This document shows, in pieces, positions 1-64,000 of a stretch of DNA of 64,000 nt (positions are counted from its first letter, which is position 1; each line of letters begins with the position of its first letter). Origin of the DNA: Cyanobium usitatum str. Tous. GTDB lineage: Bacteria > Cyanobacteriota > Cyanobacteriia > PCC-6307 > Cyanobiaceae. Both the position numbers and the translations under genes were made by a program. The stretch lies in the NCBI RefSeq assembly GCF_003011885.1, contig NZ_PXXO01000005.1:1-64000 (forward strand). The letters run 5' to 3'. Below the pieces are notes generated by a model. The model was not told the DNA's origin. It saw only the letters and a program-made list of their open reading frames with translations, and did not search any database.

Positions 1-70
1 TGGAGGTGACCCAGTCGCAAAACTGGTTCCACGCAGAAGCGCCTTGGCGCTGCTGAATAGTGGTTGTCAT
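1..70 (-). CDS. psbA: Photosystem II D1 protein, N-terminus only (cut by window edge)
   Basis: Only the first 23 codons are inside the window, read on the minus strand from an ATG at 70. The peptide starts MTTTIQQRQGASAWNQFCDW, which matches the conserved D1 N-terminus (MTTT, then QQR, then a W/FC/W-V pattern). D1 is the photosystem II reaction-centre subunit that binds the water-oxidising cluster and QB and is replaced continually during photodamage. Cyanobacteria often carry several psbA copies, and which isoform this is cannot be told from the N-terminus. No Shine-Dalgarno sequence is obvious upstream. The gene is divergent from cysK. Confidence 0.9.
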   Translation of the reverse strand, partial: MTTTIQQRQGASAWNQFCDWVTS

Positions 71-442
71 GAGAACGAGAAGAGGGTGTTCCAGAGGAAC
101 GGGTATGGAAGGTGGCAAGCCACCAGACGGAATCCCGTCGAGCGCAAGAACATTGCGTAACAGGACTGTAACGGAAGATTGCGGGATTAGTGAGAAGGCC
201 GGCCGGGGGGCGCCAAAGCCCTGCTGATGAATCCCATAAGTAACGATTATGTTGGGGTGCGGCAGGCCCCAATCGGGTCAACCCCAGGGGCCAAGCCCAA
301 GGCCTTGCGTGAGGCATCGAGTTGGCTCGCCGACTGCAGATCGATGTTGTTGACCACAAGGCCTGTAAAAACTGGCTAATTCCTGCTGTTCGCTCGGCAG
401 AGCATCCCTAGGGTGCGCCAAGAGAATGGCTCCCCCAAACGG
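71..442. other. Spacer between divergent psbA and cysK
   Basis: This 372-nt spacer must hold the psbA promoter and leader (minus) and the cysK promoter (plus). I could not place convincing -35/-10 pairs. A small inverted repeat, GTTCC-AGA-GGAAC at 88-100, lies in the psbA leader. Two short ORFs on opposite strands overlap here: 228-380 (+, 50 codons, ATG) and 247-357 (-, 36 codons, GTG). The minus one has credible composition, but neither resembles a family I know and neither is claimed as a gene. Confidence 0.4.
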
Positions 443-1429
443 ATGACGAGCGTTTACGCCGACAACAGCCTCACCATCGGCAAAACCCCCCTAGTGCAGC
501 TCAATCGGGTCACCGATGGATGCAAGGCCCGCGTACTGGCCAAGATTGAAGGCCGCAACCCTGCCTTCTCGGTGAAGTGCCGCATCGGCGCCGCCATGAT
601 TTGGCGGGCCGAGCAGGAGGGACTGCTGGGACCTGGCAAGGAGCTGGTGGAGCCCACCAGCGGCAATACCGGCATCGCCCTGGCTTTCGTGGCCGCCGCC
701 AAGGGGATCCCCCTAACCCTGACGATGCCGGAGACCATGAGCCTGGAGCGCCGCAAACTGCTCACGGCCTACGGCGCCCACCTCGTTCTCACTGAAGGAA
801 GGATGGGTATGCCCGGCGCCATCGGCGCTGCCAAGGAAATGGCAGCCTCCGACCCCGACCGCTACGTCCTTCTGCAGCAGTTTTCCAATCCGGCAAACCC
901 CCAGATCCACCACGACACCACCGGCCCCGAAATTTGGACAGACACTGAAGGATCGGTGGATGTACTCGTGGCTGGAGTGGGCACCGGAGGCACCATCACT
1001 GGCGTCAGCCGTTACATCAAGGGAACCCTGGGCAAGCCGCTGGTTTCGGTGGCAGTTGAACCCGACAACAGCCCAGTGATCAGCCAGGCCAAGGCAGGGC
1101 AGGAGCTCAAGCCCGGTCCCCACAAGATCCAGGGCATCGGCGCTGGCTTTGTGCCCGCAAACCTCGATCTGGACCTGGTGGACCGGGTCGAAACCGTTGG
1201 CGACGAGGAGGCGGTGGCCATGGCCCGCCGGCTGATGAAGGAAGAGGGAATCCTGGCGGGCATCTCCTGTGGTGCCGCAGCCACGGCCGCCCTGCGGCTA
1301 GCCCGAGAGGAGGCCTACGCAGGCAAAACCATCGTGGTAGTGCTGCCCGACTCAGGTGAGCGCTACTTGAGTTCAGTGTTGTTTGAAGGGGTGTTTGACG
1401 AGAAGGGTCTTGCCCCGCGATCTAGCTAA
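443..1429 (+). CDS. cysK: Cysteine synthase A (O-acetylserine sulfhydrylase)
   Basis: A PLP enzyme that makes L-cysteine from O-acetylserine and sulfide, the last step of cytosolic sulfate assimilation. I see the PLP-lysine motif (PAFSVKCR, K about residue 43), the substrate loop TSGNTG, the phosphate-binding glycine loop GTGGTITG, and a C-terminal SGERYLS segment. Length is 328 aa, normal for CysK. I chose the ATG at 443 ([20 protein letters not shown]) because the family starts there; an upstream in-frame GTG at 413 would add ten unrelated residues. The P-type ATPase follows after 6 nt. CysK and CysM can be hard to separate, but the overall sequence favours CysK. Confidence 0.93.
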
Positions 1430-1435
1430 CCCGCC

Positions 1436-3655
1436 ATGCAGCTCTCTGCTAGCCAGCCGATCTGGAGCATCCCAGCGCAGGCAGTGCCGGCAGCTCTGCA
1501 GTGCACACTCCAAGGCTTGAGCGACTCAGAGGCCCAGCGGCGGTTGGAGAGGTTTGGAGCCAATCGCCTCCCAAGCCAGCGCCGCCGTTCCCTGCTGCTG
1601 AGGTTTGTCGATCAACTGGTGCACTTCATGGCCCTGCTGCTATGGGTGGCTGGGGCCCTGGCATTTGCAGCGGGCACGCCCCAGCTGGGCTGGGCTATTT
1701 GGGCGGTTGTGCTGGTCAACGGCCTGTTTTCCTTCTGGCAGGACTACCAAGCCGAGCGCACCCTGACGGCGCTGAAGCGATCCCTCCCCCGCCAGGTGCG
1801 GCTCTGGCGTAATGGTGAACTCACCGAGCTAGATGCCGAGCTGCTGGTGCCGGGCGACCGAATCCTGCTGGAGGAGGGAGACCAGGTGCCCGCTGATGCT
1901 CGCCTGATCCAGGCCAACGAACTGAGCTTGGATCTCTCGGTGCTCACTGGCGAATCGCAGCCAGTGGCGCGCCATGCCGATGCCATCGACTCACCTCCGG
2001 CAGGCAAAGTTGCCCTGATTCCGACCCGGGAACGGGCCAATCTGGTTTTGGCGGGCACCAGCGTGGCCGGCGGTCGCGGCGAGGCCATCGTTTACGCCAC
2101 CGGCGTTGAAACTGAATTCGGCCACGTGGCCCACCTCACCGCCGCCACAACCAGGGGCATCAGCACCTTGGAGCAGCAGGTGGGCCACATCGTGCGCACC
2201 ATCACAGCCATCGCCTTAATCATGGGGGCGATCACCTTCAGCCTCAGCCTTTTGTTTGTGGGGATGGGTCCCCTCGAAAGCCTGGTGTTCGCTGTGGGGA
2301 TCATCGTTGCCAACGTGCCCGAGGGCTTGCTGCCCACGGTCACCTTGGCCCTGGCGATCAACGTGCAGCGCATGGCCAGTCAGAAAGCACTGGTGCGCAG
2401 GCTTTCTGCCGTGGAGACCCTCGGCTCGGTAAGCGTGATCTGCAGCGATAAAACCGGCACCCTCACCTGCAATCGCATGGCGGTGGAGGAGATCTGGCTG
2501 CCCCATGTAGGCGAGCAGCCAGGGATTGACCTAGGTGGAGAAGCCGAGCTGTTGCTGGCGGCCTGCCTATGTTCAAACGCCCAGCTCAAAGCCAGCGGTG
2601 ACGGCAGCCGAGCCCTCGGCGATCCCACTGAAACCGCCCTGCTGGTGGCAGCCCAGGCTCGAGAGCTGGGCCTCGACGTGCATCAGCAGCGCCATCCCCG
2701 CAGCCGGGAGTTGCCATTTGATTCCCATCGGCGCCGAATGAGCGTGATCGTGGCCACCGAGACCGGCCTGCAGCTGATCACCAAGGGGGCACCCCTGGAG
2801 CTGCTGGAGCGCTGTAGCCCAGAGGGCCGCGCCCAGGCAGTGGCCGCCAACGACGACCTTGCATGCCGCGGCTACCGCGTCATCGCCGTGGCCCAGCGCC
2901 GGCTTGAGGCCGCGGAGGCGCAAGCCCCAGCCGATCAACTGGAGCAAGAGCTCAGCTTGTTGGGCTTGATCGCGCTTTACGACCCGCCCCGGCCGGAGGT
3001 GCCTGAGGCGATTCGCCAGTGTCACCAGGCTGGGATCAAGGTCACGATGGTGACTGGCGACTACGGCCTCACCGCCCAGGCAATAGCTCGCCAGATCGGC
3101 CTGCTGGATATGCCGGCCAAGGGTGACAACCACCCCCAGGCCGATCCGGTTCGGGTGATCCAGGGCGACCAGCTCGAACTGATCAGCGATGTCCACCTGC
3201 GCCAGTTGCTCAAATACCGCAACCGGCTGGTGTTCGCCCGGATGGCCCCGGAGCAGAAGCTGCGGCTTGTGCAGGCCTACCGCTCCCTCGGCGAAGTGGT
3301 TGCGGTCACTGGCGATGGGGTCAATGATGCGCCGGCCTTGCGGGCGGCCGATGTGGGCATAGCTATGGGCCTGGTGGGCACCGATGTGGCAAGGGAGGCC
3401 GCCGATGTAGTGCTGCTAGACGACAACTTCGCCACGATCGTCACGGCGGTGCGCTTTGGCCGAGGCGTGGTGGCCAACATTCGCAAGTTCCTGCCCTACG
3501 TGCTGGCTAGCAACGTGGCCGAGATGGCTCCGTTTTTAGCCATGGTTACCCTGCAAATCCCGGCGGCCCTAACCGTGCTGCAGATCCTGGCGGTGGATCT
3601 GGGCACCGATTTACTACCCGCCCTGGGGCTAGGAGCCGAGGCGCCTGAATCTTGA
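1436..3655 (+). CDS. P-type cation-transporting ATPase, N-terminal part (M1-M6 plus catalytic domains)
   Basis: An ATP-driven membrane cation pump, 739 aa to an in-frame TGA at 3653-3655. In order: an N-terminal cation_ATPase_N region, M1-M2, the actuator motif TGES (residues 171-174), M3-M4 with NVPEGLLPTVTL, the phosphorylation motif DKTGTLT (D338), KGAP in the nucleotide-binding domain, the hinge motif TGDGVNDAPAL, and M5-M6. The PEGLLPTVTL and AVETLG wording resembles P2-type (Na/K- and Ca-ATPase-like) pumps. The substrate cannot be read from sequence. The remaining helices M7-M10 are encoded directly downstream in the same frame (3659-4177), so this is one gene split by a stop. All catalytic motifs are intact. 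Confidence 0.88.
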   Translation: MQLSASQPIWSIPAQAVPAALQCTLQGLSDSEAQRRLERFGANRLPSQRRRSLLLRFVDQLVHFMALLLWVAGALAFAAGTPQLGWAIWAVVLVNGLFSFWQDYQAERTLTALKRSLPRQVRLWRNGELTELDAELLVPGDRILLEEGDQVPADARLIQANELSLDLSVLTGESQPVARHADAIDSPPAGKVALIPTRERANLVLAGTSVAGGRGEAIVYATGVETEFGHVAHLTAATTRGISTLEQQVGHIVRTITAIALIMGAITFSLSLLFVGMGPLESLVFAVGIIVANVPEGLLPTVTLALAINVQRMASQKALVRRLSAVETLGSVSVICSDKTGTLTCNRMAVEEIWLPHVGEQPGIDLGGEAELLLAACLCSNAQLKASGDGSRALGDPTETALLVAAQARELGLDVHQQRHPRSRELPFDSHRRRMSVIVATETGLQLITKGAPLELLERCSPEGRAQAVAANDDLACRGYRVIAVAQRRLEAAEAQAPADQLEQELSLLGLIALYDPPRPEVPEAIRQCHQAGIKVTMVTGDYGLTAQAIARQIGLLDMPAKGDNHPQADPVRVIQGDQLELISDVHLRQLLKYRNRLVFARMAPEQKLRLVQAYRSLGEVVAVTGDGVNDAPALRAADVGIAMGLVGTDVAREAADVVLLDDNFATIVTAVRFGRGVVANIRKFLPYVLASNVAEMAPFLAMVTLQIPAALTVLQILAVDLGTDLLPALGLGAEAPES

Positions 3656-3658
3656 TTG

Positions 3659-4177
3659 ATGCGCCAACCGCCCCGGCGCCGTTCAGCGCCGCTGCTGGAT
3701 CGGCCCCTGATGCTGCGCGCCTATCTGGTGCTGGGCCTGAGCGAAGCCGTGGTGTCGATGACGGCCTACCTGCTCAGCTGGCAGCAGCAGGGTGTGGGGT
3801 GGGCCGAGCTCAGGCTGGCAGCCCCCCTGCTTCTCCATGGCGAGGCCGGAGCAGCGCTCGTGGCCAGCCAGCAGCAGGCCTCAAGCGTGGCCTTCAGCTG
3901 CATCGTGGCCGGCCAAATCGGTGTGGCGATGGCCTGCCGCAGTGAGCATCGCTCCGCCTTCGTCAACTTGGTGCAGCAGGGCTGGCGCCGCAATCCCCTG
4001 CTTTGGCTTGGGATAGCAGCTGAAATCATCTTCACAGCGCTATTGCTCTATTGGCCGCCCCTGTCGCGGCTAGCGGCGATGGTGCCAATTGACAGCCGGG
4101 CCCTGCCGATGGTCCTGCTGGCGCCGCTGGTGGTGATGCTCGCTGATGATTGGCGCAAAAGCCGGCTCACGACCTAG
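3659..4177 (+). CDS. P-type ATPase C-terminal part (M7-M10), separated by an in-frame stop
   Basis: This continues the ATPase frame immediately after the TGA at 3653-3655. It starts MRQPPRRRSAPLLDRPLMLR, matching the cytoplasmic M6-M7 loop of P2-type ATPases (PPR...PL), then four hydrophobic helices of the cation_ATPase_C domain and a charged end (DDWRKSRL). 172 aa. It has no catalytic residues and would not work alone. An ATG at 3659, three codons past the stop, could allow re-initiation so that two polypeptides assemble. Otherwise the pump is truncated. It overlaps the convergent glutathione reductase gene by 4 nt. Confidence 0.75.
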   Translation: MRQPPRRRSAPLLDRPLMLRAYLVLGLSEAVVSMTAYLLSWQQQGVGWAELRLAAPLLLHGEAGAALVASQQQASSVAFSCIVAGQIGVAMACRSEHRSAFVNLVQQGWRRNPLLWLGIAAEIIFTALLLYWPPLSRLAAMVPIDSRALPMVLLAPLVVMLADDWRKSRLTT

Positions 4178-5517
4178 TTCGGCATGGTCACAAACTCCTC
4201 GGCAACCGAGGGGTGCAGGGCCATGGTGCGATCGAAGTCGGCCTTAGTGGCGCCCATGCCGATCGCGATGGCTGCCATCTGAATGATCTCAGCGCTGTGC
4301 TCGCCCACCATGTGGCAGCCCAGCACCTTGCCGCTTTCCAGCTCCACAACCAACTTGAGCAATACCCTGGGCCCCCTGGCCGGCAAGGCCTGGCTCATCG
4401 GCCGGAAACGGGTCCGATGCACCCGCACGCCTTCTGGGCCATGGCGCTGGATGGCCTCCTCTTCGCTGAGCCCCACACTGGCCAGCTCCGGCTGGCTAAA
4501 CACCGCACAAGCCACCAGGCTGTGGTCCACCTGGCGCGGGCTAGTGCCATAGACAGTGTCGGCAAAGGCGCGTCCCTCATCAATGGCAACCGGGGTGAGG
4601 TTGATGCGGTCGGTGACATCGCCAACTGCATAGATGTGGGGCACGTTGGTGCGCTGCTCGCTATCCACTGGAATGCGATTGGCCTCAGTGGCGATAGCCG
4701 CTGCCTCAAGGCGCAGGCCCTCCAGGAAAGGGCGCCTGCCGGTGGCAAGCAACACCCCACCGCAAGGAATGATTTCGCCTGCCTCGGTGTGGACGCTGAG
4801 GTCGCCGGCACTGCCAGTGATGGCCGCAGGACTGTGGGCAAAGCGAATCTCAATACCCTCTTGCTCCATGCCCTCTTGAACAGCCTTGGCAGCTTCAAGA
4901 TCAAAGCCCCGCAGCAAATGATTGCCGCGCACCAGCTGGGTCACGGCCACGCCAAGGCCATTGAGGATGCAGGCGAATTCACAGGCGATGAAGCCAGCAC
5001 CCACCACCACAATGCGCTCCGGTAGTTGCTCCAGCAGAAACATCTCATCGCTCACCCAGCCAAGCTCTGCCCCTGGAATCGCTGGCCGCTGGGGCCGCCC
5101 CCCCACCGCAATCAAGATGCGCTCGGCCCGCAGGCGGCGCTCGCCAACGGCAACGGTGTGACCGTCTTCAAAGCAGCCCCAGCCGCGCACCAGCTCTACC
5201 CCCGCTTTTTCAAGAAAGCCGAGGTGCAGCTGATTGAGTCGATCTACCTCAGCGCGCACATTGGCCAGCAGGGTGCTCGGGTTGCGGCGAATCCCCTCGA
5301 TTTCCCAGCCATAGCTGGCTGCATCGGCAAGCAAGTGTTTGTAGGCGGAGCCATAAACCAGCAGCTTTTTGGGCACGCAGCCGCGGATCACGCAGGTGCC
5401 CCCCACCCGATCGCCCTCCACGATGGCCACCCTCGCGCCATAACTTGCGGCCCGTTTGGCAGCAGCCAAACCACCAGAGCCGGCCCCCAGCACGATCAGG
5501 TCGTAGGAGCTGTTCAT
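4174..5517 (-). CDS. gor: Glutathione reductase
   Basis: An FAD-dependent pyridine-nucleotide disulfide oxidoreductase that reduces GSSG with NADPH for redox homeostasis. I see the N-terminal FAD dinucleotide fold (VLGAGSGGLAAAKRA), the redox-active pair in GGTCVIRGCVPKK, a second dinucleotide fold (VVVGAGFIACEFA), the FAD-binding YAVGDVTDR and the C-terminal dimerisation domain with the active-site MALHPSVAEEF (H acid/base). 447 aa from the ATG at 5517. An upstream in-frame GTG at 5550 would only add a Ser/Pro-rich stretch. Trypanothione or mercuric reductase are less likely because of the C-terminal HPS..E motif and the overall match. Confidence 0.92.
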   Translation of the reverse strand: MNSSYDLIVLGAGSGGLAAAKRAASYGARVAIVEGDRVGGTCVIRGCVPKKLLVYGSAYKHLLADAASYGWEIEGIRRNPSTLLANVRAEVDRLNQLHLGFLEKAGVELVRGWGCFEDGHTVAVGERRLRAERILIAVGGRPQRPAIPGAELGWVSDEMFLLEQLPERIVVVGAGFIACEFACILNGLGVAVTQLVRGNHLLRGFDLEAAKAVQEGMEQEGIEIRFAHSPAAITGSAGDLSVHTEAGEIIPCGGVLLATGRRPFLEGLRLEAAAIATEANRIPVDSEQRTNVPHIYAVGDVTDRINLTPVAIDEGRAFADTVYGTSPRQVDHSLVACAVFSQPELASVGLSEEEAIQRHGPEGVRVHRTRFRPMSQALPARGPRVLLKLVVELESGKVLGCHMVGEHSAEIIQMAAIAIGMGATKADFDRTMALHPSVAEEFVTMPN

Positions 5518-5636
5518 GGGGGGTGGAGATGAAGGACTGGAGCTCCTCACGCTATGGCGTGAAGTCCTTGGGCGGAAGGGTGCTCCCCAGCTCAGCGAAA
5601 AAACCCAATGAAGCTGGTGGCATTGTCAGCAGCCAT

Positions 5637-5660
5637 AAAAAAGCCCCCCTGACGGGGGGC
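5637..5660 (-). terminator. Rho-independent terminator of the amt-PII operon
   Basis: On the minus strand, GCCCCCC-GTCA-GGGGGGC (stem 5643-5649 with 5654-5660) is followed directly by six T residues (5642-5637). It lies about 50 nt past the PII stop codon. This is a classic intrinsic terminator closing the amt-PII transcription unit. Confidence 0.85.
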
Positions 5661-5710
5661 AGTTGAGGTGTCCCAGATGGGAACACCACATCAAATCAAG
5701 AGGTGGTTGA

Positions 5711-6049
5711 TCAGATCGCCGTGTCGCCGCGCTCGCCGGTGCGGATGCGGATGGCTTCCTCAACGGGGGTGACGAAGATCTTGCCATCACCGATTTCCCC
5801 GGTGCGGGCGGCATCGAGGATGGCAGTGAGGGTGGCTTCCAACTTGTCGTCAGTCACCACCACAACGATCTTGGACTTGGGTAGGAAGTCCACGGTGAAC
5901 TCGTTGCCGCGGTAGCGCTCCACCTGACCTTTCTGTCGCCCGAAACCGCGGACATCGACAATAGTCATGCCGACCACATCGAGGCCTACGAGGGTTGTTT
6001 TGATTGCTTCCACCTTGGAAGGGCGGACCATTGCCGTGATCATTTTCAT
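5711..6049 (-). CDS. glnK: PII family nitrogen regulator (GlnK-type) with N49 and F51
   Basis: A trimeric signal protein that binds ATP/ADP and 2-oxoglutarate and controls targets such as Amt and N-acetylglutamate kinase. 112 aa, normal for PII. Diagnostic blocks are VRGFGRQKGQ, the T-loop RYRGNEFTVDF, and ARTGEIGDGKIF followed by RIRTGERG. In the T-loop, position 49 is Asn (Ser, phosphorylated, in Synechococcus elongatus PII) and position 51 is Phe (Tyr, uridylylated, in enterobacteria). It sits 12 nt after amt in one operon with its own terminator, the usual arrangement of GlnK. I infer a second, Amt-dedicated PII; the canonical glnB is expected elsewhere. Confidence 0.9.
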   Translation of the reverse strand: MKMITAMVRPSKVEAIKTTLVGLDVVGMTIVDVRGFGRQKGQVERYRGNEFTVDFLPKSKIVVVVTDDKLEATLTAILDAARTGEIGDGKIFVTPVEEAIRIRTGERGDTAI

Positions 6050-6061
6050 GGTGATTCAGCT

Positions 6062-7513
6062 TCAGTTGGTCGTGGGGTCGTAAGCCTCTTCCCCGTGGGC
6101 GACGAAGTCGAGACCACGTTCTTCCTGCTCAGGAGTGACCCGCAGGCCCACCGTGGCGCCAACGATCCAGAGAATTACCGCGGTGCCGATGCCGACAAAC
6201 CCGTAGCTGATCAGCACGGCCTTGACGTGGGCCACGAACAGGGCGGTGTTGCCGCCGCTGGCGAGAATTGCTGCCGATTTGGGAAAGAAGTCGGCTGGCA
6301 CCAGGGCAGGGATGGCTAGGGCGCCGGTGAGGAGGGCTCCCACCGTGCCACCCACGCCGTGGACGGCGAAGGCATCGAGGGAATCATCGAAGTTGATGGA
6401 AGATTTGACCTGAACGGCTATGTAGCAGGCGATGGAGGTCGCCGCACCGATAATCAATGCCTGGGGCATGTAGACGAAACCGGCGGCAGGGGTGATGCCC
6501 ACCAGACCAGCCACCGCACCGGTGGCAGCGCCCACGGCGGTGGGTTTGCCATCCCGGAACCACTCAATCAGGCACCAGGTGAGCAGGGCCGTTGAGGCCG
6601 ACAGGGTGGTGGTCAGGAAGGAGAAGCCGGCACCCTTAGCAGCGAAGTAGCTGGCGCCGTTGAAGCCGAACCAGCCAAACCAGAGCAGGCCTGCACCCAA
6701 GAGGATGAAGGGCACGTTGTGGGGAGGACGCTTGCTGCCGGGGAAGCCGCTGCGCGGACCCACAATCGCAGTGGCCACCAGAGCCGCCACGCCTGCAGCA
6801 ATGTGAACAACTGTGCCGCCGGCAAAGTCGATGGCGCCGATCTCCCCAAAGGGACCGATGTAGCCACCGCCCCAAACCATCTTGCACATGGGGCAGTAGA
6901 TGAACAGGCTCCAAAGCAGGGAGAACCAGAACCAGGCCTTGAAGTTGATCCGCTCCACAAGGGCGCCGGAAATAAGCGCCGGGGTGATGATCGCGAACAT
7001 GCCCTGGAAAAGGGCGAAGGAGGAAGCGGAGATGGCGAAACCATCAGCTAGTGGAGCATCACCGAGCTCACCGCCTACGCCGTTCAGCCACATCTGGCCG
7101 AGACCACCGATGAAGGGGCTGCCGAAGCCGGTGTCGAAGGAGAGGGAGTAGCCGATCACAACCCAGACGACACCGATGAGCCCCATTAGGAAGAAGCTCA
7201 TCATCATGGTGTTGAGCACGTTCTTGGCGCGGGTGAAGCCGCCGTAGAAGAACGCCAGGCCTGGGGTCATAAGCAGAACCAGGGCTGAACCCATCAGCAT
7301 CAGCAGGGTGTCGGCGCCGTCGGTGGGGACCTTCGCCAAGGCTGCCTTGGCGGAGCCTGCCATCAGCGGCAGCAGGCCAGCACCAAAGGCGAGCAGCATC
7401 ACGGCGTAACGCTTCAGTTCAGGTTCCTGAACCTTGGCGAGAAGCTGGGTGCGGAATCGATCAAAGACAGCGAGCGGGGTTGGACCGCCGCCAGCGATGG
7501 GGACTTGGGCCAT
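6062..7513 (-). CDS. amt: Ammonium transporter
   Basis: A trimeric inner-membrane ammonium channel/transporter, 483 aa. After a cytosolic lead and a signal-like hydrophobic segment (about residues 35-60), eleven helices follow. Signatures are FYGGFTRAKNVLN in the first core helix, a pore histidine in GGTVVHIAAGVAALV and the second one in FAVHGVGGTVGALLTG, giving the twin-His arrangement. The start ATG at 7513 is followed by MAQVPIAGGG. The C-terminus (RVTPEQEERGLDFVAHGEEAY) is the conserved cytosolic tail that contacts PII. First gene of an operon with the PII gene. An NtcA-like sequence lies 61 nt upstream. Confidence 0.95.
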   Translation of the reverse strand: MAQVPIAGGGPTPLAVFDRFRTQLLAKVQEPELKRYAVMLLAFGAGLLPLMAGSAKAALAKVPTDGADTLLMLMGSALVLLMTPGLAFFYGGFTRAKNVLNTMMMSFFLMGLIGVVWVVIGYSLSFDTGFGSPFIGGLGQMWLNGVGGELGDAPLADGFAISASSFALFQGMFAIITPALISGALVERINFKAWFWFSLLWSLFIYCPMCKMVWGGGYIGPFGEIGAIDFAGGTVVHIAAGVAALVATAIVGPRSGFPGSKRPPHNVPFILLGAGLLWFGWFGFNGASYFAAKGAGFSFLTTTLSASTALLTWCLIEWFRDGKPTAVGAATGAVAGLVGITPAAGFVYMPQALIIGAATSIACYIAVQVKSSINFDDSLDAFAVHGVGGTVGALLTGALAIPALVPADFFPKSAAILASGGNTALFVAHVKAVLISYGFVGIGTAVILWIVGATVGLRVTPEQEERGLDFVAHGEEAYDPTTN

Positions 7514-7573
7514 GAAGGAAGGTGACCTCTAATATTCACCCGCCCACAATCGTGCAGCGCTGCAGTCCTGTGG

Positions 7574-7587
7574 GTAGCAAATGACAC
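7574..7587 (-). promoter_or_regulatory. Candidate NtcA site upstream of amt
   Basis: On the minus strand this reads GTG-N8-TAC, one base off the NtcA consensus GTA-N8-TAC and fitting the looser GT-N10-AC form. The hexamer 22 nt downstream is GATTGT, a weak match to the expected TA-N3-T -10 element. Cyanobacterial amt genes are commonly NtcA-activated. The sequence support alone is moderate. Confidence 0.4.
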
Positions 7588-7913
7588 CGTTCACGAGAAC
7601 GCTGATCCCTTCCGCCCTGTGTTGGCTGGCAGCCCAATCTTGGGACGGACGTCGCTGACTAGAAGCCGCCGAATGTGCCGCCGAGGATCGACGGCAGAGA
7701 GGGTCTGGAGGGCCAACTGGGCAACTCCATGACTGATTGTCAGACCTTTTCGATGTTGGATCCGTTCACGGTTGGATCGGTTCACCAGTTAGTTGGCTGC
7801 CGCGGAGTGAAGCAATCCGTCGTGACTGATGCCCTGATGCTCACTATTCAGGTCTTCAGCTGAGCTGCCTGGCCCCATCCCTTGGCTATGGATCTCCAGT
7901 GCAACCGGAAACC
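7588..7913. other. Long spacer upstream of amt with no convincing gene
   Basis: Together with the amt leader, about 400 nt separate amt from the cpcB terminator. ORFs on both strands are short and of poor composition. The one notable structure is a near-perfect 15-nt direct repeat, GTTGGATCCGTTCAC at 7755-7769 and GTTGGATCGGTTCAC at 7771-7785, with a 16-bp period. I found no glutamine-riboswitch (glnA motif) core, tRNA or small-RNA signature. Confidence 0.4.
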
Positions 7914-7954
7914 AAAAAAAACCTCTGGGTGAGCTGTTGGCCTCCTCCCAGAGG
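7914..7954 (-). terminator. Rho-independent terminator after cpcB
   Basis: On the minus strand CCTCTGGG (7954-7947) pairs with CCCAGAGG (7929-7922) across a 17-nt loop and is followed by eight T residues (7921-7914). It starts 24 nt after the cpcB stop codon, so transcription is expected to end right after cpcB. Confidence 0.8.
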
Positions 7955-7977
7955 GACATTGCTGGGCTTGTGCCCAA

Positions 7978-8496
7978 TCAGCCGACTGCAGCAGCAGCGC
8001 GGTCGAAGTAGGTGCCAACTTCGGACATCAGGGCGGAGCAATCGCCAGGGGTGATGCCGTTGCGATCGTTAGCGATCGAGATAGCAGCTTCCTTCATTTT
8101 GCGAACGCCTTCTGCCACAGAAGCGCCAGGAACGCCGAGGGCGAGGTAGGTCTCACGCAGGCCGTTGAGGCAGCGGTCTTCCAGCACGGAAGCGTCGCCA
8201 GTGAAAACGGCGTAGGTGACGTAGCGGAGGATGATCTCCATGTCGCGCAGGCAAGCAGCCATGCGGCGGCTGGTGTAGGCGTTGCCGCCAGGAGCGATCA
8301 AGGCGGGCTGTTGATCGAAGAGATCGCGAGCAGCGTTGGTAACGATGGCAGAAGCGTTGGAGGTGATGCGGTTCACCGTATCCATGCGCTTGTTGCTTTC
8401 GGCAACCATCGCTGCGAGGGCATCGATCTGGCCGGCGTTAATGAATTCGCCACGGGCATCAGCCTGGGCAACAACCTTGGTGAAGGCGTCGAACAT
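7978..8496 (-). CDS. cpcB: C-phycocyanin beta subunit
   Basis: A rod phycobiliprotein of the phycobilisome. 172 aa, exactly the family length. Both bilin-attachment cysteines are present, Cys82 ([15 protein letters not shown]) and Cys153 (GDCSAL), as is Asn72, the methylated asparagine (APGGNAY). The N-terminus MFDAFTKVV is typical of CpcB. The normal partner cpcA is not downstream: a terminator follows after 24 nt and a divergent gene starts 93 nt upstream. This appears to be a monocistronic copy, with the full cpcBA operon presumably elsewhere. All key residues are conserved, so it does not look like a pseudogene. Confidence 0.95.
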
Positions 8497-8589
8497 TGGA
8501 TCTCAGTTATGGAACTTCGCTCTTGAAACTTAGATAGGCCACCCAGCACCCCGCGAGCTCCTAGAACCAAGGCTGCTGCAGCGATAGCC

Positions 8590-9846
8590 ATGGAGTCGAC
8601 AGGCCAGGAAGTGCTCGATTGGCAAGAGCTCGAACGCCTCGGCGCGTCCCCAGCCGATCCAGTCAACGGTCCCACCAGCGCCCAGGCCCGGCTGCGTCTG
8701 TTTGGCCAGCAGGAGGAGGCAGTGCGGGTCACTCTTTTCCGCGACCACCATGCCTGGTGCCCCTACTGCCAGAAGGTGTGGCTTTGGCTCGAAGAGAAGC
8801 GGATCCCGTACCGGATTCGCAAGGTCACCATGTTTTGCTACGGCGAAAAGGAGGCTTGGTTCAAACGGCTAGTTCCTTCGGGGATGCTGCCGGCGCTTGA
8901 GCTCGATGGCCGCCTGATCACTGAGAGCGATCGCATTCTTGAAGCCCTCGAGGGGGCCTTCGGGCCCCTGGTGCTGGGCATGAACGACCCGGCGGTGCTG
9001 CCCCTGCGGCAGTTGGAGCGATTGCTGTTCCGGGCGTGGTGCCAATGGCTCTGCAGTCCGGGGCTGCGACCCGCCCAGGAGCAAGCTGCCAGGGCGGCTT
9101 TTCAGCGCATTGCAGGCAAATTTGAGCAGGCGCTCAGCCAGCAAAGTGGGCCCTTTTTGCTTGGCGAGCTAGGCACGGCTGATCTGGTGTTCGTGCCCTA
9201 CGTGGAGCGCATGGCAGCAAGCCTGGCTTACTACAAGGGTTTTCTGCTGCGCAGCGAGCATCCGGCCATTGGCCGCTGGTTTGAGGCGCTGGAGCAGCGC
9301 CCCAGCTACCTCGGCACCCAGAGCGACTTCCACACCCATGCCCACGACCTACCGCCCCAGATGGGTGGCTGCTATGCCAGCGGAGACGCCAACCAACAAG
9401 CACTAGCCACTCAAATCGATCGGGGCCCCTGGCCCCTGGGCAGCCCCGACCCGGAAACCAGCCAAGCCGAACCGGCCAATGCGGCAGCTTTTGCCCTCAG
9501 CCGGGTGATCAAGCACCGAGCGGCAATTCTTGGCCGCAGCCCCCTGGGAGCGGAAAACTTCGATGTCCCGCTCCGCACAGCTCTCACGGCCCTGATCCAC
9601 GCCAAGCCCCTGCCAGCACCGGCGGGCTCTGCCCCTGCCCTGCGCTACCTGCGCGATCGCATCAGCGTGCCCCGGGATATGCCGCTGCATGCGGCTCGGC
9701 GCCTGCGCCAGGCCTTGGAGGCGACTGCCAGTCTCGATCCAGCGGATGGCACAGCCCAGGGGGCGCCGATTCCGGTGGGCCATCGCCGCGATCAGGATCC
9801 CCAGCCATTCCTGCGGGCCGCTACTAGCGTTTTGCCAACTGCTTAA
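8590..9846 (+). CDS. Glutathione S-transferase family protein with C-terminal extension
   Basis: 418 aa. Residues about 45-125 form a thioredoxin-like GST N-domain with [11 protein letters not shown] (CPYC redox/glutathione motif) and the cis-proline/ESD pattern ([17 protein letters not shown]). Residues about 140-250 form an all-helical GST C-domain. The final 160 residues (after QMGGCYAS) are an extension seen in cyanobacterial and plant-type homologues, without a function I can name. Substrate unknown. It is divergent from cpcB across 93 nt. The ATG at 8590 is used. The next gene starts 7 nt after the stop. Confidence 0.75.
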
Positions 9847-9853
9847 TGCCCTA

Positions 9854-10435
9854 GTGCCTGTGCCCCGTCTTCGACGCGTCGCCGTTGCGCTCGGCTGGGC
9901 CCTGGCCAGCTGCATTGCCGGGGCGCCCGCACTCTCGCCGCTTGCGATCCCCGCCGCTGGCGCCCTTGAACTCCGGGGCGTCACCTACTTCAGCAAGGCT
10001 CCCTGGAAGGTGGACCTGGTGAGCTACTACACCACTGTCTGGCAGACCGGTGCGGAGTACTACTTCACGATCACGCTCGATCCGGAGGCGGGGGTGGCCC
10101 TCGGCGGTCTGACGATTCAGCAGACCCGCGGCGTTGATACCAGCTTTCCATTCTTTGTGGATCGCACCTCAGCTTTTTTGGGCCGGCCGCGCCAGCAGGG
10201 TCCCCGCGTGCCGGTGCAGGCCCAGTTCGATAGCGATGCGCGCCGCTTCACCCTCAGCTTCCCTGAGCCCATTAAGCCCGGAAGCACGCTCACCGTTGTG
10301 CTCAAGCCCTGGAACAACCCGGCTGTCTCCGACACCTACATGTTCCAGGTGTCGGCCTACCCAGCCGGTCCCAACCCCTCGCCAGCGTCGCTGGGATTTG
10401 GCACCCTGCGGATCTACGACCCTGATTGGCGCTGA
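9854..10435 (+). CDS. Exported DUF2808 domain protein
   Basis: About 193 aa. A basic N-terminus (PRLRRVAVALGW) followed by a hydrophobic stretch and small residues (SPLAIPAAGA) indicates a Sec signal peptide. The mature part resembles cyanobacterial DUF2808 proteins: YYFTITLDPEAG, an immunoglobulin-like beta pattern, LKPGST-like IKPGSTLTVVLKPWNNP, and a terminal GTLRIYD. Function is unknown; a cell-surface role is inferred. The start is uncertain: GTG at 9854 or 9860. The open frame extends further upstream inside the GST gene, which is unlikely to be coding. It lies in the same run of plus-strand genes as the LytM protein. Confidence 0.7.
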   Translation: MPVPRLRRVAVALGWALASCIAGAPALSPLAIPAAGALELRGVTYFSKAPWKVDLVSYYTTVWQTGAEYYFTITLDPEAGVALGGLTIQQTRGVDTSFPFFVDRTSAFLGRPRQQGPRVPVQAQFDSDARRFTLSFPEPIKPGSTLTVVLKPWNNPAVSDTYMFQVSAYPAGPNPSPASLGFGTLRIYDPDWR

Positions 10436-10452
10436 GCCAGATCCCCTGAGCC

Positions 10453-11085
10453 ATGACCCACCGGAGCTGGCCCGCGCTTTTGCCGTTGTTTTTGGCAGCG
10501 GTTGTGGGCCAGTCGTCGCTGCGGGCCCAGACCGCGATGCCCCAGGAGCTGCCGGGCCACGTTTCAGTGCCGGATGTGCGGCTCCCCGGATCGGAGGGAT
10601 CTCTGGCCCGAGGCGCCTTGCCGGCACCAGGGCTGGATCCGGCGGCGCCGCCCCTGGCTTACCCGTTGGCCCAGCCCGCCGAAAGCCTGGACCCCTGGGG
10701 CTGGCGCTACTCGGAGCGCCGCTCGGCCTGGCGGCTGCACACCGGCATTGATCTGGCGGCGCCGCAGGGCACGGTGGTACTCGCCTCCCGGGCCGGACGG
10801 GTGCTGCTGGTGGAGTCGATCAGTGGCTACGGCACCACCGTGCTGCTGGACCATGGCGAGGGTTGGCAGACGCTCTATGCCCATCTGCACGAGGCCATCG
10901 TGGTGAACGGCGTCTGGCTGGAGCAGGGGCAACCCCTGGGCATGGTGGGCATGACCGGCTCGGCGACGGGTCCCCATCTGCACTTCGAACTGCGTCGCCA
11001 GGGCGCCGAGTTGCTGGCCCTGGATCCCACACCCCACCTGCCGCCCCCATCCCTACCCCCGGTGCTTGCCACAATCAGCCCGTAA
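10453..11085 (+). CDS. Exported M23 (LytM-type) peptidase
   Basis: 210 aa with a signal peptide (WPALLPLFLAAVVGQSSLRAQ) and a C-terminal M23 zinc peptidase domain. Zinc and catalytic motifs are HTGIDLAAPQG (H and D ligands), YAHLH and GPHLHFELR (HxH). These enzymes cut peptidoglycan cross-links in the periplasm, or act as activators of amidases when degenerate; here all ligands are present. The exact bond cut is not predictable. It follows the DUF2808 gene by 17 nt. A second M23 protein is encoded at 58937-59560. Confidence 0.85.
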   Translation: MTHRSWPALLPLFLAAVVGQSSLRAQTAMPQELPGHVSVPDVRLPGSEGSLARGALPAPGLDPAAPPLAYPLAQPAESLDPWGWRYSERRSAWRLHTGIDLAAPQGTVVLASRAGRVLLVESISGYGTTVLLDHGEGWQTLYAHLHEAIVVNGVWLEQGQPLGMVGMTGSATGPHLHFELRRQGAELLALDPTPHLPPPSLPPVLATISP

Positions 11086-11101
11086 TTGCGCCACACGCCC
11101 C

Positions 11102-11380
11102 ATGCAAGCCCAGTGGAATGGTCAGGTGATTGCCAGCAGCGATGACATCGTCAAGGTCGACGGCAACGCCTATTTCCCCGCCGCAGCCCTTGACCCCGAC
11201 TCCATCCGCCCCTCCACCCACACCAGCGTGTGCGGTTGGAAAGGCACGGCTCACTACTACGACCTGGTGGTAAACGGTCAGGTGAACGCCAATGCGGTCT
11301 GGTTTTATCCAGAGCCCAAGGAGGCTGCCGCCAACATCCGCGGCCGGGTGGCCTTCTGGAAGGGCGTGCAGGTGACCTAA
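11102..11380 (+). CDS. DUF427 domain protein
   Basis: 92 aa covering one DUF427 domain: an N-terminal WNGQVIASS strand, VDGNAYFPAAALD, the conserved STHTSVCGWKGTAHYYDLVV block, and YPEPKEAAANIRGRVAFWKGV. Proteins of this family occur widely in bacteria and fungi and their biochemical role is not established. The ATG at 11102 gives the standard length. An in-frame GTG at 11066 would overlap the upstream peptidase gene and adds nothing conserved. Confidence 0.8.
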   Translation: MQAQWNGQVIASSDDIVKVDGNAYFPAAALDPDSIRPSTHTSVCGWKGTAHYYDLVVNGQVNANAVWFYPEPKEAAANIRGRVAFWKGVQVT

Positions 11381-11426
11381 ATAAGCCGTCTCGCGCAACT
11401 AGGGAGAGTTGGCAGCAGCAAGGGAT

Positions 11427-11663
11427 TCAGCAACCAGGAAATCGCAGGGTGCGCCAGTCGCCGCTGGCAGTACTCACTTCAACGCCAATCTCCACAGGCC
11501 CTGAGCTGCCACCGCAGTGGTCGTTCCACCAGCCAAGCGCTTCGCTCCATGCGGCATCGAGGGATTCGTAGAGGTCGTCGAGCACCGGATGGGGGGCGCC
11601 CTGACGATCGACTAGGCGGTAGATCCGCACGTGGCTGGGGGATTGGGTACGCACTGCTGGCAT
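11427..11663 (-). CDS. Small conserved-looking protein of unknown function
   Basis: 78 aa from the ATG at 11663 (MPAVRTQSPSHVRIYRLVDR). Mixed alpha/beta composition, no membrane segment or signal peptide, Trp-rich middle (AWSEALGWWND). The length and even composition look like a genuine cytosolic protein, and short proteins of this style occur in picocyanobacteria, but I cannot assign a family. It sits between the convergent DUF427 gene and glnN. An upstream in-frame start at 11693 would add ten residues. Confidence 0.5.
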   Translation of the reverse strand: MPAVRTQSPSHVRIYRLVDRQGAPHPVLDDLYESLDAAWSEALGWWNDHCGGSSGPVEIGVEVSTASGDWRTLRFPGC

Positions 11664-11766
11664 GTCTGGCTTCGCTGCTCTGCTGGTAATCATGGCCCTT
11701 GTGCCAGATCGAAACTGTCACCTTCACAACATCTTCCGGTGTTGCAGGTTGCTAGGCCGCCAGGCA

Positions 11767-13935
11767 TCAACGTATGAACAGCATCTCCTGGTAGCTGGGC
11801 AGGGGCCAGAGGTCGTCGTCGACCAAGCCTTCCAGACCATCAACCGCCACGCGCAGGTCTCCGATTAGCGGCATCAGGCTGTCGGCGCAGTGACGCATGT
11901 GGGCTTCGGTGCCGTGGGGCGCGGCATGTAGGGACTGATCGAGGCTCTCGCAACCGTTGTTGAGCTGCTCAAGCAGTTCGCCCAACTGATTGCGCAATTT
12001 GAGATTGGGATGCAGGCCCATCGCCTGCTGCTCCTGTAGGGCCTGGCCCAGCTCGCCTAGATAGCGCACAGCAGCTGGATATACCTGGGTGCGAGCGATC
12101 TGCAGGGCCAGCTTTGCCTCCACTTCAATCGCCAGCACGTACTGCTCGGCGTACACCTCAAAGCGGCTCTCAAGCTCCACCGCACTGAGCACTCCTTGGC
12201 GCTCAAACAGCTCGCGCACCTCCTGGCGCTGCAGCACTGGCAAGGCATCGGCGCAGGTGCGCAGGTTTTCCAGGCCACGCTCTTCGACAGCCAGGCGATG
12301 CCATTCGCTGGAGTAGCCGTCGCCGCCAAACACGACGGAGCCGTGCTCGCGCATCACCTGCTGGAGCACGTTGAAGGCCGCTTCTCCTAGGGCGGTGCCG
12401 CTTTCAAGCTGGCTCTGCAGCCGATCGGCAATCCAGCCGATCGAATCGGCCAGCACCGTGTTCATCGCCACCAGGGGCCCGGCTACCGATTGGTTGGAGC
12501 CAACGGCGCGGAATTCAAAGCGGTTGCCGGTGAAAGCAAATGGTGAGGTGCGGTTGCGATCGCCAGGGTCTTTGGTGAATTCCGGCAGGGTGTCCACCCC
12601 CAGGGTCATGACGCCGCCTTTGGCGGAACTCTGCAGGTTGCCCTCGCGGATCTGGTTGAACACGTCCTCGAGCTGGCTGCCCAAATACACCGAGATGATC
12701 GCCGGGGGAGCTTCATTGGCACCAAGGCGGTGGTCGTTGCCGGCGGTCGCCACCACCGAGCGCAGCAGTGGTCCGTAGCTGTGAACGCCGCGAATTACGG
12801 CGGCGCAGAACAGCAGGAACTGCAGGTTGTCATGGGGGGTCTGGCCGGGGTCGAGCAGGTTGCCCTGGGTGGCGTTGCCGATCGACCAGTTGACGTGCTT
12901 ACCCGAGCCGTTGATCCCCGCGAAGGGCTTTTCGTGCAGCAGGCAGGAGAAGCCGTGCTTTTTGGCCGTGCTCTTGAGCACGGTCATGGTGAGCTGCTGG
13001 TGGTCGGTCGCGACGTTGGCGGCTTCGAAGTAGGGCGCAATTTCAAATTGACCAGGTGCCACCTCGTTGTGGCGGGTCTTGGCGGGAACGCCCAGGCGAT
13101 AGAGCTGCTGCTCCACGTCCTGCATGAACACCTGCACTCGCTCGGGGATGGCGCCGAAGTAGTGGTCGTCGAATTGCTGGCCCTTGGCGGGCGGGGCGCC
13201 AAACAGGGTGCGGCCAGCGAGGAGTAGGTCTGGGCGCAGGGCGACGAAGGCGTTGTCGACCAGGAAATACTCCTGCTCGGCGCCGCAGCTGGAGTTCACC
13301 GGAGCTATGTCGGTTTCACCGAGTAGACGCAGCAGGCGCTGGGCCTGTCGGTTCATCGCGGCGTTGGAGCGCAGCAGCGGCGTTTTTTTATCTAGGGCCT
13401 CACCGGTCCAGGAAACGAAAACGGTGGGAATGCAAAGGGTGACCCCATTGGGGGTCTGCATCAGGTAGGCGGGGCTGGTGATGTCCCAAGCGGTGTAGCC
13501 GCGGGCCTCAAAGGTGGAGCGGATGCCGCCATTGGGGAAGGAGGAGCCGTCGGGCTCGCCCTGCACCAGCAGCTTGCCGGTGAATTCGGTGATCACCCGA
13601 CCATCACTTTTGGGCGAAATGAAGCCGTCGTGCTTCTCGGCGGTGGAGTTGGTGAGCGGATAAAAAACGTGGGCGTAATACAGCGCTCCACGACCGGTAG
13701 CCCAGGTCTTCATGGCGTCGGCCACGGCGTTAGCCAACGACAAATCGAGCTTGCCGCCCTCCCGGATGGTGCGCTGGATCGACTTAAAGATCCGTCCAGG
13801 CAAGGCCTCCTTCATCGCCTGAAGGCCGAATACATCGCTAGCCCACAGCTCATCGAAGGGGGCGGCAGCAGTTGTCGCCACCGGGCGTCGCCGCTGAATC
13901 TGCTGCAGGGCGGCGTAACGGTGCGAGCTGGGCAT
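11767..13935 (-). CDS. glnN: Glutamine synthetase type III
   Basis: ATP-dependent ligation of ammonium to glutamate, the entry step of nitrogen assimilation; GSIII forms dodecamers unrelated in size to GSI. 722 aa, the normal GSIII length. I see the GSIII N-domain ([11 protein letters not shown]), the long beta-grasp region, EQEYFLVD (metal-binding Glu), [14 protein letters not shown], and [13 protein letters not shown] with the catalytic-domain His. The C-terminal third is the helical GSIII-specific extension. A perfect NtcA box lies 58 nt upstream, matching the known nitrogen-starvation induction of cyanobacterial glnN. GSI (glnA) is expected elsewhere. Confidence 0.95.
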
Positions 13936-13992
13936 GGGATCGATTTGAAAAGGCCTATGGGGGCATCCAATGCGGCAATCCCGCCCTCTTAT

Positions 13993-14006
13993 GTAGCCGT
14001 TGCTAC
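13993..14006 (-). promoter_or_regulatory. NtcA-binding site of glnN
   Basis: The sequence is GTA-GCCGTTGC-TAC, a perfect match to the NtcA consensus GTA-N8-TAC. On the minus strand a -10-like TTGGAT lies 22 nt downstream (expected TA-N3-T at 22-23 nt), and the glnN ATG follows. This is the standard class II NtcA-activated promoter layout. Confidence 0.8.
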
Positions 14007-14063
14007 AAAATCACTCCCTGCGTTCGAGGGCTGGTGGCTACGGCGACAGACAGACCGGCCAGC

Positions 14064-14459
14064 TCAGATCAAGTAACGGCGAATGCTGGGACGACTCCAG
14101 AACACCAGCGCAGCAGTGGTAGCCGCCCAAAGCAAACCAGACAGCACTGCGGTGAGCAATCGCCCCTCACTGAGCAGCGCCATGCGCACGATTCCGTAAG
14201 GCAGCCCCACCGCCAGGGCCATAGACAGGGCCACGATCGCCAGGATCTGTCCCCAGGCACGCCACTTGAGCAGGGCGATCGAGCCCACCAGGCCCACCAC
14301 GGCCGTAGGCAGCACGGCACTGGCGCCCACAACGAGATTGGCCGTGCGCCAGGTGGGATCCAGCAGGATTACCGCCAGGCCGAGGGGAATGGCCAGGCCA
14401 TTGGCCACCAAACCCAGGCGAGCCAGGGTCACGTAGCCGCGGGGGGGCTGCTGCAACAT
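14064..14459 (-). CDS. Small integral membrane protein, unknown function
   Basis: 131 aa with four hydrophobic segments (around residues 14-34, 42-64, 70-90 and 103-122) separated by short loops, starting MLQQPPRGYVTLARLGLV. No catalytic motif is visible and I cannot name the family. It starts 52 nt from the divergent radical SAM gene. Its stop is 57 nt before the NtcA box of glnN, so it is on the same strand as glnN but probably a separate unit. Confidence 0.6.
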   Translation of the reverse strand: MLQQPPRGYVTLARLGLVANGLAIPLGLAVILLDPTWRTANLVVGASAVLPTAVVGLVGSIALLKWRAWGQILAIVALSMALAVGLPYGIVRMALLSEGRLLTAVLSGLLWAATTAALVFWSRPSIRRYLI

Positions 14460-14511
14460 CGCAAACTCGGTGCCAGCGACTCACCATGCTCGTTCATGGG
14501 TAGGCGGCAGG

Positions 14512-15525
14512 ATGGTGGTGTTCGCAAATGGACGGGGATTGCAACTCCATTCCGCCCCGCCCTTAACAGCAGCCCAAGGGCCAGCAACGGCCTTCCCGCC
14601 GCTGCAGCGGGGACCCCTGACAACCCTGCAGGTGAACCTCGGTTACCGCTGTAACCAGGCCTGCAGCCACTGCCACGTCAACGCTGGACCATCCCGCACC
14701 GAAATGATGGATCCGGCCACCCTGGCCCTGATCCCGCATGTTCTGGCGGCTCGCCAGCTGAGCTGCCTCGACCTCACCGGTGGAGCGCCGGAGCTCCATC
14801 CCCAGTTCAGGGAGCTGGTGGTGGCTGCCCGCCAGCTTGGCGTCGAGGTGCTCGATCGCTGCAACCTCACGATTCTGTCGGAACCCGGCCAGGCTGATTT
14901 AGCCCGTTTCCTGGCGGATCAGGGCGTCACGGTGGTGGCCTCCCTGCCCTGCTACGCCGCCGAAAATGTTGATCGCCAGCGAGGCAGCGGCGTGTTTGAG
15001 CGCAGCATCGAGGCTCTACGTCAGCTCAATGCCCTTGGCTACGGCCAGCCAGGCAGCGGCCTCGAGCTGCAGCTCGTCTACAACCCCCAGGGGCCGGTCC
15101 TACCCCCTCCCCAAGCCCAGCTGGAGGCCGACTACCGCCGGGTGCTCGCCGCCGACTTCGGGGTGGTGTTCACCAGCCTCTACGCCCTTGCCAATATGCC
15201 GATCCAGCGTTTTGCCAGCTGGCTTCAAGCCCAGGGAAAGCTGGAGGCCTACCAAGCCCTGTTGCAAAACAAGCACTGCGGCGCGAATCTCGAGCGGGTC
15301 ATGTGTCGCTCCTTGATCAGTGTCGACTGGCAGGGCTGGCTTTATGACTGCGATTTCAACCAGCAGCTTGGGCTGAGCGCAGCTGGCCGGCCCAGGCGCC
15401 ATCTTGGCGAACTGCTGGGCTGGGATCCGCAGGGAGATGGGGTAGCAGTGGCGGATCATTGCTTTGGCTGCACGGCCGGAGGGGGCTCCAGCTGCGGCGG
15501 GGCCCTAAGCCGCGCCACGGGCTGA
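14512..15525 (+). CDS. arsS: Radical SAM protein, ArsS-like (arsenosugar biosynthesis family)
   Basis: 337 aa. An N-terminal radical SAM domain carries the 4Fe-4S motif CNQACSHC (CxxxCxxC) after LQVNLGYR, then the glycine-rich LDLTGGAPELHP SAM-binding strand. The C-terminal region has conserved cysteines (NKHCG, MCRSL, LYDCDFNQ, HCFGCTAG, SSCGG), matching the DUF3641 part of ArsS proteins. ArsS is proposed to make dimethylarsinoyl-5-deoxyribose-type arsenosugars with the methyltransferase ArsM. No arsM is adjacent here. I use the ATG at 14512 (MVVFANGRGLQLHS); an upstream GTG at 14470 sits too close to the divergent gene. Confidence 0.75.
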   Translation: MVVFANGRGLQLHSAPPLTAAQGPATAFPPLQRGPLTTLQVNLGYRCNQACSHCHVNAGPSRTEMMDPATLALIPHVLAARQLSCLDLTGGAPELHPQFRELVVAARQLGVEVLDRCNLTILSEPGQADLARFLADQGVTVVASLPCYAAENVDRQRGSGVFERSIEALRQLNALGYGQPGSGLELQLVYNPQGPVLPPPQAQLEADYRRVLAADFGVVFTSLYALANMPIQRFASWLQAQGKLEAYQALLQNKHCGANLERVMCRSLISVDWQGWLYDCDFNQQLGLSAAGRPRRHLGELLGWDPQGDGVAVADHCFGCTAGGGSSCGGALSRATG

Positions 15526-15566
15526 ATACCTCCTGGCCAAGATAAAAATTTTCAGCCTCTTCTCAG

Positions 15567-15594
15567 TTGGCTTTTCGAGTCGCCTCAGTACAAT
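15567..15594 (+). promoter_or_regulatory. Candidate sigma-70 promoter for the PilZ gene
   Basis: TTGGCT (15567-15572), a 16-nt spacer and TACAAT (15589-15594) resemble a group 1 sigma promoter. It lies 65 nt upstream of the ATG of the PilZ gene in an otherwise gene-free spacer. Confidence 0.45.
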
Positions 15595-15658
15595 GGATCA
15601 AATTACTGGGTGATGTGCACACGCGGATGTTTACTAATATCCGGCTGCATTTGACTTG

Positions 15659-16066
15659 ATGCCGGATCCTTCCCCAAGGAAAGAGGAAAGGCACATCGTG
15701 CCCTCAATAAGCATGACAATTCAGATCGACTTTTATGTCGATCCGATTTCGTTTATTGGTCGCCTTTGGGATGTGAGCTCCTCTGGTGCCTGCCTGCTGT
15801 TTCCCATACGCGAGCCTGTAGTGCCTGGTTTGGTCGGCACCCTCACGATTCAACACCCCATCTTTGGCGATCCGATCCGGCTGCGGGCCAGTTCCCTCTG
15901 GGTCGATCGGCTGGAGTCAGCCTCCTATGTGGGGGTACGGTTTCTTGAAACCGTCGACTTCAACACCACCTTTTTGAAAGTGCTGATGCGCCGCAGCGGT
16001 GGCTATACGCCCGTGGGTAGTTTTGGCGATCTTCTCTCTGGCACGGCATTCGGCAGCTTCACTTGA
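15659..16066 (+). CDS. PilZ domain protein (putative c-di-GMP receptor)
   Basis: 135 aa, a single PilZ domain. The two c-di-GMP binding signatures are present: RKEER (RxxxR) near residue 8 and DVSSSG (D/NxSxxG) near residue 41, followed by the beta-barrel (LTIQHP...RLRASSLWVDR...YVGVRF). Such stand-alone domains couple cyclic-di-GMP to motility, adhesion or polysaccharide production. The next gene overlaps by 4 nt (TTGA) and encodes an exported protein, so the two are probably co-translated. The ATG at 15659 is used; the TTG just before it is less likely. Confidence 0.78.
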   Translation: MPDPSPRKEERHIVPSISMTIQIDFYVDPISFIGRLWDVSSSGACLLFPIREPVVPGLVGTLTIQHPIFGDPIRLRASSLWVDRLESASYVGVRFLETVDFNTTFLKVLMRRSGGYTPVGSFGDLLSGTAFGSFT

Positions 16067-16656
16067 GCAAGCAGCACCTTCGCCCAGCCCTGCTGATGAT
16101 CCTTGGGCTGGGCTGGCTGCTTGCCAACTCTGCCCAGGCCCTGCAGCGGCCGGTGGAGCCAGTAGCGGTCTGCGTGGTGACCCCCCGGGTGGAGCCGGTG
16201 ACAGAAGGGGATGCCATTGGCCTGGTGCCCACACCCATGCCCCTGCTCGTAGTGGTCGAACCTCTGCTGGAGCTCCGCATCGAGCGCCAGGGCCTGCTGG
16301 TTTGGCAGCAGCTTGCACCTGCCGGGCGCCCCTTCCGCGCACCCCTGGCCTGGCCCCTGGCCCCGATTGCCCCCGGCGAGGTGGTGCTGCTGCGTCTGAG
16401 ACCTGAGCAGGCGGCAGAGGGCAGCTTTGCCCAGGTGCAACTAGTGGGTGCGGACGCCGAGCGGATGGCCCGCACCGCGGCCCTGATCCTCTCCCTAGGC
16501 CAGAGCCCCCCTGCCTGGCTGGCAGCGATCGAAACGGCCCTGGAAGCTGGAGATGTGTCGCTGGCCTGGGCCCTGCTGTTTGAACCCCAGCTCCCCGATG
16601 CAGGCGATTTAGCCGCCCTGCGCAACGAGGTGGTGCGCAGGGGCTGCGGCGATTGA
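16063..16656 (+). CDS. Exported protein of unknown function, coupled to the PilZ gene
   Basis: 197 aa from a TTG at 16063 that overlaps the PilZ stop codon (TTGA). The N-terminus has a basic start (SKQHLRPALL), a hydrophobic core and NSAQA-L, a good Sec signal peptide. An ATG at 16096 is the alternative start but would lose the basic residues. The mature part is Pro/Leu-rich (PVEPVAVCVVTPRVEPV, PTPMPLLVVVEPLLEL) with a helical C-terminus. No family recognised. Overlap with the PilZ gene suggests a shared surface-related role. Confidence 0.6.
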   Translation: MSKQHLRPALLMILGLGWLLANSAQALQRPVEPVAVCVVTPRVEPVTEGDAIGLVPTPMPLLVVVEPLLELRIERQGLLVWQQLAPAGRPFRAPLAWPLAPIAPGEVVLLRLRPEQAAEGSFAQVQLVGADAERMARTAALILSLGQSPPAWLAAIETALEAGDVSLAWALLFEPQLPDAGDLAALRNEVVRRGCGD

Positions 16657-16677
16657 CCTGCGACCACAATGCAAGAG

Positions 16678-16691
16678 GGTACAGGTGTACT
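16678..16691 (+). promoter_or_regulatory. LexA (SOS) box upstream of the umuD-like gene
   Basis: GGTAC-AGGT-GTACT fits the GTAC-N4-GTAC core and, as I recall it, the published cyanobacterial LexA motif (RGTACNNNDGTWCB). It lies 36 nt upstream of the ATG at 16727, where a repressor would cover the promoter. The box overlaps an in-frame GTG at 16685, which argues for the downstream start of the gene. Confidence 0.75.
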
Positions 16692-16726
16692 GTTTTGCGC
16701 TAGTGTGTCGGTCTTCGGGGATTGCC

Positions 16727-17248
16727 ATGGCGAGCGATCTGATCTGGCTTGGTCCCTTGCAGCCAGCGCATCACGACCTCGAGCCCCTGCTCCTGCCCCT
16801 GGCCGGCGAAACCGTGGCCGCAGGCTTTCCCAGCCCTGCCGATGACTACATCGAGGCAACAATCGATCTAAATGGAGCCCTGATTCCGCGACCGAGCTCC
16901 ACCTTTTTGATGCGGGTAGACGGCGATGCCATGCGCGGAGAGGGCATTCATCACGGCGATCTATTAGTGGTCGACCGCAGTGTGGGTCCCCGTTCTGGCT
17001 CCATCGTGGTCGCCGTGAACGAGGGGCGCTTTCTGCTGCGGCGACTGGAGGGAACACCTCCCCATTGGCGCCTGGTGGCCAGCGATGCCACTAGCCCCGC
17101 CATTGCCTTGCAAGGCGGCGATCCCGACCTGCTGATCTGGGGCGTGGTGATCCATGCGGTACATCACCTCTGGAAGCCATCGCCGCAAGCGCGAGTCCGA
17201 GCAAGCGCTTTTAACCGTTCACCAGAAGCCTTTGGAATAAAGCCATAG
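16727..17248 (+). CDS. umuD: UmuD-like S24 peptidase homologue lacking the Ser/Lys dyad
   Basis: 173 aa, similar to UmuD, the SOS-induced subunit of error-prone polymerase V, normally activated by RecA-stimulated self-cleavage. The cleavage region is conserved (VAAGFPSPADDYIE, Ala32-Gly33), as is the S24 fold (FLMRVDGDAM, GDLLVVDRS, WGVVIHAVH). However, the catalytic serine of GDSM is Ala68 (GDAM, codon GCC) and the catalytic lysine (VKKL in E. coli) is Arg105 (LLRRL). Both catalytic residues are therefore changed and self-cleavage is not expected. No umuC is adjacent. A LexA box precedes it. The start at 16727 avoids overlap with that box. Confidence 0.85.
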   Translation: MASDLIWLGPLQPAHHDLEPLLLPLAGETVAAGFPSPADDYIEATIDLNGALIPRPSSTFLMRVDGDAMRGEGIHHGDLLVVDRSVGPRSGSIVVAVNEGRFLLRRLEGTPPHWRLVASDATSPAIALQGGDPDLLIWGVVIHAVHHLWKPSPQARVRASAFNRSPEAFGIKP

Positions 17249-17332
17249 GCCTAGCAATCCCATTGGCACAAACACTGCGCCAAGGATCTGCAACTTGACG
17301 GTGCGCGGAGATGGCTGATTCTTACGGGGCAT
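17219..17332 (-). CDS. Small single-helix membrane protein
   Basis: 37 aa (MPRKNQPSPRTVKLQI...). A basic N-terminus with Pro/Arg/Lys is followed by one hydrophobic helix (LGAVFVPMGLLGLWLY) and a short SKGFW end, a layout typical of small thylakoid or plasma-membrane proteins of cyanobacteria. I do not recognise a photosystem subunit. Its 3' end overlaps the end of the convergent umuD-like gene by 30 nt. Support rests on amino-acid pattern alone. Confidence 0.5.
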   Translation of the reverse strand: MPRKNQPSPRTVKLQILGAVFVPMGLLGLWLYSKGFW

Positions 17333-17337
17333 GGAGG

Positions 17338-17661
17338 TCAGGCTGAAGGGGAGAACAAAATCGGGCGATAGGTGGGCCGAGCGGCGGGCGAGAGGCTCCA
17401 CTTCACCCGGCAGGTGAAGGTGGCGTATTCACCTTTGATGGCAGTTGAGAGCCGCATGGCCGTAGCGGTTGCATTGGCTGGCATGCGGTATTGGGCCTGA
17501 TTGCAGGAGTCCACTTCAGAGACGTTCGACCTGTATTCAACGGTGCCACTGGTGGGCGCGGCCTTGGCGTCTGTTTGGCCTGCCTGGGCTGCGCAGGGTG
17601 CAAGCAGGGAAGCAGTGGTACAAAGGGCCAAAAGACAGGGAAATGCAGCAATGCGGCGCAT
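17338..17661 (-). CDS. Exported small protein of unknown function
   Basis: 107 aa with a clear signal peptide (MRRIAAFPCLLALCTTASLL then APCAAQA). The mature part contains two cysteines (DSCNQAQYRMP and TFTCRVKW) that could form a periplasmic disulfide, and ends in a basic/Pro-rich tail. No family recognised. The downstream gene begins 5 nt after its stop, so the two may be co-transcribed. Confidence 0.55.
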   Translation of the reverse strand: MRRIAAFPCLLALCTTASLLAPCAAQAGQTDAKAAPTSGTVEYRSNVSEVDSCNQAQYRMPANATATAMRLSTAIKGEYATFTCRVKWSLSPAARPTYRPILFSPSA

Positions 17662-18096
17662 GGCTAAGCGTCAAAGTCTTCCTGTAATAGCCGAAAAGAC
17701 GCAGCCGCGCCTAGTCGAGCAGCCAGTGCGGCAACCTGGCCCAGTAACGCGCTTAGGGCGGTTCTGATCCATTGATGCACTAAAAAAGATTTGGAGTGCT
17801 CTCCGGTAGCCGTCGCCATCGGCAGGCAATTGCGGCTTCCCGTGGCCACCTGGTCGGTGCGAAAGGTGGCCGATCCTCTGCAACCCGAGCTCGCGATCGG
17901 CGCTAAGTCGGCAGGAAAGGTTGCGGTATGGCGAAACGGCCAAGCAACTGCGCCACCTAGTCGATCAACTCGAAATCCTGATGCTGTTGGAGCAACTCTA
18001 ATCCGTGGGTATGTGGTGTGCAGCGTTTAATCAGCTCGAAGATCGCGAGGTACTTGATCTTCTGGTGGCGGCAACACCCGATGCGCTCAACTGAAA
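17662..18096. other. Gene-poor stretch with open-frame remnants
   Basis: On the plus strand one frame is open from about 17810 to the TAA at 17999-18001 without a good start. Its end is coding-like (ETAKQLRHLVDQLEILMLLE). In the same frame, after that stop, 18011-18094 encodes 27 aa from an ATG (MWCAAFNQLEDREVLDLLVA). On the minus strand 17957-18100 is a 47-codon GTG ORF overlapping the antitoxin-like gene stop. These overlap each other, so at most one strand is real. I read the stretch as decayed or accessory DNA. Confidence 0.35.
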
Positions 18097-18100
18097 TCAC
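17957..18100 (-). CDS. Possible short ORF translationally coupled to the RHH gene
   Basis: A 47-codon GTG-started frame whose first bases overlap the RHH stop codon (GTGA), the classic arrangement of toxin-antitoxin and other two-gene operons. The peptide is Leu/Ile/His-rich (KYLAIFELIKRCTPHTHGLE). It matches no toxin family I know and is shorter than PIN, RelE or MazF toxins, so it may be a chance frame or a truncated remnant. Confidence 0.25.
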   Translation of the reverse strand: MISVERIGCCRHQKIKYLAIFELIKRCTPHTHGLELLQQHQDFELID

Positions 18101-18258
18101 TGCTTGCCTGTGACCTCGAGATCGTGAGCACCCTTTTGCACAAGGTAGGAATTAATTGCCTCTTTTAAGACGGCACCAAGTTTCTTGCCCTCGAGAATGG
18201 TTAAAAGTTTTAAAGCTCGATGCTCCTCTACGGAGAGCTCAACGGTAATTCTTGGCAT
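18097..18258 (-). CDS. Ribbon-helix-helix (CopG/ParD-like) DNA-binding protein
   Basis: 53 aa. The sequence begins with a beta strand (MPRITVEL), then helix SVEEHRALKLLTILEGKK, a turn with GAVLKEAINSYLVQKGA as the second helix, the RHH_1 layout of antitoxins and small plasmid or phage repressors. A genuine coding frame is supported by the domain pattern. Its base composition is visibly lower in GC than its neighbours, with many A/T third positions, suggesting recent acquisition. No intact toxin gene is next to it; only a 47-codon coupled ORF (17957-18100). It probably dimerises and autoregulates. Confidence 0.65.
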   Translation of the reverse strand: MPRITVELSVEEHRALKLLTILEGKKLGAVLKEAINSYLVQKGAHDLEVTGKQ

Positions 18259-18668
18259 GACTGTGAAGGAACCTGAGCTGATGTGACAAATCTATGCCAA
18301 TACTAGTGGAGGATGTGCAATCGGATATCAACACCTAAGCGTCAACGCTTCACCACAGGATTGTGAGATAATGCACTGGCCCAAGGGTTGGATTGGTGAA
18401 TTAGTGATTGAGAGCTAAGGCTAATTTTGCAAAAGCGTCCCGGTGTCCCAGAAGCGTCGCAGCATTCCAGGTTGCTAGGCCGTGCGGCGGCCACCTCCCC
18501 CGTCAGGTCAGTGCGGCCAGCTGGTCGAAAGTTGGTTTCGTTAAGGCTGGAGTTCTAGGAATAAATAAATGTCTTCAGGGCTTATCGGCCTTGCCAGCCA
18601 ATGCAAAATACAAAGACTAAAAGGTTGCGAAAAAGACAAACCGGCCAGCTATTCAAACAGGCATTCCT
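18259..18668. other. Gene-free accessory spacer
   Basis: No ORF with credible composition; a GTG frame at 18408-18620 (+) looks like noise. It contains AT-rich patches (around 18290-18310 and 18545-18625) and a small palindrome AGCGT-CA-ACGCT near 18340, and probably the promoter of the RHH gene. I see no tRNA, terminal repeats or target-site duplication that would mark an element boundary. Confidence 0.4.
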
Positions 18669-18936
18669 TCAGTGATGTTGGCGCCACCAGTGCCAGCTTT
18701 CAATATTGATAAACAACCCAAGCAGGGTCATCACCGCCATCAGCACGATCTGATCAAGGCGTGTATCTGGCACCAAACAGCAGCGGCAAGGCTCCCAGTG
18801 GCACTTGGCTGTTGATCTCGGGTGGCTGCCCGTGGAATAAGGGCATCAAGCCCAAATCCACGTGGAACAGCATGGCCAGCAACCAGGCAATCCAGAGAGT
18901 GATCAACCGCTGGGCATGATTTGTAGTGGAGCGCAT
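18669..18936 (-). pseudogene. Frameshifted small membrane protein
   Basis: The minus frame from the ATG at 18936 reads MRSTTNHAQRLITLWIAWLL... with a transmembrane helix and a Pro/Leu-rich loop up to LPLLFG, then hits a stop. Skipping one base near 18770 restores a frame with a second hydrophobic helix (VLMAVMTLLGLFINI) and the end ESWHWWRQHH, stopping at 18669-18671. Both halves are coherent, so a single-base indel broke an approximately 90-aa two-helix membrane protein. It lies downstream of the decayed rhodanese gene on the same strand. Confidence 0.65.
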
Positions 18937-18974
18937 GCATCCATCCAGGTGTTATGGGCAAGCGCCTGCTGCCA

Positions 18975-19420
18975 TCAAATCGAAACCCGGTTCCAGGGCA
19001 TCAAGGCCAGCAGGCGGGCCATGCCACAAAAACCACTGATGCCAGCAAACACCAGGCCGGCTCCCACAAACCAGCTGAGCAGAATCCATGCCGGCGCCAC
19101 CCAGCTGCCGAGGCCCAGGCCGAGCAGCACCAAAGAGCCAGCGGCGATCTGAACCTGGCGCATCAGCGGCAGGGGGGCGTTGTTGAGCCTGCGCAGGGGC
19201 AATCCAGCCTGCTGCCAGCTGGGGATGCCGCCTTCTAGATCGGCCTGGGCACTGCGGCGACCGCTGTGGCATACCAGTACCAGGGCACATTGACGCTGCC
19301 TTCGATGTGCCCGCCGGCGAATTCCATTGCCTCGCGCACGTCGATCACGCTGACCCGCTTTTCAGCCAGCTGCCGGGCTAGTTCCTGGGCATTGAGACGG
19401 GTATCGGGGTCTGGTGTCAT
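18975..19420 (-). pseudogene. Decayed rhodanese-DUF2892 (YgaP-like) gene
   Basis: The frame from 19420 encodes the start of a rhodanese domain ([20 protein letters not shown] then VNVP) and then shifts. The +1 frame continues with [14 protein letters not shown], containing the active-site Cys loop, followed directly by [19 protein letters not shown] and a DUF2892 double-helix membrane domain ([17 protein letters not shown] ... [14 protein letters not shown]) to the stop at 18975. About 20 residues are missing between VNVP and LVLVC with a frameshift, and a second in-frame gap lies after RSAQA. Intact homologues combine sulfurtransferase and membrane domains. This copy cannot make the full protein. 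Confidence 0.75.
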
Positions 19421-19438
19421 GACTGATAAGGAGGTTGA

Positions 19439-20602
19439 TCAGGTGGAAGCGACGCCTTGCAGCGGGTAGCCCTCATCCGCCCAGCGGGCCAGGCCGCCGT
19501 GGAGGTTTGCCACCTGGCTGAGGCCGGCTTTAAGCAACTGCTGGGTAGCCAGGGCCGAGCGGCTGCCGGAGTGGCAGACCACCACCACCGGTTGATTGAC
19601 GGGAAGTTCGGAGATGCGACCTTCCAGTTCCGGCAGGGGAATCAGCAGGCTGTCCGCCACCCGACCGTCGGGGCCGCCATATTCCTCAGCCGAACGCACG
19701 TCCAGCAAGGTGAGGCCATCACGGTGGGACGCCACCCAGGCGGGGGGAAGTTCGGGCAGGCCCGCATAGCTGCGTTGCAATGGCGCCCAACATGGGTTTG
19801 CAGCAGGGCTGGTGACGCCCTGATCCATGGGCTTGCCAGAGCGCATGTTGCCCGGTAGGGCTTCGGCGATCCTGTGGGGGTGGGGCAACTTCATGGACTC
19901 CATGTGACCAACGAAATCCCTTTCGGTGGCCATACCGCCCAGGCGGGAGTTGAAGGCTTTTTCTTCAACGACCGAGCTGACCGTGCGGCCCTCGTAGTCG
20001 TGCCCTGGATAGAGCAAGCAGGAGTCGGGCAGGCTGAAAAGTTGCTGGGTAATCGAGGCCCAGAGGGTATGGGGGTTGCCCTGCTGAAAGTCACAGCGAC
20101 CGCAGCCCCGCACCAGCAAGGCGTCACCACTGAATGCCATCGACTGATCGTCGAGCACAAAACTGAGGCAGCTATTGGTATGACCTGGGGTGCTGCGCAC
20201 CTCGAGCCAACGAACACCAAAGGACAGCCGATCCCCGTGCTGCAGGGGCATGGTCACGTTTTTCGCCTTAGCGGCTGCAGCCAGGCCAATTGCACAGCCA
20301 GTGGCCTCGTGCAGCAGCCAGCTGCCGGTGACGTGGTCGGCGTGGGCATGGGTATCGAGGGAGGCCACCAGCTCGAGCCCCAGCTCACGGAGTAGGGCAA
20401 GATCCCGGCCATGGCGCTCAAACACCGAATCGATGATCACCGCCTGGCGACTGGAAACATCGCCTAGTAAGTAGGTGAAGGTGCCGGTCTGGGCATCAAA
20501 AAGCTGGCGGAAGAGCAGGGATCCCCCTCCAGCCGCTGCCCGCAGGGAGATCGGCGTAAACGGGGCGACAACCATCGCGGCATTGCAGCTTGTTATGACC
20601 AT
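19439..20602 (-). CDS. Persulfide dioxygenase-rhodanese fusion
   Basis: 387 aa from the ATG at 20602 (longer upstream frame overlaps the ArsR gene). The N-terminal metallo-beta-lactamase fold has THAHADHVTGS (HxHxDH), TPGHTNSC, SGDALLVRGCGRCDFQ and YPGHDYEGRTVSSV, the ETHE1-type persulfide dioxygenase set with mononuclear iron ligands. The C-terminal rhodanese domain has LLDVRSAEEY and the active-site loop VVCHSGSRSA (catalytic Cys). Such fusions oxidise glutathione persulfide to sulfite and pass sulfane sulfur to make thiosulfate during sulfide detoxification. It is divergent from an ArsR-family gene across 75 nt, suggesting control by that protein. Confidence 0.85.
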   Translation of the reverse strand: MVITSCNAAMVVAPFTPISLRAAAGGGSLLFRQLFDAQTGTFTYLLGDVSSRQAVIIDSVFERHGRDLALLRELGLELVASLDTHAHADHVTGSWLLHEATGCAIGLAAAAKAKNVTMPLQHGDRLSFGVRWLEVRSTPGHTNSCLSFVLDDQSMAFSGDALLVRGCGRCDFQQGNPHTLWASITQQLFSLPDSCLLYPGHDYEGRTVSSVVEEKAFNSRLGGMATERDFVGHMESMKLPHPHRIAEALPGNMRSGKPMDQGVTSPAANPCWAPLQRSYAGLPELPPAWVASHRDGLTLLDVRSAEEYGGPDGRVADSLLIPLPELEGRISELPVNQPVVVVCHSGSRSALATQQLLKAGLSQVANLHGGLARWADEGYPLQGVAST

Positions 20603-20649
20603 AGCCGCATAAAGGCGTCGCGTCCGGGGTCGCTCGGGGGAATGCGGCT

Positions 20650-20669
20650 TGCGACATAGCTGCGACATA
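20650..20669 (+). promoter_or_regulatory. 11-bp-spaced direct repeat, candidate ArsR operator
   Basis: TGCGACATA occurs twice (20650-20658 and 20661-20669), exactly 11 bp apart, so both copies face the same side of the helix. A TTATG...CATAA inverted repeat lies at 20593-20612. All sit in the short divergent spacer between the ArsR-family gene and the persulfide dioxygenase gene, the expected place for the operator. Confidence 0.4.
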
Positions 20670-20677
20670 ATTAATAG

Positions 20678-21016
20678 ATGGCTCATTCCAGCTCCATGCC
20701 GTCTCCCCAGTTGCTGGAGGAGTACTGCCAGTTTTTCCGTTTGTTGAGTGAGCCGGCGCGTCTCCAGTTGATTTGTCAGCTCAGGGCAGGGCCCATGGAT
20801 GTGGCAGCACTGATCGAAGCCACTGGCTTCTCCCAATCCCACATCAGCCGCCAGCTCGGTCAACTGCAGCGGGCTGGCCTAGTGCGCTGCGAGCGCGATG
20901 GGGTGCGCACGATCTGGAGCGCCGAAGGCGCCTTGGTAGATGAGCTCTGCTCCCTTGTCCAGACCCGACTCAAGCGACGCCTGGAGAACCAGTTAGCCCA
21001 ACTGCAATCAGCCTGA
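20678..21016 (+). CDS. ArsR/SmtB-family transcriptional regulator (possible persulfide sensor)
   Basis: 112 aa winged-helix repressor: LLSEPARLQLICQL, then the recognition helix GFSQSHISRQLGQLQRAGLV and the wing CERDGVRTIWS. A Cys sits in helix alpha2 (LICQL), where BigR/SqrR persulfide sensors have their first reactive Cys. A second Cys lies in the last helix (ELCSLV), about one turn before the BigR position. The canonical SmtB/ArsR metal motif ELCVCD is absent. With the divergent persulfide dioxygenase gene, I infer a reactive-sulfur-responsive repressor. Metal sensing cannot be excluded. Confidence 0.8.
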   Translation: MAHSSSMPSPQLLEEYCQFFRLLSEPARLQLICQLRAGPMDVAALIEATGFSQSHISRQLGQLQRAGLVRCERDGVRTIWSAEGALVDELCSLVQTRLKRRLENQLAQLQSA

Positions 21017-21063
21017 GCGCGCCGGGCTTGAAGCCGGAAGAATGGCCCTAGCAAAAGTTCCCC

Positions 21064-22620
21064 ATGGCGCAGCCAAAATCGCCCCTAGATCAGCTGCAGG
21101 AGCATCTGCGCCAGAGCCAGCTGCTGGGCTCAATCAGCAGTGCCCTCTACTACGACCAGAACACGGTGATGCCGGCGGCCGGTGCCGAATGGCGTGGCGA
21201 CCAACTAGCCCTGTTGGCCAGCCAGCTGCACGAACGCCAGAGCAGCCCTGCTTACGCCGATCTGGTCGAGGCGGCGGAAGCCGAGCTGCAAGCCAGCACT
21301 CCGGCGGCGGTGCGCCGCAACTTGCAGCTACTGCGGCTTGAGCTAAATCGCCAGCGCTGCCTAGATCCCCAGCTTGTAGCCCAGATCGCCCAAGCCCAGT
21401 CGCGCGGCAATGCCATCTGGCAGGAGGCAAGGCGCCGCAGCGACTTCAGCATCTTTGCTCCGGCACTGGAAAGCCTGATCGGCCTACGCCGCGAACAAGC
21501 GACCCAACTTGCCGCCGCTGAAGTTCAACACCGCAGCCCCTGGGAAATCCTGGCCCAGCCGTTTGAGCCCGACGTCAGCAAAGAACGGCTGCAGCAGCTG
21601 TTTGCCCCACTGCAGGACGAACTGCCCGTCCTGCTCCAACAGGCAGCAGCAACCCAGGAATCCCCCCTGCCAGAGCTACCCGAAGCCCTGCAGGAAAATC
21701 TCTGCACCGAGCTGCTCAACAGCTGGGGCTACGACCCGGCCTACTGCCAACGCTCCCGCTCGGCCCATCCCTTCTCCTGCACCGTGGGCCCCCAGGACTT
21801 CCGCATCACCACCAGGGTGGTGCCGGATCAGCCCCTCTCGGCCTTCCTTGCCACCGCCCATGAATGGGGCCACTCCCTATATGAACAGGGCCTGCCCCGC
21901 ACGGGCAACCACTACTTTCCCTGGCCCCTGGGTGAGGCCACCTCGATGGGGGTGCACGAGTCGCAGTCGCTGTTCTGGGAATGCCGCGTGGGCCGCAGCC
22001 GCGCCTTCGCCGAGCGCTGGCATCCGCGCTTCTGCACTGGCTTAGGCAGCGGTGGTGGCAGTGGCGTTGGCAGTGGCAGTGATCCCTGGGGCGGTGCCCT
22101 CGGCTTCTGGCGAGGGCTCAATCCCCTGCGGCCCGGCCTGATTCGGGTGGAAGCCGACGAGCTCAGCTACTGCTTACACATCGTGCTGCGCTTTGAGCTG
22201 GAGCTTGCCCTGCTCGAGCAGGAGCTGCCGGTGGCGGAGCTCCCAGATTTATGGAACCGCCGCATGGGCGAGCTGCTGGGCCGTACCCCTTCAAGCGATT
22301 CGGAGGGATGTCTGCAAGATATCCACTGGGCAGAAGGCCTGTTTGGCTATTTCCCCAGCTACGCCCTGGGCCATCTGATCAGCGCCCAACTCGCGGAAAC
22401 CATGGAGCAGGAGCTTGGCGGCCCAGGTGCCATCGAGGCCGCGATCGCTGCTGGTATGGAGAGCAGCCTGCGGGACTGGCTGGCCAGCAGGGTTTATCCC
22501 CTGGGCCGCAGTGTCAATGCGGAAGAGCTGGTGGAACAGGTGAGTGGCCAGAGCCTCAGCGCAGCTGCTTTCCTTCGCTATCTGCGCAACAAGCTGGAGC
22601 GCCTGCAGGCAGATACTTAG
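21064..22620 (+). CDS. M32 family carboxypeptidase
   Basis: 518 aa zinc metallocarboxypeptidase of the Taq/Pfu type, mostly helical. The zinc motif is HEWGH (H266-H270) followed by SLYEQGLPR, with the downstream Glu ligand in GVHESQSLFWE, and further family blocks IRVEADELSYCLHI and WAEGLFGYFPSYALG. It removes C-terminal residues from peptides in the cytosol. A Gly/Ser-rich insertion (GSGGGSGVGSGSD, around residues 328-340) is unusual inside the domain. ATG at 21064. It follows the ArsR gene by 47 nt. Confidence 0.92.
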   Translation: MAQPKSPLDQLQEHLRQSQLLGSISSALYYDQNTVMPAAGAEWRGDQLALLASQLHERQSSPAYADLVEAAEAELQASTPAAVRRNLQLLRLELNRQRCLDPQLVAQIAQAQSRGNAIWQEARRRSDFSIFAPALESLIGLRREQATQLAAAEVQHRSPWEILAQPFEPDVSKERLQQLFAPLQDELPVLLQQAAATQESPLPELPEALQENLCTELLNSWGYDPAYCQRSRSAHPFSCTVGPQDFRITTRVVPDQPLSAFLATAHEWGHSLYEQGLPRTGNHYFPWPLGEATSMGVHESQSLFWECRVGRSRAFAERWHPRFCTGLGSGGGSGVGSGSDPWGGALGFWRGLNPLRPGLIRVEADELSYCLHIVLRFELELALLEQELPVAELPDLWNRRMGELLGRTPSSDSEGCLQDIHWAEGLFGYFPSYALGHLISAQLAETMEQELGGPGAIEAAIAAGMESSLRDWLASRVYPLGRSVNAEELVEQVSGQSLSAAAFLRYLRNKLERLQADT

Positions 22621-22650
22621 GATGCCGCTCAGCCACTCAAATTCCGCTTC

Positions 22651-23238
22651 ATGGCGAACATCGACCACGCCCCGAGCCGCACGATGCTCAACCTGCTGCA
22701 CGTGCTGCCGGCCTTCGCTGATGAAGCAGAGCTGCGCTTGAACGCGATCGTGGAGTTGAACTCCATGACGATCAACAAGTACGAACTGATCACGGAGACA
22801 GGCCACCTCAAGCTGGATCGCGTCGGCTACTCGTCGCTGGCTTACCCCTTCGCCTACGGCTGTATCCCCCGCACTTGGGACGAGGACGGCGACCCCCTAG
22901 ATATTGAAATTGTCGGTGTCACCGAGCCCCTAGTGCCGGGATCGCTGGTGGAAGCTCGGATCATCGGCATCATGACCTTTGACGACGGCGGCGAGGTCGA
23001 CGACAAGGTGATCGCAGTATTGGCCGATGACAAGCGCATGGACCACATCACCAGTTTCACCCAGCTTGGTGAGCAGTGGGTCACGGAAACCCAGTACTAC
23101 TGGGAGCACTACAAAGACCTCAAAAAACCCGGCACCTGCAAGGTCAATGGCTTCTTGGAGCCAGCAGAAGCTGTGAGCATCATTAAGGAGTGCGAACGGC
23201 GCTATCTCCACATCATCGACTCCAAATTGGTTAACTAA
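22651..23238 (+). CDS. ppa: Inorganic pyrophosphatase
   Basis: Family I soluble Mg-dependent pyrophosphatase that hydrolyses PPi released by biosynthesis. 195 aa. The active-site signature DEDGDPLDIEI (DxDPxD) is present, with the preceding AYPFAYGCIPRTW and the later MTFDDGGEVDDKVIAV and HYKDLKKPG blocks. The ATG at 22651 gives a slightly long N-terminus (MANIDHAPSRTMLNLLHVLP) as in picocyanobacterial homologues. The L,D-transpeptidase gene follows after 14 nt. Confidence 0.94.
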   Translation: MANIDHAPSRTMLNLLHVLPAFADEAELRLNAIVELNSMTINKYELITETGHLKLDRVGYSSLAYPFAYGCIPRTWDEDGDPLDIEIVGVTEPLVPGSLVEARIIGIMTFDDGGEVDDKVIAVLADDKRMDHITSFTQLGEQWVTETQYYWEHYKDLKKPGTCKVNGFLEPAEAVSIIKECERRYLHIIDSKLVN

Positions 23239-23252
23239 GCGCCCTTATCACC

Positions 23253-23741
23253 ATGGCTGACTACCTCAAACCGCTCTGGATTGCCGCAGCAGCCCTAGCG
23301 ATGGCTCCGGCTTGGACCCCTGTCCAGGCCCAGAGCAACAGCCGGGAAATTGTGCTTCAGCTTGACAAGCGCACGATCAGCCTGCGTGAAGGCGGCAAGG
23401 TGCTGGGCAGTTGGCCAGTGGCGATTGGCGATCCCAGCACCCCCACACCAGTAGGGCGCTTCTCCGTGCAAAACAAGGTTGTTAATCCCAAATACCAGAG
23501 CACCAAAAGCGGCAAGATCAACGCCACCGTCGGACCAAATGGCCCCTTAGGCGATCGCTGGCTTGGATTCCAGAAAAGCGGACCCAACCAGTACGGCATC
23601 CATGGCACGCCAAATGCTTGGTCCTGGACGGTGACATCACGCGCAGCCGTGACCAATGGCTGCGTGCGCATGCTCCACGAGCATGTGCGCTCCTTATTTG
23701 ATCAGGTGGAAGTTGGTACGCCAGTAATCGTGCAGCGCTGA
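23253..23741 (+). CDS. Exported L,D-transpeptidase (YkuD domain)
   Basis: 162 aa with a signal peptide (LWIAAAALAMAPAWTPVQAQ) and one YkuD domain. Conserved features are the strand pattern (VLQLDKRTISLREGG), TPTPVGRFSV, the histidine motif YGIHGTP and the catalytic cysteine motif TNGCVRM. It forms 3-3 cross-links in peptidoglycan or attaches proteins to it, in the periplasm. The usual SHGC is TNGC here; the catalytic Cys and following Arg are kept. Downstream lies a strong 13-bp inverted repeat. Confidence 0.88.
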   Translation: MADYLKPLWIAAAALAMAPAWTPVQAQSNSREIVLQLDKRTISLREGGKVLGSWPVAIGDPSTPTPVGRFSVQNKVVNPKYQSTKSGKINATVGPNGPLGDRWLGFQKSGPNQYGIHGTPNAWSWTVTSRAAVTNGCVRMLHEHVRSLFDQVEVGTPVIVQR

Positions 23742-23771
23742 AGCCAGCCGATTGTCGGAAAATATTCTGGA

Positions 23772-23806
23772 GATAACCCCAGCTGCAGCTGAAAGCTGGG
23801 GTTATC
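23772..23806. repeat. Perfect 13-bp inverted repeat (hairpin)
   Basis: GATAACCCCAGCT (23772-23784) and AGCTGGGGTTATC (23794-23806) are perfect complements around a 9-nt loop. It begins 30 nt after the transpeptidase stop. There is no T-run on either side, so it is not a standard intrinsic terminator. It could be a factor-assisted terminator, an mRNA-end stabiliser or a binding site. Confidence 0.7.
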
Positions 23807-23856
23807 GACGTACCTTATAAGGCCAAAACAAGGCACGAGGCCTTTCGACTGCGTCT

Positions 23857-24030
23857 ATGTCTGCGGTTCCCCACTCCAATCATTCCTGCGAACCCCAAGT
23901 GAGCACCACCTTGAAGTGGGCCAGTGACGGCGAGCTTTCAGCCCTTGATTTAGAGCGGATACTGGCGAGGTTAAGTGCGGTTGATCCAGCAGCCCAGGAG
24001 CTCTTTAGCCAGCTGCAGACTCAATCCTGA
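23857..24030 (+). CDS. Small acidic-ended protein of unknown function
   Basis: 57 aa from the ATG at 23857 (MSAVPHSNHSCEPQVSTTLK). The second half is a regular amphipathic helix pair (DGELSALDLERILARLSAVD and [13 protein letters not shown]) with normal picocyanobacterial codon use, suggesting a real small helical protein. No family recognised. It overlaps the convergent ClC gene by 10 nt. Confidence 0.5.
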   Translation: MSAVPHSNHSCEPQVSTTLKWASDGELSALDLERILARLSAVDPAAQELFSQLQTQS

Positions 24031-26039
24031 GCCCCATCCCCAGCGGGTGTGAGCTGGCGCGCTAGGGCCCGGGCCATGCCATCGCGGCTGGCCAAGCCAC
24101 GTAGAGAAGCAACCGGTAAACCGGGATTGGGAAGGCCATGGGGCAGGGCTGCCGCCGCCGCAGCCGGCACATCAAAAACCGGCAATTGGCGCAAGCCATT
24201 TGGCCTGAGCTGGTCTTCCAGCTGAGCAAGCTGGGCAGACATCGGCAGCCACACCAAGTCACTGCGGCGACAGGAGAGCAAGGTGGGCACAGGTAAAGAG
24301 CCGTCGTCATTGAACTCCCGCTCGGCACTCAGGGCCCGCTGCAGATCAGCCAGGGTGACCAGCCCCACCACCCAAGCCCCATCAGCCACCACCAGACAGT
24401 GGCCGTGGGCCTCCACCAGCTGAATCAAGGCCTTTTGGGCTGGTAACTCAGCTGCCAGCACCAGGGGGGCCTCGGGCTCGAAAGCCTCAGCCACCTGCAG
24501 GGCGGCCAACTGGCGGCGGCGATGCTCCTCTTGGGGGTCAGGCCCAAGTAAGCCCGGATCAGCCAGGCCCTGCCAGCGCTCCACCAAGGCAGCACTGAGG
24601 CCGGCGGCGGCCATTAGCGGCAGCACAATTCGAATATCGCGGGTGAGCTCAAACAGCAGCAAAAGGGCCGTAAGAGGAGCCCTGGCACTACCGGCCAGCA
24701 CAGCGGCCATGCCCACCATGGCGTAAGCGGGTGGCTCAGCCACCGGCAGGTGCAGGCCACTATCACCAAGCAGCTGGCCGTAGCAGTTGCCGAGCACCGC
24801 TCCTAGGAACAGGGATGGGGCAAAACCACCGCCAACAAAGCCGGTGGCATTGCTAATACCAGTTGCTAAAAGCTTGACGCCCAGCAATACCAGCAAGGTG
24901 AGCAGGGGCACGCCACCCTCGCTGCCAAGCAGGGCCTCAATCGTGTCGTAACCGACACCCAGCACCTGGGGAAAACCCAGAGCCATCACACCCACAGAGG
25001 CACCCCCTAGGGCGGTGGGCAGGCCTGGCGGCAGCTGGCCCAGCCAGGCCTGAAGCCGCTCGCTGCGGCCTGCAGCCAGCAGGCTCACCAAGGCCCAAGA
25101 CATCAAGCTTGCCACCAGGCCTAAGCCCAGATAAAGGGGCAACTCCAGCGGTGAGCGCACCTCATAAGCAGGCAAGCGCAAAATCGGTGTGTCCCCGAGC
25201 AGCAATTGGGTGACCAGCGAGGAAGCCACCGCCGCCACCAGCACCGCCCGCAAGCTGGGCCGGCCCTGAACGGCACTGAAGCTTCCTTCAAAAGCAAAAA
25301 ACACCCCGGCGATGGGTGCCTTGAACCCCGCCGCCAGACCTGCGGCCACTCCCGCGGCCACCAGGGCTTTCTGACTCTGGGGAGAGAGCCCGCCGCGCAG
25401 GGCCACCCAAAGACCGATATTGCCGCCACTCTCAACGCTGGGCCCCTCCGGGCCGAGGGAGGCACCACTGCCCAGGCTGAGGGATGCACCCAGCAGGCGC
25501 AGAAAGGGCAAGCTGGGCCGAGCGCTAACGGCGCCATCGGCCATCGCCATCAGGCTGGGGAGGCCAGGGCCCAGGTCACCGCCATAGCGGCGCAAAAGAC
25601 CAACGGCCCAGCCCCCCAGGGTGGGCACCACAACCACCGGCCAGAGACTGATCCAATCGGGCAGTGAGGAAACCGGCAGGGGCAACGGCTCAGGAACGGC
25701 CGGGGGCGGTGGCAGGAAGCCAAGCCCGCCGAGACCCACCTGGAGCAGGGCCCGCAGCGGTGTGCCCGTATCAGGAGCCGCCGCCAGCGGCAATTCGGTT
25801 GCTAACTCCGGCGGCTGGCTACGACCAACCGTTAGGAGCCCCTCCACAAAAGGTCCAAACAGCCCGTTATTAATGAAGCCCAGCAATTCGTGGAAGGCCA
25901 CCACTGCTAGTCCCGTGAGCACCCCAATCAGGGCAGCCCATGCCAGCAGATTCCATTGATAGGGAAGGGCGCGTGCCTCGGCTTCAACGGGGCTAGCGGC
26001 CGCTGGCGCTGGTTCAGGCTTCGGGCCGGACAGTTGCAA
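24021..26039 (-). CDS. ClC-family chloride channel/transporter with CBS domains
   Basis: 672 aa. About residues 30-470 form the ClC membrane domain with [14 protein letters not shown] (anion-binding GxEGP with the gating Glu), [14 protein letters not shown] and [21 protein letters not shown]. Residues about 510-640 are a CBS pair ([29 protein letters not shown]). In E. coli ClC exchangers the segment FNAPLAGILFIIEE carries the internal proton glutamate E203; here the aligned residue is Gly, so proton coupling may be lost. The extracytoplasmic loop after helix B is long and Pro-rich. The start codon lies 26 nt inside the end of hemC. Confidence 0.88.
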
Positions 26040-26964
26040 AAATCTCCTCCAGGATCTCGCCGGCGCCCTGGGCCTTCAAAGCATGGGCAAGGGCGATCCC
26101 AATGGCCTCAGGGTCGGCCTGGGGACCGCAAGCCTCATCGCGAATCAGGCGCAGGCCGTCGATGCTTGCAACCATTCCCGTTAATACAAGCGTATCCCCG
26201 TCGAAGCGGCTGTTAACGCCGATGGGCACCTGACAGCCCCCCTCCAGCTCACGCAAAAAGGCTCGCTCAGCCAGGCAGCGACGGGCGGTGGGCTGGTGCT
26301 CCAACACCTTGATCTGCTCGAGCACGGCGGCATCGCCCTCTCGACACTCAATACCCAAGGCACCCTGGCCAACGGCGTGGAGGGAAATGGAGGGGTCGAT
26401 CAGCTCGTGGATGCGATCCCCCAAACCAAGCCGTCCCAAACCAGCGGCCGCCAGGATCAGGCAGTCGTACTCACCAGCATCAAGTTTCTCCAAGCGGGTG
26501 ATTACGTTGCCGCGCACATCCTTGAAGCTGAGGTGCGGGAAGTGGTGGCGTAGCTGGGCTAGGCGGCGCAGGGAACTGGTGCCCACCACGGCGCCTGCGG
26601 GCAGGGTTGCCAGGCTCTTATCGCGGTGTTGTTCATGCACCACCAAGGCATCCGCGGGATCTTCCCGCTCGGTAATGCAGCCAAGCATCAGCCCCTCGGG
26701 CAGGTTGGTTGGCAGATCCTTGAGGCTATGGACGGCGATATCAGCCTGTCCAACAAGCATCTGAGCCTCTAACTCCTTGGTAAAAAGGCCTTTGTCGCCG
26801 ATCTTGGCGAGGGCCACATCGAGAATCTTGTCCCCCTGGGTGGCCATCGCTTCGATCGAGATCTCCAGGCCGTTGTGGGCCTGGATCAGTTCATCGCGCA
26901 CCCAATTGGTTTGCACCATGGCCAGCTGGCTGCGGCGGGAGGCAATGCGCAGGGGGTTGGCCAT
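26014..26964 (-). CDS. hemC: Hydroxymethylbilane synthase (porphobilinogen deaminase)
   Basis: Polymerises four porphobilinogens into hydroxymethylbilane in the heme/chlorophyll/bilin/B12 pathway. 316 aa from the ATG at 26964 ([20 protein letters not shown]). Signatures: the substrate arginines in [38 protein letters not shown], and the dipyrromethane cofactor cysteine in [11 protein letters not shown] longer frame from 27009 lacks conservation. It lies 3' of DUF1824 and rpoD on the same strand and overlaps the ClC start by 26 nt. Confidence 0.95.
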
Positions 26965-26989
26965 CAGGGGCAGATAACAGCCACTCAGA

Positions 26990-27384
26990 TTAAGGGCCGA
27001 AGAAATCAAGGGGCAATGGACCCCAGGTGTCTTCCGCAGCCGTATCTGCTGAACAGTGACCGCTGATCAATAGTCCCTCTCCTAGACCGGTTTCAGCGCG
27101 CACCTGAAAGCGACCGCTGTTCTGGTTGGCCTTGAGGAAGACCGGACCCTCGATCGAATCGAGGGCTACACCGGCGGGATCTAGCTGCAATTGCGACCAG
27201 CCCAGAGCCGTCTCAACCTGACGCAGACAGGTCACCGCAGCCGCTGCAGAAGCTGCCATCACTCCCGCCGTGAACCAGTCGCAGCGAGCCAGCAACGGCT
27301 CAAGCTCTGCCCGCAGCTCCGAGAGCGCTGCGGGGTCGAGCGACGGAGCAGTGCGCAGCCCCCGCAGGGATGCCAGGCCCTGAC

Positions 27385-27388
<4 letters not shown>
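26990..27388 (-). CDS. DUF1824 family protein
   Basis: 132 aa cytosolic protein found almost only in cyanobacteria. The pattern [12 protein letters not shown], a helical region with [26 protein letters not shown], and the C-terminal strands ([36 protein letters not shown]) fits DUF1824. Function unknown. The GTG start overlaps the rpoD stop (GTGA), so it is translationally coupled to the sigma factor gene. Confidence 0.8.
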
Positions 27389-28746
<1,358 letters not shown>

Positions 28747-28811
28747 AGGTAACGAAAACGAAACAACAAAACAAACGGGCGGAAACGCATCGCCTGAAAT
28801 CGGGTCTAGAG

Positions 28812-28838
28812 ATTTTCTGCCTGCAATCGGCAGAAAAT
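28812..28838 (-). repeat. Perfect inverted repeat in the rpoD leader
   Basis: ATTTTCTGCC (28812-28821) and GGCAGAAAAT (28829-28838) pair perfectly around a 7-nt loop, ending 66 nt upstream of the rpoD ATG. Position and symmetry fit a regulator site or leader hairpin. Confidence 0.6.
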
Positions 28839-28963
28839 TGTTTCAGCTACGCCGGGATTAGCCGTAGGGGCTGGTGCAAGACCACGAAAACGGGAACGAA
28901 ACCTCTGAACGGTGGTAGTAGGCAAAGAAAAGTCGAGCGACCCGGCAAAAAGCAAGGGGTCGG

Positions 28964-29017
28964 TGGCCGAAGCCTGGACGGGTTGGCCGAGGCCTGGATG
29001 AGTGGCCGAGGCCTGGA
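28964..29017 (+). repeat. Three tandem copies of a 15-nt unit
   Basis: TGGCCGAAGCCTGGA at 28964-28978 and TGGCCGAGGCCTGGA at 28984-28998 and 29003-29017, with periods of 20 and 19 nt. They lie about 150 nt upstream of priA and 220 nt upstream of rpoD. Confidence 0.75.
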
Positions 29018-29169
29018 CAGGGCTGACAGGGGTGGTCGCAGACCGGGAGGCCGAATGGTGGGAGGCTGGCTCCCGGGGTCTCACTTCAGGTCTTCCCGCT
29101 GGACGGAAATCTGCTTGGTTCCGACGGCAGTCCTTGAACTGCCCAACATTCACATCCTAAGAATGGGTT

Positions 29170-31401
29170 GTGACCTTTGCAAGCTTGTCGATCCCCTGGC
29201 TGCAGATCTGGCTCGAAGCCGGGAGGGAAGGCCAGGTATTCACCTACGCCAACTCGCCAGAAACCCCAGCCGGGATTGGGGATTTGGTGCGGGTGAAGCT
29301 GCAGGGCCGCCCGCACACCGGCTTGGTTGTGGGCTGGCTTGATCAATTACCCGCCAGTCTCAGCAGCAAGCGAATCCAGCCAATCCTGGAGATTTGGCAG
29401 CGGGCTGCCGTAGATCCCGATTGGCAAAACTTAATGACAAGTGTGGCGGCGGAGTGCCACACGAGCCTCTTCAAAACTCTGAAAAGTGCCCTGCCACCGG
29501 GCTGGCTTGGCCAGCGCAACCAGGGGCCAAGCAGGCCAAGCCGTGCAATCTGGCTGGTGGAGCGCTCCGATGCAGCACTCCTCAGCCAGCCCCTCACCGA
29601 GCGGCAGCAGCAACTGCTTGAGCACCTTGGGCGCCATAGCGGGCCAGTGCCCCTGCGGGATCTTTGTGGTGAGGCTGGCTTCAGTCGCGCCGTCCTCAAG
29701 GGACTGGAGGCTCGGGGCCTGGTGCAGCGCCTTCAGGCTCCCCCCGAGGGCAGTGGAGCTGGCCTGGCACCGGCCCACTGGCCTGCCCTGACGGAAGCCC
29801 AGGCATCTGCAGTCCAGGCCATTTCCGGTGCCCCAGCGGGCGCGGAATTTTTGCTCTGGGGTGTTACCGGCGCCGGCAAAACTGAGGTGTATCTGCGGGC
29901 GGCCGCTCAAGCTCTGGAGCTGGGGCAGGGCACCCTCTTACTCACCCCGGAGATTGGCCTAATTCCCCAGTTGCTCGACCGGGCACGGGAACGCTTCGGC
30001 TGCCGGGTGGTCGAGTTCCACAGCGGCCTTTCCGATGGAGCCCGGGTGGCGGCCTGGCGTCGCTGCCTAGAACCAGAAGCGGTGGTGGTGGTGGGTACCC
30101 GCTCAGCGATCTTTCTGCCCATGCCCAGGCTGGGCCTGATCGTGCTCGATGAGGAACACGACAGCTCCTACAAGCAGGACAGCCCGATGCCCTGCTACCA
30201 CGCCCGCGACGTAGCCCGCCTACGGGCCCGGCACAGCGGGGCGCGGCTGGTGCTCGGCAGCGCCACCCCCTCCCTCGAGAGTTGGCTGAGCTGTCAATCC
30301 CCCCAACCAGCCAGCCGCCTCCTACGACTGCCGGAGCGGATTGGTTCGCGGCCCCTGCCTGCCGTACGGGTGATCGACATGCGCCACGAGCTCGCCGATG
30401 GCCACCGTCGCCTGATCAGCCGGGCCCTGATGGGGCGCTTAGAGCAGCTGCAGGAGAAGGGCGAACAGGCAGTGGTGCTGGTGCCCCGACGGGGCTACCG
30501 AGCATTCCTGAGCTGTCGCAGCTGCGGCGAAGCGGTGCTCTGCCCCCACTGCGATGTATCCCTAACCGTGCACCGCTCCAAAGGGGGCCAGGAATGGCTG
30601 CGCTGCCACTGGTGCGACCACCGCGCCGAGATGGGCAATCGCTGCGGCCACTGTGGCTCCACGGCCTTCAAGCCCTTTGGCGCGGGCACCCAGCGGGTGA
30701 TGGAGCAGCTGGCATCCGAGCTTGAAGGGTTGCGCCTGCTGCGCTTTGACCGTGACACCACCAGGGGCCGCGACGGCCACCGCCGCCTGCTCGATCGCTT
30801 TGCCCAAGGGGAAGCCGACGTATTGGTAGGCACCCAGATGCTGGCCAAAGGCATGGACCTACCCCGGGTGACCCTGGCGGCGGTTTTGGCGGCAGACGGG
30901 CTTTTGCATCGCCCCGATCTGCGCTCCTCCGAGCAGTGCCTGCAATTGCTGTTGCAACTAGCGGGCCGGGCGGGCCGCGGCGAAAAACCAGGCGAGGTGC
31001 TGGTGCAGACCTACAGCCCCGACCACCCGGTGATTCGCCACCTGGTGGATGGGCGCTACGAGCTGTTTTTGGCCGAGGAGAGCCAGTTGCGCCGCCAGGG
31101 TGGCCTGGTGCCCTTCAGCCGGGCCTGCCTCCTGCGTCTGAGCGGACCAAGCGCCAGCGGCACGGCAACCGCCGCCGCCGCCTTGGCGGAGAGAATTCGC
31201 AGCCAAGTGGCGGCAGCCGGCTGGCTGTTGATTGGTCCCGCCCCGGCCCCGGTAGCCCGGGTAGCGGGCAAGAGTCGCTGGCAGCTGTTGCTGCATGGTC
31301 CCGCCGCCCAGCCCCTGCCCTTGCCGACTGAAAGCCTGCTGCGGGAGGGGCTGCCTGCGGGGGTGGGTCTGGCGATCGACCCCGACCCCCTCTGCCTTTG
31401 A
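29170..31401 (+). CDS. priA: Primosomal protein N' (replication restart helicase PriA)
   Basis: 743 aa superfamily 2 helicase that reloads the replisome at stalled forks. The N-terminal DNA-binding domain (VFTYANSPETPAGIGDLVRV) is followed by Walker A GVTGAGKTEVYLRA, motif II DEEHDSSYKQD, SATPSLES, and the zinc-binding cysteine pairs (CRSCGEAVLCPHC, CHWCDHRAEMGNRCGHCGS) inserted in the helicase core, then GTQMLAKGMDLPRVT and LLQLAGRAGRGEKPGEV. The start is GTG at 29170 (VTFASLSIPWLQIWL). All ATPase motifs are intact. Confidence 0.94.
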   Translation: MTFASLSIPWLQIWLEAGREGQVFTYANSPETPAGIGDLVRVKLQGRPHTGLVVGWLDQLPASLSSKRIQPILEIWQRAAVDPDWQNLMTSVAAECHTSLFKTLKSALPPGWLGQRNQGPSRPSRAIWLVERSDAALLSQPLTERQQQLLEHLGRHSGPVPLRDLCGEAGFSRAVLKGLEARGLVQRLQAPPEGSGAGLAPAHWPALTEAQASAVQAISGAPAGAEFLLWGVTGAGKTEVYLRAAAQALELGQGTLLLTPEIGLIPQLLDRARERFGCRVVEFHSGLSDGARVAAWRRCLEPEAVVVVGTRSAIFLPMPRLGLIVLDEEHDSSYKQDSPMPCYHARDVARLRARHSGARLVLGSATPSLESWLSCQSPQPASRLLRLPERIGSRPLPAVRVIDMRHELADGHRRLISRALMGRLEQLQEKGEQAVVLVPRRGYRAFLSCRSCGEAVLCPHCDVSLTVHRSKGGQEWLRCHWCDHRAEMGNRCGHCGSTAFKPFGAGTQRVMEQLASELEGLRLLRFDRDTTRGRDGHRRLLDRFAQGEADVLVGTQMLAKGMDLPRVTLAAVLAADGLLHRPDLRSSEQCLQLLLQLAGRAGRGEKPGEVLVQTYSPDHPVIRHLVDGRYELFLAEESQLRRQGGLVPFSRACLLRLSGPSASGTATAAAALAERIRSQVAAAGWLLIGPAPAPVARVAGKSRWQLLLHGPAAQPLPLPTESLLREGLPAGVGLAIDPDPLCL

Positions 31402-31410
31402 GCACAGCTC

Positions 31411-32529
31411 TCAAGCCGGTAGTTCCGGCAGGCCGAAGCCCAGCAGACGCCGCAGGCGCTCCAGGGCCAGCACCAGCACTAGGGCAAGGGCAATCAGGGC
31501 GCCGCCAATACCAAGACCACTCCAGCGCCAGCAGCTGAGCTGCAGGGTGTTGCTGGCGCCGAAGCGCAGGGGCCAGTGCAGGGCAGCTCGTCCAGAAATC
31601 GCCGCAGCGGGCTCGGGACTGGCTAGGCGGACAGCGGCAGGGGTCACAGGGGCCAGGTCGATGGCGGCGCTGAAACCTGGCAGAGCGGTGAGCCCACGCA
31701 GGTCCACTGTCAGTTCAACGCTTTGGCGCACCCCCAGCAGCCAATTGCGCTCCCGCAGCTGGAAGTGGGGCGGCTGCAGGGCCACACCGGCCAGATCCGC
31801 TGCCGCGCTGAGGTTTGCCGCCAGCAGGGCAAGGGCCTCGGGCGCTGGTAGCACCGGGCTCTCCAGTCGCTGGTGAAAGCCGTCAGCGCCAGCAGATGGC
31901 TTGGGCTGCTTGACAGGGTGAAATCCCTGGGTCAGCAGGGCGCGGCCAAACTGACGGGCCCAGGGCTCGGATTGGCTGCCGGGGCTCGATAGGCCATGGG
32001 CGATCTGCAGCCGGCCCGGCCCCTTGAAGGTCAACTCGCTGCGCACCTCGGTGCAGCCGCCGAGCAGCAGCGTCAGCAGCAACAGCAAAACCGCCAGCAC
32101 AGCGAAGCCCACTGGAGCTCTGGTTGGCCCTACCGGTGGCGGCGGCGGCGGTGGCGGTTTGTTGGAGCGGCGGCCGCGGGCAAGCTGCTGCATCTGGCCG
32201 CCCATGGCCTCGGCTGTGCCCAGATCGGGCAGGGTGATCGACCAATCGCGGGGGCGCTCGAGGGCCGGTGCCTCCAGCACGGTGAGTAGGTCTATGGCTT
32301 GAGCCCGCAGGCTGGCATCACGGCAGCGCTTGATCAGCCGGCAACACAGGATCGCCCGGCCGTTGTCGCCCCGCCCCATCCAGGCGGTGGCGAGCAGCAG
32401 CTGAATCTCAGCTCCGGTGGCGGTAGCAGCAGGATGCTCTCTGGTGAGGGGATCCAACAGGCGTACAACCTGGCCGTAATCGCCCCGCTCGAGGGCTGCA
32501 CGGGCTGCAGCCAGCAGGTCTTCAGCCAT
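31411..32529 (-). CDS. TPR-like/DUF3153 membrane protein
   Basis: 372 aa from the ATG at 32529. About residues 1-110 are helical-repeat-like ([20 protein letters not shown]). Then come a poly-proline run of eight and a transmembrane helix ending in LLGGC, which resembles a lipobox but sits far from the N-terminus. The extracytoplasmic part matches DUF3153 ([18 protein letters not shown]), and a C-terminal helix with a basic tail follows. Function unknown; a cyanobacterial envelope protein. The start overlaps the end of argB by 8 nt. Confidence 0.7.
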
Positions 32530-33403
32530 GGCCGCCGCGCTGGCTGCCCACCACCATGGTGCCAATCCCCGAATCGGTGAATACCTCCAGCAACAGGGCG
32601 TGGGGCACCCGGCCATCAACGATGTGGGCCGCCGCCACTCCCTGGGCCAGGGCCCGGATGCAGCATTCGGTCTTTGGGGTCATGCCGCCTGCCACCACAC
32701 CGTCATGGATTAATTGGCGTGCGTCCGCCAGGGTCAGCTGACGAATTAGGGAGTCAGGATCGTGGCGATCCTTCAAAATCCCTGCCGTGTCGGTCAGCAG
32801 GATCAGTTTCTCGGCCTGTAAAGCCGCGGCCAGTTCACCGGCCACGGTATCGGCATTGATGTTGTGGGCCTGGCCCTCAGCGTCGGCTGCCACGCTCGAG
32901 ATCACCGGGATGTAGCCGGCATCGAGCAGGGGAAAAAGCACTGCCGGATCTACTGCCGCCACCTCTCCCACCAGCCCATTAACCCCATCGGCGTAGGTGC
33001 GGGCCCGCACCAAGGAGCCATCACTGCCGCAAAGTCCCACGGCCCGGCCACCCACCTGATTGAGGCCGTTAACGATGTTTTTGTTGACCCGGCCCACCAG
33101 CACCATCTCCACCACGTCCATGGTTTCCGGAGTGGTGACCCGCAAACCGTCACGGAATTCCGGCTCGATTTGGAGGCGATTCAGCCAGTCATTGATCTCC
33201 GGACCGCCGCCATGAACCACCACTGGCTGCACCCCCACCGAGGCCAGCAACACCACATCGCGGTAGACAGCGTCGCGAAGCTCGGCTTGCACCATCGCTG
33301 CGCCGCCGTACTTGACCACCACCCTGCGGCCCGCAAAGCGTTGGATGTACGGAAGGGCCTCACTTAGGACCGACACCCTCAGGGTGTCCTGGCTGGTGAT
33401 CAA
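32522..33403 (-). CDS. argB: N-acetylglutamate kinase
   Basis: Phosphorylates N-acetylglutamate, the controlled step of arginine synthesis and the best-known target of cyanobacterial PII. 293 aa amino-acid-kinase fold: [10 protein letters not shown] (ATP lysine), [30 protein letters not shown] and [14 protein letters not shown]. The N-terminal helix needed for hexamer formation and arginine feedback is present ([14 protein letters not shown]). ATG at 33403. Its end is coupled by 8 nt with the DUF3153 gene. Confidence 0.95.
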
Positions 33404-33441
33404 GGTTTCGCTTGTCGATGGGGCAGATGGGTTAAGCGGTC

Positions 33442-33990
33442 TTAGCTAGGGCTGGGCTCGGGCACTAGAGCGAGGCTGAATTCATCGCGGCGCTCTGGCT
33501 TGATGTCGGCACTCAAACCGGGGCCAAAGAAGCGGCCAAGCCGATCAGCGCGGGCCTGCCAGCGATCTAGGGGCACCCCTTCGCAGCGAAAGCGCAGGCG
33601 CAAGCCATAGCGGCCATCGCAGTCGAGCTCCTCAACACTCAGCAGCTGGGGCGGAGCGTCCTCGTCCCAGAGCTTGAGCACCTCCAGGGAGCTCTCCAGA
33701 TGGGCTTTCTGGCCGTAGCGCCAGCGATCTACATCGGCCAGCAGCTTGCGCAGGGACTCGCTTTCCGGCAGGTCCCGCAATTGCTTGAAACGGGAGGCCG
33801 GCGTTAGTCGCTTAGGTGGAGGCAGCTCAGAGGATTTCAAGGCCAACCCACCCAACAGGATCGGAATGCCGTAGAAAATCGTGGGCAGGCTGAGATTGGG
33901 GATATCGGTGGCGTAGGCGATCGTGCCGATCACCGTGAGCACAGCCCCCGCGATGGTCACGAGGCTGCCTGGTGAGAGAAGTGCTTGCAT
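33442..33990 (-). CDS. DUF2854 membrane protein
   Basis: 182 aa from the ATG at 33990 ([20 protein letters not shown]). Two transmembrane helices at the N-terminus ([19 protein letters not shown] and [15 protein letters not shown]) followed by a soluble domain ([41 protein letters not shown]). The family is shared by cyanobacteria and plant plastids. Function not established. It is divergent from a small helical protein gene. Confidence 0.8.
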
Positions 33991-34012
33991 ACAGCCATCT
34001 TCCTTTATGCCC

Positions 34013-34216
34013 ATGGCGGATGCGACCACCAGCTGGCCCAGCGAAACCGGCACCGCCGAACTGATCAGCAACCTCAAGAGCGACCGGCTTTGGTTATTGC
34101 GCCAAATTGATGCGGGTCGTTGGCCCCAATGGCGCCTGGATCTAGCAGCCTTGGAGCGGGAGCTGGGCCAGCTGCTCGATCAGTTGAGCGACTCCGATTC
34201 CAGCGCCGACGCCTAG
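34013..34216 (+). CDS. Small helical protein of unknown function
   Basis: 67 aa from the ATG at 34013 (MADATTSWPSETGTAELISN); an ATG at 34007 is the alternative. The protein is largely helical with Trp-rich LWLLRQIDAGRWPQWRLDLA and an acidic Ser/Asp tail. Codon use is typical of the neighbours and the length is what I expect of small picocyanobacterial proteins. It is convergent with ssb, 23 nt apart. No family recognised. Confidence 0.6.
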   Translation: MADATTSWPSETGTAELISNLKSDRLWLLRQIDAGRWPQWRLDLAALERELGQLLDQLSDSDSSADA

Positions 34217-34239
34217 CTCTAAACGGGATCAATCCCGCA

Positions 34240-34728
34240 TCAAAAAGGGATGTCGTCGTCGTCAGGGAGATCAGGCACCAGCGGGGAGGTATTCCAGGTT
34301 GGGGGCTGGGCACCTGCCGGCGCGGCTGGAGCCGGGTTGGAAGGGGGAGCCGCTGCTGGGGCACGGCGCTGGGGCGCAGGCGCAGTAGCGGCAGCTGGAT
34401 TGACAGCAGGACTGCTGGTGGCGCCAGGACCCATGCCGTGCAGCCGGGCCAGGGTGAATTCAGCGCGCTTTTCCTTGACGCCGTCCTGACGGGTGACGGT
34501 ATTCATGCGCAGCCTGCCCTCGAGCATCAGCCGCTGGCCAACCTGCACCCGGTTCTGGAGCTCTTGGGCCAAATTGCCCCAGCCGACCACCTTCAATTGA
34601 CCCGGGGGATCATCAGGACGCAGGCCATCTATCTGGACCGCCATCTCCGCCACCGGCGTCTGATTGTCCTGGGTGTATCGCACCTGGGGCGCTTCCAGCA
34701 CCTCAACCTCGAGCAGACAGTGATTCAC
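34240..34728 (-). CDS. ssb: Single-stranded DNA-binding protein
   Basis: 162 aa. The OB fold spans residues about 1-105 (VNHCLLEVEVLEAPQVRYTQ, LKVVGWGNLAQELQNRVQVG, GRLRMNTVTRQDG), followed by an Ala/Pro-rich linker and the acidic C-terminal tip DDDDIPF that recruits replication and repair proteins. I chose the GTG at 34728 because homologues begin at the NHCLLEV motif; the ATG at 34755 would overlap the control region of the divergent cobK gene. Confidence 0.88.
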   Translation of the reverse strand: MNHCLLEVEVLEAPQVRYTQDNQTPVAEMAVQIDGLRPDDPPGQLKVVGWGNLAQELQNRVQVGQRLMLEGRLRMNTVTRQDGVKEKRAEFTLARLHGMGPGATSSPAVNPAAATAPAPQRRAPAAAPPSNPAPAAPAGAQPPTWNTSPLVPDLPDDDDIPF

Positions 34729-34759
34729 TCCCCGGCAACCATTGGTGGCCCCCATCCTG

Positions 34760-35551
34760 ATGCACGGACCTGAGATTCAGCAGACCTCGCCCCGTCTGTG
34801 GCTGATCGGCGGCACCGGTGAAGGCCCCGTAGTGGCGGAGCGGCTGCTGCAGCGCGGTTGGCACCTAACCGTGAGCGTTGTTGGTGCAACAGCGGCCCTG
34901 GCCTATCGCCCCCATCCGGGGCTAACCCTGCGCGTCGGCGCGATCGATGGCGAGCAGGGGGTATGGGCAGAACTGGCCGCCGCCGAATCGGTGGGTTGGC
35001 CCTATGCGGTGGTGGTGGATGCCAGCCATCCCTTCGCCTGTCTGGTGAGTCTCCAGCTGGCCGCCGTGTGCAAGCAGCGCCGCCAACGGCTGATACGGCT
35101 GCTGCGCCCCACCCTGCCTGGAGCGGCAACGATCCTGCCGAGCCTGGAGACGCTGCGTAGTCGCTCGCTGCAGGGCCACCGCCTCCTATTGGCAATAGGT
35201 GCCCGCCAACTAAAACAGGCGCTGGCCTGCAGCCCCGGCGCCCGTCACTTCGCCAGGCTGCTGCCCAGCCCAAGGGCCTTACAGCTGGCCATGGCGGCTG
35301 GCTTGGCGGCCGATCAGGTCGCCTGCCTCCGCCCAGGCTCGGAGCTGGAGGTAGAGCGATCCCTGATTCGTCGCTGGCGCATCACCACGGTGTTGGCCCG
35401 CCAGTCGGGCGGAGCTACCGAACAGCTCTGGAGGCAGCTCTGCGCAGGCCCCGGCCCCGAATTGTTGCTGATCGGCAGGCCAGCAGAGCCAGCCGGAGTA
35501 AAAGGCTTAAGCCAAACTTGCCTATTGGAGGCACTGGTGCTGCCGCAGTGA
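34760..35551 (+). CDS. cobK: Precorrin-6A/cobalt-precorrin-6A reductase
   Basis: NAD(P)H-dependent reduction of the corrin ring in cobalamin biosynthesis. 263 aa. The dinucleotide motif LWLIGGTGEGPVVAERL, VRVGAID, the active-site VVDASHPFAC and the C-terminal VLARQSGGATEQ and ELLLIGRPAEP blocks fit CobK/CbiJ. The start is the ATG at 34760; an in-frame TTG at 34742 is less likely. It lies head-to-head with ssb. cobO, a later B12 gene, is at 55663-56346. Confidence 0.85.
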   Translation: MHGPEIQQTSPRLWLIGGTGEGPVVAERLLQRGWHLTVSVVGATAALAYRPHPGLTLRVGAIDGEQGVWAELAAAESVGWPYAVVVDASHPFACLVSLQLAAVCKQRRQRLIRLLRPTLPGAATILPSLETLRSRSLQGHRLLLAIGARQLKQALACSPGARHFARLLPSPRALQLAMAAGLAADQVACLRPGSELEVERSLIRRWRITTVLARQSGGATEQLWRQLCAGPGPELLLIGRPAEPAGVKGLSQTCLLEALVLPQ

Positions 35552-35554
35552 GGC

Positions 35555-36553
35555 TCAGCCCAGGTGCTGGGCTACTAGCTGCTTGAGCGAGCCCTGGGGA
35601 CGGGGCCCCAGCTGGGTCACGACCTGACCAGCGCAGAGGGAACCCAGCCGTCCACATTCGTCGACGGACTGGCCCTGGGTGTAGGCGTGCAGGAAGCCAG
35701 CGGCGTAGAGATCACCTGCCCCTGTGGTGTCCAGCAAGGGACCGAGCTGGAAGGGGGCGACGCTGTGGGTGCCGGCGCCATTGAGGACTACCGATCCCTG
35801 CTCGCTGCGGGTGAGGGCAGCCAGCTTGCAGCGGCCCCGCACCTGGTCGGCAGCCTCTTCAAAACTATTGGCCTTGTAGAGGGCCGTGATCTCCATTTCG
35901 TTGGCAAACAGGATGTCGACGTGGCCGTCCACTAGCTCCTGGAAGCTTTCGCGGTGACGCTCGACGCAAAAAGCATCCGACAGGCTCAAAGCCACCTCGC
36001 CCCCATGGGCGCGGGCCACCTCGGCCGCAGTGATGAAAGCCGCCTTGGCCTCGTCGCTGTCCCAGAGGTAACCCTCTAGGTAGAGCACCTTGGCTTGGGC
36101 AACCATGTCAAGGTCGAGGTCGGCTGGATCCAGCCCCACCGAAGCGCCCAAGTATGTGCACATGGTGCGCTGGGCATCCGGAGTCACCAGGATCAGGCAA
36201 CGGGCCGTGGAGGGCCCCTCCGTGGCCGCAGGGGTGTCAAAGCGAGCTCCAACCGAACGGATGTCGTGGGTAAAAATCCCCCCGAGCTGATCGTTGCGCA
36301 CCCGACCGATAAAGCCCGCCCGGCCACCCAGTTGGGCAACCCCGGCCAGGGTGTTGGCAGCGGAGCCGCCAGAGGTTTCAAGGCCCGGTCCAACGCTGGC
36401 GTAGAGGCGCTCGGCTTGGGCTTCGTCCACCAGGGCCATGGTGCCCTTGGTGAGTTCGAAGTTGTCGATCAGGTCGTCGTTGGCTTGCACCAACACGTCA
36501 ACGATGGCGTTGCCAATGCCGACGACGTCGTAGCTCTTGTCCATGGGATCCAT
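35555..36553 (-). CDS. PfkB-family sugar/nucleoside kinase (adenosine kinase-like)
   Basis: 332 aa ribokinase-fold enzyme: VVGIGNAIVDVLVQ at the N-terminus, GGSAANTLAGVAQLGG (substrate-binding PfkB signature 1), and DTTGAGDLYAAGFL with the catalytic Asp and anion hole (signature 2). The closest style is the adenosine kinase/KdgK-like group common in cyanobacteria; substrate not provable. The first ATG (36553) overlaps the purA stop by one base (ATGA), so the two purine-related genes are translationally coupled. A second ATG at 36544 is possible. Confidence 0.85.
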   Translation of the reverse strand: MDPMDKSYDVVGIGNAIVDVLVQANDDLIDNFELTKGTMALVDEAQAERLYASVGPGLETSGGSAANTLAGVAQLGGRAGFIGRVRNDQLGGIFTHDIRSVGARFDTPAATEGPSTARCLILVTPDAQRTMCTYLGASVGLDPADLDLDMVAQAKVLYLEGYLWDSDEAKAAFITAAEVARAHGGEVALSLSDAFCVERHRESFQELVDGHVDILFANEMEITALYKANSFEEAADQVRGRCKLAALTRSEQGSVVLNGAGTHSVAPFQLGPLLDTTGAGDLYAAGFLHAYTQGQSVDECGRLGSLCAGQVVTQLGPRPQGSLKQLVAQHLG

Positions 36554-37872
36554 CAGGTGCTCAGCAGGGCCCGCTTGGGACCGTGAATGGGGTCTTCCAC
36601 AACGATCGTCTGATCGCGGTTAGCGCCAAGGGAAACGATGGCGATCGGCACCTCCATTAGATCGGCAAGAAAGCGCAAATAGCTCATCGCCGTTGGAGGT
36701 AATTCCTCGAGGCTGCGGCAATCTGCAGTAGAGGTTTGCCAACCCGGCAAGGTTTCAAAGATCGGCTGGCAGCGGGCGAAATCCTCCGAACTGCTGGGGA
36801 AATATTCGATCCGCTCGCCGTCGAGTTCGTAGGCAACACATACCTGGATTTCATCGAGCTCATCAAGCACATCGAGCTTGGTGATGGCCAGACAATCGAG
36901 GCCGTTCACCTCCACCGCATAGCGACCGATCACCCCGTCAAACCAACCGCAACGGCGGCGGCGGCCCGTGGTGGTTCCAAACTCACCGCCCCGATCACAT
37001 AGGTGATCGTTGAGGCTGCCCTGGAGCTCGGTGGGGAAGGGACCCTCTCCTACCCGGGTCGTGTACGCCTTGGCTACCCCGATCACCCGATCGATCAAGG
37101 TGGGGCCCACCCCTGCTCCGATGCAGGCACCGCCACTTACTGGGTTTGAGGAGGTGACATAGGGATAGGTGCCGTGGTCAAGATCCAGCAGGGTGCCCTG
37201 GGCTCCCTCAAACAGGATGTTTTGGCGGGCCCGCGCAGCGCTGTGGATAGTGCGGGTGCAATCGACCACATGGGGCGCTAGCCGCTTGCCGTAGCCGACG
37301 TATTCGGCCACAACCGTCTCGAAATCCAACGGCTCAAGGCCGTACAGCTTTTCGAGGATTTCATTCTTTTCGGCAAGGGGGCCCGCGAGGCGATCCCGCA
37401 ACCGATCCCCGTCAAGAATGTCCAGGATTCGGATGCCATTGCGCTCCGATTTATCTGCGTAGGTGGGACCGATGCCCCGGCCAGTGGTGCCGATGCGGCG
37501 ATCGCCGCGGCGCTGTTCCATCGCCTGATCCAAAAGGCGGTGGTAAGGCATGGTGACGTGGGCCGTAGAAGCCAGCTTCAAGCCACTGATGTCGATGCTG
37601 TAGGTGGCGAGCATGTCGAGCTCCCCCAGCATCACCTTGGGGTCGACCACCGTGCCGGAGCCGATCAAGCAAATCGTGTCTGGGTAAAGGATCCCGGAGG
37701 GGATCAGGTGCAGTTTCAGCACCTTGTCGTCCACGACGATGGTGTGGCCGGCGTTCACCCCGCCTTGATACCGCACCACAACGTCGGCTGAGCGGCTGAG
37801 AAGATCCGTGATCTTGCCCTTCCCCTCGTCACCCCACTGCGCACCGATGACGACAACGTTGGCCAAGGACAC
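36553..37872 (-). CDS. purA: Adenylosuccinate synthetase
   Basis: GTP-dependent conversion of IMP plus aspartate to adenylosuccinate, the first committed AMP step. 439 aa. [17 protein letters not shown] at the N-terminus (catalytic Asp and P-loop), GVNAGHTI (catalytic His), [39 protein letters not shown] and the C-terminal [10 protein letters not shown]. The start is a GTG at 37872 ([14 protein letters not shown]). The PfkB kinase follows with one-base overlap. Confidence 0.95.
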
Positions 37873-37960
37873 AGCGGCCCGGAGCCGCTTCTGAGCACAA
37901 TCCGAGAGCTTCTCAGATCGTGGGGTCCTTCGTCAAAGATGGTTGGATTGGATCAGGGCC

Positions 37961-38395
37961 TTAGGCGCCGCGAGTCGCGTTGGTTTCAGCCTTCTTGAGT
38001 TCCTTGGCGATCCGCTCCTTAAGCGCCTCCGGCAGCGGGCGATTGGGATAATTGGTGTAGTGGCCAGCCATGGAGTTGATCGCCGTCTGCATGGTGGTGA
38101 AAGAGCCCAAGCCGTTCACCGAGCTGCGGGGGCGGTAGCGGGCCACGTAGCCATTGCTCAGGCTGCGAGCTTCGATCTCGGCCTCAGCGCGGGCAGGATC
38201 GTCGGCCCCTAAGGCGATGGTGCTCAGCAGGCTGTCGGCCACCGCCACAGTGTCCTCGATGTAGTTACCAGAAAGACCAGTATTTGCAGAGCTACAGGCA
38301 GTTAGAGCAAGGCTGAGGCAGAGCACTAGGGCTACGGCCAAGCGTGAAAAAAGCTGCTTCAGCCGCTGGCGGAAGGAGGGAAGCACAGCGGCCAT
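37961..38395 (-). CDS. psb27: Photosystem II assembly lipoprotein Psb27
   Basis: 144 aa. The lumenal protein that binds CP43 in immature or damaged photosystem II before the manganese cluster is built. A basic N-terminus, hydrophobic core and lipobox LTACSS (Cys about residue 34) mark it as a lipoprotein, as for cyanobacterial Psb27. The mature four-helix part has GNYIEDTVAVADSLLS, RSLSNGYVARYRPRSS, and HYTNYPNRPLPEALKERI. It lies between purA and proS on the same strand. Confidence 0.92.
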   Translation of the reverse strand: MAAVLPSFRQRLKQLFSRLAVALVLCLSLALTACSSANTGLSGNYIEDTVAVADSLLSTIALGADDPARAEAEIEARSLSNGYVARYRPRSSVNGLGSFTTMQTAINSMAGHYTNYPNRPLPEALKERIAKELKKAETNATRGA

Positions 38396-38442
38396 GGGAG
38401 AAATGCGAATCCCCCCATCCTAGAAGCCGCCTCAGGGGGCCT

Positions 38443-40269
38443 TTACGCAGGCAGGCCCAAGCGCTGGCTTGCCAAGCAGGGCAGCAGGGTCTCAAGCAGC
38501 TCAATGGCCGGCAGATCGCGCTTGCTGCAGCTGGAGCGCTCCACCAACTCCACCAGACCATCGGCCGCTCCGCGACCAACCACTACCCGCCAGGGAATAC
38601 CAATCAGATCGGCATCCTTAAACTTCACTCCAGCCCGCTCACTGCGGTCATCCAGCAATACATCTACACCTGCTTCCTGGAGACGCAGATAGAGCTGCTC
38701 AGCCAAGCCGCTCTGCTCGGCTTCGGCCCAATTGGCCGCCACCACGATCACTTCGAAGGGCGCAATCGATACGGGCCAGCAGATGCCATTGCCATCGTGA
38801 TGTTGCTCAACAGCCGCCTGGGCCAACCGGGAGACACCGATGCCGTAACAGCCCATCCACAGGGCTTCTTCCGAGCCAGCCTCATTGGTGAAACGGGCCT
38901 CAAGGGCCTCTGAATACTTGCGGCCCAGCTGGAAAATGTGTCCCACCTCAATGCCCCGACTGGCCTGGAGCTGCTGGGAGGGGTCGTGTTGGCAGCGATC
39001 ACCTGGTTGGGCGGCCCGCAGATCAAGGCTCTCAGGGCAGGGGCAGAGGGAGCCCCAAGCCGCGCCTACTAGGTGGTTATCGGTGCTGTTGGCACCACAC
39101 ACAAAGGAACTGAGCTCAGCAGCTGTTCTGTCAGCTAGTCGCAAGAAGTGCTTGGTCCAGTGACCGGAATTGCTCAGCAGCCCATCGGCTAAGTGGGGAC
39201 CCATAAAGCCAAAGGGCAAGGGCAGCAGCCCTTCGCTGGCCGCGGCCTCCTTAGTAATTGGGGCAATGTCTAGTAGCGCCCCATGCTCCGCTGAGCAGCG
39301 GGCCGTTACTGCATTGGCCAGCTTGACTTCGTTGAGTTGTTGATCGCCCCGCAGGCTCACCAGCAGGGGCTGGGCGCTTTGATCTTCAAAACGGGCTAGC
39401 AACATCAACACCTTTACGGTCTGACAGGGCTCAATGCCATGGCCGGCGCAGAGATCTTCAATGCTGCTTTGTCCAGGGGTGGCAAAAGGTTCACCCTCAC
39501 CGCCAGCCCGCGGTCCACTCGGTAGGGAAATTGGGTCAGCGGCTAACGAAACAGCCCGCTCCTGGTTGGCGGCATAGGTCCCATCGGAACTAGCCAAAAT
39601 CAAATCCTCACCGGCCTCAGCCGTAACCATGAATTCCTGGCTGGCCGAGCCACCAATCGCACCGCTGTCTGCCTCCACCGCGACAGCTCGCAGACCACAA
39701 CGGGCAAAGATGCGTCTGTAGGCGCCATCCATAGCGGCGTAGGTTTGCCGCAAGGACTCCTCATTTGCATGGAAGGAGTAAGCATCTTTCATGATGAATT
39801 CGCGACCGCGCATTAAGCCGAAGCGGGGACGAATTTCATCGCGAAATTTGCTCTGTATCTGGTATAAATTGACGGGCAACTGCCTATAAGAACGCAACAG
39901 ATCGGTGGCCAGATATGTGATCACCTCCTCATGGGTAGGCCCCAGCCCCAACTCACGCCCCTGGCGATCCTCCAGGTGGAACATGATGCCCTCCCCTGCG
40001 GTGTAGCCGGCCCAACGGCCGCTTCGCTGCCACAACTCCGCCGGCTGAAGTTGGGGCAACAGGGTTTCAAGGGCTCCGGTGCCGTCCATCTCCTCACGAA
40101 CCACCCTGGAAACCTTCTGGAGCACCCGCCACATCAAGGGGAGGTAGGCGTAGATGCCCGAAGCAACCCGGCGGATGTAGCCGGCGCGAAGCAGCAGCTT
40201 GTGAGAGGGAATCTCAGCCTCCGACGGATCGTCGCGGAGCGTCACCAGCATCAGGCGGGAGACGCGCAT
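38443..40269 (-). CDS. proS: Prolyl-tRNA synthetase
   Basis: 608 aa class II aminoacyl-tRNA synthetase of the bacterial type. Motif 1 region (MLRAGYIRRVASG-like LLRAGYIRRVASGIYAYLPL), motif 2 with FRDEIRPRFGLMRGREF, the inserted editing domain (about residues 230-380) and motif 3 with GCYGIGVSRLAQA, followed by the anticodon-binding domain to the C-terminus. ATG at 40269 (MRVSRLMLVTLRD). The long ORF covers the whole family length. Confidence 0.95.
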   Translation of the reverse strand: MRVSRLMLVTLRDDPSEAEIPSHKLLLRAGYIRRVASGIYAYLPLMWRVLQKVSRVVREEMDGTGALETLLPQLQPAELWQRSGRWAGYTAGEGIMFHLEDRQGRELGLGPTHEEVITYLATDLLRSYRQLPVNLYQIQSKFRDEIRPRFGLMRGREFIMKDAYSFHANEESLRQTYAAMDGAYRRIFARCGLRAVAVEADSGAIGGSASQEFMVTAEAGEDLILASSDGTYAANQERAVSLAADPISLPSGPRAGGEGEPFATPGQSSIEDLCAGHGIEPCQTVKVLMLLARFEDQSAQPLLVSLRGDQQLNEVKLANAVTARCSAEHGALLDIAPITKEAAASEGLLPLPFGFMGPHLADGLLSNSGHWTKHFLRLADRTAAELSSFVCGANSTDNHLVGAAWGSLCPCPESLDLRAAQPGDRCQHDPSQQLQASRGIEVGHIFQLGRKYSEALEARFTNEAGSEEALWMGCYGIGVSRLAQAAVEQHHDGNGICWPVSIAPFEVIVVAANWAEAEQSGLAEQLYLRLQEAGVDVLLDDRSERAGVKFKDADLIGIPWRVVVGRGAADGLVELVERSSCSKRDLPAIELLETLLPCLASQRLGLPA

Positions 40270-40409
40270 GGCAGGAGCTTTCGATGAGGGCGGAACCTAT
40301 CACCGACGCCCAGCCAGGGGAGCCTGTATGGGGGTGACCACCGCTGGTGATTACGTGCAAAACCCCTGCTATGGTCTCGATCTGATCCCGTTAGTCCAAA
40401 AGCCGTCTC

Positions 40410-40898
40410 ATGCCACCCCAGCCCAGTTCTGCAAATGGATTGGGGGCGATCGGGCTACCTGCTGGGCTTGTTGTCCAGGCCGAACCCGCAGATGCTGGAT
40501 CCGCCGAGATCGCTGAAGGCCTAATCGGTATTGATGAGGTCCAAAGGGCTCTCAACCGTTCTCGGGCGTCTGTATACCGCTATACAAATACTGATCCCCG
40601 CAATCTCAATCCGCCTTTCAACCCACGCAAGTTGAATCCGGAATACCGCAGCGATCAAAAGGATCCGCTGATGTTCCACCCCAACGAGGTGGCCCGTTTT
40701 GCCCGCGACGTGCTGCGGATCAAGGAAGTAACGGTTGAGGTACTCAACTCACCGTCTACTGCCACCCAACAATTGTTGGGTTCGATCCTCGAAGAGCTGC
40801 GATCCATCCGATTGCGCCTAGACCATCTCGATGGTCGCCCTACAGACCTGAGTGCGCGCCGTGATCAACACGATCAAGGCTCTCGCCCTGCAGCCTAA
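40410..40898 (+). CDS. Putative DNA-binding protein (resolvase-like helix-turn-helix)
   Basis: 162 aa. After a variable N-terminus, residues about 37-60 (LIGIDEVQRALNRSRASVYRY) look like a MerR/resolvase-type helix-turn-helix, then a basic Asn/Arg/Pro-rich loop (NPPFNPRKLNPEYRSDQ), a helix (HPNEVARFARDVLRI) and a C-terminal coiled-coil-like helix (QLLGSILEELRSIRLRLDHL). Cyanobacterial homologues are often labelled resolvase, but no catalytic domain is visible. A 17-nt direct repeat follows the gene and could be its binding site. The ATG at 40410 is used. Confidence 0.65.
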   Translation: MPPQPSSANGLGAIGLPAGLVVQAEPADAGSAEIAEGLIGIDEVQRALNRSRASVYRYTNTDPRNLNPPFNPRKLNPEYRSDQKDPLMFHPNEVARFARDVLRIKEVTVEVLNSPSTATQQLLGSILEELRSIRLRLDHLDGRPTDLSARRDQHDQGSRPAA

Positions 40899-40919
40899 AA
40901 GGGCCTTACTAGTTAGCCG

Positions 40920-40958
40920 GTCTTGCAAGTTGCACGGTTCAGTCTTGCAAGTTGCACG
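40920..40958 (+). repeat. 17-nt direct repeat, four TTGCA half-sites
   Basis: GTCTTGCAAGTTGCACG at 40920-40936 recurs exactly at 40942-40958, a 22-bp period (two helical turns). Each copy holds two TTGCA units 7 bp apart. It lies in the 168-nt spacer between the putative DNA-binding protein and a small membrane protein gene. Confidence 0.8.
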
Positions 40959-41066
40959 AGTCAATAGTTGTTCAATCCCCAATTTCTGAGCCACAGTGCC
41001 AGAATTGACGAAGTCCCTTTGATTTTCTGAGTGGAATCGGTGCCTTATGCGCCTTTTCCCATTGCT

Positions 41067-41390
41067 ATGGATTCAGTTCCCCGAGATTCCCAACCCTCTT
41101 CCATCCCCCACCTAGCCGAAGCGACCGCGCCAGAACGCGATCTTGATGAGCAGGGTGAAGATCCATTCAGTACGGGCCCCCAAGCCCTTTCAGGCCTGCT
41201 GGGAAGCCTGATCGCCCTGGCAACGGCGGTAGTGCCGCTATCCATGGTTGTAGCTGGACGACCCTTCAGCTATTCGGCCCCGAGCTTCGAGAGCTCAGGG
41301 GCGGCGCTGCAGCAGAAAGCCCTCATAGCCGAGAGCCTGAAAAATCCTGGCCGGATCTCCAAAGCCAGCCGCGTTGACGAGAGCCGTTAG
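41067..41390 (+). CDS. Small membrane protein of unknown function
   Basis: 107 aa from the ATG at 41067 (MDSVPRDSQPSSIPHLAEAT). A Ser/Pro/acidic N-terminus, one hydrophobic helix (GLLGSLIALATAVVPLSMVV) at about residues 46-66, then a Ser/Ala/Lys-rich tail. A GTG at 41031 would give a longer N-terminus. The last 96 nt overlap the convergent methyltransferase gene, so the C-terminal part is the least certain. No family recognised. Confidence 0.5.
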   Translation: MDSVPRDSQPSSIPHLAEATAPERDLDEQGEDPFSTGPQALSGLLGSLIALATAVVPLSMVVAGRPFSYSAPSFESSGAALQQKALIAESLKNPGRISKASRVDESR

Positions 41391-41993
41391 CCGCGCTTCC
41401 CCAATCGGATGGAGGCCTTGGGTAAGAGGAGCGAGATCGTGAGGATCAGCGTTGAGGCCACTAGCCCGTTGGAAACCCATCCAGGCTGCCTCCACCTGGC
41501 TTTGCAGGGTTGATCGCTCCGGCGCCATCAAATCAACCAGCACGAGTTGGCCACCATGCTCAAGGCTGCGGGCAAGGGCCGTAAGGAATGCAAGCTTGCT
41601 GCCATCGTCTGGCAAGGACTGCAAAACCAGCACGGAAAGGGCGCCAGCAAAACATCCGTCGGCGTTGAGGTCCTCGACCGTGGTTTGACGCCAGCTGATC
41701 GACTCGACACCCAGTCGCTGTTGGGAAGCGGCGAGCATCTCAGCGGAGGGATCGATTGCGGTGAGCTGCCAGTCCGGGCGCTGGGCCCTTGCCTCCACCA
41801 GCTCTGCTCCGGTGCCGCAGCCCGCCACCAACACAGCTGCGCCAGAGCTGCTAGCTCGAGGCGAGGCAGCCAGCAAAGCAACCGCCAGGCGAGCCAGGCT
41901 GGCGTATCCCGGAATCAGCTGCTGGACGATTAGGTCGTAACCAAGAGGCAGGTCATAACCAAGAGGCAGGTCATAACCGAGGGGCGTTGACAC
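41295..41993 (-). CDS. Class I SAM-dependent methyltransferase
   Basis: 232 aa. Rossmann-fold motif I VLVAGCGTGAELVEA, motif II LTAIDPSAEMLAAS, and motif post-II (SVLVLQSLPDDG, LEHGGQLVLVDL) fit the UbiE/TrmB-like small-molecule methyltransferase group; substrate unknown. The N-terminus contains PLGYDL three times in tandem, encoded by an 18-nt repeat at 41932-41985, so its length may vary between strains. Start GTG at 41993. Its 3' end overlaps the small membrane protein gene by 96 nt. Confidence 0.8.
   Translation of the reverse strand: MSTPLGYDLPLGYDLPLGYDLIVQQLIPGYASLARLAVALLAASPRASSSGAAVLVAGCGTGAELVEARAQRPDWQLTAIDPSAEMLAASQQRLGVESISWRQTTVEDLNADGCFAGALSVLVLQSLPDDGSKLAFLTALARSLEHGGQLVLVDLMAPERSTLQSQVEAAWMGFQRASGLNADPHDLAPLTQGLHPIGEARLTALVNAAGFGDPARIFQALGYEGFLLQRRP
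41932..41985 (-). repeat. Three tandem copies of an 18-nt coding repeat
   Basis: On the plus strand AGGTCGTAACCAAGAGGC (41932-41949), AGGTCATAACCAAGAGGC (41950-41967) and AGGTCATAACCGAGGGGC (41968-41985) abut with no gap. Each codes for six residues (PLGYDL on the minus strand) at the very start of the methyltransferase. Confidence 0.85.
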
Positions 41994-42075
41994 AGCTCGC
42001 TCGCGAAGGTTCCGATGCTAGGCATTGGGACGGGCGTGACCTAAGTTGGGCGGCGCCCATTCCCCCAGCCCGACC

Positions 42076-42438
42076 GTGCCCACCATCCGTTTTGAACAGG
42101 AAGGCCAGACGGTCGGTTGCATCGAAGGTGCCAATCTCCGCAAGGCCGCCCTGGATGCGGGCATCAACCCTTACAAAGGGCTCAACAACGTCAACAACTG
42201 CGGTGGCATAGGCCAGTGCGGCACCTGCGTTATGGAGGTGATCGAGGGCATGCAAAACCTTTCCCCCCGCAGCGATGTCGAGGAGGTTTACCTCTCTGAT
42301 CGCCCAGCCAATTTCCGCCTCAGCTGCCGCACCAGCGTCAACGGCGACGTCACCGTGCGCACCAAACCGACCAACGCCGTTGGCCAGGGTTCAAACAGCC
42401 TGGTGGGCGCCCTGAAGTCCCTAATCGGCATCAAATAA
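42076..42438 (+). CDS. 2Fe-2S ferredoxin
   Basis: 120 aa. The plant-type 2Fe-2S ligand pattern is NNCGGIGQCGTCVMEV (three cysteines) with the fourth in RLSCRTSV. The beta-grasp fold starts with PTIRFEQEGQTVGCIEGANL. It transfers electrons in the cytosol; partner not identifiable. It is longer than photosynthetic PetF, with a Gly/Ser-rich C-terminal extension (TNAVGQGSNSLVGALKSLI). The start is a GTG at 42076; a longer frame from 42046 overlaps the upstream spacer. Confidence 0.85.
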   Translation: MPTIRFEQEGQTVGCIEGANLRKAALDAGINPYKGLNNVNNCGGIGQCGTCVMEVIEGMQNLSPRSDVEEVYLSDRPANFRLSCRTSVNGDVTVRTKPTNAVGQGSNSLVGALKSLIGIK

Positions 42439-42467
42439 GCGGCCGCTACCCCAATCCGTAGCTCCGG

Positions 42468-42812
42468 ATGAAGCTCTATAGCTATCCCCGTTGCAATACC
42501 TGCCGCAAGGCAATCGTCTGGCTGACAGCCCGTCATCTGGCTGCCGAAACGCTGGACATAACCGAGCAGCCGCCCAGCATCGCCGAACTCGAGCAGGCCT
42601 TGGCCCAGCTTGGAAGGCAGCGCCTGTTCAACACCAGCGGGCAGAGCTATCGGGCCTTGGGGGCCGCTGCGGTGCAGGCCATGGACGATCAGGCGGCGCT
42701 AGCAGCGCTGGCCGCTGACGGCAAATTGATCAAGCGGCCTTTTCTGATCGCAAACGACGGGCGCATCCTCACCGGCTTCAAGGAGCCGGAGTGGCTGGAT
42801 CTTCTGGGCTAG
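42468..42812 (+). CDS. Spx/ArsC-family thioredoxin-fold protein
   Basis: 114 aa. The start KLYSYPRCNTCRKAIVWL contains a CxxC motif at the ArsC/Spx active-site position, followed by LDITEQPPSIAELEQAL, LFNTSGQSYRALG and LIKRPFLIANDGRILTGF (the cis-Pro and RPxx motif). Members are arsenate reductases, Spx-type regulators or YffB-like proteins. It cannot be decided which, though the arsS-like gene elsewhere in the window makes an arsenic link possible. It overlaps the convergent membrane-protein gene by 35 nt. Confidence 0.78.
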   Translation: MKLYSYPRCNTCRKAIVWLTARHLAAETLDITEQPPSIAELEQALAQLGRQRLFNTSGQSYRALGAAAVQAMDDQAALAALAADGKLIKRPFLIANDGRILTGFKEPEWLDLLG

Positions 42813-44319
42813 CTGGGCCAGGGGCGGTCATCAACTGGTCGAGCTCCTGGATCAGTGCTTCAATTCCGGCCCTGTTGATCTGGCTCAGATAGGTGCCCTT
42901 GGCGCCGTCTATCAAGGTGCACAGCAGCTCCTGGGAGCGCTCCAGGGCCGAGCCGCTCTCGAGTGCCGCGGCCAGCTCCTCCCAGAACCGGTCGATGAAC
43001 CGCTGCAATAAATCGAGCTGCACGTCATCGCGGCGGGAAAGCTGGTTGCCAGTGCTGCGGGAAAGCTCAAGGAGGCTGTCGACCATGCCGCTCGCTAGTT
43101 GGCGACTGATGCCGGTCTCGACCTGGAGCAGCGGCTGCAACTGGCGCAGCGGTGCTGGCACCACGGTGCGCTCCAGACTTTGACGCAGGCTGTATCCCAG
43201 CAAACCTTGCAGCTCCGGTGCGAGCTTCGGTGCCACCCGGCTCAGCAGCAGCGGCGCCCAGATCCTCACCAGCTCCACCAGCGCCCGCTCGTCGCTGCTG
43301 CTGGCCACGCTCTGATGGCTGCGCAGGGCTCGCAGCCGCTGGGGCCAGCGCCGCGAGCGAATCAAGCCCTGGGTGCCATCGAGGATCTGCAGCGACAGCA
43401 CTTCAAACAGCTCCACCGCCAGCAGCGCCACCACCCCCCGGCTCACCACGGCCCGCAGGGGCTCAAAATTGACCAAGCCCGAGGTCTGCAGGCGCTCAAG
43501 CACCGGTACCAGCCGCAGCCAGCGCCAGAAGGGCAGCAGGAGGGGCAGGTCGCTCCAACGGCGCAACAGGGCATCACCCCAGCTGAGGCCCGGCAGCCGG
43601 CGCCGCAGCCGGATCAGCCTCAACAGGATGTCTAAAACAAAGACGCTCTGAAACAGCAGCAGGTCGATGCGCCAGAAGTGGTCCGTGGGTCGGCCGTTTT
43701 CATCGATAGATCGCCAGTAGTTGGTGGCCACCAGCGGCAGCACCTGGTCGTTCCAGAAGCGCCGCTCCTGGCTCCAGCCGCTGGTTCGTATCCGCTCTGG
43801 ACTCAGCAACAGGCTGGAGGCCAGTCGAGCGGAATCCCGGTCTGCCCGCTGCCGCAAGCGATTTTTGATTTTCTCCAGGGTTCCCGAGGCCTCAGACGCC
43901 AGAAATGGATTGCTATCGATCAGCTGGGCCGTGAGTTGGGCCTGACGGTTCAGCAGGAGCACCTGGCGGGGCTGCGGCGCCTGGCCGGCAGGCAGGGTCA
44001 GCAGGGCCGCATCGAGTTGGCGAAATTGCTCCAGGTAGGCCTGGGTCTCCCGGTGGGGCTCAATGCCCTTGATCGGATCCACCAGGGGGGTGACATCCGG
44101 GATCACGGTGAGGGGCACCACTAGGGGCACCGAGGGGATCGGGTAGAGGTTGCGCTGCAGCCAGAAGGTGCGCAGCGGCACGTACGTGATGTCAAACGCC
44201 ACCCACAGCAGGTTGACGCTGGCCCACACCGCCACAAAGCGGTCCCAACCCAGCATCCAGCGGCCTACAGGCTCAGCCGATGCCGACTTGGTGCGATCTT
44301 GCCAGCGAGGGGACGCCAT
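42778..44319 (-). CDS. Large conserved-type membrane protein, unknown function
   Basis: 513 aa. An N-terminal helix (FVAVWASVNLLWVAFDITYV) is followed by an extracytoplasmic or loop region rich in Pro/Gln (about residues 50-200), a second hydrophobic pair (IDLLLFQSVFVLDILLRLI; LLLPFWRWLRL), and a long helical C-terminal half (RALVELVRIWAPLLLSRVAP...). The layout resembles ion-channel-linked proteins (FQSVFVLDILLRL followed by a basic loop) but no selectivity filter is visible. No named family. Its gene is divergent from lepB and convergent with the Spx/ArsC-like gene. Confidence 0.65.
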   Translation of the reverse strand: MASPRWQDRTKSASAEPVGRWMLGWDRFVAVWASVNLLWVAFDITYVPLRTFWLQRNLYPIPSVPLVVPLTVIPDVTPLVDPIKGIEPHRETQAYLEQFRQLDAALLTLPAGQAPQPRQVLLLNRQAQLTAQLIDSNPFLASEASGTLEKIKNRLRQRADRDSARLASSLLLSPERIRTSGWSQERRFWNDQVLPLVATNYWRSIDENGRPTDHFWRIDLLLFQSVFVLDILLRLIRLRRRLPGLSWGDALLRRWSDLPLLLPFWRWLRLVPVLERLQTSGLVNFEPLRAVVSRGVVALLAVELFEVLSLQILDGTQGLIRSRRWPQRLRALRSHQSVASSSDERALVELVRIWAPLLLSRVAPKLAPELQGLLGYSLRQSLERTVVPAPLRQLQPLLQVETGISRQLASGMVDSLLELSRSTGNQLSRRDDVQLDLLQRFIDRFWEELAAALESGSALERSQELLCTLIDGAKGTYLSQINRAGIEALIQELDQLMTAPGPASPEDPATPAP

Positions 44320-44379
44320 GGGCTTTGGCGGGGTGGTTGTTGTGCCTAATCTGCCCTGTCTGGTTCGGTGAACCTGAAC

Positions 44380-44386
44380 AAAGGAG
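44380..44386 (+). promoter_or_regulatory. Ribosome binding site deciding the lepB TTG start
   Basis: AAAGGAG at 44380-44386 stands 10 nt before the TTG at 44397. No ATG or GTG with a comparable Shine-Dalgarno exists in this frame nearby, so it supports the TTG as the lepB start. Confidence 0.6.
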
Positions 44387-44396
44387 ATCTGCTGTC

Positions 44397-45164
44397 TTGA
44401 GCCCTTCCAACAATCCAGAGAGTGGTCAGGTTGTCAATCAGGAGGGCGGCAGTCCCAGCCCCTCCCTGATCCAGCCCGAACAGGCTCCCCAAGAGAGCCC
44501 CTGGGCCTTCTGGCGCAGCGTCTTGATCACCCTGGCTGTGGCTCTAGGTATTCGCCAGTTTCTGGTGGAAGCTCGCTACATCCCCTCGGGTTCGATGCTG
44601 CCAGGGCTGCAGCTTCAGGACCGCCTACTGGTGGAAAAGCTGAGCTATCTCAAGCGCTCGCCGCGGCGCGGCGAGATTGTCGTATTCCATTCACCTCACC
44701 GCTTTGACCCGGTGCTGGCAGCTGGATCAAGCTCCAATCCCCTGCGTTGCCTGCTGGTGAATCTGCCGCTCCTGGGCAGCTTGCCCGGCGTTGCCAACCC
44801 TGCCTGCGATGCCTACATCAAGAGGGTTGTAGCCCTGCCCGGTGAGAGGGTTGTGGTGGATCCAAGGGGACACGTATTCATCGATGGCCAGCGGCTGGCC
44901 GAGCCCTACGTCCAAGGCGATTGCCCCGTAGATAGCCAGGGCATGGGTCCTTGCCGAACCTTGAATGCCGTCGTTCCAGCTGGCCACGTGCTCACCCTGG
45001 GCGACAATCGGGCTAATAGCTGGGATGGCCGCTTTTGGCCTGGGGGAGCGTTCCTGCCCGAAAGCGAAATCATCGGTCGGGCCTTCTGGCGCTTTTACCC
45101 CTTCAACCAAACCGGTGCCCTTGGAGTTACAAGCTCCAGTGATCTGCCGGCTGCAGGCCGGTAG
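44397..45164 (+). CDS. lepB: Signal peptidase I
   Basis: 255 aa membrane serine protease that cleaves signal peptides of exported and thylakoid proteins. A Ser/Pro-rich cytosolic start, one transmembrane helix (WRSVLITLAVALGIRQFLV), then YIPSGSMLPGL (catalytic Ser), YIKRVVALPGERV (catalytic Lys) and LGDNRANSWDGRFWP. A Cys-containing insertion (LRCLLVNLPLL, NPACDAY) sits between the two active-site boxes. The TTG start is supported by the ribosome binding site AAAGGAG. The 3' end overlaps the next, convergent gene by 38 nt. Confidence 0.9.
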   Translation: MSPSNNPESGQVVNQEGGSPSPSLIQPEQAPQESPWAFWRSVLITLAVALGIRQFLVEARYIPSGSMLPGLQLQDRLLVEKLSYLKRSPRRGEIVVFHSPHRFDPVLAAGSSSNPLRCLLVNLPLLGSLPGVANPACDAYIKRVVALPGERVVVDPRGHVFIDGQRLAEPYVQGDCPVDSQGMGPCRTLNAVVPAGHVLTLGDNRANSWDGRFWPGGAFLPESEIIGRAFWRFYPFNQTGALGVTSSSDLPAAGR

Positions 45165-46404
45165 CCCGCACGGCCCCGCATACCGACTGGCCCAAGCGAG
45201 GCTGGTTGGCCGCCATCGACAAGGATTCACCCCGCTCCCAGCTCCAGGGATGCTGGGGGTCAAACAGCAGCCAGCGGCGAGTTCCCAGTCTTAATTGCTC
45301 GGGGGGCAGCCCCAGCAACTCGGAGCCCCCCCAGCTCAGGGCCTGCCAGAGCAGCTCCACGCTCCAGCCGCGCCTCTGCACCAGCTCTTGCCACAACAGC
45401 GGCAGCACAAGCCCATGGCGGGCGCCATGGCCGGCCACTCCGGCCCGCCGCTGATCAAGGGGGAGCAACTGCTCTTCCGCATCAAGCGGCAGATGGTGCA
45501 CGGCCACGGCGGTAAGCAGCCGCTGCTCTAGGCCAGCAATTAAGCCCAGGCGATCAGCGGGAGTTCCCAAGCTGGGCCGCAGCCGCCACCCCTCCTCGGT
45601 GGGGTGGAGATTGCCGCTATCAGCAAGCAGGTGCCACCAGCTGACGCTGGCCAGGGGCCGCCTGGGGGCCTGGGCCAATAGATCCACCCCAGCGGCTGTG
45701 GATAGGTTCATCAGCCGCATAGCCACCGTCGAACGAACCTGAGCAAGGCTGAGCAGGCTCTGCAGCGGCAGGGTTTCGCTGAGCTCCGGATCAAGGGGCC
45801 AGCCCGCCCTCAGAGCATCAACCCCCTCGCGCATGAAGCCACCGCAGCTAAGGCCGGCATCGCGCGGGGCCACCAGCACGGGCCGGCTGCCCATCTCGCC
45901 TAGCAGCAGGCCCCGCTCCAGCAAAGCCAACGGTGGCTGCTGTTCAGCGCAGGCCAAACCAATGGCACCGGCAGCGATTTGATCGGCATGGGGGGCCAGC
46001 TCCTGATCGGCACCCTCCAGGCTGAAACTGCCCCACAGCAGTAATTGCATCGGCTCAGCCCACCCCAGGCCAAGCCGCTCCGGTCGATCGCGCCAGGGAG
46101 TAGCCCAGGGCAGCAGGGCCACGGTGCCGTAGCCGCCAGCAGCAGCGGCGGCCGCCAAGCTGGCCAGATCTTCCGCTCGCCCACCGCAAGGTTGCTCCAG
46201 CACGCTGTGGGGGTCAACCAGCACTGGCGCTAATAGCCAGGAACGGGCGTCGGTGGGGCTGAGGCCAAGGGCCTGGGCCCGCTGAGTAGCGCCTTCGCCC
46301 CAGAGGAGCAGCTCGCCACCGCTATCGATCAGGGCATCTGCGCTAGTGATCGGCTGACCAGGACCGGTGAGCAGCTGAACATGGTGAAGCCAGAGGGGGA
46401 GCAT
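45127..46404 (-). CDS. Dihydroorotase-like amidohydrolase with degenerate metal site
   Basis: 425 aa. The overall scaffold matches dihydroorotase (LLTGPGQPITSADALIDSGG at the start; APVLVDPHSVLEQPCGG where active enzymes have DPHVHLREPG; late GVAGHGARHGLVLPLL). Of the metal-binding HxH pair only the first His is kept (DPHSV), and the Arg of LREP is Glu, so catalysis is doubtful. Such proteins are known as inactive partners (PyrX-like) or paralogues of PyrC. It overlaps lepB by 38 nt and follows the double phosphatase gene on the same strand. Confidence 0.7.
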   Translation of the reverse strand: MLPLWLHHVQLLTGPGQPITSADALIDSGGELLLWGEGATQRAQALGLSPTDARSWLLAPVLVDPHSVLEQPCGGRAEDLASLAAAAAAGGYGTVALLPWATPWRDRPERLGLGWAEPMQLLLWGSFSLEGADQELAPHADQIAAGAIGLACAEQQPPLALLERGLLLGEMGSRPVLVAPRDAGLSCGGFMREGVDALRAGWPLDPELSETLPLQSLLSLAQVRSTVAMRLMNLSTAAGVDLLAQAPRRPLASVSWWHLLADSGNLHPTEEGWRLRPSLGTPADRLGLIAGLEQRLLTAVAVHHLPLDAEEQLLPLDQRRAGVAGHGARHGLVLPLLWQELVQRRGWSVELLWQALSWGGSELLGLPPEQLRLGTRRWLLFDPQHPWSWERGESLSMAANQPRLGQSVCGAVRATGLQPADHWSL

Positions 46405-46410
46405 CAAAAC

Positions 46411-47745
46411 TCAGAGAGCACCGGCGGCGGTGCGATCCAACACGCCCCCAAGATGGGTGGTGAGGTTCATGGCAGCCACCACAGGACGGCCAGCTGGACC
46501 CTCGGGGTAATCAATCACCGTGACACCGCCATTGCCCTGCTTGATGGCCCAGATGTCGGCGGGTTGCAGGCCCAGCAGCCCGCACAGGATGGTCTTGTTG
46601 ACCGCGTCGTGGGCAACCACCAGGGCCGTTTCATCGGCTCGGAGGCTGGCAGCGATGCGAGCCCAGGTCGTTAAGGAGCGGTCCCATACCTCCTGGAGAG
46701 TCTCCCCCTCAGGCATCTGCACCGTGTGGGGTGCCCGCTTCCAATCGGCCAGCAGCTCGGGCCAACCGGCGGCGATCTCCTGCTCCAAGCGGCCCTCCCA
46801 GAGGCCGTGGCCGATCTCCACCAGGCCCGTGCTGCTGGTGAGGGGCACACCAGGATGGCTAGAGAGGATTGCCTCGGCTGTCTGGCGCGGCCTGGCCATG
46901 CAGCTGGTGTAAGCGCGATCGATGCTCACCGGGGCGAGAAAGCTGCCAGCGGCCTCGGCCTGGGAGCGTCCGTTGGCATTGAGGGGAATATCGATCTGGC
47001 CCTGAAAGCGACCCTCTCGGTTCCAGTCGGTTTCGCCGTGACGCACTAACAGCAGTCGGGCGCCTGAAGCTTTAGGGGGCAGGGGCTCACCAAGGTGGGC
47101 TACCCCATTGAGCGACTCCACCTGGACGCCGCCCTTGCTGACATTGAGCACAGAGATGGAACAGTTGTCGACCCGCAGCCGGCGGAAGCCGCTGAGGGGC
47201 AGCTCCAGCAGGGCTAGTAATAGGCAACGCAAGATGGCGTTATGGGCCACCACGAGCACGGTCTGGGGAGGGGCCTGATCGTCAGCTAGCGCGGCGGCAT
47301 GGCGATCAAACAGAAAATGGCGGAACTGCTGGGCCTGGGCCATCAGCTCCGGCAAAGGCAGGTAAGAGCTGCCATCAGGGCGCTGCAGCTCAAGCAACTC
47401 AGGGGCCTGGCGCCATTGCTGCTCCTGCTCGGGGTAGCGCTCCCGCAACTCCTGTCGCAGCAGACCGCTCCAGGGGGCCAGATCAATTTCCAGCAGCCCT
47501 TCCGCCTGTTCGGCAACCAGGCCCTGGCCCTGCTCGGCTAGGAGCAGACGGGCGGTTTCAGCGGCTCGCCGCAAAGGGGAGCAGTAGGCAGCAGCGCAGG
47601 TCAGATCACGCAGGGCCGCCCCTGTGGCACAGGCCTGGCTTTGGCCAGTTGCCGTCAGGCTCGACAGGTCGTCGCGGCCCTGGATCCGATGCTCCACATT
47701 GAAGCTGCTCAGCCCATGGCGCACCAGCACAATCCGAAGGGGCAC
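46411..47745 (-). CDS. Tandem histidine phosphatase (phosphoglycerate mutase-like)
   Basis: 444 aa with two complete-looking histidine phosphatase domains. The first (residues about 1-215) has LVRHGLSSFNVEHRIQGR and VVAHNAILRCLL; the second (about 228-430) has LVRHGETDWNREGRFQGQID and LVVAHDAVNKTIL. Each has the catalytic RHG histidine; the second also keeps the LVEIGHGLWEG block. Cyanobacterial proteins with this layout are annotated as phosphoglycerate mutase or 2-carboxyarabinitol-1-phosphatase-like; the actual substrate is open. GTG start at 47745. Divergent from the CPBP protease gene. Confidence 0.85.
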   Translation of the reverse strand: MPLRIVLVRHGLSSFNVEHRIQGRDDLSSLTATGQSQACATGAALRDLTCAAAYCSPLRRAAETARLLLAEQGQGLVAEQAEGLLEIDLAPWSGLLRQELRERYPEQEQQWRQAPELLELQRPDGSSYLPLPELMAQAQQFRHFLFDRHAAALADDQAPPQTVLVVAHNAILRCLLLALLELPLSGFRRLRVDNCSISVLNVSKGGVQVESLNGVAHLGEPLPPKASGARLLLVRHGETDWNREGRFQGQIDIPLNANGRSQAEAAGSFLAPVSIDRAYTSCMARPRQTAEAILSSHPGVPLTSSTGLVEIGHGLWEGRLEQEIAAGWPELLADWKRAPHTVQMPEGETLQEVWDRSLTTWARIAASLRADETALVVAHDAVNKTILCGLLGLQPADIWAIKQGNGGVTVIDYPEGPAGRPVVAAMNLTTHLGGVLDRTAAGAL

Positions 47746-47828
47746 GGGCTCGTCGCTGCTTAGATCCCATCGTATGGGAGGGGTGCGGTCCAGAATCCCG
47801 AAACCGGTGCGCCCTGGAGGGCCTGCGT

Positions 47829-49244
47829 TTGAACGCCAGTCCCCCCCCCCAACCCCGCCAGAACGCTGGATGGACCACTGGACTTGCCCTGCTGAGCCTG
47901 GTGCTCAGCGGCCTGCTTTGGATCACTGGCCTGGTGGACAGCCTGCAACGCCCATCTGTGGGCAATTCCCTGGAGCTGCGCCAACTGGAGCTGACCGCCC
48001 TGGCAGCACCAGCACTGCCGGCTGGCCTGCGCCAAGCCCTCACCGGCGCCAACCCCCTCGAGGCCCTGCGCCTTGATCTGCTGAAACAGTTAGATGGCAA
48101 TCCCGTGCCGCCAGCACCGCAGCAAGAGCTGCAACTAGCCCTCCTGGAGCTTCAGGCCGGCCAGGGAAGTGCGGCACGCCAGCGGTTGCAAGAGCTAAAC
48201 CAGCAGGTGCCACCTGAGCAGCGACTGCTGCTCAAGGCCCTGGTCGAACCAGCACCCAGAGCCGCCAGCCGCGACCCAGAGCAAGCGGCACAGGACCAAC
48301 TACTTCAGGGCTGGGGCCTGTCTCCCCTAAGCAGCCAACTGGTGTGCCAAGCCCTAAGTAATCCCCAAGTTGCTTGTGGAGATCGCGCCGCCCAGCAGGT
48401 AGCAGTGCTGCGCCTACTCGGAACCTCCGTACTGCCGATACTGCTGCTACTGCTGGGCTCAGCCCTGCTACTGCGCGAGCTGTGGCTGCGCTGGCGCGGC
48501 AAGGCAGCCCCGCCCGCCCCCCTGTTAGGTCCACCCCTCACCCTGGCGGAGGTGACCCTGCTGATCGCTGGCGGGTTCGTGGTGCTGGGCGAGCTGGTGA
48601 TGCCCCTTGTGCTGGCGCCGCTGCTGCAGGGGGTGCTTAAACCGTTGTCCAGCCAGCCTGCCCTGCAACAGGGATTGCTGGTGTTGGGCCTCTACAGCGG
48701 CTTGATGGCAGCGCCACTTGTTTTGTTGTGGAGCCAGCTGCGACCCCACGGACCCGGGCCCCAGGGGGGCTGGTTGCAGTGGCACTGGCGACCGCTGGCC
48801 AGTGCGCTGAGCCGAGCTTTGCTGCAGGTGTTGCTGGTGTTGCCGCTGGTAGCACTGGTGGGATGGCTGCTGGAGCGTTTGGTTGGCGATCCCGGTGGCA
48901 GCAATCCCCTGCTTGAGCTCGTACTCAACAGCGCCAATCCCCTTGCCCTGCTTTGTTTCGCCATCACTGCCCTGGTGCTGGCACCCCTATTTGAGGAAAC
49001 CCTTTTCCGGGGGGTGCTGCTGCCTGTGCTGGCCCAGCGCTGGGGGGGGCCTGCTGCAGTGGTGGTGAGCGCCCTGCTTTTTGGTATCGCCCACCTCAGC
49101 CTGGGAGAACTGCCACCTTTATTTGTGTTGGGGCTAGGGCTGGGCTGGCTCCGGCTGCAGAGCGGACGGCTCGGGCCCAGTGTGCTGATGCACAGCCTCT
49201 GGAATGGCCTCACCTTTGCCAATTTGTTGTTACTTGCTGGCTAA
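47829..49244 (+). CDS. CPBP-family intramembrane metalloprotease (CAAX/Abi type)
   Basis: 471 aa. The N-terminal third is a signal-anchor helix plus a helical periplasmic or cytosolic region. The second half has several membrane helices with the CPBP motifs FEETLFRGVLLPVL (EExxxR), LLFGIAHLSLG (FxxxH) and LMHSLWNGLTFAN (HxxxN). Families like this cleave prenylated or bacteriocin-type peptides or act in protein quality control; the target here is unknown. The start is a TTG at 47829. It lies upstream of the FtsL-like gene, with 108 nt between. Confidence 0.85.
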   Translation: MNASPPPQPRQNAGWTTGLALLSLVLSGLLWITGLVDSLQRPSVGNSLELRQLELTALAAPALPAGLRQALTGANPLEALRLDLLKQLDGNPVPPAPQQELQLALLELQAGQGSAARQRLQELNQQVPPEQRLLLKALVEPAPRAASRDPEQAAQDQLLQGWGLSPLSSQLVCQALSNPQVACGDRAAQQVAVLRLLGTSVLPILLLLLGSALLLRELWLRWRGKAAPPAPLLGPPLTLAEVTLLIAGGFVVLGELVMPLVLAPLLQGVLKPLSSQPALQQGLLVLGLYSGLMAAPLVLLWSQLRPHGPGPQGGWLQWHWRPLASALSRALLQVLLVLPLVALVGWLLERLVGDPGGSNPLLELVLNSANPLALLCFAITALVLAPLFEETLFRGVLLPVLAQRWGGPAAVVVSALLFGIAHLSLGELPPLFVLGLGLGWLRLQSGRLGPSVLMHSLWNGLTFANLLLLAG

Positions 49245-49352
49245 GCGTCTGCCAGCTATTGCTGCCTGGCGCCAAGGGTGGTTCAATCGCGCAGTGCATT
49301 GCCCCTTCCCTTGGTTGCCTCCCTTTCGCCCCGGCAGGCTCCAGAGCGCAGC

Positions 49353-49784
49353 GTGACTGCAGGGGCTAATCCAAGTCGCAAGCTGCAGAAACGCACGCTC
49401 AAGCTGATCCAGGGTTCGCTCTCCGGCCGTAAACTTGAACGCCGCGCACCCTGGATCTCCAACCTGCACCGGGCCACCGATGGCACCCTGGCTGGTCTGG
49501 GAATCTGCATGCTTGCCCTCAGTGCCCTAACCCTGCACTGGCAAAACCAATGGGGTGTGAGCTATCAGCAGATGGAGTCGTCCCAGGTGCTGGAGCACAA
49601 GCTGCAGGAATCAGCTGCCCTGCTGGAACAGCACCACCTCGGCGCCGTGAAGCGCCCAGGTTGGCTGGTACCCACCAGCAGCGAAAAACTCATTTATCTG
49701 CCGGCCCCGAGCGTGGCCTCAGCTGAATCCGGCTTGCCACTGCTGAGCAACCTGCCCCTGCGCCAGATCCGGACTGGCTACTGA
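49353..49784 (+). CDS. FtsL-like bitopic protein upstream of ftsI
   Basis: 143 aa from a GTG at 49353 (an upstream GTG at 49278 is possible). A basic cytosolic segment (PSRKLQKRTLKLIQ, GRKLERRAPWI), one transmembrane helix (TLAGLGICMLALSALTLHW) and a following coiled-coil-like helix (QMESSQVLEHKLQESAALLE), then a Pro-rich tail. This topology and the position 13 nt before ftsI resemble FtsL, the divisome protein. Sequence similarity to FtsL is always low, so this is inference from topology and context. Confidence 0.65.
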   Translation: MTAGANPSRKLQKRTLKLIQGSLSGRKLERRAPWISNLHRATDGTLAGLGICMLALSALTLHWQNQWGVSYQQMESSQVLEHKLQESAALLEQHHLGAVKRPGWLVPTSSEKLIYLPAPSVASAESGLPLLSNLPLRQIRTGY

Positions 49785-49797
49785 TGGCAATAATTCA

Positions 49798-51615
49798 ATG
49801 AACAGCAGCCGTAAGCGCGGTCCGGTTCGGGCTCCTCGCAGCTCCCAGCAACGGGTGGTAGCGATCCAACCAGTGCCCGCTGGACGCCTGCTCGCTGTTT
49901 ACGGCTTGCTCTGTGCCGGTTTAGTTGGCCTGGCGGGTCGGCTGGCCTGGCTCCAGGTGGTGGATGCCACCAACCTGCAGACCCGGGCCCATGCCATCCA
50001 GACCCAAACCACCAAGCCCATTGGCAAGCGGCGCACGATCGTCGATCGCAACGGCCGTCTAGTGGCTCTCGATGAGCAGCGCTTCACGCTCTGGGCCCAT
50101 CCCCGTTATTTCAACTTCCCAGGCGACGACCCCCAGAAGATCCGCACGGCAGATGAGGTGGCCGGAAAATTGGCGGCCGTACTCGCCCAGCCCAAGCCAG
50201 CCCTACTGCAAACCATGGCCGGCCGGCCCAGCGGCGTGAAGCTGCGCACCGACCTCGACCCTGAAACGGCAGAACGGGTAAGGCAACTGGGCATTAGTGG
50301 TCTCGATCTAGAGGCTTATCCACACCGCATCTATCCCCAGGGCTCCCTTTTCGCCAACGTGGTGGGTTTTCTCAACCTGGAACGCGTTCCCCAGGCTGGC
50401 CTGGAGCAAAGCCGCGACAGTGATCTCAAGCGCCAGGAGACTGCCTTGCAGATGCGCCGCGGCGCTGATGGCACCCCTTTACCAGCCGGCCTAACGGCCG
50501 GCTCCCTCTACGGCGACGACCTGCGCCTACAGCTCACCCTTGACTCCCGTTTGCAACAGGTAGCCCTTCAGGCCCTGGCAAAGCAGGTGAAGAAGTGGAA
50601 CGCCAAGCGCGGCGCGGCATTGGTAATGGATGTGCGCAATGGCGAAATGCTGGCGCTGGCTTCCACACCCACCTACGACCCCAATAAGTTCTGGACCTCT
50701 AATCCCGGGCTGTTCCGCGAATGGTCTGTGCAGGACCTCTACGAACCTGGCTCCACCTTCAAGCCGATCAACCTGGCGGTGGCCTTGCAGGAAAAAGCCA
50801 TTGAGGCAAATGGTCGCGTTGCCGACACCGGCCAGCTCAGCATCGGCGGCTGGCCGATCTTCAACCACGACAAACGGGCTAACGGGTTAATCGATTTTCC
50901 TACCGTTTTGCAGGTGTCGAGCAACGTCGGCATGGTGAAGGCCATGGCCCAAGTGAAGCGCGATCGCTTCTGGCACTGGCTGCGCACGATGGGGATTGAC
51001 GAAATCCCCGACACCGACCTGCCAGGGGCGGTGGCAGGCGAGCTCAAGTCGCGCAAGGACTTCACCGGCCAGGCGATCGAACCTGCTGTTGCCGCCTTTG
51101 GCCAGGGGTTTTCCCTCACCCCGCTGAAGTTGTTGCAACTTCACGCCATGCTTGCCAACGGCGGCCGTCTGGTGAGTCCGCACATCACCCGCGGACTGCG
51201 CTCCGGCGATGCCCTAGCCAGCGCAGCCGGAGGCAGTGGTCTCCAGTTGCTTGATCCAGGCGTCACCCGCACGGTGATGGCCTGGATGGAATCGGTGGTG
51301 GACAACAGCAGCGGCCTGGGTATGAAGATTCCCGGTTACCGCATAGGCGGCAAGACCGGCACCGCCCAGAAAGCTGAACGTGGTGTCTACATCCCAGGGG
51401 CCCTGATCACCAGCTTTGTGGGCCACCTGCCCATCGACGATCCCCGCTATGTGGTGCTGGTGGTGGTTGATGAGCCCAAGGGAGGCAATACCTTCGGTTC
51501 CACGGTGGCAGCGCCAGTAGCTCGCCAGATCATCGATGCCCTGCTGGTGCTGGAGCGGATCCCCCCTTCCCACCCAAAGGAGTTGCAGAAAGCAGTCGCT
51601 AAGCCCCGCGCCTGA
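49798..51615 (+). CDS. ftsI: Septal peptidoglycan transpeptidase (PBP3-type)
   Basis: 605 aa class B penicillin-binding protein for division septum synthesis. A basic cytosolic start, a transmembrane helix ([20 protein letters not shown]), the non-catalytic dimerisation domain ([20 protein letters not shown]), and the transpeptidase domain with the catalytic triad boxes: [10 protein letters not shown] (SxxK), VSSNVGM (SxN) and [10 protein letters not shown] (KTG). The upstream FtsL-like gene shares the operon. ATG at 49798. Confidence 0.92.
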
Positions 51616-51731
51616 GCGCCTGTGGCCGTTCCCTGAAGGAAGGCCCTCGCCGCTGGGATAACCCGAAAACACTGGCTAGCGTGATTGCACACCGGGTCGA
51701 TGCCCCGCCATCAGCCCCCCTCTTCCAGCCA

Positions 51732-52748
51732 ATGGCCAACCTGCTCGACCAACTCGCCGCCATGACCGTGGTGGTGGCCGACACCGGTGACATCGACGCG
51801 ATCAAGCAGTTCACGCCCCGCGACGCCACCACCAATCCATCGCTGATCCTGGCGGCAGCCCAGATCCCCACCTACCAGAATCTGATCGACCTCTCCTTGC
51901 AGGAGTCGCGCCAAGTGATGGGTGCCGATGCCGGCGCCGATGCGGTGGTTCGCGAAGCCCTCGATGAAATTTGCATCACCTTCGGCAAGGAGATCCTCAA
52001 GATCGTTCCGGGGCGTGTTTCCACTGAAGTTGACGCCCGCCTCAGTTACGACACCGAGGCAACGATCACCAAGGCCCGTAAACTCATAGGCCTCTACAAC
52101 CAAGCCGGCATCAGCAACGACCGGGTACTGATCAAGGTGGCCTCCACCTGGGAAGGGATACGCGCAGCTGAACAACTGGAACGGGAAGGTATCCACTGCA
52201 ACCTCACACTCCTCTTCGGGTTTGCCCAGGCCGTCGCCTGCGCGGAGGCCGGCGTCACTCTTATCTCTCCATTCGTGGGGAGGATCCTCGATTGGTACAA
52301 AAAGAGCAGCGGCCGTGAAGGCTATCCAGGTCCAGAAGATCCCGGTGTGATCTCCGTAACCCAAATCTTCAATTACTTCAAGACCTACGACTACAAAACG
52401 GAGGTTATGGGGGCCAGCTTCCGCAACATTGAAGAGATCATTGAACTGGCCGGTTGCGACCTTCTGACGATTTCGCCGGCGCTGCTTGATCAGCTGCGCC
52501 ACACCGATGGCGAGCTAGAGCGCAAGCTCAACTCCTTCGACCCCGCCCCTACCGACTCCCAGATCCACCTCGACGAAGATAGTTTCCGTCAGATGCTGGC
52601 CGCCGATCCAATGGCCACCGAGAAACTCGATGAGGGCATCCGTGGTTTCTGCAAGGCCATCGAAACCCTCGAGGCCCAGCTAGCCCACCGCCTTGGCGAA
52701 CTGGAAGACGCTCCTGCCCTTGTGGGGACCGGCTTGACCCAGGCTTAA
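51732..52748 (+). CDS. tal: Transaldolase
   Basis: Interconverts sedoheptulose-7-P and glyceraldehyde-3-P with erythrose-4-P and fructose-6-P in the pentose phosphate pathway. 338 aa, transaldolase B length. [10 protein letters not shown], the Schiff-base lysine in [15 protein letters not shown] (K about residue 136), [12 protein letters not shown] and [12 protein letters not shown] are conserved. ATG at 51732 ([20 protein letters not shown]); an upstream in-frame start at 51681 lacks conservation. The C-terminus ends with QAEL-type Leu/Thr residues. Confidence 0.95.
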
Positions 52749-52792
52749 CCGAGGTGGGCCACACTGGCCATTAAGTACAGAATATTGGCCTA

Positions 52793-53170
52793 GTGAACGC
52801 CCTCGACACCATGCGCGCCTTGGCCAGCAACGGTGAGGTTGTCAGCCTTGAGCCCGGAGAGCTGATTTTTAGCTCTGGAGAGGCCGGCGACTGCATGTTT
52901 GGCTTACTTGAAGGATCGGTCCAGCTCAGCTGGAACGGCGACCAAGCCCACGAACAGATCAACGTCGGCGATGTATTCGGGGCAGGCGCACTGGTGACGA
53001 GTGATCACCGCCGCTACGGCAATGCCATGGCCCTAACCGCCTGCAAGGTGCTGGTGATGAACAGGGAAAAGTTTTTGTTTGCCGTGCAGGAATCGCCGAT
53101 GTTTGCGATTGAGCTGCTGGGATCAATCGACCAGCGGCTGCGCCAACTCAAGGACTGCACCAAGATCTGA
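52793..53170 (+). CDS. Stand-alone cyclic-nucleotide-binding domain protein
   Basis: 125 aa, essentially one cNMP-binding (Crp/PKA-like) beta-barrel: VVSLEPGELIFSSGEAGDCM, LLEGSVQLSW, INVGDVFGAGALVTSDHRRYG, and a C-terminal helix (IELLGSIDQRLRQL). There is no helix-turn-helix DNA-binding domain and no kinase or channel attached, so it must act through a partner. The GTG at 52793 is used. It follows tal by 44 nt and is convergent with the reductase gene 8 nt away. Confidence 0.8.
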   Translation: MNALDTMRALASNGEVVSLEPGELIFSSGEAGDCMFGLLEGSVQLSWNGDQAHEQINVGDVFGAGALVTSDHRRYGNAMALTACKVLVMNREKFLFAVQESPMFAIELLGSIDQRLRQLKDCTKI

Positions 53171-53178
53171 CCCGACCT

Positions 53179-54345
53179 TCAATTGCGCTGAAACAGCAGT
53201 CTCCGGATCACACGCTGGGCAATATCGCCATATCCCATCTCGCCGGAAAGGATCTGGGCGATCCGCTGGGGAGCCGTAGGCCGCTTTATGCCGAGTTGGT
53301 AGCCAACCCGCGGCACCCGGTAGAACACCTGGGCGATGCGCTTGCCCCAGGCCATCGAGGCGCCCCACTCAGCCCGCATCCGATTGCTGTAGCCCACCAG
53401 GGCCTGACTATCGCCGGCTAGCCAGGGAATCAGAGCTTCGGCGGCCCGGCAGCCGCTGATCAGGGCAGGCCGTAGCCCCTCGGCCAGGAAGGGGTCGCAG
53501 AGGGAGGCGGCATCGCCCACCACCAGCAAACCGGCATTGGCACCCTGGCCATGCAAGGGGTGGTGGCCATCCCAGATGCGTAGGCAGCCAGGCTGGCGAA
53601 CGCCTGCAAGCGGCGGCAGGCTGAGGCTGGGCAGCAGCTGGCTGAGCACCGCATCGGCATTGGCGGGGTCTCGGCCAATGAAGGTGCCCACGCCAATGCT
53701 GTAGCCACCCTTGCGGGGGAAGGTCCAGCAAAAACCGTGGCGCACCAGGCCAAATTCAAAGCGGGCCGTGCTCGGGTCGCTCACCTCGCAATCCACCTCC
53801 ACCGACACTGTTTCGGCGTAGCGGGGCTGGCTTGGACCAAGGCCATGGCGAGCCGCCAACAGGGAGCCTGAGCCATCGGCGATGACCACGGCCCGGGCCT
53901 TTAGCTGCAGCGCTTTTCCCTCCGGCCCGCGGGACTGAAGCTGCCAGCAATCGCCTGCCCGCTGCAGGCTTTCCACCGCTACATCAGTTAGGAAAGTAGC
54001 TCCAGCGGTCTGGGCCTGCTCCACCAAATAAGCATCGAGCACGGAGCGGCGCACGATCCAGAAGGGAGAATCACCGGGCAGGACCGCCGTAACCGGGTCG
54101 TCCAGGCACCAGGTGAAGCGCACCTGGTCAATCACCGAATCAACGGCAGGGCTGAGATCGAAGGGAAATAGCCCCTGCATCGAGGCCGCCATGCCACCGC
54201 CGCAGGGCTTGGATCGGGGGAAGCTGGCTCGCTCTAGCAGCAGCACCTCTAAACCGCCAGCGGCTAGGTGGAAGGCAGCAGCAGCGCCAGCCGCACCAGC
54301 GCCGACCACCGCCACATCAGCCACGCCAGCCGGCGAGCTGGTCAC
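53179..54345 (-). CDS. FAD-dependent oxidoreductase of the geranylgeranyl reductase family
   Basis: 388 aa. The N-terminal dinucleotide fold is [20 protein letters not shown]. The family block SKPCGGGM and the FAD-binding [19 protein letters not shown] (with the GDAA motif) match the geranylgeranyl/digeranylgeranyl reductase family. In cyanobacteria the paralogue ChlP reduces the phytol chain; this protein is a shorter second member, substrate not provable. Its start codon overlaps the frr stop by 4 nt, and it is the last gene of the pyrH-frr-reductase operon. Confidence 0.8.
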
Positions 54346-54881
54346 ACCTTGAGGATGTCAGCTTCCTTAGTAACCAGAAGCTTCTCAAGCTCAGCGATGA
54401 ATTTATCGGTGAGCTTCTGCACCTTCTCCTGTTCGTCGCGGCTCTGATCTTCGGAGAGATCGCCGTCTTTTTCCTGCTTTTTTACCCTGTCAATGGCGTC
54501 ACGGCGCACGTTGCGCAGAGCAACCTTGCCCTCCTCGGCATATTTGGCAGCCAGCTTGCAGAAATCCTTACGGCGCTCTTCGGTGAGGGGTGGGATATTG
54601 ATTCTGATCACCTTGCCGTCGTTGTTGCAGGTGAGACCCAGGTCACTCATGGAGATGGCCTTTTCGATCAGGCCCATCGAACCGCCATCAAAGGGCTGGA
54701 TCTGAATCGTCTGGGAATCGGGGGTGGAGATGGTGGCGAGGGATTTCAGCGGCGTTTCAGCGCCGTAATAATCCACGGAAATCTTGTCGAGCAGGGAGGG
54801 GTTGGCTCGACCGGTACGGATGGTGTTGAAGGTGCGTTGGGTCGATTCCAACGACTTGCGCATGCTGGCTTCCAAATCCAT
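54342..54881 (-). CDS. frr: Ribosome recycling factor
   Basis: 179 aa three-helix-bundle protein that releases ribosomes after termination together with [42 protein letters not shown], and the helical C-terminus ([20 protein letters not shown]) cover the family fully. ATG at 54881. It follows pyrH by 8 nt on the minus strand (the usual bacterial order is pyrH-frr) and is coupled by a 4-nt overlap to the downstream reductase gene. Confidence 0.95.
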
Positions 54882-54889
54882 GGCTGGTG

Positions 54890-55639
<750 letters not shown>

Positions 55640-55662
55640 TTAACCTGCCGCCGCGGCCAGGC

Positions 55663-56346
55663 TCAGAACTCAATCCCCCGTTGAGCCTTCACGCCTTGCT
55701 CCCTGAAGGGGTGGCGCACCAGCTTCATTTCGGTCACCAGGTCGGCCCGCTCCAGCAGCTGCGGCGGCGCGCCCCGGCCCGTCAGGGCAACGTGAGTGAG
55801 CTCCGGCCGCAGGTCCAGTCCGGCAAGCACCTCTTCAATCCCCAGGTAACCCAGCTTGAGGGCGACATTTACCTCGTCGAGCACCACCAGCTTGCGACTG
55901 GCATCCGCGAGGTAGGCCAACGACTGCTCCCAGGCCTGCTGCACCAGCTGCCGATCACGATCCCGGTCTTGGGTTTCCCAGGTGAAGCCTTCGCCCAGGG
56001 CGTGCCAGTGCAGCGCCTCCCCAAACAGCTCCAGGGCTTTTGCCTCCCCGGGCTGCCAGCCCCCTTTGATGAACTGCACCACCGCCACCTGGTCGCCATG
56101 ACCCAGGGTGCGCAGCGCCAGGCCAAGGGCCGCCGTGGTTTTGCCCTTGCCATCGCCGGTGAACACCAGCACCAGGCCCTTTTCCAAGTTGCGCTCACCA
56201 ACCCGTTGTTGCTGCACCTCCTTGCGACGGGCCATGCGGCGGCGATAGCCGTCCTGATCAGCTTCTGGCGCCAGATCACCGCCGGGACCAAGCTCCGCCG
56301 CTGCCGCATCAAGGCTTGAGGCTTGGTCGCTGGGGTGCTGATTCAC
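55663..56346 (-). CDS. cobO: Cob(I)alamin adenosyltransferase (CobO/BtuR type)
   Basis: Adds the 5'-deoxyadenosyl group to cob(I)alamin or corrinoids. 227 aa. GDGKGKTTAALGLALRTLGH is the family-specific P-loop, followed by VAVVQFIKGGW and VLDEVNVALKLGYL. An acidic disordered N-terminus of about 35 residues precedes the basic segment RRRMARRKEVQQQRV. The ATG at 56346 overlaps the stop of the recombinase gene upstream by 4 nt, so they are co-transcribed. Confidence 0.93.
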   Translation of the reverse strand: MNQHPSDQASSLDAAAAELGPGGDLAPEADQDGYRRRMARRKEVQQQRVGERNLEKGLVLVFTGDGKGKTTAALGLALRTLGHGDQVAVVQFIKGGWQPGEAKALELFGEALHWHALGEGFTWETQDRDRDRQLVQQAWEQSLAYLADASRKLVVLDEVNVALKLGYLGIEEVLAGLDLRPELTHVALTGRGAPPQLLERADLVTEMKLVRHPFREQGVKAQRGIEF

Positions 56347-57629
56347 GGAGTTAGCAAAGCGGTGACACCACTGTGGCGGTGACGGGCTAGGGCCGCATCC
56401 ACCGCCTGCTGCTGGTCTCGTCGGGTGATCCAGTGGTGATAGGTGCGGGTATGAATAGCCACCGAGTGGCCCATCATCCGGGCCGCGACCGTGTCCGGCA
56501 GGCCGATATGAATGGTTCGAACCGCCCAGGCATGGCGCAGGTCGTAGGGGGTGATCGGCAACTCATAGCGGCGAAACTGCTCAGCCACCCGGCGGCCCAC
56601 CTGCTGCAGGGTCGTGTGGCGCAGGTCGGTTGCCACCGCTGGCAGGGGCGGCTGGGAACCCCCCAGCTGCTCCAAGCCGAAATGCTCCACCCAGTCGGGC
56701 TGGAAAGGCCACACCTGATGTTCACCGGTCTTGGAGGTGGGCAGCACCCGAATCACCCGGTCACCACCTGGGGCAAGGGCCGAAAGATCACAGAAGAACA
56801 CCTCGTGATTGCGCAATCCGTAGGTGGCCATCAAGCCGTAGGCCAGGCGCCATGCCGGATTGGGGATCTGCTCGGCCCACAACAAAATCTGAGGATCACC
56901 CGGAAGCCGCCGGAACTGGGCCGCATGTAGGCCATAACCAGCAGCCCTCTCACTCCAGTTATCGGGCAGGTCGAGCTCAAAGTGGCGAGCCAGGGCGGCT
57001 AGGGCGGTGCCGCACTGCTGGCGGCTGCGACTGCTGGCGGCATAGCTCTCTAGCGCCATTTCGAGTAGGGGCAGACCCAAGGGCAGGTCGCGCTCGGCCG
57101 CAACGGCCGCCAGGCGCCTCAGGTAGGGCAGGTAGGCGCTGCTCCAGGTGGTGCGACAACCGGCAGGGTTGCGGCGGCGGCGGGGATCGGCAAAAAATGC
57201 TGCCTCAAAAGCTGCCAACCCCAGCAAATCGTCCGCGGCGGGCTGAGTAGCTGCCGGCAACCATGAAGTTGAGGGTGAAGGTGGCTGAGCTTGTTGAACC
57301 CCCCAGGCACTCCATGCGAAGCGCCCTTGCTGCAGCTGACGCAACACCTCTTTAAGCCGCTCCCTAGCCAGCTCAAGACCAGCAGTATCGGCAGGCAGCC
57401 CGAGACTGATGCGCTGCACCGGGTGGCGGCCCGAGCCCCTGCGACAGGGAAGGGGTCCGCGCAGGCCCAACCTTTGGCCGCGCAGCTCTATGCGCAAGGA
57501 GACTCCGGCTTGGGCTAGGGCTTGGTTTGCCTGGGCGAGACCGATCTGCAAGTTGGCCAAGGCTTCAGTGGAAACTGCTGAGCTGGCATCTGCCCTAGCC
57601 AGATCCAGTTCCACCGCTGCTTTTGCCAT
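56343..57629 (-). CDS. Tyrosine recombinase/integrase-family protein
   Basis: 428 aa from the ATG at 57629. A large N-terminal region with an arm-type helical part (about residues 90-270) is followed by a catalytic domain: YGLRNHEV (first Arg), LPTSKTGE (Lys), ITPYDLRHAWAVRTIHIG (second Arg, His of the HxxR box is Tyr), MMGHSVAIHTRTYHHWI (His and nucleophilic Tyr). The protein is encoded between cobO and hemH without flanking repeats, tRNA or element genes, so I infer a resident chromosomal recombinase rather than part of a mobile element. It is coupled to cobO by a 4-nt overlap. Confidence 0.85.
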   Translation of the reverse strand: MAKAAVELDLARADASSAVSTEALANLQIGLAQANQALAQAGVSLRIELRGQRLGLRGPLPCRRGSGRHPVQRISLGLPADTAGLELARERLKEVLRQLQQGRFAWSAWGVQQAQPPSPSTSWLPAATQPAADDLLGLAAFEAAFFADPRRRRNPAGCRTTWSSAYLPYLRRLAAVAAERDLPLGLPLLEMALESYAASSRSRQQCGTALAALARHFELDLPDNWSERAAGYGLHAAQFRRLPGDPQILLWAEQIPNPAWRLAYGLMATYGLRNHEVFFCDLSALAPGGDRVIRVLPTSKTGEHQVWPFQPDWVEHFGLEQLGGSQPPLPAVATDLRHTTLQQVGRRVAEQFRRYELPITPYDLRHAWAVRTIHIGLPDTVAARMMGHSVAIHTRTYHHWITRRDQQQAVDAALARHRHSGVTALLTP

Positions 57630-57750
57630 GGCCCAACACAGAGGCTGACGTTCCAGCACGCAATTCGACGTTATCGATCCTGCGCCTTTGTCGCTAGGGG
57701 AGGAGCGGCAGCGTTACGCTCTCATACTCTGAGCCGCGTGGAACGAGGGC

Positions 57751-58926
57751 ATGGCCAAAGTTGGCGTGCTGCTGCTGAACCTCGGTGGACCCGAGCGTAT
57801 CCAGGACGTTGGGCCGTTTCTTTACAACCTATTTTCCGATCCGGAAATAATTCGGTTGCCCAATCCAGCCCTACAAAAACCGTTGGCCTGGTTGATTAGT
57901 ACCCTGCGGGCTGGCAAGTCCCAGGAGGCGTACCGCTCCATCGGTGGTGGTTCGCCGCTGCGGCGTATCACCGAGCAACAGGCCCGCGAACTGCAGAGCG
58001 AACTGCGCACTCGCGGCATCGAAGCCACCAGCTATGTGGCTATGCGCTACTGGCATCCCTTCACCGAGTCGGCTGTGGCCGACATCAAGGCCGACGGGGT
58101 TGAGGAGGTGGTAGTGCTGCCCCTCTATCCCCACTTCTCGATCAGCACCAGCGGATCGAGTTTCCGCGAGCTCCAACGGTTGCGCCAGGCCGACAGTGGC
58201 TTTTCCCGGCTGCCGATCCGCTGCATTCGCAGCTACTACGACGACCCCGGCTACGTGGGTGCCATGGCTGGCTTGGTTGCCCGCGAAATCCAGGCTTGCC
58301 CCGAGCCCTCAAAAGCCCATGTGTTTTTTAGTGCCCATGGGGTGCCTAAGAGCTATGTGGAGGAGGCGGGCGACCCCTACCAAAAAGAGATCGAAGCCTG
58401 CGCCCAGCTGATCATGGAGCGCCTTAGTCGCGATCTGGGCTTCGCCAATCCCTTCACGCTCGCCTACCAGAGCCGGGTAGGTCCGGTGGAGTGGCTTAGG
58501 CCTTACACAGATGATGCCCTGCAGGATCTCGGCGCCGCTGGCATCAAGGATTTGGTGGTGGTGCCAATCAGTTTCGTCAGCGAGCACATTGAGACCCTCG
58601 AGGAGATCGATATCGAATACCGGGAGATAGCGACCGAGGCAGGCATCATCAATTTCCGGCGTGTGCCAGCCCTAGACACCACCCCGGCCTTCATCAACGG
58701 CTTGGCCGATCTGGTGCAGCAGGCCATGGCTGGGCCCGAGGTGAACCTCGACCAGGCCGCCGAATTGCCCAGCAAGGTGAAGCTGTATCCCCAGGACAAA
58801 TGGGCCTGGGGCTGGAACAACAGCTCTGAAGTTTGGAATGGGCGCTTGGCGATGGTGGGATTTTCCGCTTTCCTGCTGGAGCTACTCAGTGGCAAGGGAC
58901 CACTGCATTCGCTGGGCCTGCTCTGA
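57751..58926 (+). CDS. hemH: Ferrochelatase with C-terminal chlorophyll-binding-like domain
   Basis: Inserts Fe(II) into protoporphyrin IX, the heme branch point that also feeds bilins. 391 aa. [54 protein letters not shown] (catalytic His), and [20 protein letters not shown] are conserved. After residue about 345 a linker leads to a single helix [20 protein letters not shown], the CAB/HLI-like motif fused to ferrochelatase in cyanobacteria and plastids. ATG at 57751. It is divergent from the recombinase gene. Confidence 0.96.
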
Positions 58927-58927
58927 G

Positions 58928-58972
58928 CGCCTTCTAATGCAGAGCCGTCTAATGCAGGGCCTTCTAATGCAG
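58928..58972 (+). repeat. Three tandem copies of a 15-nt unit carrying in-frame ATGs
   Basis: GCGCCTTCTAATGCA-type units repeat every 15 nt: ATG occurs at 58937, 58952 and 58967, each preceded by TCTA. The unit (TCTAATGCAGAGCCG and close variants) is five codons, so the three starts are all in the same frame. Confidence 0.85.
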
Positions 58973-59560
58973 AGCGGACTGATCGCGGCGGCGGTCATGT
59001 TCAGCGGCAGCGCCGGCCTGCTGCTTTCCAGCTCGGCGGGGCTGGCCCAGAGTCGCTGGCAGATGGGGGTTTTTCCCGTCACCAGCTTCCTGGCCTACAC
59101 CAGCCATTTTGGTACCCGCACCGGCCCCTGGGGTCGGGTAGAGCCCCATTACGGCCTTGATATCGCAGCTCCCATGGGATCGCCGATCCGCAACTGGTGG
59201 GCTGGCTCGGTGCAGGACGTGATCAACGACGGAGGCTGCGGCTTGGGGCTGGTGATTCGTTCGGGCGATTACGAGCACATCTACTGCCATTTGTCCGGCC
59301 GGGTTTCAGGCGGCACCTACAGCAGTGGTCAGGTGCTGCTGCGCCAGGGCCAGGGCGTGCGCACGGGGCAACTGATCGGCCATGTGGGCATGAGCGGCCG
59401 CACTACTGGTCCTCACCTGCATTGGGGCATGCGCCATGGCGGCCGCTGGCTAGACCCAGCCCAGATCCTGCGAGCTATGGCAGCCGGCAGGCGCCAGCAA
59501 CCGGGGCGGGCAACTGCCCCGAAAGCGCCGCCGGCAACTAGGGTTGCCTTAATCCGTTAA
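58937..59560 (+). CDS. Exported M23-type peptidase with three possible starts
   Basis: 207 aa from the first ATG. The N-terminus is [15 protein letters not shown], three five-residue units each beginning with Met, then a signal peptide ([18 protein letters not shown]...AGLAQ). The M23 domain carries [11 protein letters not shown] (H and D zinc ligands), YCHLSG and [10 protein letters not shown] (HxH). Expected role: periplasmic peptidoglycan endopeptidase. ATGs at 58952 or 58967 may be the true starts; only the third gives a compact signal peptide. It follows hemH by 10 nt. Confidence 0.85.
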
Positions 59561-59588
59561 CCGCCAAGTTGATTGGCCTGCAGCAGCC

Positions 59589-61475
59589 GTGACGCTGACG
59601 CCCCTCGCCTCTGCGGCCCAGTCCGCAACCGCCACAACTAGTGGTGATGACACTGCTGCTGAAGCTTTTGCTCCTCAGCGAGTAAACGGCGGCTATGCCC
59701 TTATGGACGCCCTGCATCGCCATGGGGTGAGCCACATCTTTGGCTATCCCGGCGGCGCGATCCTGCCCATCTATGACGAACTGCACAAGGCAGAGTCCCG
59801 TGGCTGGTTGAAGCACATCCTGGTGCGCCATGAGCAGGGCGGCACCCATGCGGCCGATGCCTACGCGCGAGCCACCGGCGAAGTTGGCGTCTGCTTTGGA
59901 ACTTCGGGGCCTGGCGCCACCAACCTGGTCACCGGTATCGCCACCGCCCAGATGGACTCGGTGCCGATGGTGGTGATCACCGGGCAGGTGCCACGGGCCT
60001 CGATTGGCACCGACGCCTTCCAGGAAACCGACATCTTCGGCATAACCCTGCCGATCGTGAAGCACTCCTGGGTGGTGCGCGATCCCCGCGATATCGGCAG
60101 GATCGTGGCTGAAGCCTTTTTGATTGCAGCCAGTGGCAGGCCCGGCCCGGTGCTGATTGACGTGCCCAAGGACGTCGGTCTGGAGGAATTTGACTACACG
60201 CCGGTGGCTCCGGGCTCGGCGATTCCAGCTGGATTCAAGTTGCCACCCAGCCCCGACCCCGAGGCCGTTGCCGCGGCTCTGGCCTTGATCCGCCAAGCCC
60301 GTCGCCCCCTGCTCTACGTCGGTGGCGGAGCCATCAGCAGCGGGGCCCATGGCGCCGTGAAACAGCTGGCCGAACGCTTCCGCCTGCCTGTCACCACCAC
60401 CTTGATGGGCAAGGGAGCCTTCGATGAGAAGCACCCTCAATCGGTGGGCATGCTCGGCATGCACGGCACCGCCTATGCCAATTTCGCAGTCACAGAGTGC
60501 GATCTGCTGATTGCCACCGGTGCCCGTTTCGACGACCGGGTCACAGGCCGGCTGGATGGCTTTGCGCCCCGGGCCCAGGTGATCCACATCGATATCGACG
60601 CGGCGGAGATGGGCAAAACCCGTCTACCCGATGTGGCCTTGGTGGCCGATGTCCAGGCCGCGCTAGCAGCCCTTCTGGCTGCCTCAGCCCAGGACAGCTC
60701 GGAGGGCCGCACCGAGGCCTGGTTGCAGCGCATCGACAGCTGGAAGCAGAACTATCCCCTGGTGGTGCCCGATCCGGAGGGAGACATCGCCCCCCAGGAA
60801 GTGATTGTCGCCCTGAGGGAGCTGGCACCAGATGCCTTCTACACCACAGATGTGGGCCAACACCAAATGTGGGCCGCCCAGTTTCTACACAATGGACCTC
60901 GGCGCTGGATCAGCTCGGCGGGCCTTGGCACGATGGGTTTCGGCATGCCCGCAGCCATGGGCGTGCAGACCGCCTTCCCGGATGAGCAGGTGATCTGTGT
61001 TGCCGGCGACGCCAGCATCCTGATGAATATTCAGGAACTGGGCACTCTCAGCCAATACAACCTGCCGGTGAAGGTGGTGGTGATTAACAACGGCTGGCAG
61101 GGCATGGTGCGCCAGTGGCAGGAGAGCTTCTACGGAGAGCGCTACTCGGCCTCGGAAATGACCAATGGCATGCCGAATTTCGCAGCTCTAGCGGAAGCCT
61201 TCGGCGTTAGGGGCGTGCGCATCGACGAACGGGCCAATCTCCGCCAGCAATTGCAGGAGGCCCTTGACCATCCCGGGCCTGCCTTCATCGATGTCAAGGT
61301 GCGCCGCAACGAGAACTGCTATCCGATGGTGCCCCCAGGCGCCAGCAACGCCCAGATGGTGGGGCTGCCATCCCATCCGGAGCTAGCTATCGACACGAGC
61401 CGCCATTGCCACTCCTGCGGTAGCACCACCGAAAGTGCTCACCTGTTCTGCCCCAGCTGCGGCGCCAAGCTTTGA
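59589..61475 (+). CDS. ilvB: Acetolactate synthase large subunit with C-terminal zinc-ribbon-like tail
   Basis: TPP enzyme for valine, leucine and isoleucine synthesis. 628 aa. [17 protein letters not shown] (TPP glutamate in [17 protein letters not shown]), [15 protein letters not shown], the FAD/central domain ([15 protein letters not shown]), and the TPP-Mg motif [18 protein letters not shown] with [15 protein letters not shown]. After the usual end there is a tail HCHSCGSTT...FCPSCGAKL, two CxxC pairs as in a zinc ribbon. Start GTG at 59589. The nuclease-like gene begins in its stop codon (TTGA). Confidence 0.94.
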
Positions 61476-61861
61476 GATGGCTCGCCGCATTGCTGGCGGT
61501 TTTATTGGTGTGGCCTGGAGCCGCCTTGGCGGCAGAGGTGCTGCAGGTGCGGGGGGCAACCCTGCTGCAGCTAGGCGACCAAAACCGAAGCTACACGGTG
61601 CAGCTGGCCTGTGTGGAGGTAGCTGAAGCTCAGCAGGCTGAGGCAGTGGCTTGGCTACGCCAAGCCGTTCCTCGCCACACCCGCGTCAATTTGCGGCCGA
61701 TGGGCCAAAACCAGGGTGTGCTGTTGGCAAGGGTTCAGCCGCTTGCTCCCGTGCGTGGCAGCACAAACCAAGCGGCAGATCTGGGCAGCGGATTAATCGC
61801 AGCCGGTCTGGCCCAAGCCGACTCCCACGCCAGCGCCGACTGTGCCAACGTCGCAGCCTGA
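61472..61861 (+). CDS. Exported thermonuclease-like protein
   Basis: 129 aa from a TTG at 61472 that overlaps the ilvB stop codon. A signal peptide ([20 protein letters not shown]) precedes a short beta-rich domain ([60 protein letters not shown]) that recalls staphylococcal nuclease-type (SNase) domains. The catalytic R..E..R set is not obvious, so nuclease activity is uncertain. Two cysteines (ACVEV, DCAN) may pair in the periplasm. Confidence 0.6.
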
Positions 61862-61881
61862 ATGAGGCCCCTTATCTACCC

Positions 61882-62088
61882 ATGAGTCTGAATCGCACAG
61901 CCAAGGGCATCGTGCTGGTGCCCTCCCTGCTGCTGGGGGGAGCCTTCCTGGCGGCGGGTGTATGGAGTGAGGGCCCCGCGGCTAGTAATAAAACCCTAGC
62001 CCTTAGCTTGGGCGGATTACTGATGGCGGCTGGGCTACTGGCCCAACTCCTACCGGAGAGCAATCCAGAGACTTCCGACTCCGACTGA
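61882..62088 (+). CDS. Small two-helix membrane protein
   Basis: 68 aa from the ATG at 61882 (MSLNRTAKGIVLVPSLLLGG). Two hydrophobic helices (GIVLVPSLLLGGAFLAAGVW and LALSLGGLLMAAGLLAQLL) separated by a short polar loop, with an acidic Ser/Asp C-terminus. It follows the thermonuclease-like gene by 20 nt and is probably in the same transcript. No family recognised. Confidence 0.6.
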   Translation: MSLNRTAKGIVLVPSLLLGGAFLAAGVWSEGPAASNKTLALSLGGLLMAAGLLAQLLPESNPETSDSD

Positions 62089-62111
62089 TCTCCAGTTAAA
62101 GGGCAAGCTGT

Positions 62112-62552
62112 TTACTTCTTGGGCTGGGCTTTGGAGGCCTGGGCTATGTACTGGGCGATCACTTCGTCCACAAATTTTTTGTCGTCGGCGGAGATCTTGG
62201 CGTAACAGCCCTGCTTAACCCGGACAACAATCTGCACAATGCTTCCATTGACAATCTGGGCGGCTTCAAGCTTGCCGCTGCCAGCTATCTGACCGTCATG
62301 GGCAGCGGTCACCACGTAGGTGATCGCCTTGGCATTGGAGATAACGGCGTTCTGCACGGCCAATTTTTGCTCCACCGCCAGCTCACAGACGTTGACGGCG
62401 GCTGCGAGAGCCAGATCGTCCATGGTCTCCAGGCTGACTGGCTTGGCCGCAGCGGCGGAGGCCGCAGCCGACTGGGCGAAGACAGGAGCTCCCAGCAGAG
62501 CGGTGGTACTTAGGGCGGAAGCAGCGATCCAGGCGAGGGAAAAGCGAGACAC
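62112..62552 (-). CDS. Exported Ala-rich protein of unknown function
   Basis: 146 aa from a GTG at 62552 (VSRFSLAWIAASALSTTALL). Signal peptide ending GAPVFAQ, then an Ala-rich region and a mixed domain (LALAAAVNVCELAVEQKLAV, YVVTAAHDGQIAGSGKLEAA, VVRVKQGCYAKISADDKKFV) with two Cys. A longer ORF reaches 62693 but lacks a plausible start. The C-terminus is Lys/Gln-rich. No family recognised. It is convergent with the preceding small membrane protein. Confidence 0.6.
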   Translation of the reverse strand: MSRFSLAWIAASALSTTALLGAPVFAQSAAASAAAAKPVSLETMDDLALAAAVNVCELAVEQKLAVQNAVISNAKAITYVVTAAHDGQIAGSGKLEAAQIVNGSIVQIVVRVKQGCYAKISADDKKFVDEVIAQYIAQASKAQPKK

Positions 62553-62687
62553 AGAAACTTGCGAGCAACGAAAAAGCTTCACCCCACTGTGCCACCTATT
62601 TCGAACCAGCGGCAGGGGGTGTGGGGCCTGCATCGCTGGCTTCACAGTTAAGACAACGCCCCAAGCAGGCGCCAGATTCAGGGTGGC

Positions 62688-62713
62688 TGCCAACTACCCA
62701 TGCCAACTACCCA
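62688..62713 (+). repeat. 13-nt tandem duplication at the ppsA start
   Basis: TGCCAACTACCCA is repeated exactly at 62688-62700 and 62701-62713, and a third partial copy (TGCCAAC) follows. The unit is not a multiple of three. The ATG at 62700 is in frame with ppsA; the ATG at 62713 is not. Confidence 0.85.
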
Positions 62714-64000
62714 TGCCAACAGCCGCGAACTGCTCGTCGTGCCGTTCGCGGCAGTTGGCATCGGGGCGATAGCCGAGGTGGGCGGCAAAAACGCCTCCCT
62801 CGGCGAAATGATCCGCGAGCTCGCGGGCCAGGGTGTGCGGGTGCCTGGAGGCTTCGCCACCACAGCCGCCGCCTACCGCCAGCTGTTGCGCAGCAACGAC
62901 CTCAGAACTCCACTGCAGGACCTACTCCAAAACCTGGATGCTGATGATCTCGGTGCCCTGCAGGCCGCCGGCAAAGCCGCCCGCAACCTGCTGCTGAACA
63001 CCACCCTGCCCGCCGACCTCAGCGAAGCGATCCTGGCCGCCTATCGAGAGCTGGCCACACCAGAGGGCGTTTTGCCAGCGGTAGCAGTGCGCTCGAGCGC
63101 CACAGCCGAAGACCTGCCCGATGCCAGCTTTGCTGGCCAGCAGGAGACCTTCCTCAATATTCAGGGCGAAGCTGCCCTGCTGCAGGCCTGCCGGCGTTGC
63201 TACGCGTCGCTGTTCACCGACCGGGCCATCTCCTACCGCCAGCTCAATGGTTTTGACCACCTCGAGGTCGCCCTTTCGATCGGTGTGCAGCGCATGGTGC
63301 GCTCCGACCTGGCCTGCGCCGGGGTGATGTTCAGCATTGACACCGAGACAGGCTTCCGCGACGCGGTGCTACTCACCGCCGCCTACGGCCTCGGTGAAAA
63401 CGTTGTTCAGGGCGCCGTTAACCCCGATGAAGTGCTGATTTTTAAGCCAACGCTTGAGCAGGGCTTTGCGCCGATCCTCAGCAAGCGACTGGGCAGCAAG
63501 GCGATCCGGATGGTGTACGGGGAAGCGGGGATCACCGTGACAAACGAGCCCGTGCCGGAAGCCGAGTGCAACCGCTTCGCCCTCAGCGATGACGAGTGCC
63601 TCACCCTGGCCCGCTGGGCCTGCCAAATCGAGCGTCACTACAGCGACAAGCGTGGCGCCCCCACGCCGATGGATATCGAGTGGGCAAAAGATGGCCTCTC
63701 AGGCGAGCTGTTCATCCTCCAAGCCCGTCCGGAAACCGTGCAGTCGCGGCAGCAGCAGGCGGTGCTGCGCAGCTGGCACCTGGAGCCCCATCAGGCGCAA
63801 ACCCTGGTGAGCGGCCGCGCCATCGGCGCCTCGGTGAGCAGCGGCGTAGCCCGGGTGATTAAGGATCCCGGCGAAATCAGCCGTTTTGAGGCTGGCGACC
63901 TACTGATCACCGAACGCACCGACCCCGACTGGGAACCAATCCTCAAACGAGCCAGCGGCGTGGTGACCGACCAGGGCGGCCGCACCTGCCATGCGGCGAT
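62700..64000 (+). CDS. ppsA: Phosphoenolpyruvate synthase (pyruvate, water dikinase), cut by window edge
   Basis: 433 codons are visible, running off the right edge. The enzyme makes PEP from pyruvate with ATP in gluconeogenesis. IAEVGGKNASLGEMIRELAG, VPGGFATTAAAYRQLL, VAVRSSATAEDLPDASFAGQ and QARPETVQ cover the ATP-grasp domain, and GVVTDQGGRTCHAA holds the phosphorylated His at the right edge. The PEP-binding TIM barrel lies beyond the window. The ATG at 62700 (PTTHANSRELLVVPF) is chosen; frame begins inside a 13-nt tandem repeat. Confidence 0.93.
   Translation, partial: MPTTHANSRELLVVPFAAVGIGAIAEVGGKNASLGEMIRELAGQGVRVPGGFATTAAAYRQLLRSNDLRTPLQDLLQNLDADDLGALQAAGKAARNLLLNTTLPADLSEAILAAYRELATPEGVLPAVAVRSSATAEDLPDASFAGQQETFLNIQGEAALLQACRRCYASLFTDRAISYRQLNGFDHLEVALSIGVQRMVRSDLACAGVMFSIDTETGFRDAVLLTAAYGLGENVVQGAVNPDEVLIFKPTLEQGFAPILSKRLGSKAIRMVYGEAGITVTNEPVPEAECNRFALSDDECLTLARWACQIERHYSDKRGAPTPMDIEWAKDGLSGELFILQARPETVQSRQQQAVLRSWHLEPHQAQTLVSGRAIGASVSSGVARVIKDPGEISRFEAGDLLITERTDPDWEPILKRASGVVTDQGGRTCHAA

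Follow-up and report, generated by a model that had tools for sequence, protein, structure and literature searches.

SOS mutagenesis depends on the cleavage of UmuD as its licensing step, and the locus described here raises the question of what is left to do for a UmuD homologue that has kept the site to be cut and lost the residues that cut it. The gene lies in a window of 64,000 nucleotides (the whole stretch of DNA analysed), on contig C21; the genome measures 2.5 Mb, is 99.8% complete and is placed by its named relatives in the Cyanobium/Synechococcus family. The original prediction had claimed that both catalytic residues are replaced (Ser by Ala and Lys by Arg) and that the Ala-Gly cleavage region and the fold are conserved. 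Both claims were borne out: when the dyad positions were assigned by aligning the window protein with the solved E. coli UmuD/UmuD', Ala68 and Arg105 fell on Ser60 and Lys97 within an intact ORF, Ala32-Gly33 was found to be kept, and the modelled core matched the UmuD' fold. Proteins with this pair of replacements are referred to as the A/R form. The features concerned are the following:

16678 to 16691, plus strand: LexA box GGTACAGGTGTACT, with no mismatch to RGTACNNNDGTWCB, located 49 bases upstream of the ATG.
16727 to 17248, plus strand: umuD-like gene, the putative A/R substrate half; intact ORF, matches to PF00717 and NF007621, A/R orthologs in 49 genomes.
16820 to 16825, plus strand: scissile pair Ala32-Gly33 (VAA-GFPSP), predicted from P1/P1' conservation and a dN/dS of 0.03-0.06 over residues 30-50.
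16928 to 16930, plus strand: codon GCC for Ala68, which replaces the nucleophile Ser60 in the alignment with the E. coli UmuD structures; Ala in every A/R ortholog.
17039 to 17041, plus strand: codon CGG for Arg105, which replaces the general base Lys97 in the same alignment; Arg in every A/R ortholog.
17174 to 17245, plus strand: C-terminal tail, residues 150-173, unconserved (dN/dS 0.6-1.0; pLDDT <50).

The ORF runs from the ATG at 16727 to a stop codon ending at 17248 (173 codons, 173 amino acids). A longer version could begin at GTG 16685; since this codon overlaps the LexA box and the relatives retain the ATG, the latter is the likely start. The window protein scored 77 bits against Pfam Peptidase_S24 (PF00717), 121.6 bits against the NCBIfam model NF007621, "Pol V autoproteolytic subunit" (above the cut-off of 110), and 76 bits against the HumD model NF051876 (below the cut-off of 120), while profile searches with Pfam and NCBIfam gave no match to a DNA-binding domain or HTH. 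In the AlphaFold model of a single A/R chain, the core was predicted with values of 81-89 (10-residue blocks, residues 61-130), and arm residues 14-51 stayed below 50 and have no bearing on arm placement. The top Foldseek matches of the modelled core were 1ay9, 1umu and 8gmt, all of the UmuD' fold. The protein thus shares with UmuD an S24 domain without an HTH and an arm with a scissile X-Gly before FPSPA (its context reads VAAG-FPSPADDY), but it has Ala68 and Arg105 where UmuD has its Ser-Lys catalytic dyad, and its gene is not in an operon with umuC, which is found on another contig. By a strict membership test on the sequence it is not an autoproteolytic UmuD, since the dyad is absent; it probably works together with a UmuD of the autoproteolytic type. 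Immediately upstream of the gene, a 197-aa ORF (16063-16656) had no match in Pfam or NCBIfam.

The source genome encodes four S24 proteins, namely the window protein, LexA (with its Ser/Lys dyad present), a UmuD linked to umuC and a third paralog. The earlier remark that no umuC stands alongside the gene holds locally, but one umuC copy exists elsewhere, at C12:146334, directly after the second UmuD; the idea of a genome without a second umuD or umuC is therefore wrong, as the proposed search recovered both on C12, adjoining each other. This umuC-linked UmuD (L003/L005) has its dyad intact as Ser44 and Lys81, with GESM and FTLKRL present, and the umuC match starts 10 bases on. When its sequence was read, both GFPSP and the Ala-Gly site were found to be absent. 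It begins approximately at the start of the folded domain, is shorter than UmuD' and is without even the UmuD' arm. Near the front of the armless frame, neither the window genome nor its close relatives (L005 1050-1150, L043, L036) showed an ATG or GTG, and TTG codons are the only start candidates there; a possible start, M-G-V-D-L-N, is present in several g6 genomes. The armless protein is predicted to fold well (AlphaFold mean 81), yet it reaches only 37 bits against NF051876 (cut-off 120) and scores below the cut-off of NF007621. A homologue passing the "autoproteolytic" database model may thus be a pure substrate, with its active partner falling below that cut-off.

The third paralog (C21:155117-155392, L004, outside the window) lacks a GFPSP site, has its dyad positions occupied by Gly and Arg, and is preceded by a LexA-box-like site. 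It was found in seven of the 16 genomes of the genus, in one of them with Arg replacing Ser, and is possibly a dominant-negative subunit.

Concerning regulation, a LexA box with at most one mismatch was detected upstream of 41 of 47 A/R genes and of 35 of 39 genes binned as site-less Ser/Lys, and the entire 64 kb window holds five sites at this threshold. Given LexA boxes before both halves, both should be damage-inducible. A second exact match in the window, at 48420-48433 (GGAACCTCCGTACT), is probably due to chance, as a large ORF (47829-49244) encloses it.

At least one umuC match was obtained in each of the 16 genomes of the genus. Twelve of them carry the A/R UmuD together with an armless Ser/Lys UmuD at umuC. 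The remaining four (G011-G014) lack an A/R copy, and their umuC is accompanied by a single ordinary UmuD that combines the site with Ser/Lys. In a wider survey, in which 300 family genomes were searched and the sequences then read, the split layout was seen to extend to g6, g31, g47 and g59, and an A/R copy was also present in one g23 genome. The A/R pair is no sequencing slip, for it recurs in 12 of the 16 genus genomes and in other genera. An armless Ser/Lys UmuD was read directly beside umuC in 46 of the 49 A/R genomes sampled, neither form was present in any of the 28 undivided genomes sampled, and the armless form alone was found in no sampled genome. The co-occurrence of the halves (Fisher p ~6e-18) is descriptive only, because the genomes share ancestry and, with a single duplication probably behind all cases, the counts are not independent. 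The two halves are far apart in most groups; in most g47 genomes both lie within ~0.9-1.4 kb of umuC, with A/R upstream. One genome (G008; 120 contigs, 3% contamination) encodes two A/R UmuDs (L007 and L022), 97% and 74% identical to the window protein. UmuDs sampled outside the family have Ser/Lys, with one exception described below. A phage or plasmid origin was rejected, given that all phage and plasmid matches were below 60% identity and the best 80 UmuDs from viral contigs were Ser/Lys in 80 of 80.

The origin of the pair was addressed with a UmuD tree of 160 sequences and 106 columns. The armless copies group into a single clade (support 99/95), and A/R and the third paralog together make up another (100/98), within which A/R alone is weak (80/37). 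Both of these clades are nested among the ordinary UmuDs of the family, and masking of the dyad left the two groups unchanged. The simplest history is thus that both halves derive from an ordinary UmuD by one duplication with complementary loss; several separate A/R origins within the family are not needed, even with the weak support for A/R alone. On this view, the duplication would have affected an ordinary UmuD with site and Ser/Lys, adjoining umuC, in some ancestor inside the cyanobacterial family. One copy would have remained at umuC, retaining Ser/Lys but losing its entire N-terminal arm together with the cleavage site. The other, now the window gene, would have moved elsewhere, its arm and site preserved and its two catalytic residues replaced. 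Later losses or transfers must also have occurred, as g1 and g31 include both split and undivided members.

Selection on the A/R form is uneven along the protein. Among close orthologs dN/dS was 0.11 for the arm, 0.06 for residues 30-50, 0.14 for the core and ~1.0 for the C-terminal tail, and in the wider A/R set the respective values were 0.36, 0.03, 0.13 and 0.61. At P1, Ala was found in 45 of 47 A/R sequences, in 28/28 ordinary UmuDs and in 70/70 named Ser/Lys loci; P1' is Gly in all 47 A/R sequences. The LPLAxExV stretch of the arm, upstream of the cut site, is also conserved. Insertion into UmuC would by itself be enough to conserve the residues following the cut (GFPSPADDY), with or without cleavage, so that it is P1 and the upstream residues that carry the argument. 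Their conservation would be expected only with continued cleavage of the site or a function of the uncut arm. For their part, all armless partners read have retained Ser and Lys despite missing a site of their own.

A division of labour between the two UmuD genes is well supported by these sequences, and we infer from it a heterodimer, RecA-assisted cleavage in trans, an asymmetric Pol V and possibly a braking phase before cleavage. In split genomes an arm can come only from the A/R protein and a UmuD-type protease only from its partner, and each probably needs the other for error-prone repair to be switched on. Upon DNA damage, LexA would release both UmuD genes, and the A/R protein would form a heterodimer with the armless partner. 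With the pair on the RecA filament, the partner's Ser/Lys would cut the A/R arm in trans at Ala32-Gly33. The new Gly33 end (GFPSPADDY) would then be inserted into UmuC, the armless partner filling the other UmuD' position to give an obligatorily asymmetric Pol V. We consider it likely that the window gene encodes one of two halves into which UmuD has been split in nature, the pair cleaving in trans and yielding an asymmetric Pol V. As to whether this is an obligate three-gene Pol V, consisting of an armless UmuD for protease and docking only, a dead UmuD as substrate and arm donor only, and UmuC, we lean slightly towards an affirmative answer; if so, activation would depend on two separately transcribed genes and only one inserted arm would be possible.

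There are precedents for the individual steps. In a 1998 study of intermolecular cleavage by UmuD-like proteins, a cleavage-site mutant reportedly complemented a catalytic-site mutant. E. coli UmuD heterodimers form preferentially, and in a heterodimer that depends on RecA:ssDNA an active, arm-shortened UmuD cuts the S60A variant in trans (PMC5342242). In a 2025 structural model of Pol V, one UmuD' arm is near the UmuC active site and the other is exposed, and armless UmuD' is cited there as forming dimers yet being defective in mutagenesis (PMC11791011).

Some genomes appear to lack the usual partner. In G073 and G123 (L157, L170) umuC has no umuD or recognisable remnant upstream, and the only UmuD found is an A/R form with Thr at P1, before which no LexA box was detected; an armless UmuD was not found in these assemblies, which are 89% and 77% complete, respectively. 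G037 (62% complete) has an A/R form with P1 Ala, and no armless partner was read in it. Taking these genomes together with the two dead UmuDs described next, P1 is usually altered where no Ser/Lys partner was found, whereas every genome with a partner read has Ala there. The altered P1 as evidence that the site is uncleavable is weakened by the finding of P1 Thr in 6 of the best 80 viral Ser/Lys UmuDs, suggesting that a site with P1 Thr may be cleavable. Two further, unrelated dead UmuDs were encountered. Synechococcus lacustris (L111/L221) has a single one beside umuC, with Ala/Lys at the dyad, hardly any arm, Gly at P1 and Gly-Gly where the cleavage site used to be, which looks like a naturally pre-cut dead UmuD'. 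In Cyanobacteria bacterium SZAS LIN-3 (L126/L223) a dead UmuD with Gly/Arg, P1 Val and a very short arm directly precedes umuC, and the sole other S24 match in this 6.8 Mb genome resembles LexA.

Of the three roles originally offered for the gene (a brake, a partner cleaved in trans, or a new role), the trans-cleaved partner fits best, because the other UmuD of the genome has an active dyad and has lost its own arm; a simple brake explains less. As a brake, the A/R protein would never be cut, and the full-length subunit would hold the armless UmuD inactive or pass it to ClpXP. Such a handover takes place in E. coli, where full-length UmuD delivers the UmuD' of the UmuD-UmuD' heterodimer to ClpXP through a ClpX signal in its arm (PMC5342242), and both the conserved LPLAxExV and a partner already shorter than UmuD' would be in agreement with it. 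However, it accounts neither for the retention of Ala at P1 and Gly at P1' nor for the constant Ser/Lys of the armless partners, and it does not tell where the arm of UmuC would come from if the armless copy has none. We thus find it rather unlikely, though braking may be valid before cleavage, as the first phase of the split-UmuD model.

That LexA or some other protease, and not the armless UmuD, makes the trans cut in the A/R protein is very unlikely. A Ser/Lys LexA is encoded in the genome, and G073 (in which LexA was read) and G123 seem to combine A/R with umuC only, but the split tracks the armless copy and not LexA, the co-occurrence is left unexplained, and these two A/R-only genomes are precisely those with a changed P1. 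A new role outside Pol V, for instance as a regulator like Acinetobacter UmuDAb, would suit a gene that lies at a distance from umuC and whose product bears a lineage-specific C-terminal tail; with no DNA-binding domain matched, the tail unconstrained and A/R presence tracking armless UmuD and umuC, it appears highly improbable. The loss of both catalytic residues could also be taken as the mark of a functionless, decaying duplicate, a reading with a practically negligible chance that was rejected: it is contradicted by conservation, as 49 genomes keep the A/R form, the promoter box is kept and core dN/dS is 0.13-0.14, falling to 0.03-0.06 around the cleavage site. The original argument for selection over decay is upheld by the same data.

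Cleavage in cis or in trans, and the question of which arm of the dimer enters UmuC, have previously been approached by means of engineered mutants and models; with the roles separated on two natural genes, both questions become testable with wild-type proteins. A 2016 survey reports umuD as duplicated in Cyanobium gracile PCC6307 and gives the copy number (PMC5101192). No earlier account of a split UmuD pair was found in a literature search whose coverage left out most subscription journals.

Regarding known systems, the cyanobacterial pair resembles E. coli UmuD/UmuD' of Pol V in fold, LexA control, the GFPSPA(D/A)DY arm, the scissile -Gly and the umuC link, but E. coli UmuD is protease and substrate in one protein, whereas here these roles would be distributed over two genes, with A/R as the substrate. 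HumD of phage P1 is a UmuD' type made without a cleavable N-terminus. The partner gene is similar in missing that N-terminus; it differs in having not even the UmuD' arm, and both cyanobacterial proteins score below the HumD cut-off. The design also resembles that of the engineered heterodimer of UmuD S60A and an arm-shortened UmuD (delta18), likewise composed of a nucleophile-less substrate and an enzyme without a usable arm (PMC5342242). That heterodimer is a laboratory construct cut in trans with RecA:ssDNA, while the cyanobacterial pair is natural and occurs in five genera; moreover, its substrate has both dyad residues changed and its enzyme half is entirely armless. In the PPB2 duplications of PolB2 mutasomes, an accessory subunit is likewise duplicated, with one copy bearing a polymerase-entering arm and the other without it, but the protein is unrelated and involves no protease or cleavage step (PMC11791011). 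Finally, LexA of Synechocystis is another cyanobacterial protein of the LexA/UmuD fold without the residues for archetypal LexA activity (PMC3744912); it is a transcription factor with a different role, whereas the window protein keeps its cleavage site and has an active partner.

Follow-up and report, generated by a model that had tools for sequence, protein, structure and literature searches.

A likely sulfur-responsive ArsR-family repressor encoded divergently from a persulfide dioxygenase–rhodanese gene in picocyanobacteria

INTRODUCTION

BigR and SqrR, two ArsR-family persulfide sensors, use a pair of cysteine residues located in α2 and α5; a dioxygenase/TauE operon is under the control of BigR (PMC5823870, PMC9774590). 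The α2 residues are Cys42 in BigR and Cys41 in SqrR, and the α5 residues are described as Cys108 and Cys107, respectively (PMC9774590, PMC5823870). In a published network, all known ArsR persulfide sensors fall into a single cluster with this α2/α5 cysteine pair, and Rv0081 is assigned to another (PMC10509353). Sulfide and persulfide sensing seems to be little known in cyanobacteria, where the described examples include SuoR, which acts on an SQR gene pair (PMC4307280), and PerR in PCC 7002. Among the titles and abstract openings retrieved from the open-licence literature, none concerned an ArsR protein that regulates a persulfide dioxygenase in cyanobacteria.

Here we describe an arsR-family gene from Cyanobium usitatum str. 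Tous that is divergent from a gene for a persulfide dioxygenase fused to a rhodanese domain (PRF). Both genes lie in a 64,000-nucleotide stretch of contig NZ_PXXO01000005.1, referred to as the window. Our analysis indicates that the conserved regulatory locus is real and, judging from sequence, that a function in the response to reactive sulfur is likely.

RESULTS

The ArsR-family protein

The coding features of the locus are:

20678–21016, plus strand: coding sequence of a putative ArsR-family repressor (112 aa; Pfam, NCBIfam, AlphaFold2 model, 86 orthologous loci)
19439–20575, minus strand: PRF, in which an MBL-fold persulfide dioxygenase is joined to a rhodanese domain (378 aa when counted from this ATG; Pfam Lactamase_B and Rhodanese)
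18975–19420, minus strand: degraded rhodanese-YgaP_TM gene with a broken frame, identified by a three-frame reading of the minus strand

Orthologs were collected from 201 genomes of the family at E ≤ 1e-20, and all 86 rows in this range were taken as loci. The window ArsR matches the Pfam family HTH_5 (2.3e-10) and scores above the cut-off of the NCBIfam family HTH_metalloreg, which bears out its assignment to the ArsR family in the first-pass annotation. The AlphaFold2 model (mean pLDDT 89.8, 43 aligned sequences) contains a helix-turn-helix with a wing, a long last helix spanning residues 85–111 and a further helix at 26–37. Metal sensors of the SmtB/CzrA type coordinate their ligand through the α5 motif DxHx10HxxE/H (PMC8960804). 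This motif is not kept in the ArsR family. The equivalent ligand positions in the window ArsR model are residues 84, 86, 97 and 100; among the 86 sequences, position 84 is variable, 86 is Leu in 84, 97 is Arg in 79 and 100 is Gln in 72, in agreement with the earlier statement that the SmtB/ArsR metal box is missing. The α3 CxC box of canonical As(III)-responsive ArsR proteins is also absent, there being no cysteine in residues 34–70 of the window ArsR.

The closest solved relative in the PDB is Rv0081 (1.3e-10; 2.7e-14 with a profile), not BigR. Against the NCBIfam BigR equivalog, the window ArsR scores 37.0 bits versus a cut-off of 155, which none of 14 control genomes reaches either. Membership in BigR was rejected on this score and on the identity of residue 99, described below. 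The CzrA and SmtB chains rank level with or above SqrR and BigR when compared with the ArsR model (VIA-align and Foldseek), and the fold therefore cannot separate sulfur sensors from metal sensors. With Rv0081 as its nearest PDB match and no canonical α5 cysteine, the window ArsR may have a BigR-like mode of action, although these data do not place it in BigR. No relatives of the window ArsR were found in the viral contigs scanned.

Conserved cysteines in helices 2 and 5

Two cysteine codons are central to the comparison with known sensors:

20774–20776, plus strand: Cys33 codon (helix 2, within residues 26–37), the equivalent of BigR Cys42 and SqrR Cys41
20948–20950, plus strand: Cys91 codon (helix 5, within residues 85–111), invariant and located 8 residues ahead of the residue that matches BigR Cys108

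Residues 4–101 of the ArsR model pair with BigR 13–110 in VIA-align (3pqj; Z 12.9, rmsd 2.2, 98 aligned), and residues 10–101 pair with SqrR 18–109 (6o8l; Z 13.2, rmsd 1.9, 92 aligned). Because both pairings are free of gaps, Cys33 corresponds to BigR 42 and SqrR 41, and Cys91 to BigR 100 and SqrR 99. BigR Cys108 and SqrR Cys107 align with residue 99, a Lys in the window ArsR; this residue is Arg or Lys in 83/86 family loci and Cys in none of the 86 family loci or of 40 loci sampled across the class. The first-pass annotation had recognized a BigR/SqrR-like cysteine pair whose second member was displaced by one turn. Its helix 2 cysteine does occupy the BigR/SqrR position and Cys91 does lie in the last helix; the canonical second cysteine, however, is missing, and the displacement in VIA-align is 8 residues, or ~2.2 turns.

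Cys91 is conserved in 86/86 family loci and Cys33 in 83/86, the exceptions being an intact protein with Ser (L104) and two sequences that are broken or truncated (L085 and L086). The window ArsR contains two further cysteines, Cys17 (Cys in 8/86) and Cys71 (74/86). Residue 95 is Gln in 81/86 family loci.

Association with sulfur genes

The best solved relative of the divergent PRF is BpPRF (5ve3; E 2.4e-117, residues 16–370), so that the divergent arrangement with a persulfide dioxygenase noted earlier holds. PRF combines an ETHE1-type dioxygenase with a C-terminal rhodanese domain, and its rhodanese-loop cysteine is kept in the alignment to BpPRF. The arsR–PRF spacer measures 102 bp (20576–20677) between the start codons used. 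The true start of PRF is not certain (20575 or 20602), because a second in-frame ATG is found at 20602, within the PRF-side candidate operator. In many relatives the next gene after PRF is rhodanese-YgaP, present there as near-full-length copies; an intact copy matches Pfam Rhodanese and YgaP-like_TM. An M32 carboxypeptidase gene lies downstream of arsR on the same strand, and a sulfur role for it is not evident.

Neighbours were counted from protein matches to PRF, rhodanese-YgaP, TauE, SQR and one transporter. The neighbour that we take to be an SQR scores above the Pfam cut-off for the general Pyr_redox_2 family only. A divergent PRF match starts <900 bp from arsR in 54/86 loci, and 70/86 contain PRF, rhodanese-YgaP, TauE or SQR (TauE in 53, SQR in 15). 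At three loci TauE is divergent from arsR at the usual place of PRF (L039, L048 and L117), and at three others rhodanese-YgaP occupies this place (L058, L079 and L081). None of PRF, rhodanese-YgaP, TauE and SQR was found in 16/86 loci. The stretches examined at the 86 loci covered ~4 kb or less on each side, some being cut by contig ends. The ArsR family is linked in this way to dioxygenase, sulfurtransferase or sulfur-transport genes, as are the BigR/SqrR sensors.

The two genes also co-occur across genomes. An ArsR ortholog is present in 74/201 genomes; 71 contain both ArsR and PRF, 3 contain ArsR only, 4 contain PRF without an ArsR ortholog at E ≤ 1e-20 and 123 contain neither (Fisher p 2.5e-45, a value that ignores kinship). 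Two of the ArsR-only genomes (G101 and G187) have ORFs that look N-terminally truncated, and the third (G081) encodes the intact Ser33 protein. The occurrence of this natural Ser33 variant (L104) in one of just 3 ArsR-positive genomes without PRF was counted in favour of the mechanism discussed below. In a tree of 125 ArsR rows, the 84 family rows fall together on the same side of a branch with SH-aLRT 99, which is a hint only, given the few columns and long branches.

Candidate operators in the arsR–PRF spacer

Three elements of the spacer were considered:

20594–20610, minus strand: candidate operator before PRF, ATGCGGCTATGGTCATA, an imperfect 17-bp dyad (TATG...CATA) located by consensus scan
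20642–20658, plus strand: candidate operator before arsR, ATGCGGCTTGCGACATA, an imperfect 17-bp dyad with 13/17 consensus letters
20650–20669, plus strand: two copies of TGCGACATA (20650–20658 and 20661–20669), 11 bp apart, the operator candidate of the first-pass annotation

The motif was derived by reading spacers by eye, followed by a scan with a 17-letter consensus. Two patterns recur in many loci, ATGCG-NN-TA-NNN-TCATA facing PRF and AATGC-N-T-NN-A-N-CG-N-CATA facing arsR; the arsR-side site of the window departs from the stricter arsR-facing pattern. Relaxed patterns identify 98 distinct sites in 674,054 bp; since the motif itself was derived from these upstream regions, the count is partly circular. 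All of these sites are found before arsR (39), PRF (56) or rhodanese-YgaP (3), at upstream distances of −35 to 330 bp, and the reversed motif gives 0 sites in the same 674,054 bp. By locus, relaxed-pattern sites are found before arsR in 38/86 and before PRF in 56/86.

Sites at relocated genes and scans of whole genomes are outside that circularity. At six loci (L046, L061, L064, L065, L070 and L073), PRF is located ~3.4–4 kb from arsR and still has a site just before it. A scan of 16 genomes of the genus returned 15 exact matches and 0 for the control. Twelve of the matches are in arsR–PRF spacers, including one locus from which PRF has been lost (L090); two sit 22 bp before rhodanese-YgaP ORFs >20 kb away (L198 and L200), and one (L210, genome G202) has no assigned gene. 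The PRF-side pattern has a single exact match in the genome of the window, at 20594–20610. Allowing one mismatch adds one site (G000:C11:35032), around which no sulfur gene was recognised among the ORFs, and the motif was not found with ≤1 mismatch at this genome's own SQR gene.

The TGCGACATA repeat is present in the window as first reported, and these two occurrences are the only ones in the window on either strand. In four close relatives (L089, L090, L091 and L118; ArsR 96–98% identical), the 60 bases preceding arsR contain a single CGACATA, compared with two in the window. The 11-bp direct repeat is therefore not a conserved operator, and it was rejected in this role. From the sequences, the second copy appears to be a duplication specific to this lineage, and the repeat would be accounted for by the arsR-side dyad together with a duplication of 11 bp.

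A BigR/SqrR-type operator would be expected to overlap the −10 element of the promoter. Among 66 distinct arsR-side sites, most have a CATAAT that overlaps the dyad at its left end, but the window site does not, and one promoter scan of the window spacer gave no sigma-70 promoter.

Relatives across the cyanobacteria

A profile of the ArsR family matches 225/291 genomes of the class at E ≤ 1e-15, its own family included. The window locus is thus one case of a cyanobacteria-wide family, a point that had been missed previously. From the top of the list, 40 class-wide matches were sampled for spread over families; the neighbours of three (G247, G209 and G382) were known beforehand. Cys91 is present in 40/40, Cys33 in 37/40, Cys95 in 33/40 and Cys71 in 0/40. 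PDO, rhodanese-YgaP, TauE or SQR adjoins arsR in 22/40, with 18 in divergent orientation (one of them, L245, counted by hand), and none of these four was found in the examined stretch of the other 18/40. One relative (L239) has Ser33 and is nevertheless divergent from PDO, rhodanese-YgaP and TauE, with Cys91 and Cys95 kept. Because this Ser33 protein is encoded beside sulfur genes, Cys33 is not always needed. These sequences suggest that Cys91 is the constant element and that its partner may change.

The core TATRACYATA, to which the window site TATGACCATA also conforms, occurs in 8/17 spacers flagged as divergent and in 0/23 others (shuffles expect 0.07 and 0.08), a figure that overstates the case because the pattern was chosen after the spacers had been viewed. 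With L245 moved to the divergent group, the counts become 8/18 and 0/22, and 10/18 divergent spacers lack the core.

DISCUSSION

We propose, with a probability of roughly 0.7, that the window ArsR is an autoregulated repressor of sulfide/persulfide detoxification that is released by modification of Cys91, with Cys33 as its partner. In the proposed mechanism, a reduced ArsR dimer would occupy the two dyad operators in the arsR–PRF spacer and block both promoters. Oxidation of sulfide would raise the level of persulfide or polysulfide, leading to persulfidation of Cys91 in helix 5. A di- or polysulfide bridge would then connect Cys91 to a second cysteine, most likely Cys33 in helix 2. The bridged dimer would leave the DNA, allowing PRF to be made and to convert glutathione persulfide to sulfite and thiosulfate until the signal has subsided. 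A bridge between Cys91 and Cys91′ across the dimer, or between Cys91 and Cys71, is a possible alternative.

The elements of this proposal that the sequences show are the predicted fold, the lack of metal sites, the conserved cysteines, the conserved sites before genes, the gene pairing and the co-occurrence. By analogy with BigR, SqrR and HlyU, we infer that ArsR would bind the candidate operators and repress, as well as the identity of the inducer and the Cys33–Cys91 bridge. For HlyU, a bridged species with a mass shift of +62 Da is reported (PMC10509353). The first-pass annotation proposed a BigR-like persulfide switch. The switch itself is favoured by the conserved cysteines, the synteny, the co-occurrence and the operators that follow sulfur genes; what does not hold is placement within BigR/SqrR, given the score of 37 versus 155 bits and the lack of the canonical second cysteine. 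We counted several observations against the mechanism: the second cysteine is off the BigR/SqrR position, L239 has Ser33, four genomes are PRF-only and some loci are without sulfur genes. Also counted against it were the genome's own SQR without the motif, Rv0081 as the nearest relative and the spacer without a sigma-70 promoter.

Other signals could act on the same cysteines. ArsR cysteine pairs can sense H2O2, and RexT, which does so, is cyanobacterial (PMC8960804), so the window ArsR could in principle sense H2O2 or another oxidant through a dithiol, following a RexT-like logic, and control PRF by chance. We regard this as unlikely: RexT uses Cys40/41 in α3, whereas the window ArsR has no cysteine in residues 34–70, and the neighbours found in searches for PRF, rhodanese-YgaP, TauE, SQR and one transporter are sulfur genes. 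HlyU, which has an α2/α5 pair, is moreover reported neither to react with H2O2 nor to be freed from DNA by it (PMC10509353). Sensing of arsenite or a soft metal through Cys33 and Cys91, with Cys95 added in relatives, would be comparable with SuoR in Synechocystis, a regulator of an SQR gene together with a gene for an arsenite transporter (PMC4307280). It would also agree with the reading of arsR beside sqr in Gloeomargaritales/Thermostichales bins as arsenic defence (PMC11304991), and the class-wide relatives, most of which contain C33, C91 and C95, have enough cysteines for trigonal As(III). In the family itself, however, residue 95 is predominantly Gln, as given above, and the α5 metal ligands are absent. 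The window genome furthermore encodes another ArsR, which carries a CVC box; the end of its gene runs into the next ORF, a Pfam SBF transporter, presumably ACR3-like. Arsenite sensing by the window ArsR is weakened by this second ArsR and by the transporter, as a query, matching just 1/126 loci (L241), and we consider it quite unlikely.

The ArsR could instead be an Rv0081-like oxygen or hypoxia regulator that represses PRF without sensing sulfur. PDO requires O2, which was counted in favour of this explanation, as was the position of Rv0081 as the best PDB match. The network cluster of Rv0081 is tied to hypoxia (PMC10509353). A regulator of this type would leave the invariant Cys91 unexplained, along with the confinement of the sites to arsR and sulfur genes, and we judge it very unlikely. 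The version of the first-pass annotation, a BigR member with the 11-bp direct repeat as its operator, correctly identifies the repeat and the match of Cys33 to BigR Cys42; it is highly improbable in view of the missing second repeat copy in four close relatives, the BigR score and the lack of Cys at residue 99 in the 86 family and 40 class-wide sequences.

The persulfide-responsive repressor that we favour may belong to a wider group. It is conceivable, at slightly less than even odds, that the cyanobacterial proteins form a class of their own among the ArsR repressors that sense reactive sulfur, lying outside the BigR/SqrR cluster and having the invariant cysteine two turns earlier in helix 5. 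The partner would have changed over time, being Cys33 and/or Cys95 in most members and Cys33, perhaps Cys71, in picocyanobacteria, and the class would control a persulfide dioxygenase–rhodanese–TauE regulon, in some of its members via a TATRACYATA-type operator. Our analysis provides a defined candidate regulator, two candidate operators with exact positions, and a regulon that lends itself to testing in a cultured picocyanobacterium. A further suggestion is that, in the ArsR fold, the persulfide dithiol site can use another position in helix 5, which would change how such sensors are recognized from sequence.

Among cyanobacterial systems, SuoR of the Synechocystis PCC 6803 plasmid is similar in being an ArsR-like repressor of a sulfide-oxidising gene, suoS (SQR), and differs in its reported targets, which are SQR and arsenite transport rather than PRF; this comparison is based on the published description (PMC4307280). 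RexT of Nostoc PCC 7120 is likewise a cyanobacterial redox-sensing ArsR dithiol protein, but has vicinal cysteines in α3, responds to H2O2 and has a thioredoxin target (PMC8960804). The divergent PRF has the same domain order as BpPRF and aligns with it over nearly the whole length. The persulfide sensors with an α2/α5 pair, namely SqrR of Rhodobacter, HlyU, YgaV and sHdrR/SoxR, share the α2 cysteine and the fold with the window ArsR; the two cysteines are separated by 66 residues in SqrR (41/107) and HdsHdrR (50/116), in contrast to 58 in the window ArsR. BigR of Xylella and Agrobacterium resembles the window ArsR in its fold and in the position of its α2 cysteine, and it controls a sulfurtransferase/dioxygenase, with TauE adjoining in relatives. 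The window ArsR differs from BigR in that its second cysteine is 8 residues earlier in helix 5, its gene is divergent, its candidate operators are two dyad sites and its score is below the BigR cut-off.

Gene content at the window locus and elsewhere in the genome

The gene order in many relatives is the persulfide dioxygenase-rhodanese fusion gene (PRF) followed by a gene for a rhodanese-YgaP_TM protein. Beside PRF in the window, the frame of the latter gene is broken and parts of its rhodanese domain are missing:

18975-19420 (-), rhodanese-YgaP_TM gene, degraded, with a broken reading frame

Of the 86 loci fetched, 53 hold TauE. No TauE gene turned up in the window stretch (L088; window positions 16000-24000 examined), and the local operon therefore looks reduced. 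A likely sulfide:quinone oxidoreductase (SQR) gene, adjoined by an AraC-type regulator gene, lies elsewhere in the window genome:

G000:C1:183875-185092 (L216), likely sulfide:quinone oxidoreductase, 57% identical to the copy at family locus L112

A scan of the window genome did not find the PRF-side motif at L216, even with up to one mismatch allowed.

Variation among related loci

L090, a close relative of the window locus, lacks PRF and retains both predicted operator sites; its genome carries PRF at a separate ArsR locus (L068). A natural Cys33-to-Ser ArsR variant occurs at L104, in a genome without PRF (G081), and the predicted arsR-side site is retained there. Two copies of this cyanobacterial locus, L124 and L183, come from genome bins labelled Bifidobacterium breve and Chitinophagaceae, which are probably mislabelled or contaminated.

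Among class-wide relatives, the ArsR of L236 and of the similar loci L222-L230 retains Cys33, Cys91 and Cys95. Its neighbour gene encodes a CxxxCxxC motif suggestive of a radical SAM protein, and none of the four sulfur genes (PDO, rhodanese-YgaP, TauE and SQR) was found at L236. Three family arsR copies (L044, L063 and L112) each have an SQR-like gene in convergent orientation, an arrangement also seen in the distant cyanobacterial loci L244, L249 and L272.
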